From Bacteroidota bacterium (GTDB taxonomy: Bacteria > Bacteroidota > Bacteroidia > NS11-12g > UBA955), in NCBI GenBank assembly GCA_963169345.1, contig CAUJCT010000018.1, positions 1 to 64,000 on the forward strand: a DNA stretch of 64,000 nt, written 5' to 3'. Under the pieces are notes generated by a model. It searched no databases, was not told the DNA's origin, and saw only the letters and a list, made by a program, of their open reading frames with translations. The position numbers and the translations under genes are program-made. Of this stretch, positions 1 through 64,000 are shown piece after piece (position 1 is the stretch's first letter; the number at the start of each line of letters is the position of its first letter).

Positions 1-2289
1 ACCATTTTGCAGGTTTCGTAAAAGAAAATCCGTAGTAATTAATTTTCTACCTTTGGTATTAGAACTGCTCTCCATATCATACTGATAGACTACTGGATCA
101 ACGCCACCGCTTATATATGCACGATAGAGAATTTTAGAATTGGGACTAAAGGCTGACCCCCAAGTGGAACCATTTAAAGCGGAGTCTCTAAACATGAAAC
201 TGGCTATTCCGTTACTTCTGTTGAATGAGAAAACTGTTCTTCCAATTGATAGTAGTTTTCCGTTGGGAGAAGGGTTGATTTGACACTGAGGGAATGTTTC
301 GCCGCAAAGAAAATACCCGGTGCAATTCATCGAATAGGATGTCGAGGCAAGAAGTACGTATATGGTGTCCTGACGTCCTTTACATAACACCCAATAGTCC
401 CTGTTATTGCAGTGACGGATGGCGGTGACGGATTCGCCCGGATTGATCATCATAGCATTGCAATCGTATATAATCCTATTGCGTCTAATAACACTATCCA
501 AGTTACGATTTGCCGGATTGATTTTCACAATCGAATACTGATATCCGCTGGTTGAATCCGAGTCAACTACTGTTTTGGAACCTGTCGCATTGACAATGAC
601 ATATTGATTAGGAATTCCTGGAGCAGGAAATCCTACGGCCTGTTGTAAGCCATCGCCGTGACCTTCTATGGGGCTTCCTGGAAGCTCTTGGTAATCATTC
701 CCATAAACTATAAAGTCAGATGGCATCCCTAAATTTGTTGCACCGTAGAACATCAGGTTTCCTGCACTGTCATTCACCGTAATGCTGCTTTCTTCGGTGT
801 CTATTTGAGGTGGGTTATTGTTATTATACGGCCCCAGATCCCTTGCGGTAAAATCATCCTCGTAAAACCCAAGTCCGGCATAAGTTCCAAAATACCAGTT
901 GGCTCTATCACTTTGAAGCTTATTCCCGCAATTGAATACGATGACGGCCTTTCTCATCGTATCACTGATCGTTTCGTTGGAGTTACTTACATTAAGAATC
1001 ACTGTATAATTACCCGGGGTAGAATTACTGATGTTCAACGTATAAGTGCTGCCTGTAATACTCGTAAGAGTATCGTTTCTCAGTACTTTCCATGTATATG
1101 TAGCTCCTGACTGGTTATAAGCCGTAAATGTTGCATTTTCTGTCACAAAAGGATTATAACAAATAAAATTCTTGTTTCTTGTGAATTTTGCGGATAGAAC
1201 GCAATGGGTAGAAGTCATGGCATTGATGTGTGTAGGTTGCCATAGTCCCTGACGGAAGGTTTGCAGGGTGATTTGCATGATTGAGGTCTGGTCTGCGGTG
1301 AAGGTGTTCACGCATGAGGGTGGACTATAGTCCATGTAGTTCTGCTTTTGATCCAAAGGGTCGCTATTGTAAAGTTCCTCACAAGTATTGTATGTTCCGC
1401 AGTTAGGGTTCTGGTAGCCGACGGCAGGAACATCACAACACATATCACCCAACGAGTCGCAGTCGTTGGCATTTAGGCCTGAGCAGCCTCCTTTGTCAAA
1501 TGGATGCCAGAGACCAAGGTAATGCCCTACTTCATGTGTCAGAAAATTTCCGGTTGAACTTGAGTTGAGCGGACTGCCAGAGTATATGGAATAATCACCG
1601 AACCAGTCGTAGGAGCATACCATTCCTTCGCTTCCGCTAAAATAACTTCCCGGTCTGGTGCTGTACGCCTTAACTCCTACATTTATGCCGGAAGTATCAA
1701 GTATTTGATTGACCACCCAGATATGCAGGTACTTGTCCATAGGAAGGTCGGCGATACCAAGTTGCATGAGCAAATCGGTTTCCTTGATTTTCCTATGGTT
1801 GCTCAATGAACTGTTATGTCGTGTAATCCCACTGATAGTGCTTCCATTGACATCTTTGGTCGCCAGTATGAACTGGATTCCTGTATTGACCGCCGGACTG
1901 CCCGTTCCAGCTTTGTTGCTGAAATGGTTATTCAGTGCCTCTATCTGGCTGTTGATCTGGGTATCGGAAATATTATTTGTTCCATTAGTGTAAACTACAT
2001 GGACAACTACTGGAATAACGTACCTGGTCTTAGGGCAGGTCGGGCCTGTGTTGAGACAGATTTCGCAGGAATAGTTGGGAGGGCGGTTGGGAAGTGCAAA
2101 ACCGCCGGAATTCTGCTTTCGGAAATAGCGAACGCTGCTTCTGAAATTGCGGTTGAATGCGTCATAGCGATTGCTGTCGCGCTGCCGGATGGCTAGTTCC
2201 ACCGAATCATGGCCGCAGTAGTTGCCCTGTCCATGAAGTTCCAGACAGAATAACAAAATGCTTAGTGAGATAATTTTTATTGATTTCAT
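1..2289 (-). CDS. Secreted M43 (pappalysin/cytophagalysin-like) metalloprotease with PKD-like and propeller domains, 3' end off window
   Basis: The frame is open from the ATG at 2289 to base 1, giving 763 visible codons with no stop; the C-terminus lies outside the window. Residues 1-21 form a signal peptide (MKSIKIISLSILLFCLELHG, cleaved near Gln). The zinc site HEVGHYLGLWH starts at His252 (H252, E253, H256, H262), and the Met-turn NYMDY is around Met319, the spacing expected for M43 peptidases. A PKD-like Ig domain follows, then a module beginning NWYFGTYAGLGF that looks like a beta-propeller, related to the one in the gene at 2622. A T9SS sorting domain would be expected past the edge. 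It probably degrades extracellular protein. Parts of the gene are GC-richer than the neighbours (53-55% in two 60-base lines, 38% in another). Confidence 0.9.
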   Translation of the reverse strand, partial: MKSIKIISLSILLFCLELHGQGNYCGHDSVELAIRQRDSNRYDAFNRNFRSSVRYFRKQNSGGFALPNRPPNYSCEICLNTGPTCPKTRYVIPVVVHVVYTNGTNNISDTQINSQIEALNNHFSNKAGTGSPAVNTGIQFILATKDVNGSTISGITRHNSSLSNHRKIKETDLLMQLGIADLPMDKYLHIWVVNQILDTSGINVGVKAYSTRPGSYFSGSEGMVCSYDWFGDYSIYSGSPLNSSSTGNFLTHEVGHYLGLWHPFDKGGCSGLNANDCDSLGDMCCDVPAVGYQNPNCGTYNTCEELYNSDPLDQKQNYMDYSPPSCVNTFTADQTSIMQITLQTFRQGLWQPTHINAMTSTHCVLSAKFTRNKNFICYNPFVTENATFTAYNQSGATYTWKVLRNDTLTSITGSTYTLNISNSTPGNYTVILNVSNSNETISDTMRKAVIVFNCGNKLQSDRANWYFGTYAGLGFYEDDFTARDLGPYNNNNPPQIDTEESSITVNDSAGNLMFYGATNLGMPSDFIVYGNDYQELPGSPIEGHGDGLQQAVGFPAPGIPNQYVIVNATGSKTVVDSDSTSGYQYSIVKINPANRNLDSVIRRNRIIYDCNAMMINPGESVTAIRHCNNRDYWVLCKGRQDTIYVLLASTSYSMNCTGYFLCGETFPQCQINPSPNGKLLSIGRTVFSFNRSNGIASFMFRDSALNGSTWGSAFSPNSKILYRAYISGGVDPVVYQYDMESSSNTKGRKLITTDFLLRNLQNG

Positions 2290-2329
2290 GATATTTTAAT
2301 TGTGGGGTGTAATATAAGTAAATTACGCC

Positions 2330-2347
2330 TATCCTCTATAGAGGATA
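2330..2347. promoter_or_regulatory. 18-bp perfect palindrome, candidate operator
   Basis: TATCCTCTATAGAGGATA is its own reverse complement. It lies in the 91-bp gap between the divergent protease gene (ATG at 2289) and the XRE gene (ATG at 2381). A dyad of this size is typical of sites bound by XRE dimers, so autoregulation plus control of the protease is the simplest reading. It is followed on the plus strand by six T (2349-2354), so a 7-bp-stem leader terminator or attenuator of the XRE gene is an alternative. Confidence 0.55.
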
Positions 2348-2380
2348 ATTTTTTCCTTTTTGAGAATCTCAATTTGTGAA

Positions 2381-2602
2381 ATGAAAAATGAGGAAAAAAT
2401 CAGATGGATAGGGGATAAAATCAAGAAGTTACGAAAAGAAAATAATTATACCAGTCATGAAAATTTCGCTATGGAGCAAGAAATAAGTGCAAGCTATTAT
2501 TGGACAGTTGAAAATGCCCGGAATATGAGTTTGGATTATTTTCTAACCATTTTGGAAAAGTTGGGAACAAATCCTAAGGATTTCTTTGAAGATTGGGAAT
2601 GA
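2381..2602 (+). CDS. XRE/Cro-CI-type helix-turn-helix regulator
   Basis: A 73-residue single-domain protein. The pattern IRWIGDKIKKLRKENNYTS..NFAMEQEIS.SYYWTVENARNMSLDYFLTILEKLG matches the five-helix XRE fold: helix 2-3 around residues 24-42, then the usual L-x-x-F-L-x-I-L-x-K-L-G ending. I chose the ATG at 2381; an in-frame TTG at 2360 would add seven residues unlike the family. The stop is 20 bp before the T9SS gene at 2622, so the two are probably cotranscribed. The palindrome at 2330-2347 lies 34 bp upstream. It likely represses this operon and possibly the divergent protease. No toxin partner is visible, and the downstream protein has a signal peptide, so a toxin-antitoxin role is unlikely. 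Confidence 0.8.
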   Translation: MKNEEKIRWIGDKIKKLRKENNYTSHENFAMEQEISASYYWTVENARNMSLDYFLTILEKLGTNPKDFFEDWE

Positions 2603-2621
2603 ATGAGTAAATTTGTTCTCA

Positions 2622-4649
2622 ATGGAGGATATAAAAAAACTATTTCTACTATTTTTAACCTTTATCCTATGTGAACCAGATAGTTACGGACAAAATAAGA
2701 AAGATTATTGGTTTTTCGGGGATAAGGTGTGTATCGTCTTTGACAATGATACCGTTTATGGTGACAATGTACTAAATAGTGTTCATTTTGACGAGGGTAA
2801 CGGTCAATTAAATGATTCAGACGGCAATGTCATTTTGTTGTCTGATTATGGTAAAGTATATGATGGTCAAGGTAATACTATTGTTGATGGATTATTTGGT
2901 TTTAGTGGTTCTACACAATCATCTATAATTCTCAGGCATCCTGATAATGACAGTTTCATCTATATCTTCACAAATGATGTATTTGACGAAGGGGAGGGAT
3001 TGAGAATGACCCAACTGATTAGGAGTAACAATAGTTATAAAGTAGTTGTAAAAAACAAAACGCTCATTAACAGGGGTACTGAAAAACTGAATGCAGTTAA
3101 CCATCAAAATGGGAGAGATATTTGGGTGACATCACATTCTTTTGGTGACAACAACTTTCACAGCTTTTTGATTACAAAGAGCGGGCTTTTGCCTTGTCGT
3201 GTTATATCAAGCTCAGGCACAATAATAGCTAACTCAAGCAGTTGGTTTGGCGCTCAAGGCCAATTGAAATTTTCTCCTAATGGCACGATAATTTCAATGG
3301 TAAGTGGTAACATTAATAATAGTGCTTTACAATTATTTAGATTCGACAATAATACTGGTTTAATTCAAAGAATCTTTGAGAGCTATCATATTATTCCTTA
3401 TGGGTGTGAATTTTCTAAATCAGGTGCGAAATTATATTTATCAGACTTTAAGGGGAAAAGAATATTTCAATATAATTTAAGTTCATTGGATTCTGCATCA
3501 ATTGTAAATAGCCAACGAAAGATTATTGACATTCCCTTGGAAATATACCAGCAAATGCAATTAGGAATAGATGGACGGATATATGTTGCAATAAAGGATT
3601 CCTTTTATGTAGGTGCGATTGAAAACCCTGAGGATACAGGTATTAGCTGTAACTTTAACAGTAGAGCGGTATATATGGGCAAGGCTAATAAAAGTTTGGG
3701 ACTTCCTAATTTCAATCAAAGCAGATACTATACTCCACCAATAGATTATAAATATGAGCAGAATTGCGTAAGCAACAATATTCAGTTTTGGGGTAAGGAC
3801 ACATTTCATGCTATAAGCCACACTTGGCAAATTAAGAAATCAGGAAAACCTGCTGAAGCGACATACACAACAAAAAACATTAATCATACATTTGCTGATA
3901 CAGGAATGTATGATGTCAGATACATTGCCTCTAGCGGAAGCAGACAGGATACAATTACTAAAATTATCACCCTGTATCCTAAGATCAACAAACATTTTTT
4001 AGGCAAGGATACTGTGTATGCAAAAGGAGATGCAATCAGTAAAATGCTTAAAGCTCCTTTTGGTATGCACTGCCAGCTTTGGCAGGATAGCAGTTGTCTT
4101 AGTACATTTACGGCAGACACGGCAGGAGTATATTATTGTAAGGTTATCAACCAATCATTCTGTGAGGTTACGGATACAATCGTCATTTCAGAATGTATCA
4201 ATAACCTTACCACTCCAAGCATATTCAGGAAAAAAGACACATTATTCACTTATCAGGCACTGGCAGACAGTTTTGTTTGGTACAGAAACAATGTCCAGTA
4301 TAAGGTAACCAAGGAATCGTTTATCAAGCTCACCGATACCGGGCATTACAGGGTAGAAGCAGCAAAAAAAGGTCATTGCAACCGTAGCAGTAGCACAAAT
4401 TGGGTGAACAAACTTGGTTTAAAGGGTATCACATTATCCGATCTCAATATTTGTTTGTACCCTAATCCTTCAGAAGGAGAAGTATTTATTCTGTCCGGTC
4501 AGGATTTCAAATTGCAGGTCTTTGATGTAACTGGAAAGTTGATTAGTAAAACCGGGAATATCAAAAATATATCACTTCCCAAAGGAGTATATTTCTTTTG
4601 TTTTGAAGCGGATGGATACAGAGTGACTGAAAAGGTAGTTGTACTGTAA
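2622..4649 (+). CDS. Secreted propeller/PKD protein with T9SS type A sorting domain
   Basis: 675 residues from the ATG at 2622, with a signal peptide ending near SYGQ. The mature protein opens with KKDYWFFGDKVCIVFDNDT, then a roughly 350-residue beta-propeller-like region with SPNG and NGRDIWV motifs shared with the M43 protease across the gap. A PKD-like domain follows around residues 390-450, a second Ig-like domain around 455-525, and a T9SS C-terminal domain beginning near ICLYPNPSEGEVFI and ending KVVVL. This predicts export through T9SS and attachment to the cell surface. No catalytic motif is visible, so adhesion or binding is likelier than enzymatic activity. The gene is AT-rich (about one third G+C in one 60-base line), unlike parts of the protease gene. 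Confidence 0.85.
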   Translation: MEDIKKLFLLFLTFILCEPDSYGQNKKDYWFFGDKVCIVFDNDTVYGDNVLNSVHFDEGNGQLNDSDGNVILLSDYGKVYDGQGNTIVDGLFGFSGSTQSSIILRHPDNDSFIYIFTNDVFDEGEGLRMTQLIRSNNSYKVVVKNKTLINRGTEKLNAVNHQNGRDIWVTSHSFGDNNFHSFLITKSGLLPCRVISSSGTIIANSSSWFGAQGQLKFSPNGTIISMVSGNINNSALQLFRFDNNTGLIQRIFESYHIIPYGCEFSKSGAKLYLSDFKGKRIFQYNLSSLDSASIVNSQRKIIDIPLEIYQQMQLGIDGRIYVAIKDSFYVGAIENPEDTGISCNFNSRAVYMGKANKSLGLPNFNQSRYYTPPIDYKYEQNCVSNNIQFWGKDTFHAISHTWQIKKSGKPAEATYTTKNINHTFADTGMYDVRYIASSGSRQDTITKIITLYPKINKHFLGKDTVYAKGDAISKMLKAPFGMHCQLWQDSSCLSTFTADTAGVYYCKVINQSFCEVTDTIVISECINNLTTPSIFRKKDTLFTYQALADSFVWYRNNVQYKVTKESFIKLTDTGHYRVEAAKKGHCNRSSSTNWVNKLGLKGITLSDLNICLYPNPSEGEVFILSGQDFKLQVFDVTGKLISKTGNIKNISLPKGVYFFCFEADGYRVTEKVVVL

Positions 4650-4885
4650 AAATAATTTCTGCTTACATTGCAGGTATTGCTTAAGCTGTGAAGATATCGA
4701 ACGGGAAATTCTATGTTTTCAATATCTTACTCATCTATTTCAAATGAATTTAGTTCTGCTCATCAAAATCATATAGAACATAAAATTCAAAAAAGGATTG
4801 CATGAGAATCATTAATCTAAATGTAATGCAAGTCTCTATCATCGTTTAATAATAACTCAGTCTTACCTAAAAACATTTTAAAATT

Positions 4886-6262
4886 TTAAACTTTCACCAC
4901 TTTCCATTTGCCTCGCTTAAATGCCCATAAAGCCAGTAAAGCAATGAATGTCTCGGCAACCGGTATCGCTATGAATGCACCTGTTTCTTTTAAATTGAAT
5001 TGGTAGGCTAAAACATAAGCCAATGGAATCTGAAAACACCAAAACCCTATGAAATTAATTAATGTCGGTGTTCTCGTATCTCCGGCTCCATTCAGTGCTT
5101 GTGTCATTACCATACCTATTCCATAAAAAATATAACCATATCCAATAATTCTTAATGACTCGGCTCCATAAGGAATTAGATTTGGGTCTTTTGTAAATAT
5201 AGAAACAATTCCTTCTGCAAAGCCAATAAACAGTAACATTACAAAACCCATAAACAGTGCGTTGTATTTTGCCGTTAGCATAACACTTTTCTCTGCTCTG
5301 TCAATTTTACCAGCTCCTAAATTCTGACCAACCAGTGTAGCTGCTGCATTGCTTAATCCCCATGCCGGTAAAATGAAAAAGACTACATTTCGAATCGCTA
5401 CCTGATAACCTGCGGATGCATCCGTACCTCCGGTTTCTGATACCAGTCGGGTCAATACAATCCATGAACCACTGGCTATAATAAATTGCATGGTGGCCGG
5501 CCATCCTAAATTGATAATGTTCTTAATCAACTTTAAATCGGGACGGAATTTTGTCAAACTGATTTTGAGTATTGATTTACCATTGAATAAATGGTAACAC
5601 TGGTAAACAACTCCTGTTCCTCTTCCTATCACAGTTGCTATGGCGGCACCCTTTAAGCCCATCCAGTTGATGAATATCGGACATAATATTATATTGATGA
5701 TACTGGCCAGCCACAAACTCTTCATTGCCATGGCTGCATTACCTGCTCCTCTGAAAATACCGTTAATGACAAAAATTAAAATGATAACAATACTGCCACC
5801 TAACATGATTCTCGTAAAGATAGCACCTTGCTCTATCACCTCTTTCTGTGCGCCCATTAACAGCAAAATGTCTTCTGCAAAAATAACACCCGGTATACTG
5901 AGAAGTATTGTAAAAATTAATGAGATAAATACAGATTGCGCTCCGGCTTTTGAGGCTTCCTCTGGTGACTTTTCTCCGATTCTCCTCGCAACAATGGCTG
6001 TAGCGGCCGTACTTAATCCCATTGCCACTGAATAAATGATTGTAATGACTGACTCAGTTAAACCAACTGTTGCAATGGCTGCTGGCCCTAACTTGCCTAC
6101 AAAGTACATGTCCACTAAAGCAAATACACTTTCTAAACTTAATTCAAGTATCATTGGAACAGCAAGCAATAAGGCTGCCTTTTTCAAACTGCCACTCGTG
6201 TAATCGTGCTCCTTTCCTTCAAGTGATTCCTTTATAGTTTGTATATATTTATTGATTCGCAT
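4886..6262 (-). CDS. MATE family multidrug/sodium antiporter
   Basis: 458 residues, the usual MATE length, with about twelve hydrophobic segments in two pseudo-repeats. Recognisable family features are the first half LAVPMILELSLESVFALVDMY, the segment GLTESVITIIYSVAMGLSTA, and the second-half counterparts GWPATMQFIIASGSW and AATLVGQNLGAGKIDRAE. It is an inner-membrane exporter of cationic drugs or metabolites driven by Na+ or H+. The N-terminus carries about 20 charged residues (KYIQTIKESLEGKEHDYTSG) before helix 1, somewhat longer than average. It stands alone between the T9SS gene (convergent) and the terminator of the sigma-factor operon. The substrate cannot be told from sequence. Confidence 0.93.
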   Translation of the reverse strand: MRINKYIQTIKESLEGKEHDYTSGSLKKAALLLAVPMILELSLESVFALVDMYFVGKLGPAAIATVGLTESVITIIYSVAMGLSTAATAIVARRIGEKSPEEASKAGAQSVFISLIFTILLSIPGVIFAEDILLLMGAQKEVIEQGAIFTRIMLGGSIVIILIFVINGIFRGAGNAAMAMKSLWLASIINIILCPIFINWMGLKGAAIATVIGRGTGVVYQCYHLFNGKSILKISLTKFRPDLKLIKNIINLGWPATMQFIIASGSWIVLTRLVSETGGTDASAGYQVAIRNVVFFILPAWGLSNAAATLVGQNLGAGKIDRAEKSVMLTAKYNALFMGFVMLLFIGFAEGIVSIFTKDPNLIPYGAESLRIIGYGYIFYGIGMVMTQALNGAGDTRTPTLINFIGFWCFQIPLAYVLAYQFNLKETGAFIAIPVAETFIALLALWAFKRGKWKVVKV

Positions 6263-6394
6263 GTGTTTTTCTTATAGTTATTGTAGTTAAAAAAAAATAG
6301 CCTGCGAAACTAAGTTTTAGATTTCACTTTTTTAGTGGGGACTTGCGTCATTTTTACATCATAATTTTGATTGTAAATCAATTGTTTATTAACC

Positions 6395-6433
6395 TAAAAA
6401 TAAAGAAAGGCTATCATTTTGATAGCCTTTCTT
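6395..6433 (-). terminator. Intrinsic terminator of the ECF sigma operon
   Basis: A 13-bp perfect stem (6403-6415 with 6421-6433) and 5-base loop; on the minus strand it is followed by a T-rich tract (complement of the A-run at 6396-6404). It lies 20 bp past the stop of the gene at 6453. Confidence 0.85.
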
Positions 6434-6452
6434 AAAAATTATTTTAACTGCT

Positions 6453-6992
6453 TTATTCGTCATCGGGAGTAGCATCACCAGGTGGCGGCGGCGGTGGCCC
6501 CTGCTTTTTATGCTCCTTGGCTCTTTGCATAACTTCCTTTTTAAACTCTCGCTCTACCAATGGTAACATAGCTACTTTCTTTACAGGGATGACCTTCTTG
6601 AACTTCTCTACATACTCCTTGTATAAAGCTGTCTGATCTTCTCTTAGCTTTATCGATGCATTTAAAAACTCTTCTGCTTTTTTGTCATCCATAAATACTA
6701 CATCGTTCGGTTTGTACTTGGCATGAAAACTATCCCTCAGAGCTTTTTCTTTTTTCTTATACTCATCGTATAAAGGCCAAAATGCTTTTTGCTCTGTTTC
6801 CGTTAAAGCCAGTTTTTCATTGTAGAACTTCTTCCTCAACTCTTCAATTTTTTCTTTCTTTGGTTTGTCCTTTTTTCCTTTGCCTTGTTGGCCTGGACCT
6901 TGGGCTTTCAGACCAGTTAAACTGATCATTACCCCCAGAGCAAGTGCTAATAGCCCTTTACCCATTTTTCCGATTTTTACGTTCGCTAACAT
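6453..6992 (-). CDS. Spy/CpxP-like periplasmic protein, last gene of ECF sigma operon
   Basis: 179 residues with a signal peptide (hydrophobic segment LLALALGVMISLTGLKAQG). The mature part is Lys/Glu-rich and helical: EKIEELRKKFYNEKLALTET, then EQKAFWPLYDEYKKKEKALRDSF, resembling the LTxxQ helical repeats of Spy/CpxP periplasmic chaperone-like proteins. The tail is GPPPPPPGDATPDDE. Genes of this type commonly end Bacteroidota ECF sigma operons and are sometimes described as sensors of the sigma factor. It lies 26 bp after the anti-sigma-like gene and just before a strong terminator. Its role in envelope stress is inferred from context. Confidence 0.7.
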   Translation of the reverse strand: MLANVKIGKMGKGLLALALGVMISLTGLKAQGPGQQGKGKKDKPKKEKIEELRKKFYNEKLALTETEQKAFWPLYDEYKKKEKALRDSFHAKYKPNDVVFMDDKKAEEFLNASIKLREDQTALYKEYVEKFKKVIPVKKVAMLPLVEREFKKEVMQRAKEHKKQGPPPPPPGDATPDDE

Positions 6993-7018
6993 TTGTTTCT
7001 TGTAATTTGTGATTAAAC

Positions 7019-7459
7019 TTATATTTCTATTTCATCATCCAGAATACTGTACTCTTCTTCCAGATCTTCCAGGTCTTCTTTGCTAATAAAATTATCGATA
7101 TACTGTGATTGAATTTTTTCCGTATACAATGAATCAATTACTTCATCCTGTACATACGTTTCAAATTCTTCGTCATCAAACTCAACACTGTTTTCAAATT
7201 GTACAATATCCATTGAGTCTAAATCATTAAAACTGATTTCGTTTTCGTCTTTAGCACTTCTTATACTGAATATTGTTATCATGACGACGATTGCAACTGA
7301 TGCAGCAATTGATACAATTTTACCCCAATAAACTACTTTTGCTTTGCCCGCACTTGACTCTTCTTTCAAACGATTTAAAACATTTGTTTCAAGTTGTTCA
7401 AAATAGCCTTCAGGTATTGTCCAGCCTTCTTGTTTGTATTTTGGATCTAATGATTCCAT
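7019..7459 (-). CDS. Membrane-anchored anti-sigma factor-like protein
   Basis: 146 residues. The N-terminal cytosolic segment, about 45 residues, contains GWTIPEGYFEQLETNVLNRL, a motif common in Bacteroidota anti-sigma-like proteins behind ECF sigma genes. One transmembrane helix follows (VVYWGKIVSIAASVAIVVMI, about residues 42-64), then a very acidic periplasmic tail rich in Asp and Glu. It lies 38 bp downstream of the sigma gene and 26 bp upstream of the Spy-like gene. It has no zinc-binding HxxxCxxC anti-sigma motif, so the call rests on position, topology and the EGYFEQLE motif. Confidence 0.7.
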   Translation of the reverse strand: MESLDPKYKQEGWTIPEGYFEQLETNVLNRLKEESSAGKAKVVYWGKIVSIAASVAIVVMITIFSIRSAKDENEISFNDLDSMDIVQFENSVEFDDEEFETYVQDEVIDSLYTEKIQSQYIDNFISKEDLEDLEEEYSILDDEIEI

Positions 7460-7497
7460 TGCTTTGTATATTTAAGACTATAGTTAAATTATTTGGT

Positions 7498-8058
7498 TTA
7501 ATGGATGTCTAAAAAATGCTTAATTTTTTCAACTGCGTGATGAAAACTGGCTTTTAAAGCGCCTTCACTTGTTCCGGTAATTTCACTGATTTCTTTATAC
7601 GGCATGTCTTCAAAGTATTTATAATTAAAAACCAGTCTTTGTTTTTCCGGTAACTCTAATAATGCCTCTTGCAACTTTCTGAATATTTTGTCTCCATTCA
7701 TGCCGTCTCCCTGATGTATAAACTGTTTCATAATGCCTTCCTGATCCATAATGTCATCTAATGAGGTGAATTTTCTCTTCTTTTTTAATATGTTTAAACT
7801 CTCGTTATAGGCTATCCTGTAAATAAAACTGCTTAAAGCCGAATCAAATCTGAAATTGTCTGCAAATCTCCACAACCTGATAAATACATTTTGTACCACT
7901 TCATCGGTGTCCTCATGCACTATCACTATTCTTCGAACCTGCCAATACACCTTTTGTTTGTATCTGTTCATTATCTCCCTGAAATAAATTTCTTCTTTGC
8001 CTTTGTCAACAAAGTTTTTCATTAATTCGTGGTCGCTTAACTGTTTTATCGGACTCAA
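7498..8058 (-). CDS. ECF-type RNA polymerase sigma-70 factor
   Basis: 186 residues with both conserved sigma regions: region 2 around residues 25-92 (DTDEVVQNVFIRLWRFADNF, then LSSFIYRIAYNESLNILKKK) and region 4 around residues 125-182 (LPEKQRLVFNYKYFEDMPYK, EISEITGTSEGALKASFHHA). The start is a TTG at 8058; the first ATG would remove conserved N-terminal residues. The start codon lies only 23 bp from the start of the divergent gene at 8082, so their promoters must overlap. It heads the operon with the anti-sigma-like and Spy-like genes and presumably responds to an envelope signal. Confidence 0.92.
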   Translation of the reverse strand: MSPIKQLSDHELMKNFVDKGKEEIYFREIMNRYKQKVYWQVRRIVIVHEDTDEVVQNVFIRLWRFADNFRFDSALSSFIYRIAYNESLNILKKKRKFTSLDDIMDQEGIMKQFIHQGDGMNGDKIFRKLQEALLELPEKQRLVFNYKYFEDMPYKEISEITGTSEGALKASFHHAVEKIKHFLDIH

Positions 8059-8062
8059 GTTG

Positions 8063-8070
8063 TAATTTTG
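8063..8070 (+). promoter_or_regulatory. -7 element TAATTTTG of the thioredoxin-like gene
   Basis: Matches TAnnTTTG, the Bacteroidota -7 box, 11 bp before the TTG start at 8082. The transcript would therefore have almost no leader. A clear -33 TTTG would have to lie inside the divergent sigma gene. Confidence 0.5.
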
Positions 8071-8081
8071 ACCTGGCGAAT

Positions 8082-8621
8082 TTGAAAAAGTTTAATCACA
8101 TTTATAAATTTATTTTATTTGTTTCATTTTTTTTGATTGCCTGCGTGCATCAACCATCTTCTGAAACAATAAATGGAACGGATGTCAACCTCTATTCTGG
8201 TCACAAAGTTTTGATCTTTGCAAATGCCGAATGTCCTATATGTAAAAAATATGCAGGTTCATTCAAATCTATGTTGCAAGAAGGAATTCCTCTTTATTTT
8301 GTCTTTCCGGGTGAACAAAGTATTGCCGGCATTCGCGAACTAACTGCTTATGATTCTATTCCTGATGCTAATGTGATAATAGATGAATCTTACGAAATCA
8401 CCAGGTACCTCGATGCTAAAGTCACTCCTCAGGTGATTATTCTTGTGGATGGTGTTGAACGCTATTCGGGCAAAATTGACAACAGATTCGAAAATCTTGG
8501 TAGTTCTAAACCTAAAGCAACTATTGATTATATCAGGAATGCATTAAATTCGCTGAATAAAAATGAAATCCTTGAAGAACCATCCAATAAGCCGGTGGGC
8601 TGCCTTATTGAGCCTAGGTAG
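8082..8621 (+). CDS. Thioredoxin-like (redoxin) lipoprotein
   Basis: 179 residues from a TTG start that gives a textbook lipoprotein signal: MKKFNHIYKF, a hydrophobic stretch, and lipobox LIAC with Cys21. The thioredoxin-type redox motif CPIC (Cys51, Cys54) follows a KVLIFANAE beta strand, and VTPQVIILVDG contains the expected cis-Pro loop around residues 120-128. It is a membrane-anchored periplasmic thiol-redox protein. Its 3' end overlaps the cytochrome/copper monooxygenase gene by 59 bp, which ties the two functionally. In several other bacteria I recall redoxin, heme and copper monooxygenase modules being fused in one polypeptide; here they are separate lipoproteins. Confidence 0.8.
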   Translation: MKKFNHIYKFILFVSFFLIACVHQPSSETINGTDVNLYSGHKVLIFANAECPICKKYAGSFKSMLQEGIPLYFVFPGEQSIAGIRELTAYDSIPDANVIIDESYEITRYLDAKVTPQVIILVDGVERYSGKIDNRFENLGSSKPKATIDYIRNALNSLNKNEILEEPSNKPVGCLIEPR

Positions 8622-9927
8622 CTTTTTCTCTGCTTGTTCTTCTGACTCTCCTGATTTTGCTAAAGATATCGCACCTATCGTTTATCAGAATTGTAGTCCT
8701 TGCCATCGACCAAATGGTGGAGCTCCATTCAGCCTGCTTTCCTATAAAGATGTTGCTAAAAGAGCTAAAATGATTGCTCTAGTTACCAGAAAAAAATACA
8801 TGCCCCCATGGCCGGCCGACAGAAATTACTCGCACTTTCTGAATGAAAGAACCCTTAGCGACCATCAAATTGATTTGTTTCAGAAATGGTACAAAAATGG
8901 CTGCTTGCCTGGTGATACTTCGAAACTTAAGCTACCAACAACTTTATTTACTTCTTCTGTTCTTGGTAAACCCGATTTGATAGTGCCTGTTGAACCGGTT
9001 AAAATTATAAATAATAATAAAGATAAATTTTATGTTCTGAAAATTCCCTGCAAAATCGATTCATGGAAACCTGTTAGAGCAGTTGAGTTTATTCCGGGTC
9101 AACCGGATTATGCGCATCACGTTAACGGTCACTACCTCTTAATGGATGATAAAACAGATCCTTTTGCCGGTAATCGTTTAGTCGATATTGAATCCCCTGA
9201 TTACGATTCTCAGTTTAAATCGCTGCTGCTCGATAACAGCAATGGCTCTATGCCCGAACGTGTACACTCTGCATTTAATTATTTGCCGGGTGCCTTTGGT
9301 GTCAGATATCCTGAAGGTATTGGTGGTTTTATGATGAGTCCAAATGGTGTCTTTGTCGCTAATGATATTCATTATGGACCATCATTAAAGAACGTTATCG
9401 ATAGTTCAAAACTCTATATCTACTTCGCAAAACAACCACTCAAAAGACCATGTTTCGAAGTGATGATGGGAACTAATGGTGTTGCACCAATTGTGCCTCC
9501 TCTTCAAATACCGGCAGGGAAAATCACAAAACATGTCTCTCAAATGACTATTTACAACGATATTTCTATCCTTACTGTCAATCCTCACATGCACTTAATT
9601 GGTAAAAGTTTTAAAGCTTTTGCAGTTAAACCAAATGGAGATACTGTTAACTTGATTCATATCCCTGTCTGGCAGTTTAGATGGCAATATTTCTATACAT
9701 TTACGCATCCTGTCAGAGTGCCTAAAGGCTCCACCATCTTCGTGGAAGCTTTGTTTGATAATACTTCCAATAACCCCAATAACCCTTATGATCCTCCTCA
9801 GACAATTGGTGAAAGATTGGATAGGGAAGGAGCCAGTATGAGAACCACGGATGAAATGCTCCAGTTTATTATTACTTATATGCCTTATCAAAAAGGTGAT
9901 GAATCTATAGACCTGTCTAAACCATGA
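8563..9927 (+). CDS. Cytochrome c-copper type II monooxygenase (PHM-like) lipoprotein
   Basis: 454 residues with a lipoprotein signal (LLSLGSFFSAC, Cys25). A heme c site, NCSPCH (Cys44, Cys47, His48), lies in a short cytochrome-like domain with MPPWPAD. The rest matches copper type II ascorbate-dependent monooxygenases: HH pair His185-His186 (DYAHHVNGHYLL), His270 (ANDIHYGPS) as third CuH ligand, His342 and His344 (NPHMHLIGKSF) and Met432 (TTDEMLQFIITYM) as CuM ligands. All six copper ligands of peptidylglycine hydroxylating monooxygenase have a counterpart. It would act in the periplasm; the substrate is unknown. The start overlaps the upstream gene by 59 bp in another frame; the intact signal peptide argues against a sequencing frameshift. 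The stop overlaps the next gene by 4 bp. Confidence 0.85.
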   Translation: MKSLKNHPISRWAALLSLGSFFSACSSDSPDFAKDIAPIVYQNCSPCHRPNGGAPFSLLSYKDVAKRAKMIALVTRKKYMPPWPADRNYSHFLNERTLSDHQIDLFQKWYKNGCLPGDTSKLKLPTTLFTSSVLGKPDLIVPVEPVKIINNNKDKFYVLKIPCKIDSWKPVRAVEFIPGQPDYAHHVNGHYLLMDDKTDPFAGNRLVDIESPDYDSQFKSLLLDNSNGSMPERVHSAFNYLPGAFGVRYPEGIGGFMMSPNGVFVANDIHYGPSLKNVIDSSKLYIYFAKQPLKRPCFEVMMGTNGVAPIVPPLQIPAGKITKHVSQMTIYNDISILTVNPHMHLIGKSFKAFAVKPNGDTVNLIHIPVWQFRWQYFYTFTHPVRVPKGSTIFVEALFDNTSNNPNNPYDPPQTIGERLDREGASMRTTDEMLQFIITYMPYQKGDESIDLSKP

Positions 9928-10562
9928 AAAACCTGAGACCTCTTTTTGTTTTTTTTATAATTCTATTAACCCTAACCCTTACTCTGGTTTATGGTATGCC
10001 ATACATCAGAGGCAAAAAAGGCCCGGTAAATCCTGAAGATCGCAAAATCGGAATAGACAAAGTTGAAGAAAATTATGGTAATGCAATAGATAGTGCTGCG
10101 GCTGTATTTAATATTAACCCAAAATTCCTGAAAGCTTTGTGCATGCTCGAATGCGGTGGAAGGAAAGTCTTCGATCAAAGATTCGAACCTCATGTCTACA
10201 GAAAATTAAAATCTGTAAAGTTCAATGTGCTTTCTAATTACGAACATGTTACACCTGATATGTTGCGCGATGCTAACGATGAAGCACTAAGAAATCTCGC
10301 CAGTAGCTGGGGACCATTTCAGTTGATGGGATACAAATGTTTGTTACTTGGAATTAAAGTCAGAGATATCAGAGGACCTCAATCTGTTTATTACGGCGTT
10401 AAATGGATTGACATGACCTATGGCGATTACCTTAAAAAAGGCTTGTACGAAGATGCCTTTCATATTCATAATACAGGTATGCCCTTGCCCGCCAATTCAG
10501 TTCCTAAAACCTACGATCCTGATTATATTAACCATGGATTGTCTTATATGAAAAAATTCTGA
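9924..10562 (+). CDS. Lysozyme/N-acetylmuramidase-like envelope protein
   Basis: 212 residues with an N-terminal signal or anchor helix (LFVFFIILLTLTLTLVYG). The core, roughly residues 45-205, contains FLKALCMLECGGRKVFDQRF (Glu76, a candidate catalytic acid), RFEPHVYRK and SSWGPFQLMG. Together these resemble lysozyme-fold peptidoglycan hydrolases of the N-acetylmuramidase/SLT type. The ATG overlaps the stop of the copper monooxygenase gene (ATGA), so it is the third gene of a translationally coupled operon. Its role beside a redox lipoprotein pair is not obvious; local cell-wall remodelling is a guess. Confidence 0.65.
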   Translation: MKNLRPLFVFFIILLTLTLTLVYGMPYIRGKKGPVNPEDRKIGIDKVEENYGNAIDSAAAVFNINPKFLKALCMLECGGRKVFDQRFEPHVYRKLKSVKFNVLSNYEHVTPDMLRDANDEALRNLASSWGPFQLMGYKCLLLGIKVRDIRGPQSVYYGVKWIDMTYGDYLKKGLYEDAFHIHNTGMPLPANSVPKTYDPDYINHGLSYMKKF

Positions 10563-10649
10563 AACTAAACGTTCATCCTTTATTTGGATAATTTGAACTA
10601 ATACAATTCTGCCTCTCTTTACTTATTTACAATTTTGCAGTGGTTTATA

Positions 10650-11270
10650 ATGGCCAACTTCAGACCTTACATTAAGCGATCTATCAATCAACAATTCCCT
10701 TTCATTGCCACTTCGTTGATGACAATGATCGATGATGAATATTTGTTGGTCAAAAGAAATGTCGATTTTGCTCAGCATCCTGTCAACCCATTGGATAAAA
10801 GACTCGAACTGGCTGCATATCTCTTGTCTGTAATCATTGTTCTCGATCAACATGGTTGTTCTTACCAACAGATTAAATCCTTAATTCTGAATGTGGCTAA
10901 CGAATACGTCAAACCTAAAAATGCACTGCATGCCTGGTGGAAAAAAGCAAAGGTCAACTTGCTCTCACAACCTTATATGCACTGGTTCCTCGATAAATTT
11001 GATACTAAAGTCTCCAGAAAAGGTCACCCGGATGGTTTTGTAGCTCACATCATTCAAAAAAGAAAAGCCGATAATGAATTTATTTTTGGATTCGACATCC
11101 TCGAATGTGGTATCTGCAAATTGTTTTCAAGATACAATTACGGGCACTTCGTTAATATCCTTTGTGAAGTCGATTTTATTACTTCTGAATTAGCCGGATT
11201 AACTCTGCATCGCACCGGTACTATCGCGGCTGGCGCTCATAAATGCGATTTCAGATTTGAAAAAAAATAG
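10650..11270 (+). CDS. L-2-amino-thiazoline-4-carboxylic acid hydrolase-like protein
   Basis: 206 residues from the ATG at 10650 (an upstream TTG at 10635 is less likely). The C-terminal half carries the family signature FDILECGICKLF, then NILCEVDFITSELAGLTLHR and TGTIAAGAHKCDFRF, characteristic of the ATC hydrolase family (PF14196 as I recall it). The family includes the enzyme opening the thiazoline ring on the way to L-cysteine, but most members are uncharacterised. Conserved Cys and His residues in ECGICKLF and GAHKCDF may form the active site. It is cytosolic, with no signal peptide. It stands apart from the muramidase gene by 87 bp and probably has its own promoter (ACAATTTTGCAG). Confidence 0.75.
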   Translation: MANFRPYIKRSINQQFPFIATSLMTMIDDEYLLVKRNVDFAQHPVNPLDKRLELAAYLLSVIIVLDQHGCSYQQIKSLILNVANEYVKPKNALHAWWKKAKVNLLSQPYMHWFLDKFDTKVSRKGHPDGFVAHIIQKRKADNEFIFGFDILECGICKLFSRYNYGHFVNILCEVDFITSELAGLTLHRTGTIAAGAHKCDFRFEKK

Positions 11271-11328
11271 TGTAATGACAATATTTATCTTAACTGCTTT
11301 TTGTTTTTTTTTCATTACTTTTGTCTGA

Positions 11329-12543
11329 ATGAGTGTTATTGTAATTATCTCTCTGTGTGTCTTATTACTGATTGCTTACATCTTTGACATCACTTCAAAA
11401 TATACTAAACTGCCTTCTGTAATTTTATTAATGGCACTTGGTTTGGTGCTCGGTGTTGTTGTTCCGGGTACTGGTTTAAATTTGCCGGATTTAAATCCTA
11501 TCCTTCCAATTTTGGGAAGTGTAGGTCTAATCCTGATTGTACTCGAAGGTGCTCTTGAACTTGAAGTTAGTAAATCCAAAAATGGTCTCATCCTTAAAAG
11601 TTTGTTAATGGCTCTTATCCCAATGTTAATTTTTGCATTTGCTCTCGCTTGGTTTTTCAGTATTCTTACTCTCGAACCTTATACAAAATGTCTTGTAAAT
11701 GCAATGCCTTTAGCTGTTATAAGTTCTGCTATAGCTATACCAAGTGTCAGAGGTCTGGATTCTAAAAATAGAGAATTCGTAGTATATGAAAGTAGTTTTT
11801 CAGATATTCTTGGTGTGATGTTTTTTAATTTCTTTGTCGTCAATAAAACGGTCAACTTCTCCGCTGTTCTTAACTTCTCATGGGAGTTTTTACTGATGAT
11901 TTTACTGACATTTATTTCGACAATCTTATTGACTATTCTCCTGAACAGAATCAAACATCATGTGAAATTTGTGCCTATAATTCTCCTCGTTATTCTAATC
12001 TATGAAGTCTCTAAAATTGTGCATCTGCCGGGTCTCATCTTTGTGTTGATTTTTGGATTGTTTCTGGGTAATATCAATCAACTCTCTCATATCAAATGGC
12101 TAACTTCTATTAACTTCGATAAACTGAAAAAGGAAATCCATAAGTTTCAGGAACTGGTGGTGGAATTTGCATTCTTGATTCGAACATCTTTCTTTATTTT
12201 ATTCGGTTTCTTACTTAAACCTTCTGAATTATTTAATGGAGATACCATCCTTTTATCAATGCAAATATTCTTTGCTATTCTATTGATACGAGCTGTAATT
12301 CTGCTGATGCTTAGAATGCCTGTGTTCCCGCTTATCTTTATCGCTCCAAGAGGATTGATTACAATATTATTGTTTTTGTCTATACCTGCAATTCAGTTTA
12401 TGCCAATAGTCAATAATTCCGTTATCATTCAGGTAATCATGCTCAGCGCTTTCTGGATGATGTTTGGATTAATGGGATATAAAAAACCAAATCAGGAAAC
12501 TCAATTACACAGTGAGGCTAATGTAGAAACACCTGAATTGTAG
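11329..12543 (+). CDS. Cation/proton antiporter (CPA family)
   Basis: 404 residues with ten to twelve hydrophobic helices and little else, including ILLMALGLVLGVVVPGTGLN, then SVGLILIVLEGALELE, typical of Na+/H+ exchangers. The second half carries RGLITILLFLSIPAI, resembling the conserved helix after the ion site. It lacks the C-terminal RCK/TrkA_N domain seen in many Kef-like members; the tail is a short hydrophilic segment. A TACTTTTG -7 box at 11316-11323 lies just upstream of the ATG. The inner-membrane role would be pH and Na+ or K+ homeostasis; the exact ion cannot be predicted. Confidence 0.85.
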   Translation: MSVIVIISLCVLLLIAYIFDITSKYTKLPSVILLMALGLVLGVVVPGTGLNLPDLNPILPILGSVGLILIVLEGALELEVSKSKNGLILKSLLMALIPMLIFAFALAWFFSILTLEPYTKCLVNAMPLAVISSAIAIPSVRGLDSKNREFVVYESSFSDILGVMFFNFFVVNKTVNFSAVLNFSWEFLLMILLTFISTILLTILLNRIKHHVKFVPIILLVILIYEVSKIVHLPGLIFVLIFGLFLGNINQLSHIKWLTSINFDKLKKEIHKFQELVVEFAFLIRTSFFILFGFLLKPSELFNGDTILLSMQIFFAILLIRAVILLMLRMPVFPLIFIAPRGLITILLFLSIPAIQFMPIVNNSVIIQVIMLSAFWMMFGLMGYKKPNQETQLHSEANVETPEL

Positions 12544-12550
12544 AATGGAG

Positions 12551-14233
12551 TTATTTTATTTTGTAAACAAATCTGCCTGCACGTATTGTTGCAATTACTT
12601 TTGCTGTACCTGCTTCCTGTTCTTTGGCCTTTAATAAATTTGTATTTAAAATTGTTAAATCTGCATCGTAACCTACTTTAATCATACCTTTTCTATGGTC
12701 GAGCTTACAAGCATACGCAGCCCATTTTGTCATTCCTAATAAGGCTTCTAATGGTGATAAAGCTTCATTTATTAAAAAAGGCGCTCGCTCCGGATGTCGC
12801 ATGTCTTTTCTATAAACCGCTGAATAAAAAGTGTACAATGGATTGATGTCTTCTACAGGAAAATCAGTTCCCAATGCCAGTATGCCACTTACCTTTAATA
12901 AGCTTTTATAAGGATAAGCAGATGACATGCGCTCTTGACCTAATCTCTCTTCTACCCACGGACCGTCACTCGTGGCATGAGTCGGTTGAACACTGGGAAT
13001 GATGTTGAATTTTTTAAATAAATTCCAATCTGCCGCTTCAACTATCTGCGAATGCTCTATGCGATAACGTCTGTCATTCGAGCCTTTTAAATACTGGCCG
13101 TAAATGCTTAATACAAGTTTGTTGGCCGAATCTCCTATGCAATGTGTGTTCACCTGATATTGTGTGTTGTTTGTGGCTTCCTTTACAAATGAATCTATAA
13201 ACTCAGGACTGTTCACACTTAAACCATGTGCATGCTGATGGTCGTGATAAACCTGTTTTAATAAAGCGCCTCTGCTGCCTAGTGCTCCGTCGGCATAAAC
13301 CTTGAAACTGCCAATTCTTACTCTATCTGTTTCATATATGCCTTTGCTTTTAGCATAATCCATACTCTTCTTGTTTGGATTCAACATCAGATACATATAA
13401 ATAGAAAGTAGGCCTTTGTTCTGCAAAGAATCTAAAAACAAACACTCTTCTTTTTCTAATCCCGCATCTGCAACACAAGTTAGACCTTTCGAATAACATT
13501 CGTTCTCCGTAGTTTTTAAGGATTCAATAAATTCTCCTGTCTCTGGTTTTGGAACTACTTTCTCAACTAAATCTACTGCATTGTCTATCAATACACCTTT
13601 AAATTCATTGTTGACAACTAACAATTCACCACCATCAATTCTGGGAATAATCTCTGAATTCCATCCTGGTACAACACCAAATGCCAGATCGGTATGTGCT
13701 AATGCATTTTTATTGCAAATAGCTGCATGCCCATCTACTCGTTTTAAAAATACAGGTCTGTTGGGAAATAATCTGTTGAGCTCATCATTTGTTGGATAGT
13801 CTTTAATTGCCCAATCATTTTGATCCCAACCCCGTCCCAATATCCAACCTGATGTGTCTTTTTTTGAATAGGCTACAACACGCTCTATCACTTCTTCCCA
13901 GCTCTTTGTGCCTGTTAAATCACATGTCATGTTGGTTTTGGCATATCCATAAAAATGACAATGTGCATCAATAAATCCTGGATATATATATTGACCTGCC
14001 ATGTCTATCTTATTGCTGTCCGAACATTCGTATTGTTTTAGTAATTGTTCGCTTCCAACTGCTACAATTTTATCTCCTTTAATTACCAGTACGCTTGCTT
14101 CCGGCAAACTGTCGTTCATAGTAATAATATGTGTATTGTATAAAATCATGTCGGCGTGTTCCTGCTTGCCTTTGCATGAATTTAAACAGATAATAACTGC
14201 AATGGATAAGTAAGTGAACAAATGTTTTCTCAT
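12551..14233 (-). CDS. Amidohydrolase family lipoprotein (YtcJ-like)
   Basis: 560 residues from the ATG at 14233, chosen because it opens with a lipoprotein signal (MRKHLFTYLSIAVIICLNSC, Cys20). Family features: N-terminal beta domain ADMILYNTHIITMND, GFIDAHCHFYG with metal ligands His91 and His93, KVYADGALGSRGALL, NTHCIGDSANKL, RIEHSQIVEAADW and ALGTDFPVEDINPL, ending in the domain KVGYDADLTILNTNLL. This is the YtcJ/NfdA subgroup of metal-dependent amidohydrolases, which act on amide or imide bonds; the substrate is unknown. The lipid anchor puts it outside the cytoplasm. It is convergent with the antiporter, with a 7-bp gap. Confidence 0.88.
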   Translation of the reverse strand: MRKHLFTYLSIAVIICLNSCKGKQEHADMILYNTHIITMNDSLPEASVLVIKGDKIVAVGSEQLLKQYECSDSNKIDMAGQYIYPGFIDAHCHFYGYAKTNMTCDLTGTKSWEEVIERVVAYSKKDTSGWILGRGWDQNDWAIKDYPTNDELNRLFPNRPVFLKRVDGHAAICNKNALAHTDLAFGVVPGWNSEIIPRIDGGELLVVNNEFKGVLIDNAVDLVEKVVPKPETGEFIESLKTTENECYSKGLTCVADAGLEKEECLFLDSLQNKGLLSIYMYLMLNPNKKSMDYAKSKGIYETDRVRIGSFKVYADGALGSRGALLKQVYHDHQHAHGLSVNSPEFIDSFVKEATNNTQYQVNTHCIGDSANKLVLSIYGQYLKGSNDRRYRIEHSQIVEAADWNLFKKFNIIPSVQPTHATSDGPWVEERLGQERMSSAYPYKSLLKVSGILALGTDFPVEDINPLYTFYSAVYRKDMRHPERAPFLINEALSPLEALLGMTKWAAYACKLDHRKGMIKVGYDADLTILNTNLLKAKEQEAGTAKVIATIRAGRFVYKIK

Positions 14234-14358
14234 ATCAATTAAATGTTGAATGCAATAATAAGTCCTCTTAATATTAATCTGATACACATTTACCTAAATT
14301 GTGGATTCTTAATTTTCATTAACCGGATTTACTTCATTCATTTCACTAATTTTGCCGA

Positions 14359-15795
14359 ATGCATTTCCCAAGTCCAAACTTGTTTGAGGAACACTCCGTC
14401 TTGTTCAGAAAAATTGGCAATTTGGCCGATCAAAACAATTTGGAAGTCTACTTAATTGGTGGATTTGTAAGAGATATTTTCTTACAAAGGGAAAGCAAAG
14501 ACATAGATATTGTCGTTATAGGAAAAGGTATCGAATTTGCCAAAATTGTAGCCAACGCTCTTCATGATGTCAAATTAAGTTATTTCGAAAATTTTGGAAC
14601 AGCTCAGATTTTATATAAAGACTTAATCATTGAATTTGTTGGTGCCCGACGAGAAAGTTACAACCGCGATTCTCGCAAACCTCTGGTAGAAGATGGATCT
14701 CTTAAGGATGATCAGGAACGCAGAGATCTTACCATCAATGCCATGGGTATAGCACTTAATGCAAATAATTTCGGTACGCTTATCGACCCGTTTAATGGAA
14801 CTGAAGATCTCGAAAATCAAATTATAAGAACACCTCTCGACCCTGATAAAACGTTTAGTGATGACCCTCTGAGAATGATGAGAGCCATACGCTTTGCATC
14901 TCAGCTTGGTTTTAAAATTCACGAAGCAACTTTCGAAGGAATCGAACGAAATAAAAACCGTATCGAAATAGTATCTCAGGAAAGAATAACAGATGAACTT
15001 AATAAAATTATTCTTTCTCCTGTTCCCAGTATTGGATTCGAATATCTGTTCGATACTGGTTTGCTGCAATTGATTTTTCCTGAAATGACCAAATTGTTTG
15101 GTGTCGAAACAATTAACGGATTGAGTCATAAAGATAATTTTTATCACACCTTACAAGTCCTCGATAATCTGGCGATGTTGACTGATGACCTCTGGTTGAG
15201 ATGGGCTGCCATTCTGCACGATATCGCCAAACCTGCAACCAAACGTTTCGAACCCGGCACTGGCTGGACTTTCCACGGTCATGAAGACAGAGGCAGTAAA
15301 ATGGTGAAGCCAATCTTCAAAAAACTTAAATTGCCTCTCAACGAAAAAATGAAATTCGTCGAGAAACTGGTCTTGCTGCATTTGCGTCCTATCGTTCTCT
15401 CTTCTGAAAAAGTAACCGATAGTGCTGTGCGAAGATTGATGATGGAAGTTGGTGAAGATATTGATGCACTCATGTTGTTGTGCAAAAGCGATATCACTAG
15501 TAAAAATGAAAAGAAAGTCGAACGCATCAAGAAGAATTTTGAATTGGTTGAAGAAAAAATCAAGTCTGTAGGAGAAAGAGATTATCTGAGAAATTGGCAA
15601 CCTCCTGTATCCGGAATAGATATTCTCGACAATTTCGAAATTATAAACAAGCAAGATATCGGCACTTTAAAAGCCTCGGTAAAACAAGCTATTCTCGATG
15701 GTCAGGTAGAAGATAATTTTGATGCAGCCATGCACTATCTTCGCGGTTTAGCTTCAACTTTAGGAATAAGCGAAAAACCTGCTCAAACAACATAG
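14359..15795 (+). CDS. cca: CCA tRNA nucleotidyltransferase/poly(A) polymerase family with HD domain
   Basis: 478 residues. The nucleotidyltransferase head has GGFVRD (34-39) and the metal ligands Asp48 and Asp50 in SKDIDIVV; ERRDLTINAMGIAL (120-133) and FSDDPLRMMRAIRFASQLGF (166-185) are the other class II tRNA nucleotidyltransferase motifs. A C-terminal HD domain carries LHDIAKPATKRF (His287, Asp288) and FHGHEDRGSKMV. The enzyme adds or repairs the 3' CCA of tRNAs in the cytoplasm. The HD arrangement is the usual one in Bacteroidota. From sequence alone a poly(A) polymerase cannot be fully excluded, but this is the only candidate in the window. Confidence 0.9.
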   Translation: MHFPSPNLFEEHSVLFRKIGNLADQNNLEVYLIGGFVRDIFLQRESKDIDIVVIGKGIEFAKIVANALHDVKLSYFENFGTAQILYKDLIIEFVGARRESYNRDSRKPLVEDGSLKDDQERRDLTINAMGIALNANNFGTLIDPFNGTEDLENQIIRTPLDPDKTFSDDPLRMMRAIRFASQLGFKIHEATFEGIERNKNRIEIVSQERITDELNKIILSPVPSIGFEYLFDTGLLQLIFPEMTKLFGVETINGLSHKDNFYHTLQVLDNLAMLTDDLWLRWAAILHDIAKPATKRFEPGTGWTFHGHEDRGSKMVKPIFKKLKLPLNEKMKFVEKLVLLHLRPIVLSSEKVTDSAVRRLMMEVGEDIDALMLLCKSDITSKNEKKVERIKKNFELVEEKIKSVGERDYLRNWQPPVSGIDILDNFEIINKQDIGTLKASVKQAILDGQVEDNFDAAMHYLRGLASTLGISEKPAQTT

Positions 15796-15839
15796 TTGCA
15801 TTACCTCTTGTCCCTCTTGCTTTTTCACATCGCCCTAAT

Positions 15840-15847
15840 TACCTTTG
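15840..15847 (+). promoter_or_regulatory. -7 element TACCTTTG
   Basis: A TAnnTTTG box 7 bp before the ATG at 15855, with a weak -33 (CTTG at 15816-15819, 20-bp spacing). It would drive the pRiA4b ORF-3-like gene and the MBL hydrolase. Confidence 0.5.
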
Positions 15848-15854
15848 CATAGTT

Positions 15855-16427
15855 ATGATTTACCGTTTTAAAGTTTGGTTTGAGGAAGAAGAAGATATCA
15901 ATCGCGTTATTGATATTCAACCATCCGCCACTTTCCTTGAGTTTCACAACACTGTCCTCGATTCTATCGGGTTTAAAAAGGACCTGCCTTCTTCTTTCTT
16001 CTGCTCTGATGATAATTGGAGAAAAGGTAAAGAAATCAGCCTGAATGAAAACGGTAAAATTAAAATGACAGATGCCAAATTAAAAGATTTTGTTAACGAC
16101 CCTCATCAGAAATTTATTTATATCACCGATTTTAATGAAATGTGGACTTTGAACATCGAATTGCAAAGTATCCAAAATGATGTGAAAGGTATTTCTTATC
16201 CTTTTGTTTTCCGCTCAAATGGTAAAGCGCCTAAACAAAATGAAGGTGTAGGCAGATTTAAAACGGTTGATGAAACAGAATTTGATGAAATAGCCAACAA
16301 GCTGGTCAGTAAACACGCTCCAATGATCGATGAAGACTTTGATGAAGAAGGTTTTGGTGAAGAAGGAGAGGAGTCTGATGAAGATGAATTCGGAGAAACT
16401 TACGGTACCGAAGAGGAAGAGATTTAA
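15855..16427 (+). CDS. Plasmid pRiA4b ORF-3/IS1096 passenger-like protein
   Basis: 190 residues. The N-terminal 120 residues, starting MIYRFKVWFEEEEDINRVID, with FCSDDNWRKGKEISL and FIYITDFNEMWTLNIEL, match the pRiA4b ORF-3-like family (PF07929 as I recall), whose function is unknown. The last 30 residues are extremely acidic (Glu/Asp tracts). Homologues are sometimes labelled as an IS1096 passenger protein, but no transposase or inverted repeat is nearby and this is probably an ordinary chromosomal gene. Its stop overlaps the ATG of the MBL hydrolase by one base. Confidence 0.75.
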   Translation: MIYRFKVWFEEEEDINRVIDIQPSATFLEFHNTVLDSIGFKKDLPSSFFCSDDNWRKGKEISLNENGKIKMTDAKLKDFVNDPHQKFIYITDFNEMWTLNIELQSIQNDVKGISYPFVFRSNGKAPKQNEGVGRFKTVDETEFDEIANKLVSKHAPMIDEDFDEEGFGEEGEESDEDEFGETYGTEEEEI

Positions 16428-17197
16428 TGTCAATGAAGGTCACCTTTCTCGGAACCGGCACTTCTCAAGGTGTTCCCTTGATTGCTTGTCCATGTAAAGT
16501 TTGTAATAGCTCTGACCCTCACGATAAACGTCTGAGAAGTAGCGTTAAAATTGAAGTGGATGATATCACTTTAGTTATTGACAGTGGCCCCGATTTCAGA
16601 CAACAAATGCTGAGGTCGGAAACAAAAAAACTGGATGGCCTCATTTTTACTCACGAACATAAGGATCATATCGCCGGTATGGATGATATTCGTGCGTTTA
16701 ACTATGTCAACAAATTGCCTGTTGATGTGTATGCCAGTGCTCAGGTACAAATAGCTTTGCGCCGCGAATACCAATATATTTTTACTGATTTTAAATATCC
16801 GGGTATCCCCGAAATTAATTTGTTTGATATAGCAAATGACCAGCCTTTTGATGTGAAAGGTGTTAAGGTAATTCCAATTGAAGTCCTGCACTTTAAATTA
16901 CCGGTTCTTGGTTTTCGTGTTAATGACTTTACCTATATAACCGATGCAAATTTCATTTCGGATAAGGAAAAAGAAAAAATTAAGGGCTCAAAAGTGCTTG
17001 TGCTGAATGCGCTCAGACACCAAAAACATATCTCTCATTTTACACTAAGCGAAGCCATCGAACTGGTAAAGGAACTGGAAATCCCTGAAGCGTATTTTAC
17101 CCATATCTCTCATCAACTCGGATTTCATAAAGAAATTGATGCAACTTTACCTCAAGGTATGCATCTGGCTCATGATGGTCTTCAACTGGAACTCTGA
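16427..17197 (+). CDS. MBL-fold metallo-hydrolase, PhnP-like
   Basis: 256 residues, the typical size. The metallo-beta-lactamase signature THEHKDH (His76, His78, Asp80, His81) follows LVIDSGPDFRQQML; ITDANFI carries the bridging Asp and THISHQLGFH the last His. The N-terminal CPCKVC (Cys21, Cys23, Cys26) resembles the extra zinc-binding cluster of PhnP-type cyclic phosphodiesterases. It therefore probably hydrolyses a phosphodiester, but no phosphonate genes are nearby. It is translationally coupled to the upstream gene (1-bp overlap); an in-frame ATG two codons on, at 16433, could also be the start. Its 3' end overlaps the convergent glycosyltransferase by 16 bp. Confidence 0.85.
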   Translation: MSMKVTFLGTGTSQGVPLIACPCKVCNSSDPHDKRLRSSVKIEVDDITLVIDSGPDFRQQMLRSETKKLDGLIFTHEHKDHIAGMDDIRAFNYVNKLPVDVYASAQVQIALRREYQYIFTDFKYPGIPEINLFDIANDQPFDVKGVKVIPIEVLHFKLPVLGFRVNDFTYITDANFISDKEKEKIKGSKVLVLNALRHQKHISHFTLSEAIELVKELEIPEAYFTHISHQLGFHKEIDATLPQGMHLAHDGLQLEL

Positions 17198-18396
17198 TCA
17201 ATCTTTTGATTCAGTAATTTCAAGTAAAATTCCTTCCATTGTTTACTCACAGCCTCATTGCCAAAATGCATATTAACATAAGCCTGGCCTTTCTCTGCTA
17301 TCTTGTCTCGTTCAATTCTGTTTTGTGCTAATCTTATTACAGCTTCTGCAAATGCATCTGCTGTATCTGCAATTAAACAATGAACTCCATGTTCTAATTC
17401 CAATCCATGTGCACCCTGTGATGTGGTCACTACCGCTTTTCCTGCCATCATGGCTTCTATCGTTTTTATCCGAATGCCACTGCCGCTTTTTAATGGTACT
17501 GCCAATATCGATTTGTCTGAAATAAATGCATCCAAATCTGCTACTTCTCCTACAACATGGAACTTGCCTTTTTCAAATGCTCTGAATGTCTCCGGCATGT
17601 GTTTACCCCCCATGTAAAATTTAATTTCTTTGTCTTGACTTTCAATTATTGGCCATATCGAATCATGAAACCATTTCATAGCCTCCTGATTTGGCAACCA
17701 TTCCATCGAACCTATATGATAAACGCTCAAATAGTCAATTGGTGCATTGATTTGAGTACTTGTTGTAATTCCCGCTGGAATGCTTGCTGTGTGCCCTTTA
17801 TATTTCAAATCATTAACTGTGTTTGCCTTGTCCTGTTCTGTGATACTGACCACTGCGTCAAACAACTGTGTAACTGACTTTTCGTATCTCTCTAATCTTC
17901 TTGAAAGTAAACCTGTATACCATCGTTTAAGTCCAATGGACAAACTATTGTATAAGGTTTCCCAAATTTTATACTCGATGTTATGCTGCCTGAGTATTGT
18001 AGGTGCCTGGGTTTTTAAACCTTTTACATAATCTGCAACAAACAGTCCTTCAAAATGAATTACATCATATTTGCTTTCATTGACTTTTGTTTGAATAAGT
18101 TGCCTGAACGCATCATTTATAAAGCGAGTGATGTTGTATGAACTGCTTTGAAAAAGATTGAGTAGGGCAGGGATGGGTTTAACACTTGTATCAATGTCGA
18201 AAGTAATCAGCTGATTTAAAAAACCAAATTGTTTTTCCAGGGTTTCCTTGTCTACAAAATGTTTTTTTGTATTAAGTGTAATATAATCAACTTCAATACC
18301 TGTTTCACTTAATCCTTTTAACAAATTATATGTAGCGATCGCCCCGCCATCTCTAAGCGGATATGGTACTCTGCTCCCTATTATAAGTACTTTCAA
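17182..18396 (-). CDS. Glycosyltransferase, GT4-like GT-B fold
   Basis: 404 residues from a TTG start. The N-terminal Rossmann domain begins MKVLIIGSRVPYPLRDGGAI and has PTILRQHNIEYKIWE; the C-terminal domain has VYHIGSMEWLPNQEAMKWFH and ILAVPLKSGSGIRIKTIEAM, with the Glu of GIRIKTIEAM at the usual donor-sugar position. Cytosolic or membrane-peripheral transfer of a nucleotide-activated sugar is expected. It is not inside a polysaccharide cluster; its neighbours are rpsT (divergent) and the MBL hydrolase (convergent). Acceptor and sugar are unknown. Confidence 0.85.
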   Translation of the reverse strand: MKVLIIGSRVPYPLRDGGAIATYNLLKGLSETGIEVDYITLNTKKHFVDKETLEKQFGFLNQLITFDIDTSVKPIPALLNLFQSSSYNITRFINDAFRQLIQTKVNESKYDVIHFEGLFVADYVKGLKTQAPTILRQHNIEYKIWETLYNSLSIGLKRWYTGLLSRRLERYEKSVTQLFDAVVSITEQDKANTVNDLKYKGHTASIPAGITTSTQINAPIDYLSVYHIGSMEWLPNQEAMKWFHDSIWPIIESQDKEIKFYMGGKHMPETFRAFEKGKFHVVGEVADLDAFISDKSILAVPLKSGSGIRIKTIEAMMAGKAVVTTSQGAHGLELEHGVHCLIADTADAFAEAVIRLAQNRIERDKIAEKGQAYVNMHFGNEAVSKQWKEFYLKLLNQKIDQSSS

Positions 18397-18449
18397 AACG
18401 CTTCAAAATTAAAGGATTTCAATCTGTAAAATAGTTTTTCCAAATAATA

Positions 18450-18480
18450 TTTGTTTTTAAATATATATTTACTACCTTTG
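18450..18480 (+). promoter_or_regulatory. rpsT promoter, TTTG-N19-TACCTTTG
   Basis: TTTG at 18450-18453 and TACCTTTG at 18473-18480, 19 bp apart: the full Bacteroidota -33/-7 form. It lies 16 bp before the ATG of rpsT. Confidence 0.8.
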
Positions 18481-18496
18481 CAGTCCTAATTAAGAA

Positions 18497-18751
18497 ATGG
18501 CAAACCATAAATCATCCATCAAGAGAATCAGACAGACTGAAGTAAAGAACGAGAGAAACCGTTACCAGCACAAAACCACTCGTAACTTGGTTAGAAAACT
18601 TCGTGAAACTACTGACAAAGCAGCAGCAGCTGTGTTGTACACCGAAACTGCTTCTATGTTAGACAAATTGGCTAAGAGGAACGTCATTCACAAAAACAAA
18701 GCCTCTAACTTGAAATCCAGCCTATCTGTTCACGTTAACAGTCTGAAATAA
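18497..18751 (+). CDS. rpsT: 30S ribosomal protein S20
   Basis: 84 residues, the usual length, very basic. It starts [20 protein letters not shown] and has the S20 pattern [20 protein letters not shown] and [17 protein letters not shown]. It binds 16S rRNA as part of the small subunit. Monocistronic, with its own promoter at 18450-18480 and a GAAA-tetraloop terminator directly downstream. Confidence 0.98.
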
Positions 18752-18770
18752 GATACTTCGTTTATAAGTG

Positions 18771-18796
18771 AGCCTCCGGAAACGGGGGCTTTTTTT
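18771..18796 (+). terminator. rpsT terminator
   Basis: An 8-bp GC-rich stem (one G-T pair) closed by a GAAA tetraloop, followed by seven T. It is close in design to the raiA terminator at 23863. Confidence 0.9.
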
Positions 18797-18857
18797 ATAT
18801 ATGTCATTTTTTTCCTTAATTTTGCAATAACTTTCGTATTATATACTCAATAAACTT

Positions 18858-20108
18858 ATGTCAGATATTTTTGAAAAAGTAGTAAAGAATATGGGCCCTC
18901 TTGGTTCTCACATCAAAGAAGCCCATGGCTATTTCACTTTCCCTAAACTGGAAGGCGAAATCGGACCGAGAATGGTCTTTAACGGTAAAGAAAAACTCAA
19001 CTGGAGTCTTAATAATTACCTGGGTCTGGCGAATCATCCAGAAGTTAGAAAAGCCGATGCTGAGGCTGCTGCCCAATACGGTCTTGCTTACCCTATGGGT
19101 GCTCGTATGATGAGCGGAAATTCCAACCCTCACGAACAACTCGAAAAAGAACTGGCCGAATTCGTTGGTAAAGAAGATTCAATCCTCCTTAATTATGGTT
19201 ATCAGGGTGTCCTTTCTATCATTGACGCAATGGTAGACAGACACGATGTAATCGTTTATGACGCCGAATCTCATGCTTGTATCGTAGATGGTGTTCGCCT
19301 GCATCAGGGTCACCGTTTCATGTTCAAACACAATGACATGGAAAGCTGCGAAAAACAATTGCAAAGAGCCACTAAATTAACTGAAAAAAGTGGTGGTGGT
19401 ATTTTCGTTATCACTGAAGGTGTTTTTGGAATGACCGGTAATCAAGGTAATCTTAAAGGTATTGTGGCGCTTAAGGATAAATATAACTTCCGCCTTTTTG
19501 TTGATGACGCTCATGGTTTCGGTACTATGGGTAAAAGAGGTAGCGGTACTCCCGAAGAACAAGGCGTAATTGATGGTGTGGATTTGCACTTCTCAACATT
19601 TGCTAAATCTATGGCAAGTATCGGTGCTTTTGTTGCTGGACCAAAACCTATTTTAAACTACCTGCGTTACAACCTGCGTTCTCAGATTTATGCTAAATCT
19701 CTTCCAATGCCTTTGGTTGTAGGTGCTCTAAAACGCCTCGATTTAATCAGAACTCAGCCTCAATTAAAAGATAAATTATGGACCATTGTCAATGCACTTC
19801 AAAATGGCCTTAGAGAAGCTGGTTTCAATATCGGCACTACCAGCACACCGGTAACACCTGTAGTGCTTAATGGTACTGTTGCTGAGTCTACTCACTTAAC
19901 TTTCGACCTGCGCGAAAATTTCGATATTTTCTGCTCTATCGTCGTGTATCCTGTTGTACCTAAAGGTATGATCATCCTTAGATTGATTCCTACTGCGGCT
20001 CACTCTCTCGAAGATGTAACAAGAACAATCGAAGCGTTTAAGCAAATTAAAGCTAACCTGGAATCTGGTAAGTACAACCACGAAAAATTAATGAACGCAG
20101 CTTTGTAA
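18858..20108 (+). CDS. Alpha-oxoamine synthase family PLP enzyme (serine palmitoyltransferase/KBL-like)
   Basis: 416 residues, fold type I PLP enzyme. Features: SLNNYLGLANHPEV, GARMMSGN, NYGYQGVLS, DAESHACIVDG (His139 stacking on PLP), VDDAHGFGTMGKRG (Asp217, His219) and FSTFAKSMASIGAFVAG with Lys250 as Schiff-base lysine. The family condenses an amino acid with an acyl-CoA (serine palmitoyltransferase, 2-amino-3-ketobutyrate CoA ligase, 8-amino-7-oxononanoate synthase). The AKSMASIGAFVAG signature is closest in my memory to serine palmitoyltransferase, the first step of the sphingolipids made by many Bacteroidota. No biotin or threonine genes adjoin it. A TAATTTTG -7 box is at 18817-18824. 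Confidence 0.75.
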   Translation: MSDIFEKVVKNMGPLGSHIKEAHGYFTFPKLEGEIGPRMVFNGKEKLNWSLNNYLGLANHPEVRKADAEAAAQYGLAYPMGARMMSGNSNPHEQLEKELAEFVGKEDSILLNYGYQGVLSIIDAMVDRHDVIVYDAESHACIVDGVRLHQGHRFMFKHNDMESCEKQLQRATKLTEKSGGGIFVITEGVFGMTGNQGNLKGIVALKDKYNFRLFVDDAHGFGTMGKRGSGTPEEQGVIDGVDLHFSTFAKSMASIGAFVAGPKPILNYLRYNLRSQIYAKSLPMPLVVGALKRLDLIRTQPQLKDKLWTIVNALQNGLREAGFNIGTTSTPVTPVVLNGTVAESTHLTFDLRENFDIFCSIVVYPVVPKGMIILRLIPTAAHSLEDVTRTIEAFKQIKANLESGKYNHEKLMNAAL

Positions 20109-20133
20109 TTCTCATCTCCCTTGCATAGATTTG
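20102..20133 (+). promoter_or_regulatory. Promoter TTTG-N20-TAGATTTG
   Basis: TTTG at 20102-20105 (inside the last codons of the upstream gene) and TAGATTTG at 20126-20133. It supports the ATG at 20149 over the TTG at 20131 as start of the HhH gene. Confidence 0.7.
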
Positions 20134-20148
20134 TATCGTGCAAGTGAT

Positions 20149-21024
20149 ATGTGGAGTTTCTATAGACAATTCAAAGATTATTTCAATATAACAAAAGGAG
20201 AAAGCGTTGCTATTCTCCTTTTGCTTTTTATAAGTATTATCATTGGTGTATGGCCTTACCGTTACCCTGTCGAACATCCTGAAAATTTCTCAGCATTACT
20301 GGCTCTTGTCGATAGTGCTAAAAATTTACAAACACAGGAATCTTCCAATATTCCAGTTAATTTTAATGGTCGTTTTAATCCAAACACTGTAGAGTTAAAC
20401 CAACTCATCGCTTTGGGATTTGAAAAGAAAATTGCTTACAGAATCATTGGGTACAGAACTAAAATCAAGCCTTTCAAATACAAAGAAGATCTGTTCAAAA
20501 TCTATGGAATAGATTCCAATCTTGTGCTTAAATTATTCAATCAAATCGAATTATCTCAGGCACCTCCTCAATCGAATCAGTTTCATAAAACTGAAATTGA
20601 ACCTACCGGTCAAGCTCCTGTTCGATTAATTGAAATCAATTCAGCTGACTCTGCTCAACTTGAAAGTCTACCTTGCATTGGTGCCAAATTAGCCAGACGA
20701 TTACTGATTTTTAGAAACAAATTGGGAGGTTTCCATCAAGTACAGCAATTAAAAGAAGTGTATGGTATTGATACAAACTGTCTGGATGATATTTATAAAA
20801 AAATCACGCTAAATGTTGATCTGATTCTTAAACTCAAAATTAACAAACTTGACGCTAGTCAACTGTCTGTGCATCCATATATCGGAAAATTCCTTGCCAG
20901 TGCCATTGTTGCTTACAGACAACAACACGGAAATTTCTCGGAAGCCAGAGACTTGCTAAAAATTAAAATTTTGGATGAACGTAAACTTCAGAAGCTTTTG
21001 CCATACCTCGACTTTCAATTTTAA
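20149..21024 (+). CDS. Membrane-anchored helix-hairpin-helix (ComEA-like) protein
   Basis: 291 residues from the ATG at 20149. One N-terminal transmembrane helix (ESVAILLLLFISIIIGVWPY) precedes three helix-hairpin-helix units: FNPNTVELNQLIALGFEK, then IEINSADSAQLESLPCIGAK, then NKLDASQLSVHPYIGKFLAS. The middle one has the ComEA pattern (INSAD...L..LPCIG.KLA..I). Such domains bind DNA non-specifically, so DNA uptake at the membrane is plausible, but many such proteins have no proven role. It has its own promoter and is followed by the acyl-CoA dehydrogenase gene with a separate -7 box. Confidence 0.8.
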   Translation: MWSFYRQFKDYFNITKGESVAILLLLFISIIIGVWPYRYPVEHPENFSALLALVDSAKNLQTQESSNIPVNFNGRFNPNTVELNQLIALGFEKKIAYRIIGYRTKIKPFKYKEDLFKIYGIDSNLVLKLFNQIELSQAPPQSNQFHKTEIEPTGQAPVRLIEINSADSAQLESLPCIGAKLARRLLIFRNKLGGFHQVQQLKEVYGIDTNCLDDIYKKITLNVDLILKLKINKLDASQLSVHPYIGKFLASAIVAYRQQHGNFSEARDLLKIKILDERKLQKLLPYLDFQF

Positions 21025-21140
21025 ATCTAACTTTATGAATCGGATTATTTTCAGTTTTAAGCTTTTTATTACCACAATTTAACGATAGTTTTATATAAGC
21101 TGCTTTTTTCTTGCCTAAATCTTTTTATTTTTGCAGCTTT

Positions 21141-22280
21141 ATGGATTTTACTATAACTGAAAGCCAACAGATGATCAGGCAAATGTGTAAAGATTTTGCC
21201 GAAAAGAATATTCGACCTAATGTGATGGAATGGGACGAAGCTCAAAAATTTCCTGTAGACCTGTTTCATGAAATGGGTAAACTGGGTTTACTGGGTATAC
21301 TGGTTCCCGAAGAATACGGAGGTTCTGGCTTAGGTTACTTCGAGTATGTTGATGCAATCGTTGAAGTAGCTAAAGTTTGTGGATCTATAGGTTTAAGTAT
21401 GGCTGCTCATAATAGCCTTTGTACAGGTCATATCTTACAGTTTGGTAATGAAGAACAAAAGAAAAAATGGTTGCCTAAACTCGCAACCGGCGAATGGATT
21501 GGCGCATGGGGTTTAACCGAAGCCAATACCGGTAGTGACGCTCTTCGTATGAAAGTGACTGCAAGAAAAGATGGTGACCATTGGGTTTTAAATGGTGCAA
21601 AAAACTGGATCACTCATGGTATAACTGGCAATGTAGCCGTAGTTTTGGCGCGTACCGGCGACTTGCTGGATTCTCACGGAATTTCTGCTTTTGTAGTTGA
21701 AAGAGGAACACCTGGATTCAAAGCAGGAAAAAAAGAAAATAAACTTGGTATGAGAGCCAGTGAAACTGCTGAAATGATTTTTGAAGAATGCCGTATTCCG
21801 GAATCTAATGTATTGGGTAATATTGGTGATGGTTTTATTCAAGCTATGAAAGTGCTTGATGGTGGCAGAATCTCTATAGCTGCCTTATCTCTTGGTATTG
21901 CTAAAGGAGCCTATGAAGCTTCTTTGAAATATGCTCAGGAAAGAGAACAATTCGGTCAGCCTATTGCTAATTTCCAGGCCATTGGTTTCAAACTTGCTGA
22001 TATGGCTACCCAGATAGAAGCAGCTGAACTGCTCATCAACGAAGCAAGTCATCTTAAAAATAATCACCAACCGGTTACAAAAGTGTCAGCAATGGCGAAA
22101 TATTATGCCAGTGAAGTTTGTGTTAAAGTGGCTACTGAAGCTATTCAAATCTTCGGTGGCTATGGCTACACCAAAGACTTTCCGGTTGAAAAATTCTATA
22201 GAGATAGCAAGCTTTGCACAATAGGAGAGGGCACTTCCGAAATTCAAAAATTAGTAATTTCAAGAGCTATTTTGAAATAA
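21141..22280 (+). CDS. Acyl-CoA dehydrogenase
   Basis: 379 residues from the ATG at 21141, giving the classic start [20 protein letters not shown]. Flavin and substrate motifs: [30 protein letters not shown] and [19 protein letters not shown]. The C-terminal [20 protein letters not shown] and [16 protein letters not shown] place the Glu of EGTSEIQ as catalytic base, as in short-chain/butyryl-CoA dehydrogenases. It oxidises acyl-CoA to enoyl-CoA with FAD, passing electrons to ETF. A TATTTTTG -7 box is at 21126-21133. No other beta-oxidation gene is adjacent. Substrate length is not certain. Confidence 0.93.
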
Positions 22281-22312
22281 TTTGCATTTTAAATTTTCAA
22301 TCATTATATTTG
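22281..22312 (+). promoter_or_regulatory. rpsU promoter, TTTG-N20-TATATTTG
   Basis: TTTG at 22281-22284 and TATATTTG at 22305-22312, directly after the acyl-CoA dehydrogenase stop. It would drive rpsU-xerC-raiA. Confidence 0.75.
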
Positions 22313-22335
22313 CATCCCAATTTTAAAGTTACAGA

Positions 22336-22530
22336 ATGATTTATATCAACGTAAAAGACAACGAAAACCTCGACAAAGCCCTGAAAAAGTACAAGAAGAA
22401 GTACGAAAAAATCGGCATCATGAAGGAATTGAGAAGCAGACAGGCTTTTGAAAAACCGTCTGTGACCAGAAGAATGGAAATCAGAAGAGCTGCCTACAGA
22501 TCTTTTGTTCAAAACCAGATTAACAACTAA
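22336..22530 (+). CDS. rpsU: 30S ribosomal protein S21
   Basis: 64 residues, highly basic. It begins MIYINVKDNENLDKALKKYK and has IMKELRSRQAFEKPSVTRRM, the S21 signature. A small-subunit protein near the anti-Shine-Dalgarno region of 16S rRNA. First gene of a rpsU-xerC-raiA operon that is conserved in Bacteroidota; the promoter is 24 bp upstream. Confidence 0.98.
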   Translation: MIYINVKDNENLDKALKKYKKKYEKIGIMKELRSRQAFEKPSVTRRMEIRRAAYRSFVQNQINN

Positions 22531-22561
22531 TAGTTAAATAATATTAAATTAGCATCCGATA

Positions 22562-23467
22562 ATGAATTTATCGGACGCTTTTTTTTTGCAAAGGTTTCAA
22601 ACCTATCTCGCCTCCGAGAAAAAAATGTCTAAACACACCGTGTTGGCATATATGGGGGATCTTCAGGATTTTATCCGGTTTACACATTTAACATACGAAA
22701 TTCAATCCGCCGGTAATATCACCCATCTTACTATTAAGTCGTGGCTATCCAATATGATGGCCAATGGAATGGACCCGAGATCCGTCAATAGAAAAATATC
22801 CGCACTCAAATCTTATTTTAAATATTTACTTAAACATGGATGGATCAATACCGACCCTATGCTTAAAGTGTCGTCTCCTAAAACAAGTAAAAAATTGCCC
22901 GTCTTCATTGAAGAAAATAAAATGAATGAAATCGTTTCTCATTTAATCGATGAAAAAAGCGACGAAAAAAATGAAGAAAATGATGGAATTGCAAATGATA
23001 TTTTGTTAACTTTGTACCACACGGGCATGAGGTTGAGCGAATTGATACATCTTCAAAAACACAATATTGACCTATCTGGAGGCACTCTGAAAGTCCTCGG
23101 TAAAAGAAATAAAGAAAGAATTATACCTATAACAGATGAATTGAAAACGGTTCTCAATCACCGTATGCAATTTCATCCGGCAAGTGCTTTTGTCTTCAAT
23201 ACTGCAAAAGGCAAACAACTTTATCCGAACTATGTTTACAGGCAAGTTAAACAACTGCTCACCGAACATACAACGCTTAAAAAGAAAAGCCCTCACGTAC
23301 TGAGACACACATTTGCCACGCATCTGCTGAATAATGGCGGCGACTTAAATGCAATTAAGGAATTGCTGGGTCACGCTAATCTCTCTGCCACACAGGTGTA
23401 TACCCACAACAGTGTGGAAAGGCTAAAGAAAATTCATCAACTTGCCCATCCTAAAAGCGGCAAGTAA
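22562..23467 (+). CDS. xerC: Tyrosine recombinase XerC
   Basis: 301 residues. An N-terminal SAM-like core-binding domain (FQTYLASEKKMSKHTVLAYM) precedes a catalytic domain with all tyrosine recombinase residues: Arg157 (HTGMRLSEL), Lys181 (LGKRNKERIIPI), His245-x-x-Arg248 (PHVLRHTFATHLL), His271 (ELLGHANLSATQ) and nucleophile Tyr280 (VYTH). It resolves chromosome dimers at dif with a partner recombinase. The position between rpsU and raiA is the conserved Bacteroidota context, so it is a housekeeping gene rather than a phage or island integrase. A short acidic insert rich in Asp and Glu (around residues 130-142) precedes the catalytic domain. Confidence 0.93.
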   Translation: MNLSDAFFLQRFQTYLASEKKMSKHTVLAYMGDLQDFIRFTHLTYEIQSAGNITHLTIKSWLSNMMANGMDPRSVNRKISALKSYFKYLLKHGWINTDPMLKVSSPKTSKKLPVFIEENKMNEIVSHLIDEKSDEKNEENDGIANDILLTLYHTGMRLSELIHLQKHNIDLSGGTLKVLGKRNKERIIPITDELKTVLNHRMQFHPASAFVFNTAKGKQLYPNYVYRQVKQLLTEHTTLKKKSPHVLRHTFATHLLNNGGDLNAIKELLGHANLSATQVYTHNSVERLKKIHQLAHPKSGK

Positions 23468-23487
23468 AATCAACTCTTTAAAAATTT

Positions 23488-23793
23488 ATGGAAATCCAAT
23501 TTCAAAGTACAAATTTCAAGGCCGATAAAAAACTCCTTGATCTTATCACAATTAAACTTAAAAAACTCGAACACTACTACGACAAAATCATAGACGCCAA
23601 CGTTTATCTCAAAGTTCAGAAGTCGGAAGACAAAGTAAATAAGATCCTCGAGATAAAAATGAACGTCTCAAACAGCACATTATTTGTAGAAGAACACGAT
23701 CGAACATTCGAAAATGCAATTGATAAAGCAGAAGATGCTTTAAAAGCACAATTAATAAAATACAAACAGAAGGTGGCTAATGCTACGATGTAA
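23488..23793 (+). CDS. raiA: Ribosome hibernation/translation inhibitor (HPF/RaiA family)
   Basis: 101 residues, a short-form HPF/RaiA. Start MEIQFQSTNFKADKKLLDLI, then ITIKLKKLEHYYDKIIDANV and the acidic-basic helix FENAIDKAEDALKAQLIKYK, typical of the family's beta-alpha-beta fold. It binds the 30S decoding region and silences ribosomes in stationary phase. It lacks the C-terminal dimerisation domain of long HPF. It is 20 bp after xerC and is followed by a strong terminator. Confidence 0.93.
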   Translation: MEIQFQSTNFKADKKLLDLITIKLKKLEHYYDKIIDANVYLKVQKSEDKVNKILEIKMNVSNSTLFVEEHDRTFENAIDKAEDALKAQLIKYKQKVANATM

Positions 23794-23862
23794 ACTAGCA
23801 TCATCGCAAAAAGTCGATATAAAATTTCAGCGTACCAAGTCTGTTTTTTAAGACAATGAACA

Positions 23863-23890
23863 AAGCCCTCGGTAAAAACGGGGGCTTTTT
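23863..23890 (+). terminator. Terminator of rpsU-xerC-raiA
   Basis: A 9-bp stem (23863-23871 with 23879-23887, one G-T pair), 7-base loop and run of T. Confidence 0.88.
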
Positions 23891-23914
23891 CGTGAAATAT
23901 TTTTATGTAAACGC

Positions 23915-23945
23915 TTTGAAATGTCAATTAAAAACACTTTTTTTG
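23915..23945 (+). promoter_or_regulatory. Probable promoter of the tRNA-tuf operon
   Basis: TTTG at 23915-23918, 19 bp before TTTTTTTG at 23938-23945; the TA of the -7 box is replaced by TT. It lies 67 bp upstream of the first tRNA. Confidence 0.55.
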
Positions 23946-24012
23946 CAGTCCTTTTTACAGAAATCCTCTCGACAAAATCGAAGAAAACAGTAAAAAGGGC
24001 GTTCTTTAACAA

Positions 24013-24085
24013 GCCACTTTAGCTCAGCTGGTAGAGCAACTGATTTGTAATCAGTAGGTCGCTGGTTCGATCCCGGCAAGTGGCT
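24013..24085 (+). tRNA. tRNA-Thr (anticodon TGT)
   Basis: 73 bases with a 7-bp acceptor stem (GCCACTT/AAGTGGC). The anticodon loop TTTGTAA between ACTGA and TCAGT gives anticodon TGT. T-arm GGTTCGATCC. No CCA is encoded. Confidence 0.95.
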
Positions 24086-24098
24086 CAGATAGGACATT

Positions 24099-24179
24099 GG
24101 GAAGTTTCCAGAGTGGCTAAATGGGACAGACTGTAAATCTGTTGCTTCGGCTTCGGTGGTTCGAATCCACCACTTCCCA
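24099..24179 (+). tRNA. tRNA-Tyr (anticodon GTA)
   Basis: 81 bases, class II with a long variable arm. Acceptor GGGAAGT/ACTTCCC. Anticodon loop CTGTAAA between ACAGA and TCTGT gives GTA. Confidence 0.95.
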
Positions 24180-24225
24180 CTAAGTCGTCAGTTTCGGAAT
24201 GAAGCTCATGCAAATTTCCTGAAAT

Positions 24226-24298
24226 GCGGGAGTAGCTCAGTTGGTAGAGCGACAGCCTTCCAAGCTGTAGGTCGCGGGTTCGAGCCTCGTCTCCCGCT
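24226..24298 (+). tRNA. tRNA-Gly (anticodon TCC)
   Basis: 73 bases. Acceptor GCGGGAG/CTCCCGC. Anticodon loop CTTCCAA between ACAGC and GCTGT gives TCC. Confidence 0.95.
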
Positions 24299-24382
24299 CT
24301 GATGCAACTGTCCGATGTGTGTGTATGACCCCTCACTCACCGTTTGCGGTCTTGCCATGCACGGCGACTGGTTTTTTAACTA

Positions 24383-24454
<72 letters not shown>

Positions 24455-24513
24455 CTTAGAAGCAACAAATTATTTGAGATAATAAAACAATAACAATAAA
24501 AAAATAATTAATC

Positions 24514-25701
24514 ATGGCAAAAGAAACATTTGACCGCTCCAAAGCCCACGTTAACATAGGTACTATTGGTCACGTTGACCACGGTAAAACTACTCTGACT
24601 GCGGCTATTACAACTGTATTGGCTTCTAAAGGTTTAGCTGAACAAAAGTCTTTCGACTCAATTGACTCTGCTCCTGAAGAAAAAGAAAGAGGTATCACAA
24701 TCAATACCGCTCACGTAGAATATCAAACTGAAACCAGACACTACGCTCACGTTGACTGCCCAGGTCACGCTGACTACGTTAAAAACATGGTTACTGGTGC
24801 CGCTCAAATGGACGGTGCTATCCTTGTTGTAGCCGCTACCGACGGTCCAATGCCACAAACTCGTGAACACATCCTGCTTGCTCGTCAGGTTGGTGTGCCT
24901 CGCCTGGTTGTTTTCATGAACAAATGCGATATGGTTGACGATCCAGAATTATTAGACCTGGTTGAAATGGAAGTTCGTGAACTTTTAAGTTTCTATAGCT
25001 TCGACGGCGACAATACCCCTATCATCAGAGGCTCTGCTTTGGGTGGTTTGAATGGTGACGCTAAATGGGTTGAAAAAATCATGGAACTTATGAACGCCGT
25101 GGATACCTGGATTCCAATCCCTCCACGTCTGGTTGACCAGCCTTTCTTGATGCCTATCGAAGACGTATTCTCTATCACCGGTCGTGGTACCGTTGCTACT
25201 GGTCGTATCGAAAGAGGTATCGTTAACGTAGGTGAACCTGTTGATATCATCGGTCTTGGTGACGAAAAATTGTCTTCTACCATCACTGGTGTTGAAATGT
25301 TCCGTAAATTACTCGATAGAGGTGAAGCTGGTGACAACGCTGGTCTGCTTCTTCGTGGTATCGATAAAGACCAAATTAAAAGAGGTATGGTTATCTGCAA
25401 ACCAGGTTCCGTTACCCCACACGCTAAATTTAAAGCTGAAGTTTACGTATTAAGTAAAGAAGAAGGTGGTCGTCATACCCCGTTCTTTAACAAATACCGC
25501 CCTCAGTTCTACTTCCGTACCACTGACATCACCGGTGAAGTTTCTCTTCCAGAAGGTGTTGAAATGTGTATGCCTGGCGATAACATCACCATCACTGTTC
25601 AATTGATCGCTCCTATCGCTATGGAGAAATCACTCCGCTTCGCTATCCGTGAAGGTGGTAGAACAATCGGTGCCGGTCAGGTTACTGAAATTTTAGACTA
25701 A
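24514..25701 (+). CDS. tuf: Elongation factor Tu
   Basis: 395 residues. G1 GHVDHGKT (residues 19-26), [20 protein letters not shown] and NKCDMV are the G-domain motifs; domains 2 and 3 follow with [13 protein letters not shown] and [10 protein letters not shown]. Cytosolic GTPase delivering aminoacyl-tRNA to the ribosome. Codon use is strongly biased and the sequence GC-richer than the neighbours, as expected for very high expression. It lies in a cotranscribed tRNA-tuf-tRNA-secE array; no fusA is seen in the window. Confidence 0.99.
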
Positions 25702-25720
25702 TATTGTAATACAATACCCA

Positions 25721-25758
25721 GCGTTAGTCACCCCCACTTTATTAAGGGTGACTAACGC
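25721..25758 (+). other. Perfect 13-bp hairpin between tuf and tRNA-Trp
   Basis: GCGTTAGTCACCC (25721-25733) pairs fully with 25746-25758 around a 12-base loop. No T-run follows; tRNA-Trp begins 4 bases later. This is more consistent with an RNA processing or mRNA 3'-end-protecting hairpin than with a terminator. Confidence 0.7.
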
Positions 25759-25762
25759 ATTT

Positions 25763-25833
25763 ACGAGAGTAGTTCAAGGGTAGAATAGAGGTCTCCAAAA
25801 CCTTTGATGGGAGTTCGAATCTCTCCTCTCGTG
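25763..25833 (+). tRNA. tRNA-Trp (anticodon CCA)
   Basis: 71 bases. Acceptor ACGAGAG/CTCTCGT. Anticodon loop CTCCAAA between GAGGT and ACCTT gives CCA. Between tuf and secE, the usual Bacteroidota position. Confidence 0.95.
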
Positions 25834-25848
25834 CAAAAAACATATTAA

Positions 25849-26043
25849 ATGGAAAAATTAAGAAATATGTGGAATCAGTCTGTGGACGAGTTACTCAATA
25901 AAGTAACCTGGCCAACTTGGGATGAACTTCGTGAAAGCGCTATCATCGTCCTGGTTTCATCTGTTGTTTTCGCCGGTGTCGTGTGGATACTCGATTACGC
26001 ACTCGGTAGTGGTTTGGACTTTTTTTATAGTTTGTTTAAATAA
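25849..26043 (+). CDS. secE: Preprotein translocase subunit SecE
   Basis: 64 residues. An amphipathic N-terminal helix with the SecE motif LLNKVTWPTWDELRESAIIV precedes one transmembrane helix. Inner-membrane clamp of the SecYEG channel. The stop overlaps the ATG of nusG by one base. Confidence 0.96.
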   Translation: MEKLRNMWNQSVDELLNKVTWPTWDELRESAIIVLVSSVVFAGVVWILDYALGSGLDFFYSLFK

Positions 26044-26591
26044 TGACAATGGAAGCTAGTGACCTGCAATGGTATGTCGTAAGAGCTGTCTCCGGTCAAG
26101 AGAAAAAGGTGAAAGCCAATCTCGAAAGCGAACTTATTAAAGCCAAATTGACCGAATACGTGCCCCAAATCCTTATCCCTATGGAAAAGGTGTATACCAT
26201 TAAAAACGGTAAAAAAATCGCCAAGGAAAGAAATTATTTCCCTGGCTATATACTCATTCAAGCCAAATTCCATGGTGAAGTGGCCGCTACTATCAAAGGT
26301 ATCAATGGCGTTGTCGGTTTCCTGGGCTCTAAAGATAATCCTGTCCCTCTAAGACAGGCAGAAGTCAACAGAATCCTCGGTAATGCCGATGAAAACGGAA
26401 CCATGGATGCCGATGTAACCGAACCATTCATCGTTGGTGAAGCTATTAAAGTGACCGATGGTCCTTTCTCTGGTTTCAGCGGTGTCATCGAAGAAGTGAA
26501 TGAAGAAAAGAAAAAATTGAAAGTAATGGTGAAAATCTTCGGTAGAAGAACTCCACTCGAACTCAATTATAACCAAGTAGAAAAAGAATAA
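26043..26591 (+). CDS. nusG: Transcription termination/antitermination protein NusG
   Basis: 182 residues. NGN domain ([33 protein letters not shown]) and C-terminal KOW domain ([20 protein letters not shown]). It binds RNA polymerase and couples it to Rho or the ribosome. Coupled to secE by a 1-bp overlap; an in-frame ATG two codons later could be the true start. Confidence 0.96.
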
Positions 26592-26602
26592 TTAGCTATA
26601 TT

Positions 26603-27040
26603 ATGGCAAAAGAAATAACAGGATACGTAAAATTACAAGTAAAAGGCGGACAAGCAAATCCCGCACCTCCCATTGGACCTGCTCTGGGCTCAAAAGGTGT
26701 AAACATCATGGAGTTCTGCAAACAATTCAATGCACGTACGCAAGACAGAATGGGTAAAGTATTACCAGTAGTCTTGACCGTGTACTCTGATAAGTCTTTC
26801 GAATTCATCATCAAAACGCCTCCGGTGGCAACCCAGATTCTGGAAGCTACTAAAGCCGCTAAAGGTTCTGCTGAACCTAACAGAAAAAAAGTGGCTGAAT
26901 TGACCTGGGATCAGGTTAGAAAAATTGCAGAAGACAAAATGCCTGACCTTAACTGCTTCAAAGTGGAATCCGCTATGAACATGGTCGCAGGTACCGCTCG
27001 AAGCATGGGTATCACAATCGCTGGAGATAAACCTTTTTAA
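26603..27040 (+). CDS. rplK: 50S ribosomal protein L11
   Basis: 145 residues. N-terminal [20 protein letters not shown] with the Pro-Pro switch, [13 protein letters not shown], and the rRNA-binding C-terminal domain ending [10 protein letters not shown]. It forms the GTPase-associated centre with 23S rRNA. First of rplK-rplA-rplJ-rplL, 11 bp after nusG. Confidence 0.98.
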
Positions 27041-27051
27041 TCAATTGAAAA

Positions 27052-27750
27052 ATGGCAAGTTTGACAAAAAATAGAAAAAAAGTAGCGGAGAAAATTGACT
27101 CTTCTAAAGTGTATTCACTCGATGAAGCATCTAAACTCCTTAAAGATATATCTTTCACTAAGTTTGATTCTTCAGTGGATATCGACGTTCGTCTCGGTGT
27201 TGACCCTAAACAGGCTAACCAAATGGTACGTGGCGTCGCAACTTTACCTCATGGTACCGGTAAAACCGTTCGCGTTTTAGTACTTTGCACGCCTGATAAA
27301 GAGGCTGAAGCTAAAGCCGCTGGTGCCGACCACGTAGGTCTTGATGATTATATTGAAAAAATTAGCAACGGCTGGCTGGATATTGATATCATTATCACTA
27401 TGCCTGCTGTAATGGCTAAACTAGGTAAACTAGGTAAAATATTGGGTCCCCGCAACCTAATGCCAAATCCGAAATCAGGAACTGTTACTCCTGACGTAGC
27501 AAAAGCAGTGACCGAAGTAAAAGCTGGTAAAATCGACTTCAAAGTGGATAAAACCGGTATCATTCACACTTCTATTGGCAAAGTAAGCTTCCAACCTAAT
27601 CAAATCGCGGAAAATGCCGTCGAAATCATGCAAACTCTAAGTAAATTGAAACCTTCCGCTTCCAAAGGAACCTATTTCAAAAGCGTTTACTTAAGTTCTA
27701 CAATGAGCCCAGGCATTTGTATTGACATCAAATCAATTCCAGGTATTTAA
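27052..27750 (+). CDS. rplA: 50S ribosomal protein L1
   Basis: 232 residues. L1 motifs [39 protein letters not shown] and [17 protein letters not shown]. It binds the mobile L1 stalk of 23S rRNA and in other bacteria represses the rplKA mRNA; I could not identify a convincing L1 operator here. 11 bp after rplK. Confidence 0.98.
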
Positions 27751-27759
27751 TCCAATTAA

Positions 27760-28281
27760 ATGAACAGAGAACAAAAAAACGCAACAATCGCCGCTCTAAC
27801 GGACAAACTCAAAGCTGCTAATTGTTTGTACATCGCCGATACATCTAGCATTGGCGCTATCGATACAAATAATTTCAGACGCGAACTGTTCAAAAATGGC
27901 ATTGAAATGCTGGTAGCCAAAAATACATTGATATTAAAGGCTATGCGTGATTCCGGAAAAGATTTTAGTGAATTAGAAGTCGCTCTTAAAGGTACTTCAG
28001 CTTTGTTGTTCAGCGAAAATATCAAAGCACCCGCTCAAGCTATCCTGAAATTCAGGAAAAAAGGTACTAAACCTGCTCTGAAAGGTGCATATATTGATAG
28101 CGCTGTATTCATCGGTGATGACCAATTAAACAACCTGAGCAACCTCAAATCAAAACAAGATCTCATCGGAGATATCGTGGGATTACTTCAATCTCCAGCT
28201 CGCAATGTGGTGTCCGCATTGCAAAGTGGTGGTGGCAAAATTGCCGGCATCGTTAAAACATTATCAGAAAGAAACAATTAA
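27760..28281 (+). CDS. rplJ: 50S ribosomal protein L10
   Basis: 173 residues. N-terminal EQKNATIAALTDKLKAANCL and KNTLILKAMRDSG fit L10; the C-terminal helix that carries L7/L12 dimers is present (PARNVVSALQSGGGKIAGIV). Only 9 bp separate it from rplA, leaving no room for the long L10 leader used in E. coli autoregulation. Confidence 0.97.
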   Translation: MNREQKNATIAALTDKLKAANCLYIADTSSIGAIDTNNFRRELFKNGIEMLVAKNTLILKAMRDSGKDFSELEVALKGTSALLFSENIKAPAQAILKFRKKGTKPALKGAYIDSAVFIGDDQLNNLSNLKSKQDLIGDIVGLLQSPARNVVSALQSGGGKIAGIVKTLSERNN

Positions 28282-28307
28282 TTAAAAACAATTTAAATTA
28301 AGAAAAA

Positions 28308-28685
28308 ATGGCAGACTTAAAAGCATTTGCTGAACAACTAGTTAATCTTACCGTTAAAGAGGTAAACGAATTAGCTCAAATTTTGAAAGACGAATATGGT
28401 ATCGAACCAGCTGCTGCTGCTGCTGTAGTTGCCGCTCCTGCTGCTGCAGGTGCTGGTGAAGCTGCTGCTGTACAAACTGAGTTCACTGTTATCCTGAAAA
28501 ATGCAGGACCTAACAAACTTAACGTCGTTAAAGTTGTTAAAGATCTTACCGGTCTCGGTTTGAAAGAAGCTAAAGACTTGGTTGACGGTGCTCCAAAAAC
28601 TGTAAAGGAAAACATTGCTAAGGATGAAGCCGAAGCATTGAAAGCCAAACTTACAGAGACCGGAGCAGAAGTTGAAATCAAGTAA
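28308..28685 (+). CDS. rplL: 50S ribosomal protein L7/L12
   Basis: 125 residues. N-terminal dimerisation helix ([20 protein letters not shown]), Ala-rich hinge ([20 protein letters not shown]) and C-terminal factor-binding domain ([20 protein letters not shown]). It recruits translation GTPases. A 12-bp hairpin follows before rpoB. Confidence 0.98.
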
Positions 28686-28709
28686 TTTCATAACTTACTA
28701 CTCGTTACT

Positions 28710-28748
28710 CCAATAGACCCACTAACCGATGGGTCTATTGGTGTTTTT
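28710..28748 (+). terminator. rplL-rpoB intergenic hairpin with T-run (attenuator)
   Basis: A 12-bp perfect stem (28710-28721 with 28730-28741), 8-base loop, followed by TGTTTTTG. E. coli also has a partial terminator here that lowers rpoBC relative to the ribosomal proteins; the same role is likely. Confidence 0.75.
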
Positions 28749-28804
28749 GTTTTTTCCAAAAAAACGCACTCGGTTACCTCAAAATTTTTAAAAATTTTAC
28801 AAAA

Positions 28805-31800
28805 TTGGCAACAAAAGTAAAACAACCAAAAAGAATCAACTTCGCCTCCGTCGACAAGGTGATTGATTACCCGGACTTCCTTGATGTACAATTGCAGTCC
28901 TTCAAAGAGTTCTTCCAATTGGAAACTCACGTGGACAAACGCAAAGACGAAGGTCTGTTCAAGGTTTTCCAAGAAAACTTCCCAATTAACGATACCAGAA
29001 ACATCTTTAACCTCGAATTCCTTGACTACTTCGTAGACCCACCAAGGTATTCAATTCAGGAGTGCATCGAAAGAGGACTCACTTACTCTGTCCCTCTTAA
29101 AGCTAAACTTAAACTCTCCTGTAATGACCCTGAACACGAAGATTTCGAAACTATCGTGCAGGACGTCTATCTGGGTACTATCCCTTATATGACCCCTAGC
29201 GGTACTTTCGTAATTAATGGCGCCGAACGTGTTATCGTCTCTCAGCTCCATAGATCTCCAGGTGTGTTCTTCGGTCAATCTTATCACACTAATGGAACTA
29301 AACTCTATTCAGCTCGTGTTATCCCTTTCAAAGGATCTTGGATAGAGTTCGCTACTGACGTTAACAACGTTATGTATGCTTATATCGACCGTAAAAAGAA
29401 GTTCCCTGTTACTACGCTACTCAGAGCTATAGGCTTTGAGTCTGATAAAGACATCCTCAACATCTTCGGCCTCGCTGAAGAAGTTAAAGTGTCTAAAACA
29501 GGTCTTAAAAAATATATCGGCCGTAAACTTTCTGCCAGAGTACTCCGTACCTGGGTGGAAGACTTCGTTGACGAAGATACCGGTGAAGTTGTATCTATCG
29601 AACGTAACGAAGTAATCATCGAACGTGATACCATTCTTGAACCGTATCATATCGATGAAATCGTTGAAGCTGGTGTTAAAACCATTATCCTTAACAAGGA
29701 AGAAGAAGGTAAAAACGATTTTACTATCATCTACAATACCCTCCAAAAGGATACTTCTAACAACGGTAAAGAGGCTGTAGAACATATCTACCGCCAGTTG
29801 CGTAATACTGATCCGCCCGACGAAGAAACTGCCCGTGGTATCATCGAACGTTTATTCTTCTCAGATAAACGTTATGACCTGGGTGAAGTTGGTCGTTACA
29901 GAATCAATAAAAAACTTAACCTGACAACCTCTATGGATGTTAAGGTTCTGACCAATGAAGATATCATCAAAATCATCACTTACCTTATAGAGTTGTCTAA
30001 CAGCCGCTCTGAAGTGGATGATATTGACCACTTAAGTAACAGACGTGTCAGAACTGTTGGTGAACAATTATACGCTCAGTTCGGCGTTGGTCTTGCCCGT
30101 ATGGCTCGTACCATTCGCGAAAAAATGAACATACGCGATAATGAAGTATTTACTCCAACTGATTTGATTAACGCGCGTTCTTTGTCTTCTGTTATCAACT
30201 CTTTCTTTGGTACCAATCAGCTTTCTCAGTTCATGGACCAAACCAATCCTCTCGCAGAAATTACTCACAAAAGAAGAATGTCTGCCCTTGGACCTGGTGG
30301 TTTGTCAAGAGAAAGAGCTGGTTTCGAGGTGCGTGACGTTCACTATACTCACTATGGTCGTCTTTGTACCATCGAAACTCCTGAAGGACCAAATATCGGT
30401 CTGATTTCTTCTCTTTGTGTACACGCCAAAATCAATGGTATGGGTTTCATTGAAACACCGTACAGACCAGTTGATGATGGTAAAGTAGATTTTACTAAAC
30501 CTGTTGTCTACCTTAGTGCTGAAGAAGAAGATGGTAAAATCATCGCTCAGTGTAATGTCGATGTTACTGAAAAAGGTGAGTTTAAATCAGGTAGCGTAAA
30601 AGCGCGTTTTGAAGGTGACTTCCCGCTGGTTGAGCCTCAAAAACTCGATTATATGGACGTTGCTCCTAACCAAATCGTGTCTATCGCCGCTTCTCTTATC
30701 CCTTTCCTCGAACACGATGACGCGAACAGAGCCCTGATGGGATCTAACATGCAACGTCAGGCTGTACCTCTGCTTCGCCCTGAAGCTCCAATCGTAGGTA
30801 CCGGTCTTGAAGAGCGTGTTGCACGCGACTCTCGTGCGCTTATCATGGCTGAAGGCGATGGCGTCGTTGATTACGTTGACGCTAACGAAATTAAAATACG
30901 TTATGACTTCACTGCTGATGATGAACTTGTAAGTTTCACCAGCAACGTCAAAGCCTATAGATTAACTAAATTCTTAAGAACTAACCAAAGTACTTGTATC
31001 AACCTGAAACCTATCGTTAAGAAAGGTCAACGCGTAAGCAAAGGTGAAGTACTGTGCGAAGGTTATGCTACTCAGGATGGTGAATTGGCAATCGGAAGAA
31101 ACCTTAAAGTGGCTTTCATGCCTTGGCAAGGTTATAACTTCGAGGACGCTATCGTTATCTCTGAAAAAGTAGTAAGCGATGACTGGTATACTTCTATACA
31201 TGTCGATGAATTCGAACTTGAAGTGAGAGACACCAAACGCGGTGAAGAAGAATTAACCAATGATATTCCTAACGTAAGTGAAGAAGCTACCAAAAATCTG
31301 GATGAAAATGGTTTGATCCGTATTGGTGCTGAACTTAAAGAAGGTGATATCATCATCGGTAAAATTACCCCTAAAGGTGAAACTGAACCTTCTCCTGAAG
31401 AAAAACTCCTTAGAGCTATCTTCGGTGATAAAGCTGGTGACGTGAAAGATGCCTCCCTTAAAGCGCCTCCATCAACTGAAGGTGTTGTCATCGATAAAAA
31501 GCTCTTTACCAAAACCAAAAAGGAAAAAGGTGCTAAAACCGATGAAAAGGCTAAGTTGGCTAAAAACGAAACCGAATTTAAAAAGAACAAAGAAAAAGTA
31601 ACTGAAATTCTTGTTCAGAAACTTTTCAAAGTGTTGAATGGCAAAACTTCCGCAGGAGTGAAAGCTGTTTATGGTGATGATATGATTCCTAAAGGAACTA
31701 AATTCACTCTTAAGAACCTTTCAGCGGTTGATTACGATAATGTAAGCTTTGCTAACTGGACTTCCGACGCTGATAAAAATATCGTCGTTAATACCATCCT

Positions 31801-32620
31801 CAAAAATTATAAATCGCAGATCACCGAAATCTACGCTGCTTTCAGAAGAGAGTATTATGCTATCACAGTTGGTGATGAATTGCCAACCGGTATCCTGAAA
31901 ATGGCTAAAGTATACGTAGCTCAAAAACGTAAACTGAAAGTGGGTGATAAGATGGCTGGTCGTCACGGTAACAAAGGTATCGTTGCTCGTATCGTTCGTG
32001 CCGAAGATATGCCGTTCCTCGAAGATGGAACTCCGGTTGATATCGTTCTGAATCCACTGGGTGTACCTTCAAGGATGAACTTGGGTCAGATTTATGAAAC
32101 TGTTCTTGGATGGGCAGGTAAAGAACTCGGACTCAAATTCGCTACGCCTATTTTTGATGGTGCTTCACCTGACGAAATTAACTCTTACACTGAAAAAGCC
32201 AATATACCTATCAACGGTCAAGTGTATCTTTACGATGGATTGACAGGGGAGAGGTTCCACCAACCAACAACTGTAGGTATTATCTACATGCTGAAATTGG
32301 GTCACATGGTTGATGATAAGATGCACGCGCGTTCTATCGGACCATACTCAATGATTACTCAGCAGCCTCTTGGTGGTAAAGCTCAGTTTGGTGGTCAGCG
32401 TTTTGGTGAGATGGAGGTTTGGGCACTCGAAGCATTCGGTGCTGCTAACATCCTCAGAGAAATCCTCACCATTAAGTCAGATGATATCATGGGCCGTGCC
32501 AAAACTTATGAAGCTATCGTTAAAGGCGATAACATCACTCAAGTTGGTATACCTGAATCATTCAACGTATTGATCCACGAATTAAGAGGTCTCGGTATCG
32601 AAATGACTTTCGAAGAGTAA
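28805..32620 (+). CDS. rpoB: DNA-directed RNA polymerase beta subunit
   Basis: 1271 residues. It starts with TTG at 28805 ([20 protein letters not shown]); the first in-frame ATG is over 100 codons in, so TTG must be used. The rifampicin region [20 protein letters not shown], then [20 protein letters not shown], has the sensitive-type residues. [20 protein letters not shown] and [19 protein letters not shown] are late conserved blocks. A Lys-rich insert is around residues 895-930. It forms the catalytic pincer with rpoC, 36 bp downstream. Confidence 0.99.
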
Positions 32621-32656
32621 GCTTCTATTCATTCACTTAAACAGTAAAAACAAGAA

Positions 32657-35600
32657 ATGTCAACGATTAAAAAGAATCAAAAAATAAAAAGCAACTTCAC
32701 CAAGATCCGAATTGGTCTTGCTTCTCCTGAAAGTATCCTGCAAAGGTCTTATGGTGAAGTTATAAAGCCTGAAACTATCAACTACCGTAGCTATAAGCCG
32801 GAAATGGGTGGTCTTTTCTGCGAGAGGATTTTTGGTCCTATCAAAGATTATGAATGTCATTGCGGTAAATACAAACGCATCCGTTACAAAGGTATCGTCT
32901 GCGACCGTTGCGGTGTTGAAGTAACTGAAAAGAAAGTAAGACGCGAAAGAATGGGTCACATCAACCTGGTTGTGCCTGTTGCTCACATCTGGTATTTCCG
33001 CTCTCTTCCTAATAAAATTGGTTACTTACTGGGCTTAAGCAGTAAAAAACTCGACCTGGTAATCTACTACGAAAGATACATCGTTATTCAAAGTGGTGAT
33101 TACGAAGGCGTCAACAAACTTGATCTTCTTTCTGAAGAAGAATACCTCGATATCCTCGACAAATTGCCAAAGGAAAATCAGTATCTGGATGATACCGACC
33201 CTAAGAAATTTGTTGCTAAAATGGGTGCCGAAGCTCTTTGGGAATTATTGTCAACTATCGACCTGGATGGCTTAAGCTACAGCTTGAGAAACCAGGCCGC
33301 TACCGAAACTTCACAACAACGTAAAGCTGAAGCGCTGAAAAGACTTAAAGTTATTGAAAGCTTCCGCTCTGCTAACAGAGAAGGTAACATCAACCGCCCT
33401 GAATGGATGGTGATGAAAATGCTTCCTGTTATCCCACCAGAATTGCGTCCGCTTGTGCCTTTGGAAGGTGGCCGTTTCGCTACTTCCGATTTGAACGACT
33501 TGTACAGAAGGGTTATTATCCGTAACAACCGTCTGAAACGTCTTATGGAAATTAAAGCTCCTGAAGTTATCCTCCGTAACGAGAAAAGAATGCTTCAGGA
33601 ATCGGTCGACTCTCTATTGGATAATACAAGAAGATCCAGCGCAGTAAAATCAGATGGTAACAGACCTCTTAAATCTCTCAGTGATATGCTGAAAGGTAAA
33701 CAAGGTCGTTTCCGTTTAAACTTGCTCGGTAAACGTGTCGACTACTCTGGTCGTTCTGTTATCGTGGTTGGACCAAAACTTAAATTGAATGAGTGCGGTC
33801 TTCCTAAAGCAATGGCTGCTGAATTGTTTAAACCATTCATCATCCGTAAACTGATTGAAAGAGGCGTTGTTAAAACAGTTAAATCTGCTAAGAAAATTGT
33901 AGATAAAAAGGAACCAATCATCTGGGAAATTCTTGAAAATATTCTAAAAGGTCACCCGGTTCTCCTAAACAGGGCTCCAACACTCCACAGATTAGGTATT
34001 CAAGCTTTCCAGCCTAAATTGATTGAAGGTAAAGCTATTCAGCTGCACCCTTTAACCTGTACTGGTTTTAACGCTGACTTTGACGGTGACCAGATGGCTG
34101 TGCACGTACCTCTAGGTAACGCAGCAATCCTGGAAGCTCAGTTGCTGATGCTTGCTCCGCACAATATCCTAAACCCTGCTAATGGTTCACCAATCACAGT
34201 TCCTTCACAGGACATGGTGCTTGGCTTGTACTATATCACCAAAGGCAGAAAAACAACTGAAAAGAAAATTGTAAAAGGTGAAGGTATCACTTTCTACTCT
34301 CCTGAAGAAGTTATCATTGCTTATAACGAAGGTAGAGCTGACCTGCACGCCTGGATCAAATGCCGTCTGAAAGACAGAGATGAAAATGGCAATATCGTCA
34401 CTAAACTGATTGAAACAACTGTAGGTAGAGTAATCTTCAACCAGGTTGTTCCTGAAAGTATGGGTTACATCAACCAGTTGTTGACTAAAAAATCATTGCG
34501 TGATATCATCTCTAATTTCGTTAAAGAAGTTGGTGTTGCCCGCACTTCCAAATTCCTGGATGATATTAAAGACCTTGGTTTCCACTTCGCTTTCAAAGGT
34601 GGTCTGTCGTTCAACCTGAACTACGTACAAATTCCTGATGCGAAAGAAAAACTAATTGAAAAAGCCAGAAAAGAAGTTGATGAAATTAAATTCAACTACG
34701 AAAACGGTTTTATCACTAACAACGAACGTTATAACCAGGTAATCGATATCTGGACTAGAATCAACTCTCAGGTAGGTGAAATCCTGCTAAAAGAACTGGC
34801 TGAAAATGATCAGGGCTTCAACCCAATCTATATGATGCTTGACTCTGGAGCAAGGGGTTCTAAAGAACAGATTCGTCAGTTAGGTGGTATGAGAGGTCTG
34901 ATGGCTAAACCTCAAAAGAACATCGGTGGCGGTGTTGGTGAGATCATCGAAAACCCAATCCTTTCCAACTTTAAAGAAGGTTTGTCGGTTCTCGAGTACT
35001 TCATCTCTACGCACGGTGCTCGTAAAGGTCTTGCCGATACAGCTTTGAAAACTGCTGACGCGGGTTACCTGACCAGAAGATTACACGACGTAGCTCAGGA
35101 CGTTATTATTACTGAATCAGATTGCGGTACCTTAAGAGGTTTATCTCTGTCTGCTCTGAAAGATAATGATGATGTGGTTGAAAGCTTATATGAACGTATC
35201 CTTGGTAGAACCGGTCTGTACGATACCTACAATCCTGAAACTGGTGAGTTGATCGTCAATGCAGGTGCCGAAATTACCGAAGAAATTGCAAGAGCTATTG
35301 AAGCCGCAGGTATCGAAGAGATGGAAATTCGTTCAGTATTGACTTGCGAAACCAGAAGCGGTGTTTGTGCTAAATGCTATGGTAGAAACCTGACCAATGG
35401 CAGAATGGTTCAAATGGGAGAGGCTGTAGGTGTTATCGCCGCGCAGTCTATCGGTGAACCTGGTACTCAGCTGACTCTTCGTACCTTCCACGTGGGTGGT
35501 ACTGCAAGTAGTATCGCTGCCGAATCTCAAATCGTTTCTAAATACGAAGGTATTGTAAGCTTCGATGAACTGAAAACAGTTACTACTGAAAAGGTAGATG

Positions 35601-36976
35601 AAGGTACTGGCGAAACTAATAAAGTTGACCTCAACTTAAGCCGTAGCGCTGAAGTTCGTATCCTCGACCCTAAAAATAAAAATATCCTCATCACTTTCGT
35701 AGTGCCTTATGGTTCATTCGTGTTCCTTAAAGAAGGTGCTGCAGTGAAAAAAGGTGATGTGATTTGTTCATGGGACCCATACAACGCAGTAATCCTTTCT
35801 GATATCGCCGGTAAAATCGTATATGAAAATATCATCGATGGCGTTACTTTCAGAGAAGAAAATGACGAAGTAACTGGTTATGGTGAAAAGGTTATTATCG
35901 AAACTAAAGATAAAACCAAAACACCTTCCATTAAAATTATGGGTAAGGATAAAACAATCCTTAAAGAAATCTCTCTCCCTGTTGGTGCACACATCGCAGT
36001 CGAAGATGGTAAAACCATTCTCGCAGGTGATATCATCGCTAAAATTCCAAGATCTGCTCGTGGAACCCGAGATATCACAGGTGGTCTGCCTCGTGTAACT
36101 GAGCTGTTCGAAGCACGTAACCCTTCAAACCCTGCTACCGTGTCTGAAATTGATGGTGTAGTAACTTATGGCGGTATCAAACGTGGTAATCGTGAAATAA
36201 CTGTTACAAGTAAGGATGGCGAACAAAAACATTACATGATTCCATTGTCTAAACACATCTTTGTACAGGACAATGATTATGTAAAAGCTGGATCTCCGCT
36301 TTCTGATGGTGCTATTACTCCTCAGGATATCCTGAGAATTCAAGGACCTACTGCTGTACAACGTTATATCCTTAACGGTATCCAGGAAGTTTATCGCTTA
36401 CAAGGTGTTAAAATCAATGATAAACATATCGAAATCATCGTAAGACAGATGATGCAGAAAATGGTCATCGAACAACCTGGAGATACTCAGTTCCTTGAAG
36501 GTGAAATCGTTGAGAAATGGGAATTGTTTGAAGAGAATGACTGGATTTTTGATAAAAAAGTTGTTCTTGATAACGGCGATTCTGATAAATTAAAAGTTGG
36601 CCAAATCGTTTCTCTGCGTGAGCTGAGAGAAGAAAACAGCTCTTTGAAACGTCAGGATAAACAACAAGTTTTAGTGAGAGATGCAGTAACTGCAACTGCT
36701 GATGCGGTTCTTCAAGGTATCACCAGGGCTTCCCTGGCAACCAGAAGCTTCATGAGTGCTGCATCGTTCCAGGAAACTACTAAAGTGCTCAATGAGGCTG
36801 CTATCGCAGGTAAAGTCGACTACATGCGCGGTCTCAAAGAAAACGTTATCGTTGGTCACTTAATCCCTGCTGGTACAGGTATGAGACAATACGATAATAT
36901 AGTGGTTGGTAGCAAAGAGGAGTTTGAAAAATTAATGGCCTCTAAAGAAGAAGGTGAAACCGCTTCTGCTAACTAA
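32657..36976 (+). CDS. rpoC: DNA-directed RNA polymerase beta' subunit
   Basis: 1439 residues. N-terminal zinc ribbon ([20 protein letters not shown]), catalytic [14 protein letters not shown] with Mg ligands Asp474, Asp476 and Asp478, [15 protein letters not shown], and the second zinc site ([16 protein letters not shown]). The length fits Bacteroidota beta'. Last gene of the long tuf-rpoC transcription unit; a strong terminator follows. Confidence 0.99.
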
Positions 36977-37001
36977 TCAGGTATTTACTTTTGCCAATAT
37001 T

Positions 37002-37030
37002 AAATCCCCAACTTTTGTTGGGGATTTTTT
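37002..37030 (+). terminator. rpoC terminator
   Basis: An 11-bp perfect stem (37002-37012 with 37017-37027), TTTT loop, and T-run. Confidence 0.92.
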
Positions 37031-37157
37031 TTGTTTTATGTTTTTTGTATTTTGATAATGTAGAATCAAAATTCTTACACATTAAACAAAAAAAATAGTA
37101 TTTTTGGAAGCAAATTGAAAAAAACTGTTCCTGATTTAATTTATTATCTACACAAAT

Positions 37158-37535
37158 ATGATGTTTAATAATGATGTAGTGGAGGCCATGTATAAATTGG
37201 ACCACAACACAATTGTTGTCAGCTTTAGAGAAACTGTTATCGACCTGGATCACATAAAAGAAACTTATGCGATGCTCTATCAATTAGCCGAAGATAAGCC
37301 TCATAAAAAACTTATCCTTACCGGAAAAAAAACGGCAATCACAAAAGAAGCACGCTATTATGGAATGCAGGAAGCTAAAAGAATTGGAGGAAATGTCCTG
37401 GCAGAAGCTGTCATCGTGCATTCTCTGTACCAAAAAATGGTCATCAATTTCTATAGCAAATTTATTGATTCTACGTACCCAACCCGTTTCTTTACCGATA
37501 TTGAAAAAGCTAAAGAATGGTTGGCTAACTTCTAA
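37158..37535 (+). CDS. SpoIIAA/STAS-like small protein (paralogue of 59557)
   Basis: 125 residues, no signal peptide. It is an alternating beta-alpha protein of the type seen in SpoIIAA-like/STAS-SEC14-like families (DUF7793 is my best recollection). Key segments are KKLILTGKKTAITKEARYYG, VIVHSLYQKMVINFYSKF and FFTDIEKAKEWLANF. The same order recurs in the protein at 59557 (VTKQAREN, LVYKMIANFFNRF, EGIKWLKSL), so the two are paralogues. Position directly after rpoC could suggest co-conservation but the strong terminator separates them; a TATTTTTG -7 box is at 37099-37106. Function unknown. Confidence 0.65.
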   Translation: MMFNNDVVEAMYKLDHNTIVVSFRETVIDLDHIKETYAMLYQLAEDKPHKKLILTGKKTAITKEARYYGMQEAKRIGGNVLAEAVIVHSLYQKMVINFYSKFIDSTYPTRFFTDIEKAKEWLANF

Positions 37536-37842
37536 TTTTATACCTGATTTTATGGTATATTTTATAAAGTAACAATTATGGTTAAATAAATGTAATAATA
37601 TGTACCGAATGTGCATTAATTATTCATTTTATCATATAACTAAAATATACGATATAGTAAATTGAATATTTGGTATAAACGGAGATTTTAAATTTAATTG
37701 GTATAAATTTAAATTAATAATTGCCAACTCAATTATTTTCATTTAATACGCTGTCGAATATTTAAATATTCTCTGGAAAATCTCCCGGTATTTATCCGGC
37801 TTTCTGTCCAAAAAATATTCAACACAAACTTATATTTGCCCA
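37536..37842 (+). other. AT-rich intergenic region, no gene found
   Basis: 307 bp, extremely AT-rich. It holds a small 6-bp inverted repeat (37539-37544 with 37554-37559), which may be a weak terminator for the STAS-like gene, an inverted TTTAAATTT/AAATTTAAA pair near 37690-37715, and a TATATTTG -7 box at 37831-37838 just before the next ATG. I see no coding sequence or RNA gene in it. Confidence 0.6.
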
Positions 37843-38382
37843 ATGAATAAATGGCTGGTTAAAATGATTAAAACTGGCAGGCAATCCCTGACAACCAAAC
37901 AAACATTTTTCCATTACTTTTTTGCTCTTGCTTTCCCGCTGTCTTGTATGGGATTATGCTTCATTCTTCTTGAATTATTTGATGTGTCAGCTCATCAAAA
38001 ATCATATATTCAGTCGAAGGTTAATACCTATTCATTATATATCGGACTGGCTTATTTTGTAAGACAATACATGAGTTTATCTATGTCATTTGCACCTATC
38101 CTAATCGATCATTCCGGTTTTGAATCTGTCGTCAATAAAATGGTGCAGGACAACAACTGGGTAATTGAATCTAAAGGAGATGGTTTCATCGTTTGTACAA
38201 TTCCGTTTAAATGGAATAACTGGGGCACTCTGATGACATTCGTTAAAACTGATGATGGTGTTTTATACAATAGTATTTGCGACTTGTATAACCGTCCATC
38301 AACTACTTCATTTGGTCAAAATGCCAGAAACATGAAAATCATTCAGAAAGCACTCGATGATGCCTCCCGGAAAGATGGTTGA
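37843..38382 (+). CDS. Conserved-looking hypothetical membrane-associated protein
   Basis: 179 residues; I do not recognise the family. One strong hydrophobic segment (YFFALAFPLSCMGLCFILLE, about residues 25-45) after a basic N-terminus, and a second weaker one (YSLYIGLAYFVRQYMSLSMS). The C-terminal half is soluble, rich in Asn and aromatics: DNNWVIESKGDGFIVCTIPF, then KWNNWGTLMTFVKTDDGVLY. No catalytic motif is visible. The -7 box TATATTTG is 5 bp before the ATG, and the stop lies 62 bp before efp. Confidence that it is a real gene is fairly high because of the promoter and unbroken codon use. Confidence 0.6.
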   Translation: MNKWLVKMIKTGRQSLTTKQTFFHYFFALAFPLSCMGLCFILLELFDVSAHQKSYIQSKVNTYSLYIGLAYFVRQYMSLSMSFAPILIDHSGFESVVNKMVQDNNWVIESKGDGFIVCTIPFKWNNWGTLMTFVKTDDGVLYNSICDLYNRPSTTSFGQNARNMKIIQKALDDASRKDG

Positions 38383-38444
38383 TATTTGATGCGTTAATCC
38401 CTTGTTTAAGTAGTCGATTCACTATAATTTCGCATCATTATATT

Positions 38445-39008
38445 ATGGCAACAGCATCCGATCTTTCAGTAGGACAATTCATTCGCCACAATGGTGAATT
38501 GGTTCAAATCGTTGAGTACATCCACAGAACTCCAGGTAACCTCAGAGCTTTCTATCAGGGAAAAATGAAAAACGCTAAAACCGGTAAATCGGTAGAATAT
38601 CGTTTTAACCCAGGTGAAAAAGTTGAAATAGTTAGAGTAGAAGTTCGTGAACTTTCATATCTGTACAAAGAAAGCGACGCTCTGGTTTGTATGGATAATG
38701 AATCCTTTGAACAATACAACATTCCTGAACATTTCTTTGGTGAAGCTGCTCCCTTCATGATTGAAGGTATGACAGTGCTGGTTTCTTTCGAAGAAGGGGA
38801 TACCCCAATAGGTGCGCAACCTCCAACTCATGTCGAACTTGAAGTGACTTATACCGAACCAGGCATTAAAGGCGATACAGCAACTAATACATTAAAACCA
38901 GCTACTGTGTCAACTGGTGCTAGTTTAATGGTGCCTCTTTTTGTCAATATCGGTGATAAAATTAAAATCGATCTTAGAACCATCGAATACGTAGAAAGAG
39001 TAAAATAA
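38445..39008 (+). CDS. efp: Elongation factor P
   Basis: 187 residues from the ATG at 38445 (MATASDLSVGQFIRHNGELV). Three beta-barrel domains; the end DRTIEY-like segment reads KIKIDLRTIEYVERVK as in EF-P, and domain III has PGIKGDTATNTLKPATVSTG. EF-P rescues ribosomes stalled at polyproline. The domain I loop normally carrying a modified Lys (PGKGxAF) reads TPGNLRAF: Asn32 sits at the modified position, with Arg34 two residues on. No EpmA/B or EarP gene is in the window. A terminator follows. Confidence 0.96.
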   Translation: MATASDLSVGQFIRHNGELVQIVEYIHRTPGNLRAFYQGKMKNAKTGKSVEYRFNPGEKVEIVRVEVRELSYLYKESDALVCMDNESFEQYNIPEHFFGEAAPFMIEGMTVLVSFEEGDTPIGAQPPTHVELEVTYTEPGIKGDTATNTLKPATVSTGASLMVPLFVNIGDKIKIDLRTIEYVERVK

Positions 39009-39032
39009 ACCTTTCTTTGTCTATATTATTGT

Positions 39033-39072
39033 AATCGCAATCTCTTAATCAAGGTTGCGATTCACTTTTTTT
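39033..39072 (+). terminator. efp terminator
   Basis: An 11-bp stem with one G-T pair (39033-39043 with 39052-39062), 8-base loop, then CAC and seven T. Confidence 0.85.
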
Positions 39073-39085
39073 AAAATAAATTAAA

Positions 39086-39982
39086 ATGACCTCAGCTTTA
39101 GCAACAGAAAATAACTTTTTAGGTATCACAGAACCTGAATTGCATAATTACGAATCCAGTAAGGTGGTTATCCAGTCTGCTCCTTACGAATATACTTCCT
39201 CATACCTGCAAGGTAGTGCACAAGGCCCAAAAGCCATTATCGAAGCTTCTCACTACGTCGAATTTTACGATGAAGAAACTGATCAGGAAGCTTATAAAAA
39301 AACAGGAATTGCAACTCTTGAAGAAATGGACTTTAATGGCAAAGTCAATAAAGAAGCTGTTGATCTGATTGAAGCAGAAACTCTGAATCATCTTAAAAAT
39401 AACAAATTCGTTGTTTCTCTGGGTGCCGAACATACCGTGTCTCTCGGATTTGTAAAAGCATTTAAACAAGTGCATGGTGAGTTTTCTGTTCTTCAAATTG
39501 ACGCTCACAGTGATTTGCGTTCTGCTTATCACGACAATCCGTATTCACATGCCAGTGTTTTGGCTCGTATACACGATTTAGGATTGCCCATCTGCCAGGT
39601 TGGTATCAGAGCCCAATGCAAAGAAGAAGCGGATTTGATTAAATCTTCGCCTTTGATTAATACCTGGTATGCTCATCAAATTCAGGAGAACGATTTGTGG
39701 ATGGATGAACTTATTTCTAAATTAAACGATAAAGTATACATCACAATTGATGCAGATGGTTTTGATCCTTCTGTTATGCCTGCTGTCGGTACCGCTGAGC
39801 CGGGCGGACTGGGTTGGCATCAAGGTCTGAAGTTGATGAAAAAAGTAGCTGAAAGAAAAACCATTATTGGATTTGATATCGTTGAATGTGCACCAAAAGA
39901 AGGTGAAATTCTTACTCAGTTTAATTTAGCTAAATTGCTTTACAAAATTATTGGTTATTGTTGTCATTTTAATAAACTCTAA
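39086..39982 (+). CDS. speB: Arginase/agmatinase family hydrolase
   Basis: 298 residues. Binuclear Mn site motifs: GAEH (His116), DAHSDLR (Asp139, His141, Asp143) and IDADGFDPSVMPAVGTAEPG (Asp222, Asp224). The family hydrolyses guanidinium groups; agmatinase, giving putrescine and urea, is the usual call for this size, but arginase or formiminoglutamase cannot be excluded. The next gene begins at the very next base after its stop, so translation may be coupled to the cysteine desulfurase. No arginine decarboxylase is present in the window. Confidence 0.85.
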   Translation: MTSALATENNFLGITEPELHNYESSKVVIQSAPYEYTSSYLQGSAQGPKAIIEASHYVEFYDEETDQEAYKKTGIATLEEMDFNGKVNKEAVDLIEAETLNHLKNNKFVVSLGAEHTVSLGFVKAFKQVHGEFSVLQIDAHSDLRSAYHDNPYSHASVLARIHDLGLPICQVGIRAQCKEEADLIKSSPLINTWYAHQIQENDLWMDELISKLNDKVYITIDADGFDPSVMPAVGTAEPGGLGWHQGLKLMKKVAERKTIIGFDIVECAPKEGEILTQFNLAKLLYKIIGYCCHFNKL

Positions 39983-41122
39983 ATGAAAATCTATTTTGAT
40001 AATGCCGCTACAACTCCTCTTGATACTGAGGTATTCGAAGCAATGGTGCCTGTCTTGAGAGACGATTTTGGTAACCCTTCGTCTTCTCACGCATTTGGTA
40101 GGAAAGTTAAAGCGCATATTGAAGTGAGCAGAAGAAATATAGCAAAATTGTTAAACGTTTCACCTGCCGAAATTACCTTTACTTCAGGAGGTACCGAAGC
40201 TGATAATATGGCGATAAGAGGAAGTGTTCATCATCTGGGAGTTAAAACCATCATCACTTCTCCAATCGAACACCATGCTGTTTTGCATACAGTTGAAGAA
40301 CTCTCAGATAAAGGCTTAATCAAATTGATTTTTGTTAAACTTCATAGCAATGGTCATGTTGACCTCTCAGATCTTGAAGCAAATCTGAAAGCTAATTCAA
40401 ATGTTCTGGTTTCTCTCATGCATGGTAATAACGAAGTTGGTAACCTGCTCGATATTGAAAAAGTCTCTAAACTTTGCAGAGAAAACAATGCTTTGTTCCA
40501 TTGCGATACTGTGCAAACAATGGCGCATTATAAATTCGACCTTCAACAATTGGATTTGGATTTCGCCGTTGGTGCTGCTCATAAATTCAATGGTCCTAAA
40601 GGTGTTGGTTTCCTTTATCACAATAAACGCAATCGCATTAAACCTCTCATTACCGGCGGCTCTCAGGAAAGGGAATTAAGAGCTGGTACAGAAAACGTTT
40701 ATGGTATTGTTGGATTGGCAAAAGCGCTTGAAGTAGCATACAGAGATATGGAAAAGAAAAGCGCACATATCAAATCAATTAAACAGTTTTTCATAGAACA
40801 GGTAAAGAAAAGATTCCCTTCAATCAGATTCAATGGTGATGCCGAAGGTAATAGTCTTTATACCGTTTTAAGTCTGGCTTTTCCTCCTGAATTGTCCAAC
40901 GATATTTTATTGTTTAGTTTCGATTTACACGGTATAGCAGTGTCCGGTGGAAGCGCTTGTACTTCAGGAAGCAATACCGGCTCTCATGTCATCAGAGGTA
41001 TTGGTCAAAACCTGGATCACGCACCGGTTCGCTTTTCATTTGGTAAATACAATACAATTGAAGAGGTAGATTACGCCTTAAATTATATCGCCTCATTATT
41101 TCAGCCTGCTAAATCCAGTTAA
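39983..41122 (+). CDS. Cysteine desulfurase (IscS/NifS class)
   Basis: 379 residues, fold type I PLP enzyme. YFDNAATTPLD start, TSGGTEADNMAIRG, His98 (SPIEHHAV), Asp175 and Gln178 around the PLP ring, Lys201 (GAAHKFNGPKGVGF) as Schiff base, and Cys326 in the mobile loop SGGSACTSGS. It takes sulfur from cysteine for Fe-S clusters or tRNA thiolation. No IscU or SUF genes are adjacent; instead it lies between the arginase-family gene and cmk with zero-base gaps on both sides, so the partner cannot be read from context. Confidence 0.92.
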   Translation: MKIYFDNAATTPLDTEVFEAMVPVLRDDFGNPSSSHAFGRKVKAHIEVSRRNIAKLLNVSPAEITFTSGGTEADNMAIRGSVHHLGVKTIITSPIEHHAVLHTVEELSDKGLIKLIFVKLHSNGHVDLSDLEANLKANSNVLVSLMHGNNEVGNLLDIEKVSKLCRENNALFHCDTVQTMAHYKFDLQQLDLDFAVGAAHKFNGPKGVGFLYHNKRNRIKPLITGGSQERELRAGTENVYGIVGLAKALEVAYRDMEKKSAHIKSIKQFFIEQVKKRFPSIRFNGDAEGNSLYTVLSLAFPPELSNDILLFSFDLHGIAVSGGSACTSGSNTGSHVIRGIGQNLDHAPVRFSFGKYNTIEEVDYALNYIASLFQPAKSS

Positions 41123-41806
41123 TTGCCTCGTAAAATCAACATAGCAATTGACGGCTATTCAAGCTGTGGAAAGGGTACTTTAGCCAAACAACTTGCTAAA
41201 GCTCTCAATTACCTGTTTATTGATACTGGTGCTATGTACAGAGCAGTGACTTACGCTTTGCTTGAAAACAGAATTGAAATCAGCGATCAAATTAGTATTG
41301 AAAAACTACTTCCTCAACTAGAGATAAATTTCATATACCGTCCGGATGAAAACTACAATCATACTATTTTAAATGGTGTGGATATTGAGGACGAAATACG
41401 TTCAATGGAAGTCAGCAACCTGGTTAGTCCTGTAAGTAAAATTGATATTGTTCGCTCATTTTTGGTCAGACAACAAAGGAAAATAGGAGAGAACAAAGGT
41501 GTAGTCATGGATGGCAGAGATATTGGTACTGTCGTTTTTCCTGATGCTGAATTGAAAATTTTCATGACGGCAAAACCCGAAATCAGAGCTAGAAGACGTT
41601 TCGAAGAATTAAGAAGAAATGGGGATGAACTGGTGACTTTTGACGAAGTGCTGGAAAACCTTAATAGCCGTGATTTACAGGATTCGAGTCGAGCCAACAG
41701 CCCTTTAAAACCTGCTTCGGATGCCAAAGTGCTGGATAATTCTTTTATAACAAGAGATGAACAATTTCACATCTCTTTGGAATGGGCTCTTGAAAAAATC
41801 AATTAA
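41123..41806 (+). CDS. cmk: Cytidylate kinase
   Basis: 227 residues from a TTG directly abutting the upstream stop (MPRKINIAIDGYSSCGKGTL). P-loop GYSSCGKGT (11-19), FIDTGAMYRAVTYALLENRI, MDGRDIGTVVFPDAELKIFM and RDLQDSSRANSPLKPASDAK are cmk signatures. It phosphorylates CMP and dCMP. The 3' end overlaps the convergent lipoprotein gene by 4 bp. Confidence 0.95.
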   Translation: MPRKINIAIDGYSSCGKGTLAKQLAKALNYLFIDTGAMYRAVTYALLENRIEISDQISIEKLLPQLEINFIYRPDENYNHTILNGVDIEDEIRSMEVSNLVSPVSKIDIVRSFLVRQQRKIGENKGVVMDGRDIGTVVFPDAELKIFMTAKPEIRARRRFEELRRNGDELVTFDEVLENLNSRDLQDSSRANSPLKPASDAKVLDNSFITRDEQFHISLEWALEKIN

Positions 41807-42399
41807 CGTTTAACGTTCCAGCGTTTCAGATAATAAAACTTACCATTGTTTTCCTGGCGTGCTATTAACCCAATATTCTTGGCGTAATATATCTCTTTGT
41901 ACCTTTGATTTTGATATGGTTTTATTCTGACTACATCATTAAATACCTGACCATTTATTGTGTATGTAGGGTGTTGTTTGATGCTGTCATAACTATTGAC
42001 ACCACTTGAAAATACGCCTCCAACATTGAATGCAACTGGGCCAATAACCGTTGTGTCATTGAAACGTGTAATCAAGGCAACCCTGTCTTTAAACTGGGCA
42101 CCGCCTGATTCACATCGAATGGTCATAGTGGCTTGTCCAGGACTTACAATATCGTAGGTCAGAATCTCATTGTTTTCAATATCTGGATTTGATTGTGTGT
42201 TAATATAACCTTGTGTAGTATAAACGATAGTGGTATTAGTATCACTTACTTCGGTATAAACATAAACAGAACCATCTTTATAGTCGAAATATTCCTTTGT
42301 GATAGCATCCAGCTTCTGTGGCGTTTGCTTATCTTCTGAACAAGATGCTACTGAGAGGCTGATGGCAATTAATGGAATAAAATTCTTGGCGGCTTTCAT
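41803..42399 (-). CDS. Hypothetical lipoprotein
   Basis: 198 residues with a clear lipobox (IAISLSVASC, Cys20). The mature part is rich in beta-strand residues (YVYTEVSDTNTTIVYTTQGY, YKEIYYAKNIGLIARQENNG). The latter looks like the end of a small family of outer-membrane-associated Bacteroidota lipoproteins, but I do not recognise it. It stands alone on the minus strand between cmk and the M20 hydrolase. Function unknown. Confidence 0.75.
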   Translation of the reverse strand: MKAAKNFIPLIAISLSVASCSEDKQTPQKLDAITKEYFDYKDGSVYVYTEVSDTNTTIVYTTQGYINTQSNPDIENNEILTYDIVSPGQATMTIRCESGGAQFKDRVALITRFNDTTVIGPVAFNVGGVFSSGVNSYDSIKQHPTYTINGQVFNDVVRIKPYQNQRYKEIYYAKNIGLIARQENNGKFYYLKRWNVKR

Positions 42400-42460
42400 T
42401 TAAAAGTGCAAATTTGAGGAATTTTTAGCACTGATTCAAATTTAGAATTCGCATTATACA

Positions 42461-43642
42461 ATGGAAAACCGTATTAAAGAGCTGGCCAATACTATAAAAA
42501 GTGAGATAATTGAGATTAGACACCTTATCCACAGCCATCCTGAACTGTCTTTTCAAGAGGAAAATACGGCTCAGCTAGTGGAGAAATATTTGAAAAACAT
42601 TGGCTTGGAACCAAAAAGAATTGGAAAAACCGGAGTTTGGGCTATGATTAACGGCAATGGCAATTCTAATAAAACCGTTGCTCTCAGAGCCGACCTCGAT
42701 GCGCTTCCAATTCAGGAAAAAAGCAATCAGCCATACGCATCCCAAAATCCGGGTGTCATGCACGCCTGTGGTCACGACGTACACGCTTCTTCTTTATTGG
42801 GCGCAGCGAAAATATTATCGAATATTAAAGAACATCTGAATGGTAATGTTAAATTGATTTTTCAACCGGGTGAAGAAAAATTACCAGGTGGTGCCAGCAT
42901 ACTAATTAAGGAAGGTGTACTCGAAAATCCTAAGGTGGATGCAATCATTGGTCAGCATGTCATGCCTTTCATTCACACAGGAAACGTTGGTTTTAGAAAA
43001 GGTTTGTATATGGCAAGCACAGATGAAATATATATCACCATACATGGTAAGGGTGGACATGGTGCAATGCCTCATCTTTGCGTTGATCCTGTCGCCATTT
43101 CAGCTCAGGTTATTGTTGCGCTTCAGCAAGTGGTAAGCAGAAAAGCCAAACCTATAGTGCCTACAGTTCTAACCTTTGGTAAAATTAATTCTGATGGCGG
43201 TGCTACTAATATTATTCCCAATTCTGTTAAGTTGGAAGGTACTCTGCGCACGCTGGATGAAGAATGGAGAGCTGAATGCAAACAACTAATCAAAAAAATT
43301 ACTGAAAATACAGTAGAAGCTTATGGCGCAACCGCCGAAATCATTATCGAAGATGGATACCCTTTTCTTAAAAATGATGAGGTTTTAACCGAGAAACTTA
43401 TATCTTCAGCTCATCAATATATGGGAACCGAACATGTCGAAAACCTCGATATATGGATGGCTGCCGAAGATTTTGCATTCTATTCCCAAAATGTTCCGGC
43501 ATGTTTTTATAGATTGGGCACCAGAAATGAAAGTAAAGGAATTGTCAGTGCTGTTCATACTAATACTTTCGATATTGACGAAGATGCTATTGAGACAGGA
43601 TGTGGCCTGATGGCATATCTGGCTTATTCTTACTTTAAATAG
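42461..43642 (+). CDS. M20 family amidohydrolase (hippurate/IAA-amino acid hydrolase-like)
   Basis: 393 residues. Metal-binding motifs of the M20D subgroup: MHACGHDVHASSLLGAAKIL, FQPGEEKLPGGASILIKEGV and WMAAEDFAFYSQNVPACFYR. The central dimerisation domain has ITIHGKGGHGAMPHLCVDPV. Enzymes of this subgroup cleave N-acyl amino acids (hippurate, N-acetyl-diaminopimelate, auxin conjugates); the substrate is unknown. Cytosolic, no signal peptide. Single gene between the lipoprotein and the T9SS protein. Confidence 0.92.
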   Translation: MENRIKELANTIKSEIIEIRHLIHSHPELSFQEENTAQLVEKYLKNIGLEPKRIGKTGVWAMINGNGNSNKTVALRADLDALPIQEKSNQPYASQNPGVMHACGHDVHASSLLGAAKILSNIKEHLNGNVKLIFQPGEEKLPGGASILIKEGVLENPKVDAIIGQHVMPFIHTGNVGFRKGLYMASTDEIYITIHGKGGHGAMPHLCVDPVAISAQVIVALQQVVSRKAKPIVPTVLTFGKINSDGGATNIIPNSVKLEGTLRTLDEEWRAECKQLIKKITENTVEAYGATAEIIIEDGYPFLKNDEVLTEKLISSAHQYMGTEHVENLDIWMAAEDFAFYSQNVPACFYRLGTRNESKGIVSAVHTNTFDIDEDAIETGCGLMAYLAYSYFK

Positions 43643-43764
43643 TAAAGGAAGTTGTCTAATTGTAAAATGAATGTCAAATTATGAATGAGTCATGGTTTTG
43701 CAATATTATCATCATAAAATAGTAATATTGAGAATGTTGGAATTGTTATAAAGAATTTTGATTT

Positions 43765-43772
43765 TATCTTTG
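43765..43772 (+). promoter_or_regulatory. -7 element TATCTTTG
   Basis: A TAnnTTTG box 21 bp before the ATG of the T9SS protein at 43794; no good -33 at the usual spacing. Confidence 0.45.
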
Positions 43773-43793
43773 TTTTAATAAATTCACAGAGAT

Positions 43794-44615
43794 ATGAAAT
43801 CAAAACTACTATTAACTGCTTTTCTTTTTTTCTTCATTTTGTCATCTTTTGCAACTGACACAACTCCTCCTACAATCACTCTGAAATATGGACAACACCA
43901 AAATGTTCAACTGGGTTCTGTTTTTATTTTGAGTGAACCTCTCAGTGTCTCAGATAATGTTACGGATTCTGCAGATATCGTTGTAACTACAACCTGGGGT
44001 TATAATGGTGCCGTCAATTCTATGGTGCGCAAAGTCTATCCACTCTACATTGTGGCTGAAGATTTAGCCGGAAACAAAGCCTATGATACCGTCTGGTTTA
44101 ATACAGATGATACTATTCCTCCTGTTATCAATCTCAATACGCCTGACGAAGTATGCGTTAAATACCAAACTCCATATAATTCTGTTCAGCCAACTGTAAC
44201 AGATAATTTCTATAGTTCTGGTCAGATAAGTCTGGTTAAAAAGTCATCTGATGTAAATACAAATGTCATTGGAACTTATACAGAAGTGTTTGAAGCTGTT
44301 GATGGTTCGGGTAATATCACCACTAAAACAAGAATAGTTCACGTTAAATACGATTGTAATACAGTTGGAATTCAACAACAAAAATTAAATACTGTCAGTA
44401 TTTACCCTAATCCTGGTAATGGCCACATATCTATAATAGGTCTGGAAAATCAGGATGAGGCTTTTGTCTCAGTTTATAACGCTAATGGAGCTCTTGTTTA
44501 TAATTCTTCCATGACCGATTCTATTGATTTGTCAGGCTTTAGTATGGGCTTATATTTTATCCAGATTACCCAAAACAAAGAAATCATTACCTTGACGTAT
44601 AACTATGGATTCTGA
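43794..44615 (+). CDS. Secreted Ig-like/DUF5011-type protein with T9SS sorting domain
   Basis: 273 residues: signal peptide (MKSKLLLTAFLFFFILSSFA), two Ig-like domains of the DUF5011/HYR type (TPPTITLKYGQHQNVQLG; then DDTIPPVINLNTPDEVCVKY, ending VFEAVDGSGNITTKTRIVHV), and a T9SS C-terminal domain beginning VSIYPNPGNGHISI and ending TLTYNYGF. Surface-attached, with no enzymatic motif. Probably a small adhesin or structural surface protein. A hairpin after its stop separates it from ddl. Confidence 0.85.
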   Translation: MKSKLLLTAFLFFFILSSFATDTTPPTITLKYGQHQNVQLGSVFILSEPLSVSDNVTDSADIVVTTTWGYNGAVNSMVRKVYPLYIVAEDLAGNKAYDTVWFNTDDTIPPVINLNTPDEVCVKYQTPYNSVQPTVTDNFYSSGQISLVKKSSDVNTNVIGTYTEVFEAVDGSGNITTKTRIVHVKYDCNTVGIQQQKLNTVSIYPNPGNGHISIIGLENQDEAFVSVYNANGALVYNSSMTDSIDLSGFSMGLYFIQITQNKEIITLTYNYGF

Positions 44616-44630
44616 TTAAATATAGATTGT

Positions 44631-44668
44631 GAATAGGTGGATATTTAATTCTATATATCCGCCTGTTC
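44631..44668 (+). other. 14-bp hairpin between T9SS gene and ddl
   Basis: 44631-44644 pairs with 44655-44668 (two G-T pairs), 10-base loop. No T-run follows. Possibly a weak terminator or mRNA end; the ddl -7 box starts 6 bp on. Confidence 0.55.
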
Positions 44669-44673
44669 ATATC

Positions 44674-44681
44674 TACCTTTG
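44674..44681 (+). promoter_or_regulatory. ddl -7 element TACCTTTG
   Basis: A TAnnTTTG box 5 bp before the ATG of ddl, giving an almost leaderless transcript. Confidence 0.5.
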
Positions 44682-44686
44682 TTTAG

Positions 44687-45754
44687 ATGAAAAAGGTAAC
44701 AATTATTACAGGTGGAAAATCTCCTGAACATGAAGTATCTATAGTTTCTGCCAGAAATATTTTTAATGCGCTGGATAGATCCAAATATGAAATTTCAATA
44801 CTTGGAATCTCTCAAAAAGGAGAATGGTTTCACCTTCCTGATGAATCACTTTTTGAAGAATCTCTAATCATTGGGCAGAATCCACTTCACAGAAAACTTT
44901 GTTTATTACCTTTCGATTCACAGCCTGTCAGATTCGCTGATGCAATTGAAGATGCATTTCAAACGGATGTGTTTTTCCCTATCGCTCATGGTGTTTTTGG
45001 TGAAGATGGCTTATTGCAGGGTGTGCTCGAATACCTTGACAGACCTTATGTTGGACCAGGTGTATTGGGTTCATCTATAGGAATGGATAAAGATATCACT
45101 AAAATCATTCTGCAACAAAACGGCATAAAAGTAACACCTTGGTTCACCTATTTTAAAGGAGATAATATCGATTATGCTAAACACGAATTAATGGGTTTCC
45201 CTCTTTTTGTTAAACCTGCCAATATGGGTAGTGGTGTTGGTGTCGAAAAAGCTGAAAATGTCGAAGAACTTAAAAAAGCTATTGATGTAGCTTTCTCTTT
45301 TGATATTAAAATCTTAATTGAAAAAGGTATTAAAGGTCGTGAATTGGAAACTGCTGTGCTCGGAAATCTTAAAACTGAAGTCAGTGGAGTAGGGGAGATT
45401 GTGGTGAGCAGCGGATTCTATACTTATGAAAACAAATACGTCAATAATTCAACTCAGGTAATTATTCCTGCAGATAATTTCAGTCAGAATAGTGCCTATC
45501 TGTTGACGCAAACTGCTTTGAAAGCCTATAGATGCTTACAATTGGAAGGTCTGAGTCGTGTCGATTTTTTCTATGTTAATGACAATGAATTCTACCTGAA
45601 TGAAGTCAATACGCTGCCAGGGTTTACAAATATCAGTATGTATCCAAAATTGTGGGAAGCGGAAGGTCTTTCTTATTCAAATTTATTGTCTAAATTAATT
45701 GAACTGGCAGAAGATCGTTTCAATACGAGGAAAATGCTGCGTCGAGAACGCTGA
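44687..45754 (+). CDS. ddl: D-alanine--D-alanine ligase
   Basis: 355 residues, ATP-grasp fold. GGKSPEHEVSIVSARNI near the N-terminus, FPIAHGVFGEDGLLQGVLEY, PLFVKPANMGSGVGVEKAEN and YLNEVNTLPGFTNISMYPKL (metal ligands Glu and Asn in NEVN). It makes the D-Ala-D-Ala dipeptide of peptidoglycan in the cytoplasm. Single gene with its own -7 box. Confidence 0.96.
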   Translation: MKKVTIITGGKSPEHEVSIVSARNIFNALDRSKYEISILGISQKGEWFHLPDESLFEESLIIGQNPLHRKLCLLPFDSQPVRFADAIEDAFQTDVFFPIAHGVFGEDGLLQGVLEYLDRPYVGPGVLGSSIGMDKDITKIILQQNGIKVTPWFTYFKGDNIDYAKHELMGFPLFVKPANMGSGVGVEKAENVEELKKAIDVAFSFDIKILIEKGIKGRELETAVLGNLKTEVSGVGEIVVSSGFYTYENKYVNNSTQVIIPADNFSQNSAYLLTQTALKAYRCLQLEGLSRVDFFYVNDNEFYLNEVNTLPGFTNISMYPKLWEAEGLSYSNLLSKLIELAEDRFNTRKMLRRER

Positions 45755-45756
45755 TT

Positions 45757-46155
45757 CTATTTCAGATTAAGTTTGTAATCAACAGATTTACTTTGATTGG
45801 ATTTTATCTCCAAAATTGTATCTCCTGTCATACTATTACCCTTCACATTGCAAATGGCTTTAATGGCATAAAAACCTTCTTTTAAATAAAAGAAATGTGC
45901 ATGGTGTGTAAATCCGGGTTCAGTCATGGTAGCTGAACTGTCATCATACATATTCAGATTCGACATTTGCTTGTCTGAACCATACTTGATATAAACCTTA
46001 CCGGGATAACCAATTTGATTGTTTTCAGGGAAAATTGCAATGTTAAATGTGCCTCCTTTACCTCCTGGCAATACCTGCATTGGGGCCTCTTCATTTGATT
46101 TTTTACAGGAAACTACAATTAATAGTGAAACTATGATAGGAAAAATGGCTTTCAT
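45757..46155 (-). CDS. Small hypothetical lipoprotein
   Basis: 132 residues from the ATG at 46155, chosen because it gives a lipoprotein signal (MKAIFPIIVSLLIVVSC). The mature protein is short, with GKGGTFNIAIFPENNQIGYP and the His-rich turn FTHHAHFFYLKEGFYAIKAI; it looks like one small beta-sandwich. I do not recognise the family. Minus strand, 34 bp after the DUF4440-like gene, so it may be the last gene of that operon. Confidence 0.65.
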   Translation of the reverse strand: MKAIFPIIVSLLIVVSCKKSNEEAPMQVLPGGKGGTFNIAIFPENNQIGYPGKVYIKYGSDKQMSNLNMYDDSSATMTEPGFTHHAHFFYLKEGFYAIKAICNVKGNSMTGDTILEIKSNQSKSVDYKLNLK

Positions 46156-46189
46156 AATCTTAAGACACAATTTTAATGAAAAAGCTGCA

Positions 46190-46657
46190 CTACCAGGTAT
46201 GATCAACTATTATTTTCCAATCCTTTTCAATCTTTTTGAATAATAATGAAAAATTTCCACCTGAACTGTCTGCACCGGTGATTTGCCAGTTGCCGGTTAC
46301 CTGGAAAATTTCCGGTTCATTGGATAAACGTTCAAAATCTAAATTATCAAAACTAAGCTGACCCATTTTCTCTCTTGAAGAATAATACCTTTTGTACCTG
46401 CTCAATACCGAATCGTATCCAAGTTGAATCCCTCTTTTGGTAATGAATTTTAATTGTTTGGATGGATTATAACCCATCATAAAACTATCTATACTTCCTT
46501 TGTTCCAGGAAGCAACCTGAAAGTCTAATACTTGCCTTATTGCATTTACGGCTTCAAGATTGTTTGTAGTAGAATTTGTTTCTTTATTTTCATTTGTATT
46601 TGCATTCTGACATGCAAACATTGAACATATTAATATGAATCCAATTAATGATTTCAA
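46190..46657 (-). CDS. DUF4440/NTF2-like lipoprotein
   Basis: 155 residues from a TTG start that overlaps the stop of the amine oxidase gene by 4 bp (TTGA). Lipoprotein signal (LIGFILICSMFAC, Cys16). The body matches DUF4440/SnoaL-like NTF2 fold proteins: AIRQVLDFQVASWNKGSIDS, SREKMGQLSFDNLDFERL and GNFSLLFKKIEKDWKIIVDH. Such domains bind small ligands or act as accessory subunits. Coupling to the amine oxidase suggests a shared role. Confidence 0.75.
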   Translation of the reverse strand: MKSLIGFILICSMFACQNANTNENKETNSTTNNLEAVNAIRQVLDFQVASWNKGSIDSFMMGYNPSKQLKFITKRGIQLGYDSVLSRYKRYYSSREKMGQLSFDNLDFERLSNEPEIFQVTGNWQITGADSSGGNFSLLFKKIEKDWKIIVDHTW

Positions 46658-48045
46658 GATTGTAAGCGATGTATACTTTTAACAGTTTCTATGGCTGTTT
46701 CAATTGCGCCATGGATTGTTCCACTGTTGTTACTGGTATTACAGGCTTCGCCGGCAAAAAACACTTTATTTTCTATAGTTTTTGCAAGTTCTGCTCTGCT
46801 GTTGTTGCTGCCTCCAACTTTGTGGTACGAAAAACTGCCCTGTATGAAGGGTGTCTTGCCCCAATACACAACCTGATGTTTCAAAATGGATTTCGATGCT
46901 TCTTCACCAATCTGCTCTTTCCATTCTGCTTGAATCAATCGTAGAATTTCACTCTCACTCATGTTGTTCAATATATCAGCATTTTCTCCGTGAACAGTTG
47001 CCGCTAATAAATAACGATTGTTCTGTATATCTGATTTGACTATATCGTACTTCCCGATTTTACCATTTACAAACAAACTCTCTGACTCATTATTCCAGAA
47101 TGATTTATTGGTTTGAACAATGATTCTTACTCCTGAGTCCATGCCTAATCCGTCCATTGCTCTTAGTTTGCTCTCAGGAAGTGATGGGTGAAATTTAATG
47201 CCGTATGCTTGTGATGATGTTAACTTCAATACGGACAATGGAACAGTAACTATTATTTGATCATATTCTCTGGCAACTTGTAAATGATCTGTTACCTTCA
47301 CTTTTTCTCCTGAGTAATCAATTTCTGTAACTTGTGTGTTATTTAGAACATTGGGTAAAATTGATTGATATTTCCTCAATATCACTTCATCAAATGAAAT
47401 ACCCGATTTGTATTTAGTCTCTATAATTTTTCCCAATCCTTCACTGCTGTTGTACAAAATGGATGCTCTATCGATACTGGTTCCCAACATTTGTTCAGAT
47501 TTGCTTTTGAAAATAAACTGAACCTTTTGTGGTACCTGTACCTGATTCATGTACATCTCAACTGAAATATCCGAACCTACAGTCTGTGACATTTGCTCAA
47601 GTCGGCTCTCCATACTTTGATAGTCGCTGTTTTGAGCCATGTCAGCCTGAGAGTATCCTACACCTTCTGAAAAGAAATTCGAATTGTTTGAAACAGGCTT
47701 TGTGATGGCTTGTGCTTGAACAGCTTTGTACCAGTCGTGATTTTGTCCGTATATTTCATTGGCGCCAAGTTCTGCTGAACCCATCCCGAAAATATCATGA
47801 ACTGATTGAATTCTGCCTCCGATTTTATCGCTGGCTTCGAGTATTTCAACCTCATATCCATACTCATTTTGCAATAACCAGGCAGCATGTAATCCAGATA
47901 TACCTGCTCCAATTACGCCAATTTTTAATTTTGATTTCTTTAATTGCTTCTCATTGGTTCCGCACGAACTTAACAGCACGCCGGCAAATGAATAGGCCGG
48001 AATGGCCAAAGCAAGATTACGAATGAAAGTCCTTCTCGACTGCAT
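46654..48045 (-). CDS. FAD-dependent amine oxidase-like, Tat lipoprotein
   Basis: 463 residues. The N-terminus MQSRRTFIRNLALAIPAYSF has a twin-arginine pattern and a lipobox-like LLSSC about 12 residues later, so it may be a Tat-exported lipoprotein. FAD-binding Rossmann motif IGVIGAGISGLHAAWLLQNE, then EILEASDKIGGRIQS, and the C-terminal FAD motif VFFAGEACNTSNNSGTIHGA with AIETAIE. These define the flavin monoamine oxidase/protoporphyrinogen oxidase superfamily. It would oxidise an amine in the periplasm. Divergent from the flavoprotein gene at 48131; coupled to the DUF4440 gene. Confidence 0.85.
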   Translation of the reverse strand: MQSRRTFIRNLALAIPAYSFAGVLLSSCGTNEKQLKKSKLKIGVIGAGISGLHAAWLLQNEYGYEVEILEASDKIGGRIQSVHDIFGMGSAELGANEIYGQNHDWYKAVQAQAITKPVSNNSNFFSEGVGYSQADMAQNSDYQSMESRLEQMSQTVGSDISVEMYMNQVQVPQKVQFIFKSKSEQMLGTSIDRASILYNSSEGLGKIIETKYKSGISFDEVILRKYQSILPNVLNNTQVTEIDYSGEKVKVTDHLQVAREYDQIIVTVPLSVLKLTSSQAYGIKFHPSLPESKLRAMDGLGMDSGVRIIVQTNKSFWNNESESLFVNGKIGKYDIVKSDIQNNRYLLAATVHGENADILNNMSESEILRLIQAEWKEQIGEEASKSILKHQVVYWGKTPFIQGSFSYHKVGGSNNSRAELAKTIENKVFFAGEACNTSNNSGTIHGAIETAIETVKSIHRLQS

Positions 48046-48130
48046 CTCAATGTATTTGTGTTACATTTGCAAAGATAAAATACTCAATTTAATAAACCAT
48101 ATTTTTTTGGGTAAAAACACTCATTTTGCA

Positions 48131-49198
48131 ATGACTAGGAACGTCGAAAATATAATTGTTGGTGGTGGTTTGGCCGGAATCTGGATGGCTTATCATTTTC
48201 TAAAAGCCTCTAAATCATTTGTTTTAATTGATTCAAATGGACATTCTAAAAGCTCTTCCGTTGCTGCTGGAATCTTTAATCCTATTGTCCCAAGTCGCCA
48301 AAAAATATCCTATAAAGCCGATGAAATTTACCCGTATTTAGGTAAAAAGTACCATGAAATGGAAACTTTCCTCCATGAAAAGATACTTCATAAACTCACA
48401 ATTTCATACATCATCGACTCATTAAAAGAACTGAATGATTGGGCGGCCGTTGCCGAAAATCATATTTTTAAAGATTTCGTTATCATGAGAAATGAACGTT
48501 TAGCCGATTCAATCATATCCGATTTCGGTGTACTCGAAATTCAAGATACCGGCTGGGTAGATATCCCATTGTTTCTCAATAGCTTTAAAAAGAAAATTTC
48601 GGAAATCAATGCTTTTGTAAATGAGGACTTCAATTATCAATTGCTCGAATACGATGAAATGGGATTCAGCTATAAGGATCTGCGCTCAACTAACATCATT
48701 TTTTGCCAGGGTACAGCCGCTCTTAAAAATCCTTTTACTCCCGAAATTGAACTTAATCCCGCAAAAGGTGAAGTGCTGTTAATCAAGTCAGATGAACTGG
48801 TAGAAGGAACTATCCCTCAAAATGGTGTTTTTCTTGTCCCTCTCGAAAATAAAACCTTTAAAGTCGGCTCTAACTTTACCTGGGATAATCTGGATTATTC
48901 ACCAACCGATTCAGCCAGAAATGAAATCCTCAATAAGCTCACTAAATGGTTCAAAGCTCCTTTTGATGTATTGGATCAGGTAGCTGGTGTTCGACCGTCA
49001 ACTGCCGATAGAAGGCCAATTCTTGGTAATCTTGATTTCCATCCGAATGCCTATGTATTGAACGGCCTTGGTTCTAAAGGTGTAGCTTTAGCTCCTTACT
49101 ACAGTAACATACTTTATAAGGCCATTTACGATGGAATGGAAATCGATAGAGAAGTCAATGTTAAAAGACTAAAGAAAAGAAAAAAATCAGATGGATAA
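48131..49198 (+). CDS. FAD-dependent oxidoreductase (DAO family)
   Basis: 355 residues from the ATG at 48131 (upstream in-frame codons are not plausible coding). N-terminal MTRNVENIIVGGGLAGIWMA is a dinucleotide-binding motif; KSSSVAAGIFNPIVPSR and the C-terminal VAGVRPSTADRRPILGNLDF with YVLNGLGSKGVALAPYYSNI are typical of D-amino-acid oxidase-type flavoproteins (DAO/glycine oxidase). Substrate unknown. Its start is 85 bp from that of the divergent amine oxidase. The 3' end overlaps rnc by 12 bp, convergently. Confidence 0.85.
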   Translation: MTRNVENIIVGGGLAGIWMAYHFLKASKSFVLIDSNGHSKSSSVAAGIFNPIVPSRQKISYKADEIYPYLGKKYHEMETFLHEKILHKLTISYIIDSLKELNDWAAVAENHIFKDFVIMRNERLADSIISDFGVLEIQDTGWVDIPLFLNSFKKKISEINAFVNEDFNYQLLEYDEMGFSYKDLRSTNIIFCQGTAALKNPFTPEIELNPAKGEVLLIKSDELVEGTIPQNGVFLVPLENKTFKVGSNFTWDNLDYSPTDSARNEILNKLTKWFKAPFDVLDQVAGVRPSTADRRPILGNLDFHPNAYVLNGLGSKGVALAPYYSNILYKAIYDGMEIDREVNVKRLKKRKKSDG

Positions 49199-49915
49199 TT
49201 GCAAACAAAATTTTTGACTTGCCAGTTCCTCTGCAATCTTTTTGGAGTGATTTTTCCCGACAACTATTTCTTCATCATCCAGTAAAATGGCTACTTCGTA
49301 AATCTTGCGTTTATTCTCCATTTCAACATTTTTTAGTGAAAAATCCAGCTTCTTTTTTTCCTTTTGAGCCCATTTGACCAGTTTAGCTTTGTAACTTAAC
49401 TCCTGTATCAATAACTCCTCAAAGTCAATATGCTGCTCAAGTATCTTGTTTAAAATGAAATTCTTAGTAAATTGAAATCCTTTATCCAGATAAATAGCTC
49501 CTATAATAGATTCAAAGGCATTGCCGGTAATGGCATCTATAAAAACCGGATTGTTTTTGAGTTTGATATCGTAGTGTAAAAGTTGGTGAATCCCCATCTT
49601 TTTACCAATACTGTTGAGTTTTGATCGGCCTACAATTTTAGACCTCATTTCCGTTAAAAAACCTTCGTTTTTATATGGAAATTTGAGATAAAGCTTTTCT
49701 GCTACAACCATACCCAAAACGGCGTCACCTAAGAATTCTAATCGCTCGTTATTGACCTTTTTAGGGTCGTTGTTAGGAGTATTGCGGTAAGAATTATGAG
49801 TTATGGCAATCTTGTAAAGACTGATTTTACCCGGATAAAAGCCTAATAAATTATGAAGTTTTTGATAAAGTTTTTTATCCCTGGAAATCCTTGAATTTAT
49901 AAAACCTCTTATCAA
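49187..49915 (-). CDS. rnc: Ribonuclease III
   Basis: 242 residues from a TTG at 49915. RNase III domain with signature NERLEFLGDAVLGMVVAE and a second acidic site FESIIGAIYLDKGFQF; C-terminal dsRNA-binding domain (YEVAILLDDEEIVVGKNHSK). It processes rRNA and dsRNA. Third gene of acpP-fabF-rnc, a common Bacteroidota arrangement. Confidence 0.94.
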   Translation of the reverse strand: MIRGFINSRISRDKKLYQKLHNLLGFYPGKISLYKIAITHNSYRNTPNNDPKKVNNERLEFLGDAVLGMVVAEKLYLKFPYKNEGFLTEMRSKIVGRSKLNSIGKKMGIHQLLHYDIKLKNNPVFIDAITGNAFESIIGAIYLDKGFQFTKNFILNKILEQHIDFEELLIQELSYKAKLVKWAQKEKKKLDFSLKNVEMENKRKIYEVAILLDDEEIVVGKNHSKKIAEELASQKFCLQLSI

Positions 49916-49940
49916 AACGCACTTGTCTGTTAGGTTGAAA

Positions 49941-51188
49941 TTAAAGTTTTCTGAATATCACAGTAGCGTTATGTCCGCCAAACCCGAATGTATTGCTTAT
50001 TGCCACATTGATATCTCTTTTTTGTGCGACATTAAATGTCAGATTCAATTTAGAATCAATGTTCTCATCATCAGTGAAATGATTAATAGTAGGAGGGATA
50101 ATGCCGTGCTTCATTGCCATAATGGATGCAACAGCTTCTATTGCTCCGGCGCCTCCCAACAGGTGACCAGTCATGGATTTGGTGGAACTGATGTTGACTT
50201 TATAAGCATGTTCACCAAAAACCGCTTGGATTGCTTTTAATTCAGCAATATCGCCAAGTGGCGTTGAAGTCCCGTGAACATTAATATAATCAATATCAGA
50301 TGCCTTCATGTTGGCTTCTTCCAATGCCCAATTAAGCACATTAATAACTCCCAAACCTTCTGGATGTGGAGCTGTCATGTGATAAGCATCAGCGCTTAAA
50401 CCTGTACCAACTACTTCACAGTATATTTTGGCACCTCTGGCTTTAGCGTGTTCGTATTCTTCAAGTACCAAAGCAGCTGATCCTTCTCCAAGTACAAAAC
50501 CATCGCGGTCTTTGTCGAATGGGCGGGAAGCTGTTTTTGGACTGTCATTTCTTTCACTAAGTGCTTTCATGCTGTTGAATCCACCAACGGCAGGCTCATT
50601 AACACAAGCTTCTGAACCTCCGGTCACTATTACCGGACTTTTGCCTAAGCGAATCATGTTGAAAGCATCTATCAGCGCATTGTTGCTGGAAGCACACGCT
50701 GATACGGTGGTGTAATTTGGTCCACCAAAACCATACTTTATACTAACCAATCCTCCGGCTATATCCGAAATCATTTTAGTAATAAAGAAAGGAGAAAATC
50801 TTGGTGTGCCGTCTCCTTTAGCAAAATCGGCACTTTCATGGAAAAAGGACGTCAGGCCTCCGATACCGGAACCCCAAATAACGCCGACTCTCGATTTTTC
50901 GACTTTGTCTAAGTCTAATCCCGAATCCTTAATGGCTTCTTCAGTAGTCACCAACGCAAATTGAGCAAATCTGTCCAGTTTCCTGGCCTCTTTGCGGTCC
51001 ATATAATCCTCTGCATTGAAGTTTTTGACTTCACAGGCAAACTTTGTCTTGAATTTGGTGGTGTCGAATAGGGTGATCATGTCGGCTCCACTTACACCAT
51101 TAGAGAGTCCTTCCCAGTATGCCTGGAGATTATTCCCTAATGGCGTAAGAGCGCCTAATCCCGTAACTACTACACGTTTAAATTGCAT
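49941..51188 (-). CDS. fabF: Beta-ketoacyl-ACP synthase II
   Basis: 415 residues. Active-site Cys165 in TVSACASSNN; His in NVHGTSTPLGD and SMTGHLLGGAG; C-terminal NTFGFGGHNATVIFRKL. It elongates acyl-ACP chains in fatty acid synthesis. 29 bp after acpP and 25 bp before rnc. Confidence 0.98.
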   Translation of the reverse strand: MQFKRVVVTGLGALTPLGNNLQAYWEGLSNGVSGADMITLFDTTKFKTKFACEVKNFNAEDYMDRKEARKLDRFAQFALVTTEEAIKDSGLDLDKVEKSRVGVIWGSGIGGLTSFFHESADFAKGDGTPRFSPFFITKMISDIAGGLVSIKYGFGGPNYTTVSACASSNNALIDAFNMIRLGKSPVIVTGGSEACVNEPAVGGFNSMKALSERNDSPKTASRPFDKDRDGFVLGEGSAALVLEEYEHAKARGAKIYCEVVGTGLSADAYHMTAPHPEGLGVINVLNWALEEANMKASDIDYINVHGTSTPLGDIAELKAIQAVFGEHAYKVNISSTKSMTGHLLGGAGAIEAVASIMAMKHGIIPPTINHFTDDENIDSKLNLTFNVAQKRDINVAISNTFGFGGHNATVIFRKL

Positions 51189-51217
51189 GTATCTGTTATT
51201 GGGTGGGTAAGTTTCTT

Positions 51218-51454
51218 TTACTTAGAATTGTTTTCGATGTAAGAAATGGCGTCGCCTACGGAAACGATTTTCTCAGCTTGCTCGTCCGGAATTGCAATGT
51301 TGAACTCCTTTTCGAATTCCATTATCAATTCTACTGTGTCCAATGAGTCTGCACCCAAATCGTTTGTGAAACTAGCCTCTGGAGTAACTTCACTTTCTTC
51401 TACTCCTAATTTGTCAACGATGATTGACTTTACTTTTTCTGCTACTTCTGACAT
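51218..51454 (-). CDS. acpP: Acyl carrier protein
   Basis: 78 residues, acidic. Phosphopantetheine site [12 protein letters not shown] with Ser37. Carrier of fatty acyl chains; partner of FabF. First gene of the operon; the 203-bp gap to the divergent M28 peptidase gene holds its promoter, which I could not assign to a clean TAnnTTTG box. Confidence 0.98.
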
Positions 51455-51657
51455 GATGTATTTTTTTTGGTTGGTGCAAATAACTACATTTTTGAAATTA
51501 TTTCACAATTTTTTTTTAGAAATTTATAGCCGTGAAATATATGCCTTTCGCCTATATTGTACACCTCATCTGAGGCTTTTTCTTTTGTTTTCTTAATTGC
51601 CTTATTTCATTGCATATACCTTGTTTATGTTAGCTTAATTGAATAATTTCGAACCTT

Positions 51658-52914
51658 ATGCCAAAGCTGTTTCTTCTTTTGCTCCTTTCTCTCGTGTCCT
51701 CAACTTTCGCTCAGGATACTATTTATGCGCGTAAAGTAATTCAAACTCTTTGCAGTCCCTCTTTCAAAGGTAGAGGATATATCGGTAAAGGTGATAAAAA
51801 AGCCGCTGGTTTTATTGAATCTGAATTTAAAAAAATTGGACTTAAACCGCTTAAAGAATCTTTTAGACAAAATTTTAACTTTTCCGCAAATACCATTCAA
51901 TCGGTCGAAATTGAATACAATGGTAAATTGCTTGTTCCCGGCATCGATTACCTCGTTGATGCTTCTTCTCCATCTTTTAATTTTAATGGTGAAATCACTT
52001 TCGTTAATTTTGACTCTCTTAACAGCGATTACCACTACGATATCTCCGGCCATCAACTTCAATACGCCATACTCGATACTTTTACCGCTAACTATGCTGA
52101 ATCTGCAGCTATCAATATGAAGAAATATTATGCTGACAGAAATAAAACCCTGTTAATTCGCCTTTCTAATCAAAAATTAACCTGGACCAGCGCTTCTTAT
52201 CAAACAAAATTCTGTGGTTTGACTATCCGAAGCGAAATTTTTGACCGCAATCAAAAAGCTCATTTTAAAATTAAAGTAAAAAGCAAATTCTATAAACCGT
52301 ATACATCTCAGAATATTCTTGGTATGGTGCCCGGAACTGATAAAAGTTTGAAGGATAGTTTTATTTTCTTTACTGCTCATTACGATCATCTTGGCAAAAT
52401 GGGTAAAGCTGTTTTTCCGGGTGCAAACGATAATGCCAGTGGAATAGCTATGCTCCTCAATCTGGCTAAATATTATGTCGCTAACCCTCAGAAATACTCC
52501 ATCGTTTTTGTCGCTTTTTCAGGTGAAGAAATAGGTCTCGTCGGTTCACATTTTTTTGTGAAAAATCCTCTGGTGCCTCTCGAACAAATTCGATTCCTTA
52601 TTAATATTGATCTTATGGCCAATGGTGCCGACGGTATTATGGCAGTAAATGGTTTGGTTTTCTATCGCGAATTTGTAAAACTAAAAGCTATCAACGATCA
52701 AAAACATTATCTGCCTGATGTTAAAGTGAGAGGGAAAGCTCAAAACAGCGACCATTACTATTTCTCTGAAGCTGGTGTGCATTGCTTCTTCTTTTACCTC
52801 ATGGGAAATTATCCTTATTACCACGATATCAATGATACCCCGGATAAAGTTCCGCTTACTAACTTTATCGGTGCTTTTAATCTGATGGTGGATTTTGTTG
52901 AGGCCCTTCAATAA
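51658..52914 (+). CDS. M28 family zinc aminopeptidase, secreted
   Basis: 418 residues with a signal peptide (MPKLFLLLLLSLVSSTFAQ). Zinc ligands of the M28 family are visible: TAHYDHLG, GANDNASGIAML, FSGEEIGLVGSHFF (Glu-Glu), then NIDLMA and the last His in DINDTPDKV context (YYHDIND). It removes N-terminal amino acids from peptides in the periplasm or outside. Residues 60-190 hold the family's insertion, rich in Asn and aromatic residues. Next gene starts 10 bp after its stop. Confidence 0.9.
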   Translation: MPKLFLLLLLSLVSSTFAQDTIYARKVIQTLCSPSFKGRGYIGKGDKKAAGFIESEFKKIGLKPLKESFRQNFNFSANTIQSVEIEYNGKLLVPGIDYLVDASSPSFNFNGEITFVNFDSLNSDYHYDISGHQLQYAILDTFTANYAESAAINMKKYYADRNKTLLIRLSNQKLTWTSASYQTKFCGLTIRSEIFDRNQKAHFKIKVKSKFYKPYTSQNILGMVPGTDKSLKDSFIFFTAHYDHLGKMGKAVFPGANDNASGIAMLLNLAKYYVANPQKYSIVFVAFSGEEIGLVGSHFFVKNPLVPLEQIRFLINIDLMANGADGIMAVNGLVFYREFVKLKAINDQKHYLPDVKVRGKAQNSDHYYFSEAGVHCFFFYLMGNYPYYHDINDTPDKVPLTNFIGAFNLMVDFVEALQ

Positions 52915-52923
52915 TTATTTATA

Positions 52924-53304
52924 TTGACTAAATTTGTTGAAATAGCATCTGCAGGAAGTGTACACGAATTAAGTGTATTGAGGTCATTGCTCGAAGCAAA
53001 TGATATCCTCACTTTTATTCAGGATGAATATATCAACCAACTCAGACCATCTTCCTATTCCAAGGATAAAGTTAAGTTAAGCATCAGTGAACTGGATGTT
53101 CAAAAAGCTTATGAGGTTATAAAAGATAACAATCTACTCTACCTGACTGATTTTGATCAATTGGAAAAACACTCTGACAACAGTGATAATCTGTTCACTG
53201 AATGGACAATTTTTGGAAATTATCCGCCAATTAAAATGCAGTTTATAATTTACGTTGTCATTATCTCTTTAATTGCTCTTATTTTGTTCTCCATTTATGG
53301 TTAA
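52924..53304 (+). CDS. DUF2007-like protein with C-terminal transmembrane helix
   Basis: 126 residues from a TTG start. Residues 1-70 match the DUF2007 pattern (FVEIASAGSVHELSVLRSLL, EANDILTFIQDEY, ISELDVQKAYEVIKDNN), a small ferredoxin-like domain of unknown function. A single C-terminal transmembrane helix (QFIIYVVIISLIALILFSIY) tail-anchors it. It is the second gene behind the M28 peptidase; a zinc-ribbon gene and a cation transporter-like gene follow. Confidence 0.75.
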   Translation: MTKFVEIASAGSVHELSVLRSLLEANDILTFIQDEYINQLRPSSYSKDKVKLSISELDVQKAYEVIKDNNLLYLTDFDQLEKHSDNSDNLFTEWTIFGNYPPIKMQFIIYVVIISLIALILFSIYG

Positions 53305-53373
53305 CAAATATCATATTTGAGTCAAATTATCTCAGAATTATTATCACTTTTAGCCTTTAACGGAAACTTTTGC

Positions 53374-53381
53374 TATATTTG
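53374..53381 (+). promoter_or_regulatory. -7 element TATATTTG
   Basis: Immediately upstream of the zinc-ribbon gene ATG at 53385 (3 bp), supporting that start over an earlier in-frame codon. Confidence 0.5.
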
Positions 53382-53384
53382 AGT

Positions 53385-53588
53385 ATGTCAAATTTTAAGG
53401 TCAATATCAAACATTGTCCTTCCTGTGGCTCTGATGAAGTTGGTGAAGCCAGACCGTTTACAAATGGGATTCTGACCAGTATCCTCATTGTTTTTGCCGC
53501 TTTCCCATTTTCTTCAAAAAAATATCATTGCTCTGATTGCGGTAATATCTTTAAAAGTAAAGATATTGCAGAGTTAATTAGAAGATGA
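53385..53588 (+). CDS. Small zinc-ribbon membrane protein
   Basis: 67 residues from the ATG at 53385. Two CxxC knuckles (HCPSCGSDEVGEARPF and YHCSDCGNIFKS) form a zinc ribbon, interrupted by a hydrophobic segment (GILTSILIVFAAFPFSSKK). I do not recognise the family. Its stop is one base before the start of the cation transporter-like gene, so the two are probably coupled. Confidence 0.65.
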   Translation: MSNFKVNIKHCPSCGSDEVGEARPFTNGILTSILIVFAAFPFSSKKYHCSDCGNIFKSKDIAELIRR

Positions 53589-53589
53589 T

Positions 53590-54249
53590 ATGAATAATAA
53601 TGGCCAGCAGATTCAAATTGAACAACAAAAATTGTTCAACACTGCTTTTATTTTGGCTGTTTTTACCATAATCTACAATATTGCAGAAGGTTTTATAGCA
53701 ACTTATCTGGGGTATGAAGACGAAAGTCTGGCCCTTTTTGGTTTTGGTTCTGACAGCTTTATTGAAGTTATTTCAGGAATCGGAATTGCTGTTATGGTAC
53801 TTCGAATCAAAACTCATCCGGATAGCCAAAGAAACAAATTTGAAAAAACTGCATTAAAAGTCACCGGAACAGCTTTTTATCTATTGGTTGTTGCCCTTAC
53901 TTTAACAGGTATATATAACATTTACTATAACCATCAACCACAGACTACTTTCTGGGGTGTGGTGATTTCTCTCGTTTCTATAGCTATTATGTGGGGTACT
54001 ATTATCTGGAAATCCAAAATAGGAAAAGCGCTAGATTCTGAAGCAATTTTAGCAGATACCGAATGTGCTAAAGTCTGTATCTATATGTCAGTTGTACTGC
54101 TTATTAGTAGTCTGTTTTATGAATTCGTTAATCTGCCTTATATTGATAGTATTGGTACACTTGGACTTGCTTTTTTATCATTCAGAGAAGGGAAGGAGTG
54201 CTTCGAAAAAGCTTCAAGTGAAAAATACTGCAATTGCCATCATCATTAA
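53590..54249 (+). CDS. Cation transporter-like membrane protein (CDF-related)
   Basis: 219 residues with about six transmembrane helices. FNTAFILAVFTIIYNIAEGF, then DESLALFGFGSDSFIEVISG, resembles the CDF (cation diffusion facilitator) pattern in which an acidic pair lines helix 2; DSEAILADTECAKVCIYMSV resembles the second ion-site helix. The C-terminus ends with CNCHHH, a likely metal-binding tail. The cytosolic CDF domain is missing, so it is shorter than classical CDF exporters. Zinc or another divalent cation is likely; the ion is unknown. The convergent T9SS gene overlaps by 4 bp. Confidence 0.75.
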   Translation: MNNNGQQIQIEQQKLFNTAFILAVFTIIYNIAEGFIATYLGYEDESLALFGFGSDSFIEVISGIGIAVMVLRIKTHPDSQRNKFEKTALKVTGTAFYLLVVALTLTGIYNIYYNHQPQTTFWGVVISLVSIAIMWGTIIWKSKIGKALDSEAILADTECAKVCIYMSVVLLISSLFYEFVNLPYIDSIGTLGLAFLSFREGKECFEKASSEKYCNCHHH

Positions 54250-56729
54250 TTGAGGATGATTAATTTCATTGTCATCGTTCCATCCGATGACTGTAATAAA
54301 TAACAACCTGCACTCAATACTTCCTCCAATTGAATTGTACCAGTTTCACTTAAAGTTAATTCTAAAATCGTTTTGCCACTCAAATCGCAGATTTTCCAGT
54401 CCATCAGATTGGTTTCATTTCGGTATTGAAACAAACCATTGCCTGGATTAGGATATATCATTAATCCATTTGCTTCAGTAATCGAATTGATAGTTTTGTT
54501 GCGATCAAAAACCACTGTGGCTTTGTTGGTGATTACTGCTTTCTGATAATCAAAAAATATAGCGGCTTTGTTGTAAATGGTATCTCCTTCTTTGGCGCTG
54601 CTCATTAAATTAACTCTTAATGTTACATAACCGTTGCACTTAATACTGTCTTGCTTTCTTGCCGGTAAATCTATGCCTTCAAATGACCAAATCAAAGAAT
54701 TGTTCTCTACCCTGAATTTTAATTTAGAATCGTGACTTGTTCCTCCCCATACGATTGAATAAATGTCTAACAGTGATCCTATACTGTCTACAACTGTTAC
54801 ATTAATAGCTTCCGAATTGCCTAAGTTCTCAAAGTATATTACATATTTGATTACATCATTGTTGCTGATAACTGCACTAGGACTGGCAACCTTCATATTC
54901 GGGTCATATGCTGAAACTATTGTTTGCTTCAATACATCTTCATTGTTTCGACTGTTGTTGTCATTCGAATTAATTTCTGCTTTTACCTCTACTAACTCGT
55001 CTAAATTAAAACTGTCAACTGAATAAATACATTCAAACTGATAATATTGATTCGAATTGGCCTTTATATCAATATTCTTAATCCAGTAACCTGCGACATT
55101 TATGTCTGGATTAAATCCTTCAAAATATTTCTCTGTAACCCTTTTATCTAATTTGAATTTTAATTGAATATTGCGGTTAACAGATGACAAGTTGCTTAGT
55201 TCAATTATATACCTGGTTTTAAATCCTTGTTTGGCTTTCAACCCACTTTGTGAATAAACATATACCCCAATATCATCCGTATTGATAGTTTGCAAAGGAA
55301 ACTCATAATAGTAGACACTGTCTACTGAGTTGACCATTTGGAATGTGCTTGTTCCCTTAATGCCTTTTAAATTATCTGCAGAAATTTGCCATTCACTTCC
55401 TGTAGAATATGTCATAGTAAAATGACCTTTGCCATCAGTTAGTGTCATACGTCTATTTAAAGCATCGTATACCCGCACACCTTGCAGTAATGCTTCTCCT
55501 GGCTGCTTTATCTTATCTCCGTTGAGGTCATTGAAGCATATTCCGGTTAACAAACTTTTAGGCTTAAAATTTAGCTTCAATATTCGACGTACTGAATCCT
55601 GATGCATTCCCTGATTGACCCATTGAAAATTGCCGGCCAGATAAATCGAATTTTCATCTGTTCTGAATTCTATGTTTATGTATGTATCCGATAATTTAAA
55701 CTGACTGTATTTCTTAATAATAGTTCCTTCCAGTTTATAAACAACAATACCATCGCCAGGAGATTGAAATAACAGATAAAGTACATTATCTTCAGTAAAA
55801 GTGCCTATAAAATTAGTGGCATAAAATGAATCATTATCCGGTAAATTATAGTCTGTCCATTGATTACCGGTCAACATAGAAATCTTACTGATGTATACAA
55901 GATTGCTGGATGGAATAATGACGAGCTTTCCATTGTGTTGTGATACAGCAGCTATATAAGGCGATGGATAGGGAATAGGTTCAAATTGACCGTTTCTCCA
56001 AACGCCTAATTTTTTGAAATTTGTATTTCCAATTTCAATACTATCGGGCTTAATCTTGTTTTTATTGAAAACATAAAGTGAATCTCCGCCATAAAAAAAC
56101 ACGTTGCTGGTGCCTGATAATCCTTTAAATCCGCATGCACCGGTCTGACCAACGGCATTCCAGACGCCTTGATAATACATCATCATGCCGTTGACTCTCA
56201 TTCCCGGAATACTGTCAAAATTACCAGTAACTAATAAACCATCCTTAAATGTATGAATGGCATTCACTTCAAAATAATCCGGAAACCTTTGTTGCAAATT
56301 TAATCCTGCACTTTTCCAACTGCCATCATAAACCAATAATCCAGCACCTAAATTGTTTTCTGATGAATCAAAACTTCCACTGATATATATTTTACCTTCC
56401 CAATACTTTATGTCCATTATCCTAGGAGCATCAATTGTATTCTTACTGTATATCTCTATAGGTGTGGTGTTAAGCCATGTAAAACCATTGTATATTCTTA
56501 AACGAATTTTTGAAAACTCCTGCCCATAATTAAAACTCGAACTTACCGTGTCGTAATGTACAGAATAAACATTGCCCAGTTCATCGGCACAGTTTATATA
56601 GTAATTGATGTTTTGCTGATGGTAAAAAGTTCTTGGCTCAAAACCTTGTCCAAGCTTGATGAAATTCTGAGCATAAATGCCGGGAATTAACAGACCAATC
56701 GCTATTACTATTAAGTTTAATCTCATCAT
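54246..56729 (-). CDS. Secreted multidomain protein with T9SS sorting domain
   Basis: 827 residues. Signal peptide (MMRLNLIVIAIGLLIPGIYA). A long N-terminal region that looks like a beta-propeller (WEGKIYISGSFDSSENNLGA, DGLLVTGNFDSIPG, GVWRNGQFEPIPYPSPYIAA). A SdrD B-like Ig repeat follows (GICFNDLNGDKIKQPGEALL), then a DUF11/DUF7619-type domain (SAYDPNMKVASPSAVISNND, VIYFENLGNSEAINVTVVD). The C-terminus is a T9SS domain starting MIYPNPGNGLFQYR and ending MKLIILN. Surface-anchored. The start overlaps the stop of the anti-sigma-like gene (ATGA), making it the last gene of an ECF sigma operon. Confidence 0.85.
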   Translation of the reverse strand: MMRLNLIVIAIGLLIPGIYAQNFIKLGQGFEPRTFYHQQNINYYINCADELGNVYSVHYDTVSSSFNYGQEFSKIRLRIYNGFTWLNTTPIEIYSKNTIDAPRIMDIKYWEGKIYISGSFDSSENNLGAGLLVYDGSWKSAGLNLQQRFPDYFEVNAIHTFKDGLLVTGNFDSIPGMRVNGMMMYYQGVWNAVGQTGACGFKGLSGTSNVFFYGGDSLYVFNKNKIKPDSIEIGNTNFKKLGVWRNGQFEPIPYPSPYIAAVSQHNGKLVIIPSSNLVYISKISMLTGNQWTDYNLPDNDSFYATNFIGTFTEDNVLYLLFQSPGDGIVVYKLEGTIIKKYSQFKLSDTYINIEFRTDENSIYLAGNFQWVNQGMHQDSVRRILKLNFKPKSLLTGICFNDLNGDKIKQPGEALLQGVRVYDALNRRMTLTDGKGHFTMTYSTGSEWQISADNLKGIKGTSTFQMVNSVDSVYYYEFPLQTINTDDIGVYVYSQSGLKAKQGFKTRYIIELSNLSSVNRNIQLKFKLDKRVTEKYFEGFNPDINVAGYWIKNIDIKANSNQYYQFECIYSVDSFNLDELVEVKAEINSNDNNSRNNEDVLKQTIVSAYDPNMKVASPSAVISNNDVIKYVIYFENLGNSEAINVTVVDSIGSLLDIYSIVWGGTSHDSKLKFRVENNSLIWSFEGIDLPARKQDSIKCNGYVTLRVNLMSSAKEGDTIYNKAAIFFDYQKAVITNKATVVFDRNKTINSITEANGLMIYPNPGNGLFQYRNETNLMDWKICDLSGKTILELTLSETGTIQLEEVLSAGCYLLQSSDGTMTMKLIILN

Positions 56730-58207
56730 CTTTTAATTATTGGTTGAAATATTAAGCCAATCTGAAATGAATTGGTTAGTTCTTTTCCTTTTATGTATTT
56801 ATCCATTTCTGAAGTTGAGGCTCGACGATAGTCTACCCTGTAATCTATACTGATACTGAACATTGGATGTATTGGTGTTCTGAAAGATATTGCTGCATTG
56901 GGAGATACTTTAAAACCTTTATTGAAATTTCGCTGTTCTATCTTGCTGTTCTTAAAATTCAAACCCGAATATTGTCCAATACTGCTTAATTGAAAACTAC
57001 TGCCCAGACCACCTAATAGCTGCCAGCGTCCAATTTTTAACAAAGAAAATTTCATACTTACCGGCATAACCCAATTGGTTATCTCACTTCTCACTTCTTC
57101 TTGAAGATGTGGAGATGTTTGTTGCGGTCTTGTAATATAACCTGAAATCTTTCCCAAAGTGTCATATACTGGAATATCTGCATAAATGTAATCAAACTCA
57201 CTGTTGCCACTCGCCTTACTATGTTGTATACCGGCACTGATACTAAATCGGGTTCCAAAATTGTAATTCATATCTACCTGAAAACTTCTACCGCTCTTGT
57301 TTCTTGCGTTGCCTTGATTGAGTAAATTTAATCCATCGTGATGCACATATTCAGGATTCATGTCTTCTTTGACTCTGGTCTCAATATAGTAACCATACCA
57401 AATTCCAATCTGAAATGGCAATCTCCTGACTTTTGGAATATGTAAATTATTTCCAACTCTATTCGTTTGCTCAGCAATAAATTCAAATGAATGTTCAGGG
57501 GCTAATTTTAAATCTAAATTACTTCTGTCCAATTCTGAATTATTTTCTTTCAAAACATTTGATTCAATAGGCATTCCTGAATGTATCAAATCTGCTGATT
57601 TACGTTCTATATTCACAGGAACCTCTACAGTTGAGATTAAATTTGTACTCTTTTCAGATCTGTTGTACTGAGGATTTTTTTCTTGCTTGATTCCAATATT
57701 CTCCAAATCCTCCGGACTCGCATCTTTTTGATTACTTTTAAAGATGTTGTTTTGAATACCTTCTGTGTTTTTCTGATTCTGAGTCGATGTGTAGTCTTTC
57801 AAATCCTCTTTATTTTTAAGAGATTGAGAAACTAAAAATACTGTAACACTTAATATAACTATACCAGCAAACCATAGAGGGAATAAACGTCTCCTTTTTT
57901 TGGAATCAATGTTTGAATTTTCAAAATTAAATGCAGGAGTTGTTTCTAATTGACTTAATCTATTATTTAAAGCCTGATCGATTATATGTGTTTGAATTTT
58001 ATGGTCATTTAAAATGGTGCTCTTAGCACTTGTATCTGGAGCAGGCTCGAAGTCCGATAAAAATGTATGCAGTCCTTGATCTATTGGATGTTCTGTATGA
58101 TTTAAAAAATGTTCAATATCTGACCAAACAGCATTTGAAGGCGCTTGTTCTAATTGCCCAAGTTTTAATCGCAAAGATTTATCAATATGATGCTTATTGT
58201 CCGCCAA
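56726..58207 (-). CDS. Anti-sigma-like protein with 34-residue N-terminal repeats and C-terminal beta-barrel domain
   Basis: 493 residues from a TTG start that overlaps the sigma gene by 14 bp. The cytosolic N-terminus has three copies of IDxxLxxxLxxxExxP starting at residues 8, 42 and 76, exactly 34 apart. One transmembrane helix follows (about residues 109-127, LWFAGIVILSVTVFLVSQ). After a long periplasmic linker rich in Asn, Ser and Lys, the C-terminal 220 residues alternate beta strands (FQIGIWYGYYIETRVKEDMN, FSISIDYRVDYRRAST, ending GLIFQPIIKR), like an outer-membrane beta-barrel. It may link the cytosolic sigma to the outer membrane. Confidence 0.7.
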   Translation of the reverse strand: MADNKHHIDKSLRLKLGQLEQAPSNAVWSDIEHFLNHTEHPIDQGLHTFLSDFEPAPDTSAKSTILNDHKIQTHIIDQALNNRLSQLETTPAFNFENSNIDSKKRRRLFPLWFAGIVILSVTVFLVSQSLKNKEDLKDYTSTQNQKNTEGIQNNIFKSNQKDASPEDLENIGIKQEKNPQYNRSEKSTNLISTVEVPVNIERKSADLIHSGMPIESNVLKENNSELDRSNLDLKLAPEHSFEFIAEQTNRVGNNLHIPKVRRLPFQIGIWYGYYIETRVKEDMNPEYVHHDGLNLLNQGNARNKSGRSFQVDMNYNFGTRFSISAGIQHSKASGNSEFDYIYADIPVYDTLGKISGYITRPQQTSPHLQEEVRSEITNWVMPVSMKFSLLKIGRWQLLGGLGSSFQLSSIGQYSGLNFKNSKIEQRNFNKGFKVSPNAAISFRTPIHPMFSISIDYRVDYRRASTSEMDKYIKGKELTNSFQIGLIFQPIIKR

Positions 58208-58763
58208 TTTTTTTGTCCATTTTTAATTTAAGCTTGTCATTGAGCATTTTTCTAGCTCTTGATAATTGTGATCTGGATGACGATTCAGTAATGTTTAATA
58301 CACGAGCAATTTCAGTGTGCGACATCTGATCAACTGCATACATATTGATAATCAATCTGTACTTTTCGGGTAATTCCTGAACCATTATCAGGGCCTCTTC
58401 TTGCGTTAAATGATTCATCCAGTGCTCTGCTTCTTCCTCACTTATACTATCATCAATCGGTTGAACACTTTCATTTATACTGACTTCAAATTTATTTTTT
58501 AAAGTTCTTTGAATGTAATTAATAGATGTGGTCATGAATATCCTGTACATCCATGAACCTAATGCTGAATCTCCTTTAAAAGTGTGGAGATTTTGATAAA
58601 CTTTTATGAATCCCTCCTGAAAAATATCGTGGGCAACTGCCTGATCATGTGCATACCTCAGACAGATGCCATACATTTTGTTTGAAAAACGCTTATATAA
58701 CAATTCCTGAAAAAATCGTTCCTTGCGCTTACAACCTTCTAATATGTCTTCATCGGAATACAT
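58194..58763 (-). CDS. ECF-type RNA polymerase sigma-70 factor
   Basis: 189 residues from the ATG at 58763 (MYSDEDILEGCKRKERFFQE), the usual family start; a GTG at 58781 would add six residues. Region 2 motif DQAVAHDIFQEGFIKVYQNL and GSWMYRIFMTTSINYIQRTL; region 4 motif LPEKYRLIINMYAVDQMSHT and EIARVLNITESSSRSQLSRA. It is first in an operon with the repeat-containing anti-sigma-like gene and a T9SS protein. Targets cannot be inferred from the window. Confidence 0.93.
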   Translation of the reverse strand: MYSDEDILEGCKRKERFFQELLYKRFSNKMYGICLRYAHDQAVAHDIFQEGFIKVYQNLHTFKGDSALGSWMYRIFMTTSINYIQRTLKNKFEVSINESVQPIDDSISEEEAEHWMNHLTQEEALIMVQELPEKYRLIINMYAVDQMSHTEIARVLNITESSSRSQLSRARKMLNDKLKLKMDKKIGGQ

Positions 58764-58827
58764 TTTACGCAATTTAGACACAATTATCTAAAATTGCTGC
58801 AAGAAAATTCTGAATAGCTGATCTTAT

Positions 58828-59406
58828 TTAGTCTTCAAGCTTTCCTACAACTTCATAACCTGTACTTACTTTCTTGTACAAGTAGCTCTCGTACTCATAA
58901 TAGGTGATGCCTTCAATCTGTATCTCTTCTGCATCTGTTGGTAAAATTGAAACTATTGCACCAACCGGAGCTTCTTTGGCTTTATACTCACCTGAATCCA
59001 ATACAAAGTAATTGCCATCTGTATAGTAATAGGTAACCTGGTTGACAATAATTGTCTGATGAGCGGGTAGTACCTTAACTCTTACACCTCTTGGTGCTGA
59101 TACTACCTTATAAACTCCTGCTGATGTCGTATAAAACAATCCATTATGGTAATAATACGTATTGTTTTTAAATATTAAAGTAGTATATCCTACAGGCAAT
59201 ATTGCCACTGTTCTTACTTTTCGCTTTTTGATAACTACCACATGTTTGCGAGAATATTTTTTTGTCTTCACAACTTTAACACGCTTGCCATTATGTGTTT
59301 TTTTAACTGTAACTTTTGTTCTTCCATGACCTCTTTGGGCTTGAATTTCCTGAATCCCAATCAGAAAAACTATACTGAATACTAATAATGATTTGATAAC
59401 TCTCAT
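58828..59406 (-). CDS. DUF6515 family secreted protein
   Basis: 192 residues with a signal peptide (LLVFSIVFLIGIQEIQAQ). A very basic linker (VTVKKTHNGKRVKVVKTKKY) precedes three copies of a roughly 40-residue beta repeat with YYYHNGLFYTTSAGVYKVV, YYYTDGNYFVLDSGEYKA and YYEYESYLYKKVSTGYEVV. This matches DUF6515 as I recall it, a Bacteroidota periplasmic family without known function. It lies 65 bp upstream of the ECF sigma gene on the same strand, so it may belong to the same unit or be a separate gene. Confidence 0.75.
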   Translation of the reverse strand: MRVIKSLLVFSIVFLIGIQEIQAQRGHGRTKVTVKKTHNGKRVKVVKTKKYSRKHVVVIKKRKVRTVAILPVGYTTLIFKNNTYYYHNGLFYTTSAGVYKVVSAPRGVRVKVLPAHQTIIVNQVTYYYTDGNYFVLDSGEYKAKEAPVGAIVSILPTDAEEIQIEGITYYEYESYLYKKVSTGYEVVGKLED

Positions 59407-59556
59407 ACCGTGATTTTAGATTTTAGACTGCATATTGACTCCTTGGTTGCTTCAATTTGTCTAATTTATTGTTCATATATAGTCAGGTAAGCAGAAAAAA
59501 TCCTGATAATCTTTGAGATTAGTCTCAAATTTACCTAAAATTGTACATCAACAAAA

Positions 59557-59991
59557 TTGAATCAGAGCAATCATCATATTGCCAGGCTGGAGCATGATAA
59601 ATTTATTGTAGCGAAAAGAGACGATGGTATTTATCATGTCTATCTTAAAGACAGAACTGTACTTGACCTGGCCCTGCAAAAGGAAATGCTCGATTTTTAC
59701 AGGCAAATCACCAATAATATTGATGGACTTTTTATTTTTGAGGCAGGTCACATGTGCAATGTGACTAAACAAGCCAGAGAAAATGCAATTTTAATTGAAG
59801 ATGAAGTTCCGGTTTGCGCATCAGTAGTTTATGTCCAAAATCTGGTTTATAAAATGATTGCTAATTTCTTCAATAGATTTAATAAACCTAAACAACCTTA
59901 TCTGGTTGTTACAAATTTTGATGAAGGAATTAAATGGCTTAAATCGCTTAAACCTCACCAAATAAACAGGGGAGGAGTATTAGCTAAATAA
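59557..59991 (+). CDS. SpoIIAA/STAS-like protein, paralogue of 37158
   Basis: 144 residues from a TTG start; no in-frame ATG lies nearby. It repeats the layout of the protein at 37158: an N-terminal beta strand (FIVAKRDDGIYHVYLKDRTV), GLFIFEAGHMCNVTKQAREN, VVYVQNLVYKMIANFFNRF and YLVVTNFDEGIKWLKSL. Function unknown; members of such families often act as small regulatory or partner-binding domains. Head-on with the trans-sulfuration enzyme, 6 bp between stops. Confidence 0.65.
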   Translation: MNQSNHHIARLEHDKFIVAKRDDGIYHVYLKDRTVLDLALQKEMLDFYRQITNNIDGLFIFEAGHMCNVTKQARENAILIEDEVPVCASVVYVQNLVYKMIANFFNRFNKPKQPYLVVTNFDEGIKWLKSLKPHQINRGGVLAK

Positions 59992-59997
59992 TTTAAA

Positions 59998-61143
59998 TTA
60001 TACTTTTTCTAATGCCTGTTCTATATCAGCAATTAAATCTTCAATATCTTCAACTCCTACACTGAGTCGTAACAAACCATCAACAACTCCGGCTTTTTCT
60101 CTTTCTGGTTTAGGAATGCTGGCATGAGTCATACTTGCAGGATGATTGACTAAACTCTCAACTCCACCCAAAGATTCCGCTAATGTAAATACCTCAACAT
60201 TAGTCGCAAATCGCATTGCAGCTTCAAAATCATCTCCCTTTAAAGTAAATGAAACCATTCCACCAAAATCTCTCATCTGTTTCTTGGCTGTTTCATGTCC
60301 TGCTGCATCTTCAAATCCCGGCCAGTACACTTTGCCAATCTTAGGATGATTCCTTAAGTAATGTGCAACGGCACGACCATTTTCGCAATGCGCTTTAACT
60401 CTTAAATGCAATGTTTTTATACCTCTTATTACTAAGAAACAATCCATAGGGCCTGGATTTGCACCGCAGGAATTCAATATAAATGCCAGCCTGTCGTGTA
60501 ATTCCTGATTTTTGGTAACCAATGCTCCCATCACAACATCGCTGTGTCCACCTAAATATTTAGTAGCACTGTGCATTACAATATCTGCACCCATATCTAA
60601 TGGATTCTGCAAATATGGAGATGCAAATGTGTTGTCTATTGCCAAAAGTATATGATTGGCTTTAGCTATAGCTGAAACTGCCGAAATATCGACTATTTTC
60701 AAAGTTGGATTGGTTGGCGTTTCAGCCCAAATCAATTTTGTGTTTTCATTGATGTAATTTTTGATGTTTTCAGCATCGTACAAATTGATGTAATGAAATT
60801 TAATACCAAATGGTTCGTATATTTTTGAAAACATCCTGTAAGAACCTCCGTAAATATCATCTCCGGTAATAACTTCATCACCCGGTTTCAGTAATTTTAT
60901 TACAGCATCAATTGCTCCCATTCCACTGGAAAAACACAATGCATTGGTGCCATTTTCAAGTGCTGCAATATTGTTCTCTAATTGGGTTCTGGTTGGGTTT
61001 TTACCTCTGGCATAAGCATAACCCTTGTGTGTTCCAGGATATTCCTGCACATAAGTACTGGTCTGAAAAATAGGTGTCATGATTGCACCTGTACTTGGGT
61101 CGGCTACTATACCCGCATGTAATGCCTTGGTTCCAAATTTCAT
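59998..61143 (-). CDS. Trans-sulfuration PLP enzyme (cystathionine gamma-synthase/lyase family)
   Basis: 381 residues. Substrate and PLP motifs: GYAYARGKNPTRTQLENNIA, FSSGMGAIDAVIKLLKPGDE, AIDNTFASPYLQNPLDMGAD and HSATKYLGGHSDV with Lys195 as Schiff base; a C-terminal Arg-containing VDGLLRLSVGVEDIEDLIAD. Members make or cleave cystathionine, linking cysteine and methionine pools. Sequence alone cannot choose between gamma-synthase, gamma-lyase and methionine gamma-lyase. Single gene, with a terminator upstream belonging to the next minus-strand gene. Confidence 0.92.
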   Translation of the reverse strand: MKFGTKALHAGIVADPSTGAIMTPIFQTSTYVQEYPGTHKGYAYARGKNPTRTQLENNIAALENGTNALCFSSGMGAIDAVIKLLKPGDEVITGDDIYGGSYRMFSKIYEPFGIKFHYINLYDAENIKNYINENTKLIWAETPTNPTLKIVDISAVSAIAKANHILLAIDNTFASPYLQNPLDMGADIVMHSATKYLGGHSDVVMGALVTKNQELHDRLAFILNSCGANPGPMDCFLVIRGIKTLHLRVKAHCENGRAVAHYLRNHPKIGKVYWPGFEDAAGHETAKKQMRDFGGMVSFTLKGDDFEAAMRFATNVEVFTLAESLGGVESLVNHPASMTHASIPKPEREKAGVVDGLLRLSVGVEDIEDLIADIEQALEKV

Positions 61144-61189
61144 AGCTGCAAAAATAATCCTTAACTCTCAATCTTAAATCATCATCCAT

Positions 61190-61214
61190 AAAAAAAGCCG
61201 GATATTTCCGGCTT
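61190..61214 (-). terminator. Terminator after the propeller lipoprotein gene
   Basis: An 8-bp perfect stem (61195-61202 with 61207-61214), 4-base loop; on the minus strand it is followed by a T-run. It lies 23 bp past the stop at 61237. Confidence 0.82.
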
Positions 61215-61236
61215 CTTAAATTTATTGTATGATTGA

Positions 61237-62256
61237 TCAGTTTAAACTGACTTTTATCAATTTATTTCCGTTGATGTTCAACCAAAATTCATTACCAACT
61301 GCTGCAATTCCATAAATAGTTTCCGGATCTTTTAATTGATAGGTTTTCTCAATTTCGAAACTGGATGTTTTTACTCTGTAAATAAATGGTCCGCTCACCA
61401 TGTATAATTTTCCGTTAGACCATGCCATATCGCGAACGTATGATATCTTTTTACGTGATATAACTGTATTGCTGGTTCTGTTGATTTGATATAAGGTGTC
61501 TGAATTATTTGAATAAGCCCACAAATCATTTCCGGCAGGATCAAATGCAATTCCATATATCCATGCTCCAATGTCATGACTCGGAGCAGTACCTGTGCTC
61601 GATCCGCCAGCTAATGGGAATTTATACATTCTATAATACCCATTACTGCCCAGCCATAAATCAGTGCCGTCAAACTCTACCGTATTTGGATAAGCGCCGC
61701 TTACACTAATATCTCCGTTTGGTAACCTTGTAGATAAATTAATCTTTGTAATCTTGCTTCCCGAGTAATCAGGTAATAAGATGTTGGTGCCATCAAATCC
61801 AATACCCTGACTCCTGTCTGTGAATACACCTGAAATTTCGTCTGTCTTTGAAACCACTTCTACCCAATTGGCAACTTCTGTCTCATTCACTTTTATACCT
61901 TTGAAATAAGTTGTACCACCGTAATCAATTATTAACGTGTCGCCATTAAAACGATAACCGTATGCCACTGTTCCGAATCCTAAAAAATCTCCTAAAACCT
62001 GATCTGGAAATGGAATAAAACTGGAATTACCTAAACTTCTCATACCACTCGAATTCATGTAATAAGTATGCGAAGTTTTTTTAGTTGTAAATTTTAAATA
62101 CTTTAAATCGTCTAAACCATTAATGACGCTCGTGGCTTTGTATGTTCCCCAAATTGTAATATTAGGATTATATTCCTCTTTAATTGTGGTATCTTTGGTA
62201 CAGCCTAAATACAGACTAATCCCAAAAATGAATAAAATAAACTTGAATGATTTCAT
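61237..62256 (-). CDS. Beta-propeller lipoprotein
   Basis: 339 residues with lipobox (FIFGISLYLGC, Cys19). The C-terminal 200 residues are NHL/YVTN-like propeller blades: DRSQGIGFDGTNILLPDYSG, GAYPNTVEFDGTDLWLGSNG, GIAFDPAGNDLWAYSNNSD and DMAWSNGKLYMVSGP. The N-terminal 110 residues form a separate beta domain (YKATSVINGLDDLKYLKFTT). No catalytic residues are obvious; resemblance to glutamine cyclotransferase-like propellers is only in blade pattern. Single gene with its own terminator. Confidence 0.8.
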   Translation of the reverse strand: MKSFKFILFIFGISLYLGCTKDTTIKEEYNPNITIWGTYKATSVINGLDDLKYLKFTTKKTSHTYYMNSSGMRSLGNSSFIPFPDQVLGDFLGFGTVAYGYRFNGDTLIIDYGGTTYFKGIKVNETEVANWVEVVSKTDEISGVFTDRSQGIGFDGTNILLPDYSGSKITKINLSTRLPNGDISVSGAYPNTVEFDGTDLWLGSNGYYRMYKFPLAGGSSTGTAPSHDIGAWIYGIAFDPAGNDLWAYSNNSDTLYQINRTSNTVISRKKISYVRDMAWSNGKLYMVSGPFIYRVKTSSFEIEKTYQLKDPETIYGIAAVGNEFWLNINGNKLIKVSLN

Positions 62257-62376
62257 ACTGAATTTTTTTGTTCGAATTTATAGTCAAAATATCAAACAAA
62301 AAATTTGTTTCTGATCAGAATTGTTAATTTTAAATTTAATTAACTTTAATTCTGTGATTTGAGTCTGGATATTTTT

Positions 62377-63030
62377 TTAAATTTCCATGGTCTTTACATC
62401 CGAATGTATAATCAATCGGCCTTCTGTTTTTGATTTCACTTCCTCTATAGTAACTCCTGGTGCAAGTTCTATCAATTCAAATCCATTCTCATTGATATTG
62501 AAAACACCTAATTCTGTGACTACCTTTTTTACACATGCAATGCCGGTAATAGGTAATGTACATTCCTTAAGTAATTTGGATTCGCCAGCTTTATTGACAT
62601 GCTGCATAGCAACAATTATGTTCTTGGCGCTTGCAACCAAATCCATTGCACCTCCCATTCCTTTAACCATTTTACCTGGAATTTTCCAGTTGGCTATATC
62701 TCCTCTGTCATTCACCTCCATTGCGCCCAATACAGTTAAATCTACTTTGCCTGCTCTTATCATTCCAAAACTCATTGCAGAATCAAAAAATGCAGACCCT
62801 GGAACTGTAGTAATAGTTTGCTTTCCCGCATTAATTAAATCAGCATCTTCTTCTCCTTCAAACGGAAAAGGTCCCATGCCCAATAATCCATTCTCTGATT
62901 GTAAAACAACTTCTACTCCCTCAGGTATGTAATTGGCTACTAAGGTAGGTATGCCTATTCCTAAATTGACATAATATCCATCTTTAAGCTCTTGAGCTAT
63001 TCGTTTTGCAATTTGTTCTTTACTTAACAT
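62377..63030 (-). CDS. scoB: 3-oxoacid CoA-transferase subunit B
   Basis: 217 residues. Family start KEQIAKRIAQELKDGYYVNL GIGIPT (read in two parts), active-site Glu46 in VVLQSENGLLGMGPFP, and GAMEVNDRGDIANWKIPGKM with VKGMGGAMDLVASAKNIIVA. It transfers CoA between succinate and acetoacetate or related acids as part of a heterotetramer with subunit A. No subunit A gene is adjacent: the gene upstream is on the other strand. Cytosolic. Confidence 0.93.
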   Translation of the reverse strand: MLSKEQIAKRIAQELKDGYYVNLGIGIPTLVANYIPEGVEVVLQSENGLLGMGPFPFEGEEDADLINAGKQTITTVPGSAFFDSAMSFGMIRAGKVDLTVLGAMEVNDRGDIANWKIPGKMVKGMGGAMDLVASAKNIIVAMQHVNKAGESKLLKECTLPITGIACVKKVVTELGVFNINENGFELIELAPGVTIEEVKSKTEGRLIIHSDVKTMEI

Positions 63031-63117
63031 GTTTGAGTATGCAAATCAAGGTGTTTTTTATCTAAAATACCACATGCTTTATTGGAACTGTTTCTACTTT
63101 TTGTTTATTTCGCATGA

Positions 63118-63588
63118 ATGTCCGCTAAAGCCAATACCGTTGAAGATTATATTCTGTCGCTTGAACCAGAAAAAAAAGAAGCCCTTTCTGCCATTAGAAA
63201 TACAATTCTAAGCAACATCCCAAATGGTTTTGAAGAAACTATGAGTTATGGAATGATTGGATATGTCGTTCCTTTTTCCTTGTTTCCAAATGGCTACCAC
63301 TGTGATCCAAAATTACCTCTGCCTTTTGCTCAAATTGCCGCTCAGAAAAATTTCATAGCTATTTATCACATGGGACTATACGCTGATGCCGATCTCTTAA
63401 ATTGGTTTACTACCGAACATGCTAAAGCATCAAAGAAAAAACTGGATATGGGAAAAAGCTGCATCCGCTACAAAAAAGCAGAAGACATTCCTTTCAAATT
63501 GATAGGAGAGTTGTTCTCTAAAATTACTGTGGATCAGTATATTGAAACTTACACAAATAATCTGGCAAAAAGCAAAAAATCAAAATGA
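63118..63588 (+). CDS. DUF1801/YdhG-like protein
   Basis: 156 residues. Start MSAKANTVEDYILSLEPEKK, then NGFEETMSYGMIGYVVPFSL, with LYADADLLNWFTTEHAKASK and MGKSCIRYKKAEDIPFKLIG matching DUF1801. Homologues are sometimes annotated as intracellular iron chaperone (frataxin-like fold); the true role is unknown. The ATG at 63118 is preferred over one four bases earlier in another frame. Its start is about 87 bp from that of scoB, divergent. Confidence 0.75.
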   Translation: MSAKANTVEDYILSLEPEKKEALSAIRNTILSNIPNGFEETMSYGMIGYVVPFSLFPNGYHCDPKLPLPFAQIAAQKNFIAIYHMGLYADADLLNWFTTEHAKASKKKLDMGKSCIRYKKAEDIPFKLIGELFSKITVDQYIETYTNNLAKSKKSK

Positions 63589-63662
63589 TTCATAGCTTAA
63601 ATACAATAGATTTACCTAAGTCTAAAGTATTTAATTGATTCATTTAATCGCATATATCCAAT

Positions 63663-64000
63663 TTAATTCCTTGTAATAACCTGATAATCGATATCATTTC
63701 TCCTTAACTCATCCAGCAGCTCCGGACAAATATTGATTTTGCGCTCAGAACTGACCAAGTCAAACTGATGCCTTTTCTCTCTGTCGGAAATGGTAAAATT
63801 AACAGGCATATCTCCGGCAAATTTTTTGAAAATATTTTCTAACTCATCCAGTATGCCATTTGAAATTTGCTTAACTTCAAAATTCATGCTAAGTCCCTTT
63901 ATATAGCGTTCTTTTACCTCTTCCATTTTTTCACCGGATTGTATGTTCAGTTCCCATTCTCTTCCTCCTTCTTTTTGCCATCTCGGTGGCTCTATTTTAC
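63663..64000 (-). CDS. dnaE: DNA polymerase III alpha subunit, C-terminal end (5' end off window)
   Basis: The frame stays open past the right edge; 112 codons are visible. The segment reads PPRWQKEGGREWELNIQSGE, then MEEVKERYIKGLSMNFEVKQ, DMPVNFTISDREKRHQFDLV and ELLDELRRNDIDYQVITRN, which matches in pattern the C-terminal tail of Bacteroidota DnaE as I remember it. The catalytic part is outside the window, so the call rests on this tail alone. It is the replicative polymerase core. Confidence 0.7.
   Translation of the reverse strand, partial: KIEPPRWQKEGGREWELNIQSGEKMEEVKERYIKGLSMNFEVKQISNGILDELENIFKKFAGDMPVNFTISDREKRHQFDLVSSERKINICPELLDELRRNDIDYQVITRN

Follow-up and report, generated by a model that had tools for sequence, protein, structure and literature searches.

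The copper type II monooxygenases PHM (peptidylglycine hydroxylating monooxygenase) and DBH (dopamine beta-hydroxylase) are known as eukaryotic, ascorbate-driven hormone and neurotransmitter enzymes, and in both of them the methionine at the CuM site tunes the O2 chemistry. Electron supply from a heme domain to a copper oxygenase is established for another pair of proteins, in which the heme domain of cellobiose dehydrogenase (CDH) feeds electrons to a lytic polysaccharide monooxygenase (LPMO). PHM has been described as widespread in eukaryotes (PMC8812541). Its CuH site is formed by H107, H108, and H172 (PMC6123673), and the DBH ligands are His262, His263, and His333 together with His412, His414, and Met487, with the roles of the two coppers also given (PMC4846438). 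For bacterial proteins that match the Pfam models Cu2_monooxygen and Cu2_monoox_C, assignment to the superfamily is already implicit in these public domain models. No NCBIfam family names the protein described here, the matches shown for sampled family members being accessory repeats and tails, and in the open-access literature that we searched we found no characterised bacterial member with a fused heme domain, although subscription papers could differ.

We analysed a window of 64,000 nt from a Bacteroidota bacterium (assembly GCA_963169345.1, contig CAUJCT010000018.1, positions 1 to 64,000). A sequence-only reading of this stretch had assigned one gene to a lipid-anchored protein that combines a CxxCH heme site with six copper ligands. 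H185, H186, H270, H342, H344, and M432 were found in this reading frame as stated, the heme motif lies on the same chain at residues 44-48, and a lipobox-like cysteine, C25, is present and kept in 41 of 47 orthologs (Table 1). About 110 N-terminal residues past the lipobox carry the CxxCH motif, and the C-terminus follows directly after the copper core. The protein is the only member of its family in the window's genome. The partner gene, the axial methionine, and the loss of the PHM peptide-binding residues, all described below, are additions to that first reading.

Table 1. Features of the monooxygenase locus, in positions of the 64,000-nt window
Feature	Position	Strand	Basis or remark
LTXXQ-like envelope protein	6453-6992	-	divergent beside the redoxin/monooxygenase pair
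Likely anti-sigma protein	7019-7459	-	divergent beside the redoxin/monooxygenase pair
ECF sigma factor	7498-8058	-	divergent beside the redoxin/monooxygenase pair
Thioredoxin/redoxin-fold lipoprotein partner, 179 aa, with C51-P-x-C54 and C-terminal G-C174-x-I-E	8082..8621	+	fold, conservation
Partner CPxC motif (C51 to C54)	8232-8243	+	
Partner C174	8601-8603	+	
Overlap of 59 nt between the 3' end of the partner gene and the start of the monooxygenase gene	8563..8621	+	offset kept in related loci
Cytochrome c - copper type II monooxygenase lipoprotein (predicted), 454 aa, ATG start	8563..9927	+	conservation, fold, profile
Signal peptide up to and including lipobox Cys C25	8563..8637	+	sequence
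Heme c attachment motif C44-S-P-C47-H48 (CxxCH)	8692..8706	+	invariant in alignment
M80 of MPPW, candidate axial heme ligand	8800..8802	+	invariant in alignment
Double jelly-roll copper core, residues about 135-443	8965..9891	+	range aligned to PHM/DBH
Predicted CuH ligands H185, H186 (PHM H107, H108)	9115..9120	+	conservation, profile alignment
Predicted CuH ligand H270 (PHM H172)	9370..9372	+	conservation, profile alignment
Predicted CuM ligands H342, H344 (PHM H242, H244)	9586..9594	+	conservation, profile alignment; within PF03712 match
Predicted CuM ligand M432 (PHM M314)	9856..9858	+	conservation, profile alignment
Envelope protein, 212 aa, very weak N-acetylmuramidase-like match	9924..10562	+	4-nt overlap with monooxygenase stop

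Pfam alone was equivocal for this protein: PF03712 (Cu2_monoox_C) scored 22.1 bits, or 23.5 bits in a genome scan, against a cut-off of 23, and PF01082 (Cu2_monooxygen) gave no match. We therefore collected relatives. They came from 55 of the 59 related genomes, from 21 of the 296 that sampled the phylum, and from 12 of the 60 that sampled the phylum of the acidobacterial genome; 11 loci were taken from named genomes, one of them an Acidobacteriia MAG. In an alignment of 35 members from Bacteroidota and Acidobacteria, of which 24 match PF03712 and nine match PF01082 (with the two models, members reach E values of 1.2e-9 and 3.5e-8), the mean column identity is 22% and 22 columns are invariant. 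All ten predicted metal ligands (C44, C47, H48, and M80 for the heme; H185, H186, H270, H342, H344, and M432 for copper) are among these 22 columns, and all ten are present in 47 of 47 closer orthologs. In naive counts that ignore phylogeny, ten randomly drawn positions would all be invariant with P about 7e-15, and a draw restricted by residue type (6 of 14 His, 2 of 14 Met, and 2 of 6 Cys) gives P about 2e-7. Conservation of the predicted ligands in this family is thus above chance. The only invariant cysteines are the heme pair.

An AlphaFold2 model built from 11 sequences (mean pLDDT 76.6, pTM 0.71) retrieved rat PHM as the top Foldseek match in the PDB (E 4.6e-14, probability 1.00), and human DBH was matched with E 6.9e-11. 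VIA-align 2 gave Z 16.9 for DBH (rmsd 3.6, 283 residues aligned) and Z 16.8 for PHM (rmsd 3.2, 254 residues aligned), and the nearest unrelated chain reached Z 7.3. Matches to viral capsid proteins and PNGase F at Z about 7 were set aside as reflecting the shared double jelly-roll fold only (PMC8812541). At the sequence level, neither single-sequence phmmer nor an 11-sequence profile reached PHM in the PDB; the 35-sequence family profile did so with E 4.6e-10 (DBH, E 2.2e-9), so that failure of the single query is no evidence against homology. In this profile alignment the family motifs HH, iHY, HmHllGK, and dEM pair with VHHM, VHY, HTHHLGK, and DEM of PHM, which places the six ligands opposite H107/H108, H172, H242/H244, and M314. 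The proposed mapping onto PHM therefore holds residue by residue, and the predicted fold, best matched by PHM and DBH, does not contradict the reading of two copper sites.

As judged from model and alignment, the protein shares with PHM a putative double jelly-roll core, a CuH site of two adjacent histidines and a third, a CuM site of HxH and methionine, and the HH, HY, HxHxxGK, and DEM motifs. Unlike PHM, it is a bacterial lipoprotein with an N-terminal heme c domain, and the peptide-carboxylate residues are replaced. DBH (PDB 4zel) has the same copper core and ligand set and likewise carries an extra domain before the core. However, that domain is a heme-less DOMON, whereas the window protein has a CxxCH cytochrome c, gave no DOMON match in a domain profile search, and lacks both the dimerization domain and the conserved disulfides of DBH. 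The LPMO/CDH system resembles it in having a heme domain that supplies electrons to a copper oxygenase, but there the copper is mononuclear, the b-type heme resides on a separate protein, and the catalytic fold is unrelated.

For the heme domain, Cytochrome_CBB3 scored 18 bits on the window protein against a cut-off of 27, and 20 of the 35 family members match a profile of this type at E 0.01 or better. The hallmarks of class I cytochromes c, CxxCH and a distal methionine, are invariant in the alignment (C44, C47, H48, and M80), which makes M80 a candidate axial ligand; the heme-Met loop, residues 80-95, has pLDDT <50 in the model. Genes for cytochrome c assembly (PF01578) and for SCO1 are present in the genome. 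A PF03712 search of 58 related genomes returned about 80 matches, and all but one coincide with frames of the heme-fused family, the exception being a weak match in a frame of 184 aa. No PF03712 domain was found in 14 well-known control genomes. This near-total co-occurrence of heme and copper domains in related genomes strengthens the case for the proposed electron route from heme to copper.

The gene directly upstream encodes a lipoprotein with a thioredoxin fold and a catalytic Cys-Pro, and Foldseek matched its model to the redoxin-like structures 2cvb (E 1.7e-8), 2ywi, and 3u5r. 2ywi aligns over the whole partner domain and has the C-terminal GC-x-I motif in common with it; these solved proteins are titled hypothetical, uncharacterised, or thioredoxin-like, whereas the partner is a lipoprotein with a CPxC motif. 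Such a redoxin gene lies upstream on the same strand in 41 of the 47 orthologs, within 200 nt in 34 of them. The overlap with the monooxygenase gene is exactly 59 nt in the window and in eight related loci, and two more have offsets of -53 and -56. We rejected an artefactual monooxygenase start codon as its source, because the signal peptide is located inside the overlap and the -59 offset is kept in related loci. Among the six orthologs without the partner, L084, L087, and L088 have little upstream sequence, and L039, L051, and L053 apparently lack it locally despite ample flanking sequence. A redoxin homologue also adjoins the monooxygenase elsewhere in the phylum and at one acidobacterial locus, being downstream in three cases, and no fusion of the two in one frame occurs in the fetched loci. 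Within the fetched flanks of the divergent copies the partner was found in 0 of 24. Heme and copper ligands are retained where the partner is missing, which makes a general role in heme attachment unlikely for it; we prefer a copper/thiol or peroxide function tied to the clade. Across 39 partner relatives, C51 and P52 are invariant, C174 is kept in 38, and C54 in 30, the remaining nine having Ser or Ala instead. The frequent replacement of C54 and the retention of C174 suggest that the working pair may be C51-C174 and not the CxxC motif.

In a FastTree phylogeny, one clade comprises all 47 orthologs and phylum-wide members, often with a redoxin partner, and a second clade comprises the class-2 and acidobacterial copies (support for the separation 0.995-0.996). 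Class-2 copies (L076, L091, L141, L147, and similar) have about 100 extra C-terminal residues, and a T9SS sorting domain is present in 6 of the 35 sampled members. On this basis, export of the class-2/acidobacterial branch to or past the cell surface is probable. TPR repeats are likewise present in 6 of the 35. Two genomes of the acidobacterial phylum (G354 and G365) harbour many family copies each, as a lineage-specific expansion.

Around the gene pair, conservation is more local. The envelope protein gene that overlaps the monooxygenase stop codon belongs to a cluster present in 11 loci, mainly within the genus, and is probably on the same transcript. The divergent arrangement of sigma factor, anti-sigma, and LTXXQ-like genes is kept in several members of the genus, hinting at shared envelope-stress regulation with the redoxin/monooxygenase pair. 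Four loci (L050, L053, L055, and L058) have two conserved genes (clusters 19 and 14) on the opposite strand directly upstream of the monooxygenase gene, and in three of these loci the two genes separate it from the redoxin gene; the cluster 14 gene looks acyltransferase-like by eye.

The putative substrate pocket differs from that of PHM. In structures of PHM with bound peptide, R240, N316, and Y318 hold the peptide carboxylate. Their counterparts here are N340 (45 of 47 orthologs), Q434 (47 of 47), and I436 (47 of 47). In the divergent class-2 copies, positions 268 and 436 are mostly Q and Y, which is closer to PHM Q170 and Y318. The consistency of N340, Q434, and I436 across the orthologs suggests a remodelled pocket and a specific substrate other than that of PHM. 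As read from these residues, the substrate is probably not a peptidylglycine of the PHM type, and we rejected PHM-type peptide amidation as unlikely on the same grounds.

Sequence and predicted structure support the earlier interpretation as far as they reach. Taken together, we consider it rather probable that the locus encodes an ascorbate-independent, heme-wired copper monooxygenase lipoprotein with a dedicated redoxin partner. The protein would sit in the cell envelope as a lipoprotein, with a c-type heme domain at its N-terminus joined in one chain to the copper type II monooxygenase core. A quinol or cytochrome donor of the respiratory chain would reduce the covalent heme, which would take the place of ascorbate and pass electrons to CuH (H185, H186, and H270) and from there to CuM (H342, H344, and M432). 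At CuM, O2 would be activated and one of its oxygen atoms inserted into a C-H bond of a small substrate located in the envelope or outside the cell. The redoxin partner, with C51, C174, and usually C54, would most likely handle Cu(I) or thiols for the copper site, or else dispose of peroxide produced by uncoupled turnover.

The assignment of the heme as electron donor has a competitor in which the copper monooxygenase is retained but the heme domain serves only in docking or sensing, electrons coming from the redoxin partner or a soluble reductant, or H2O2 driving the enzyme as a peroxygenase. The tight coupling of the redoxin gene to the orthologs is in its favour, as is the low-confidence heme-Met loop, which leaves the heme-copper distance unfixed in the model. 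We nevertheless regard it as unlikely, since the heme ligands, with M80 among them, vary no more than those of copper, and divergent copies that lack the redoxin keep the heme, which fits a general electron input better.

A further reading dispenses with oxygenase activity and sees a lipoprotein for copper/heme electron transfer, copper storage, or copper sensing on a PHM scaffold. In its favour are the finding that, besides the redoxin, no substrate or metabolic gene neighbourhood is conserved, and the ECF sigma factor and LTXXQ-like protein as divergent neighbours in several genus members. However, both copper sites, including the CuM methionine, are intact over two phyla, and storage or sensing would not require two asymmetric sites; we hold this to be quite unlikely. 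Finally, PHM being the nearest solved fold could point to peptide amidation by a bacterial peptidylglycine hydroxylase. This is very improbable given the replacement of the peptide-carboxylate residues, with Q434 and I436 invariant and N340 nearly so. No PAL-like lyase domain was found in the 454-aa chain.

For the heme-wired monooxygenase that we favour, a broader proposal is that it represents a separate, ascorbate-free bacterial branch of the PHM/DBH superfamily: self-sufficient in electron flow from heme c to CuH and CuM, fed by the respiratory chain, anchored in the envelope, paired with a redoxin of its own, active on a substrate yet to be discovered, and multiplied into many paralogs in Acidobacteria. 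Arguments for and against this fuller picture seem to us evenly balanced. If it is true, the bacterial heme-fused branch would be a second way to feed electrons to the PHM/DBH copper core, and long-range electron transfer from CuH to CuM would become directly testable, since reduction of CuH could be read optically from the heme built into the enzyme. It would also point to an envelope oxidation in most relatives of this organism, expanded in some Acidobacteria, and suggests that bacteria run PHM/DBH chemistry without vitamin C.
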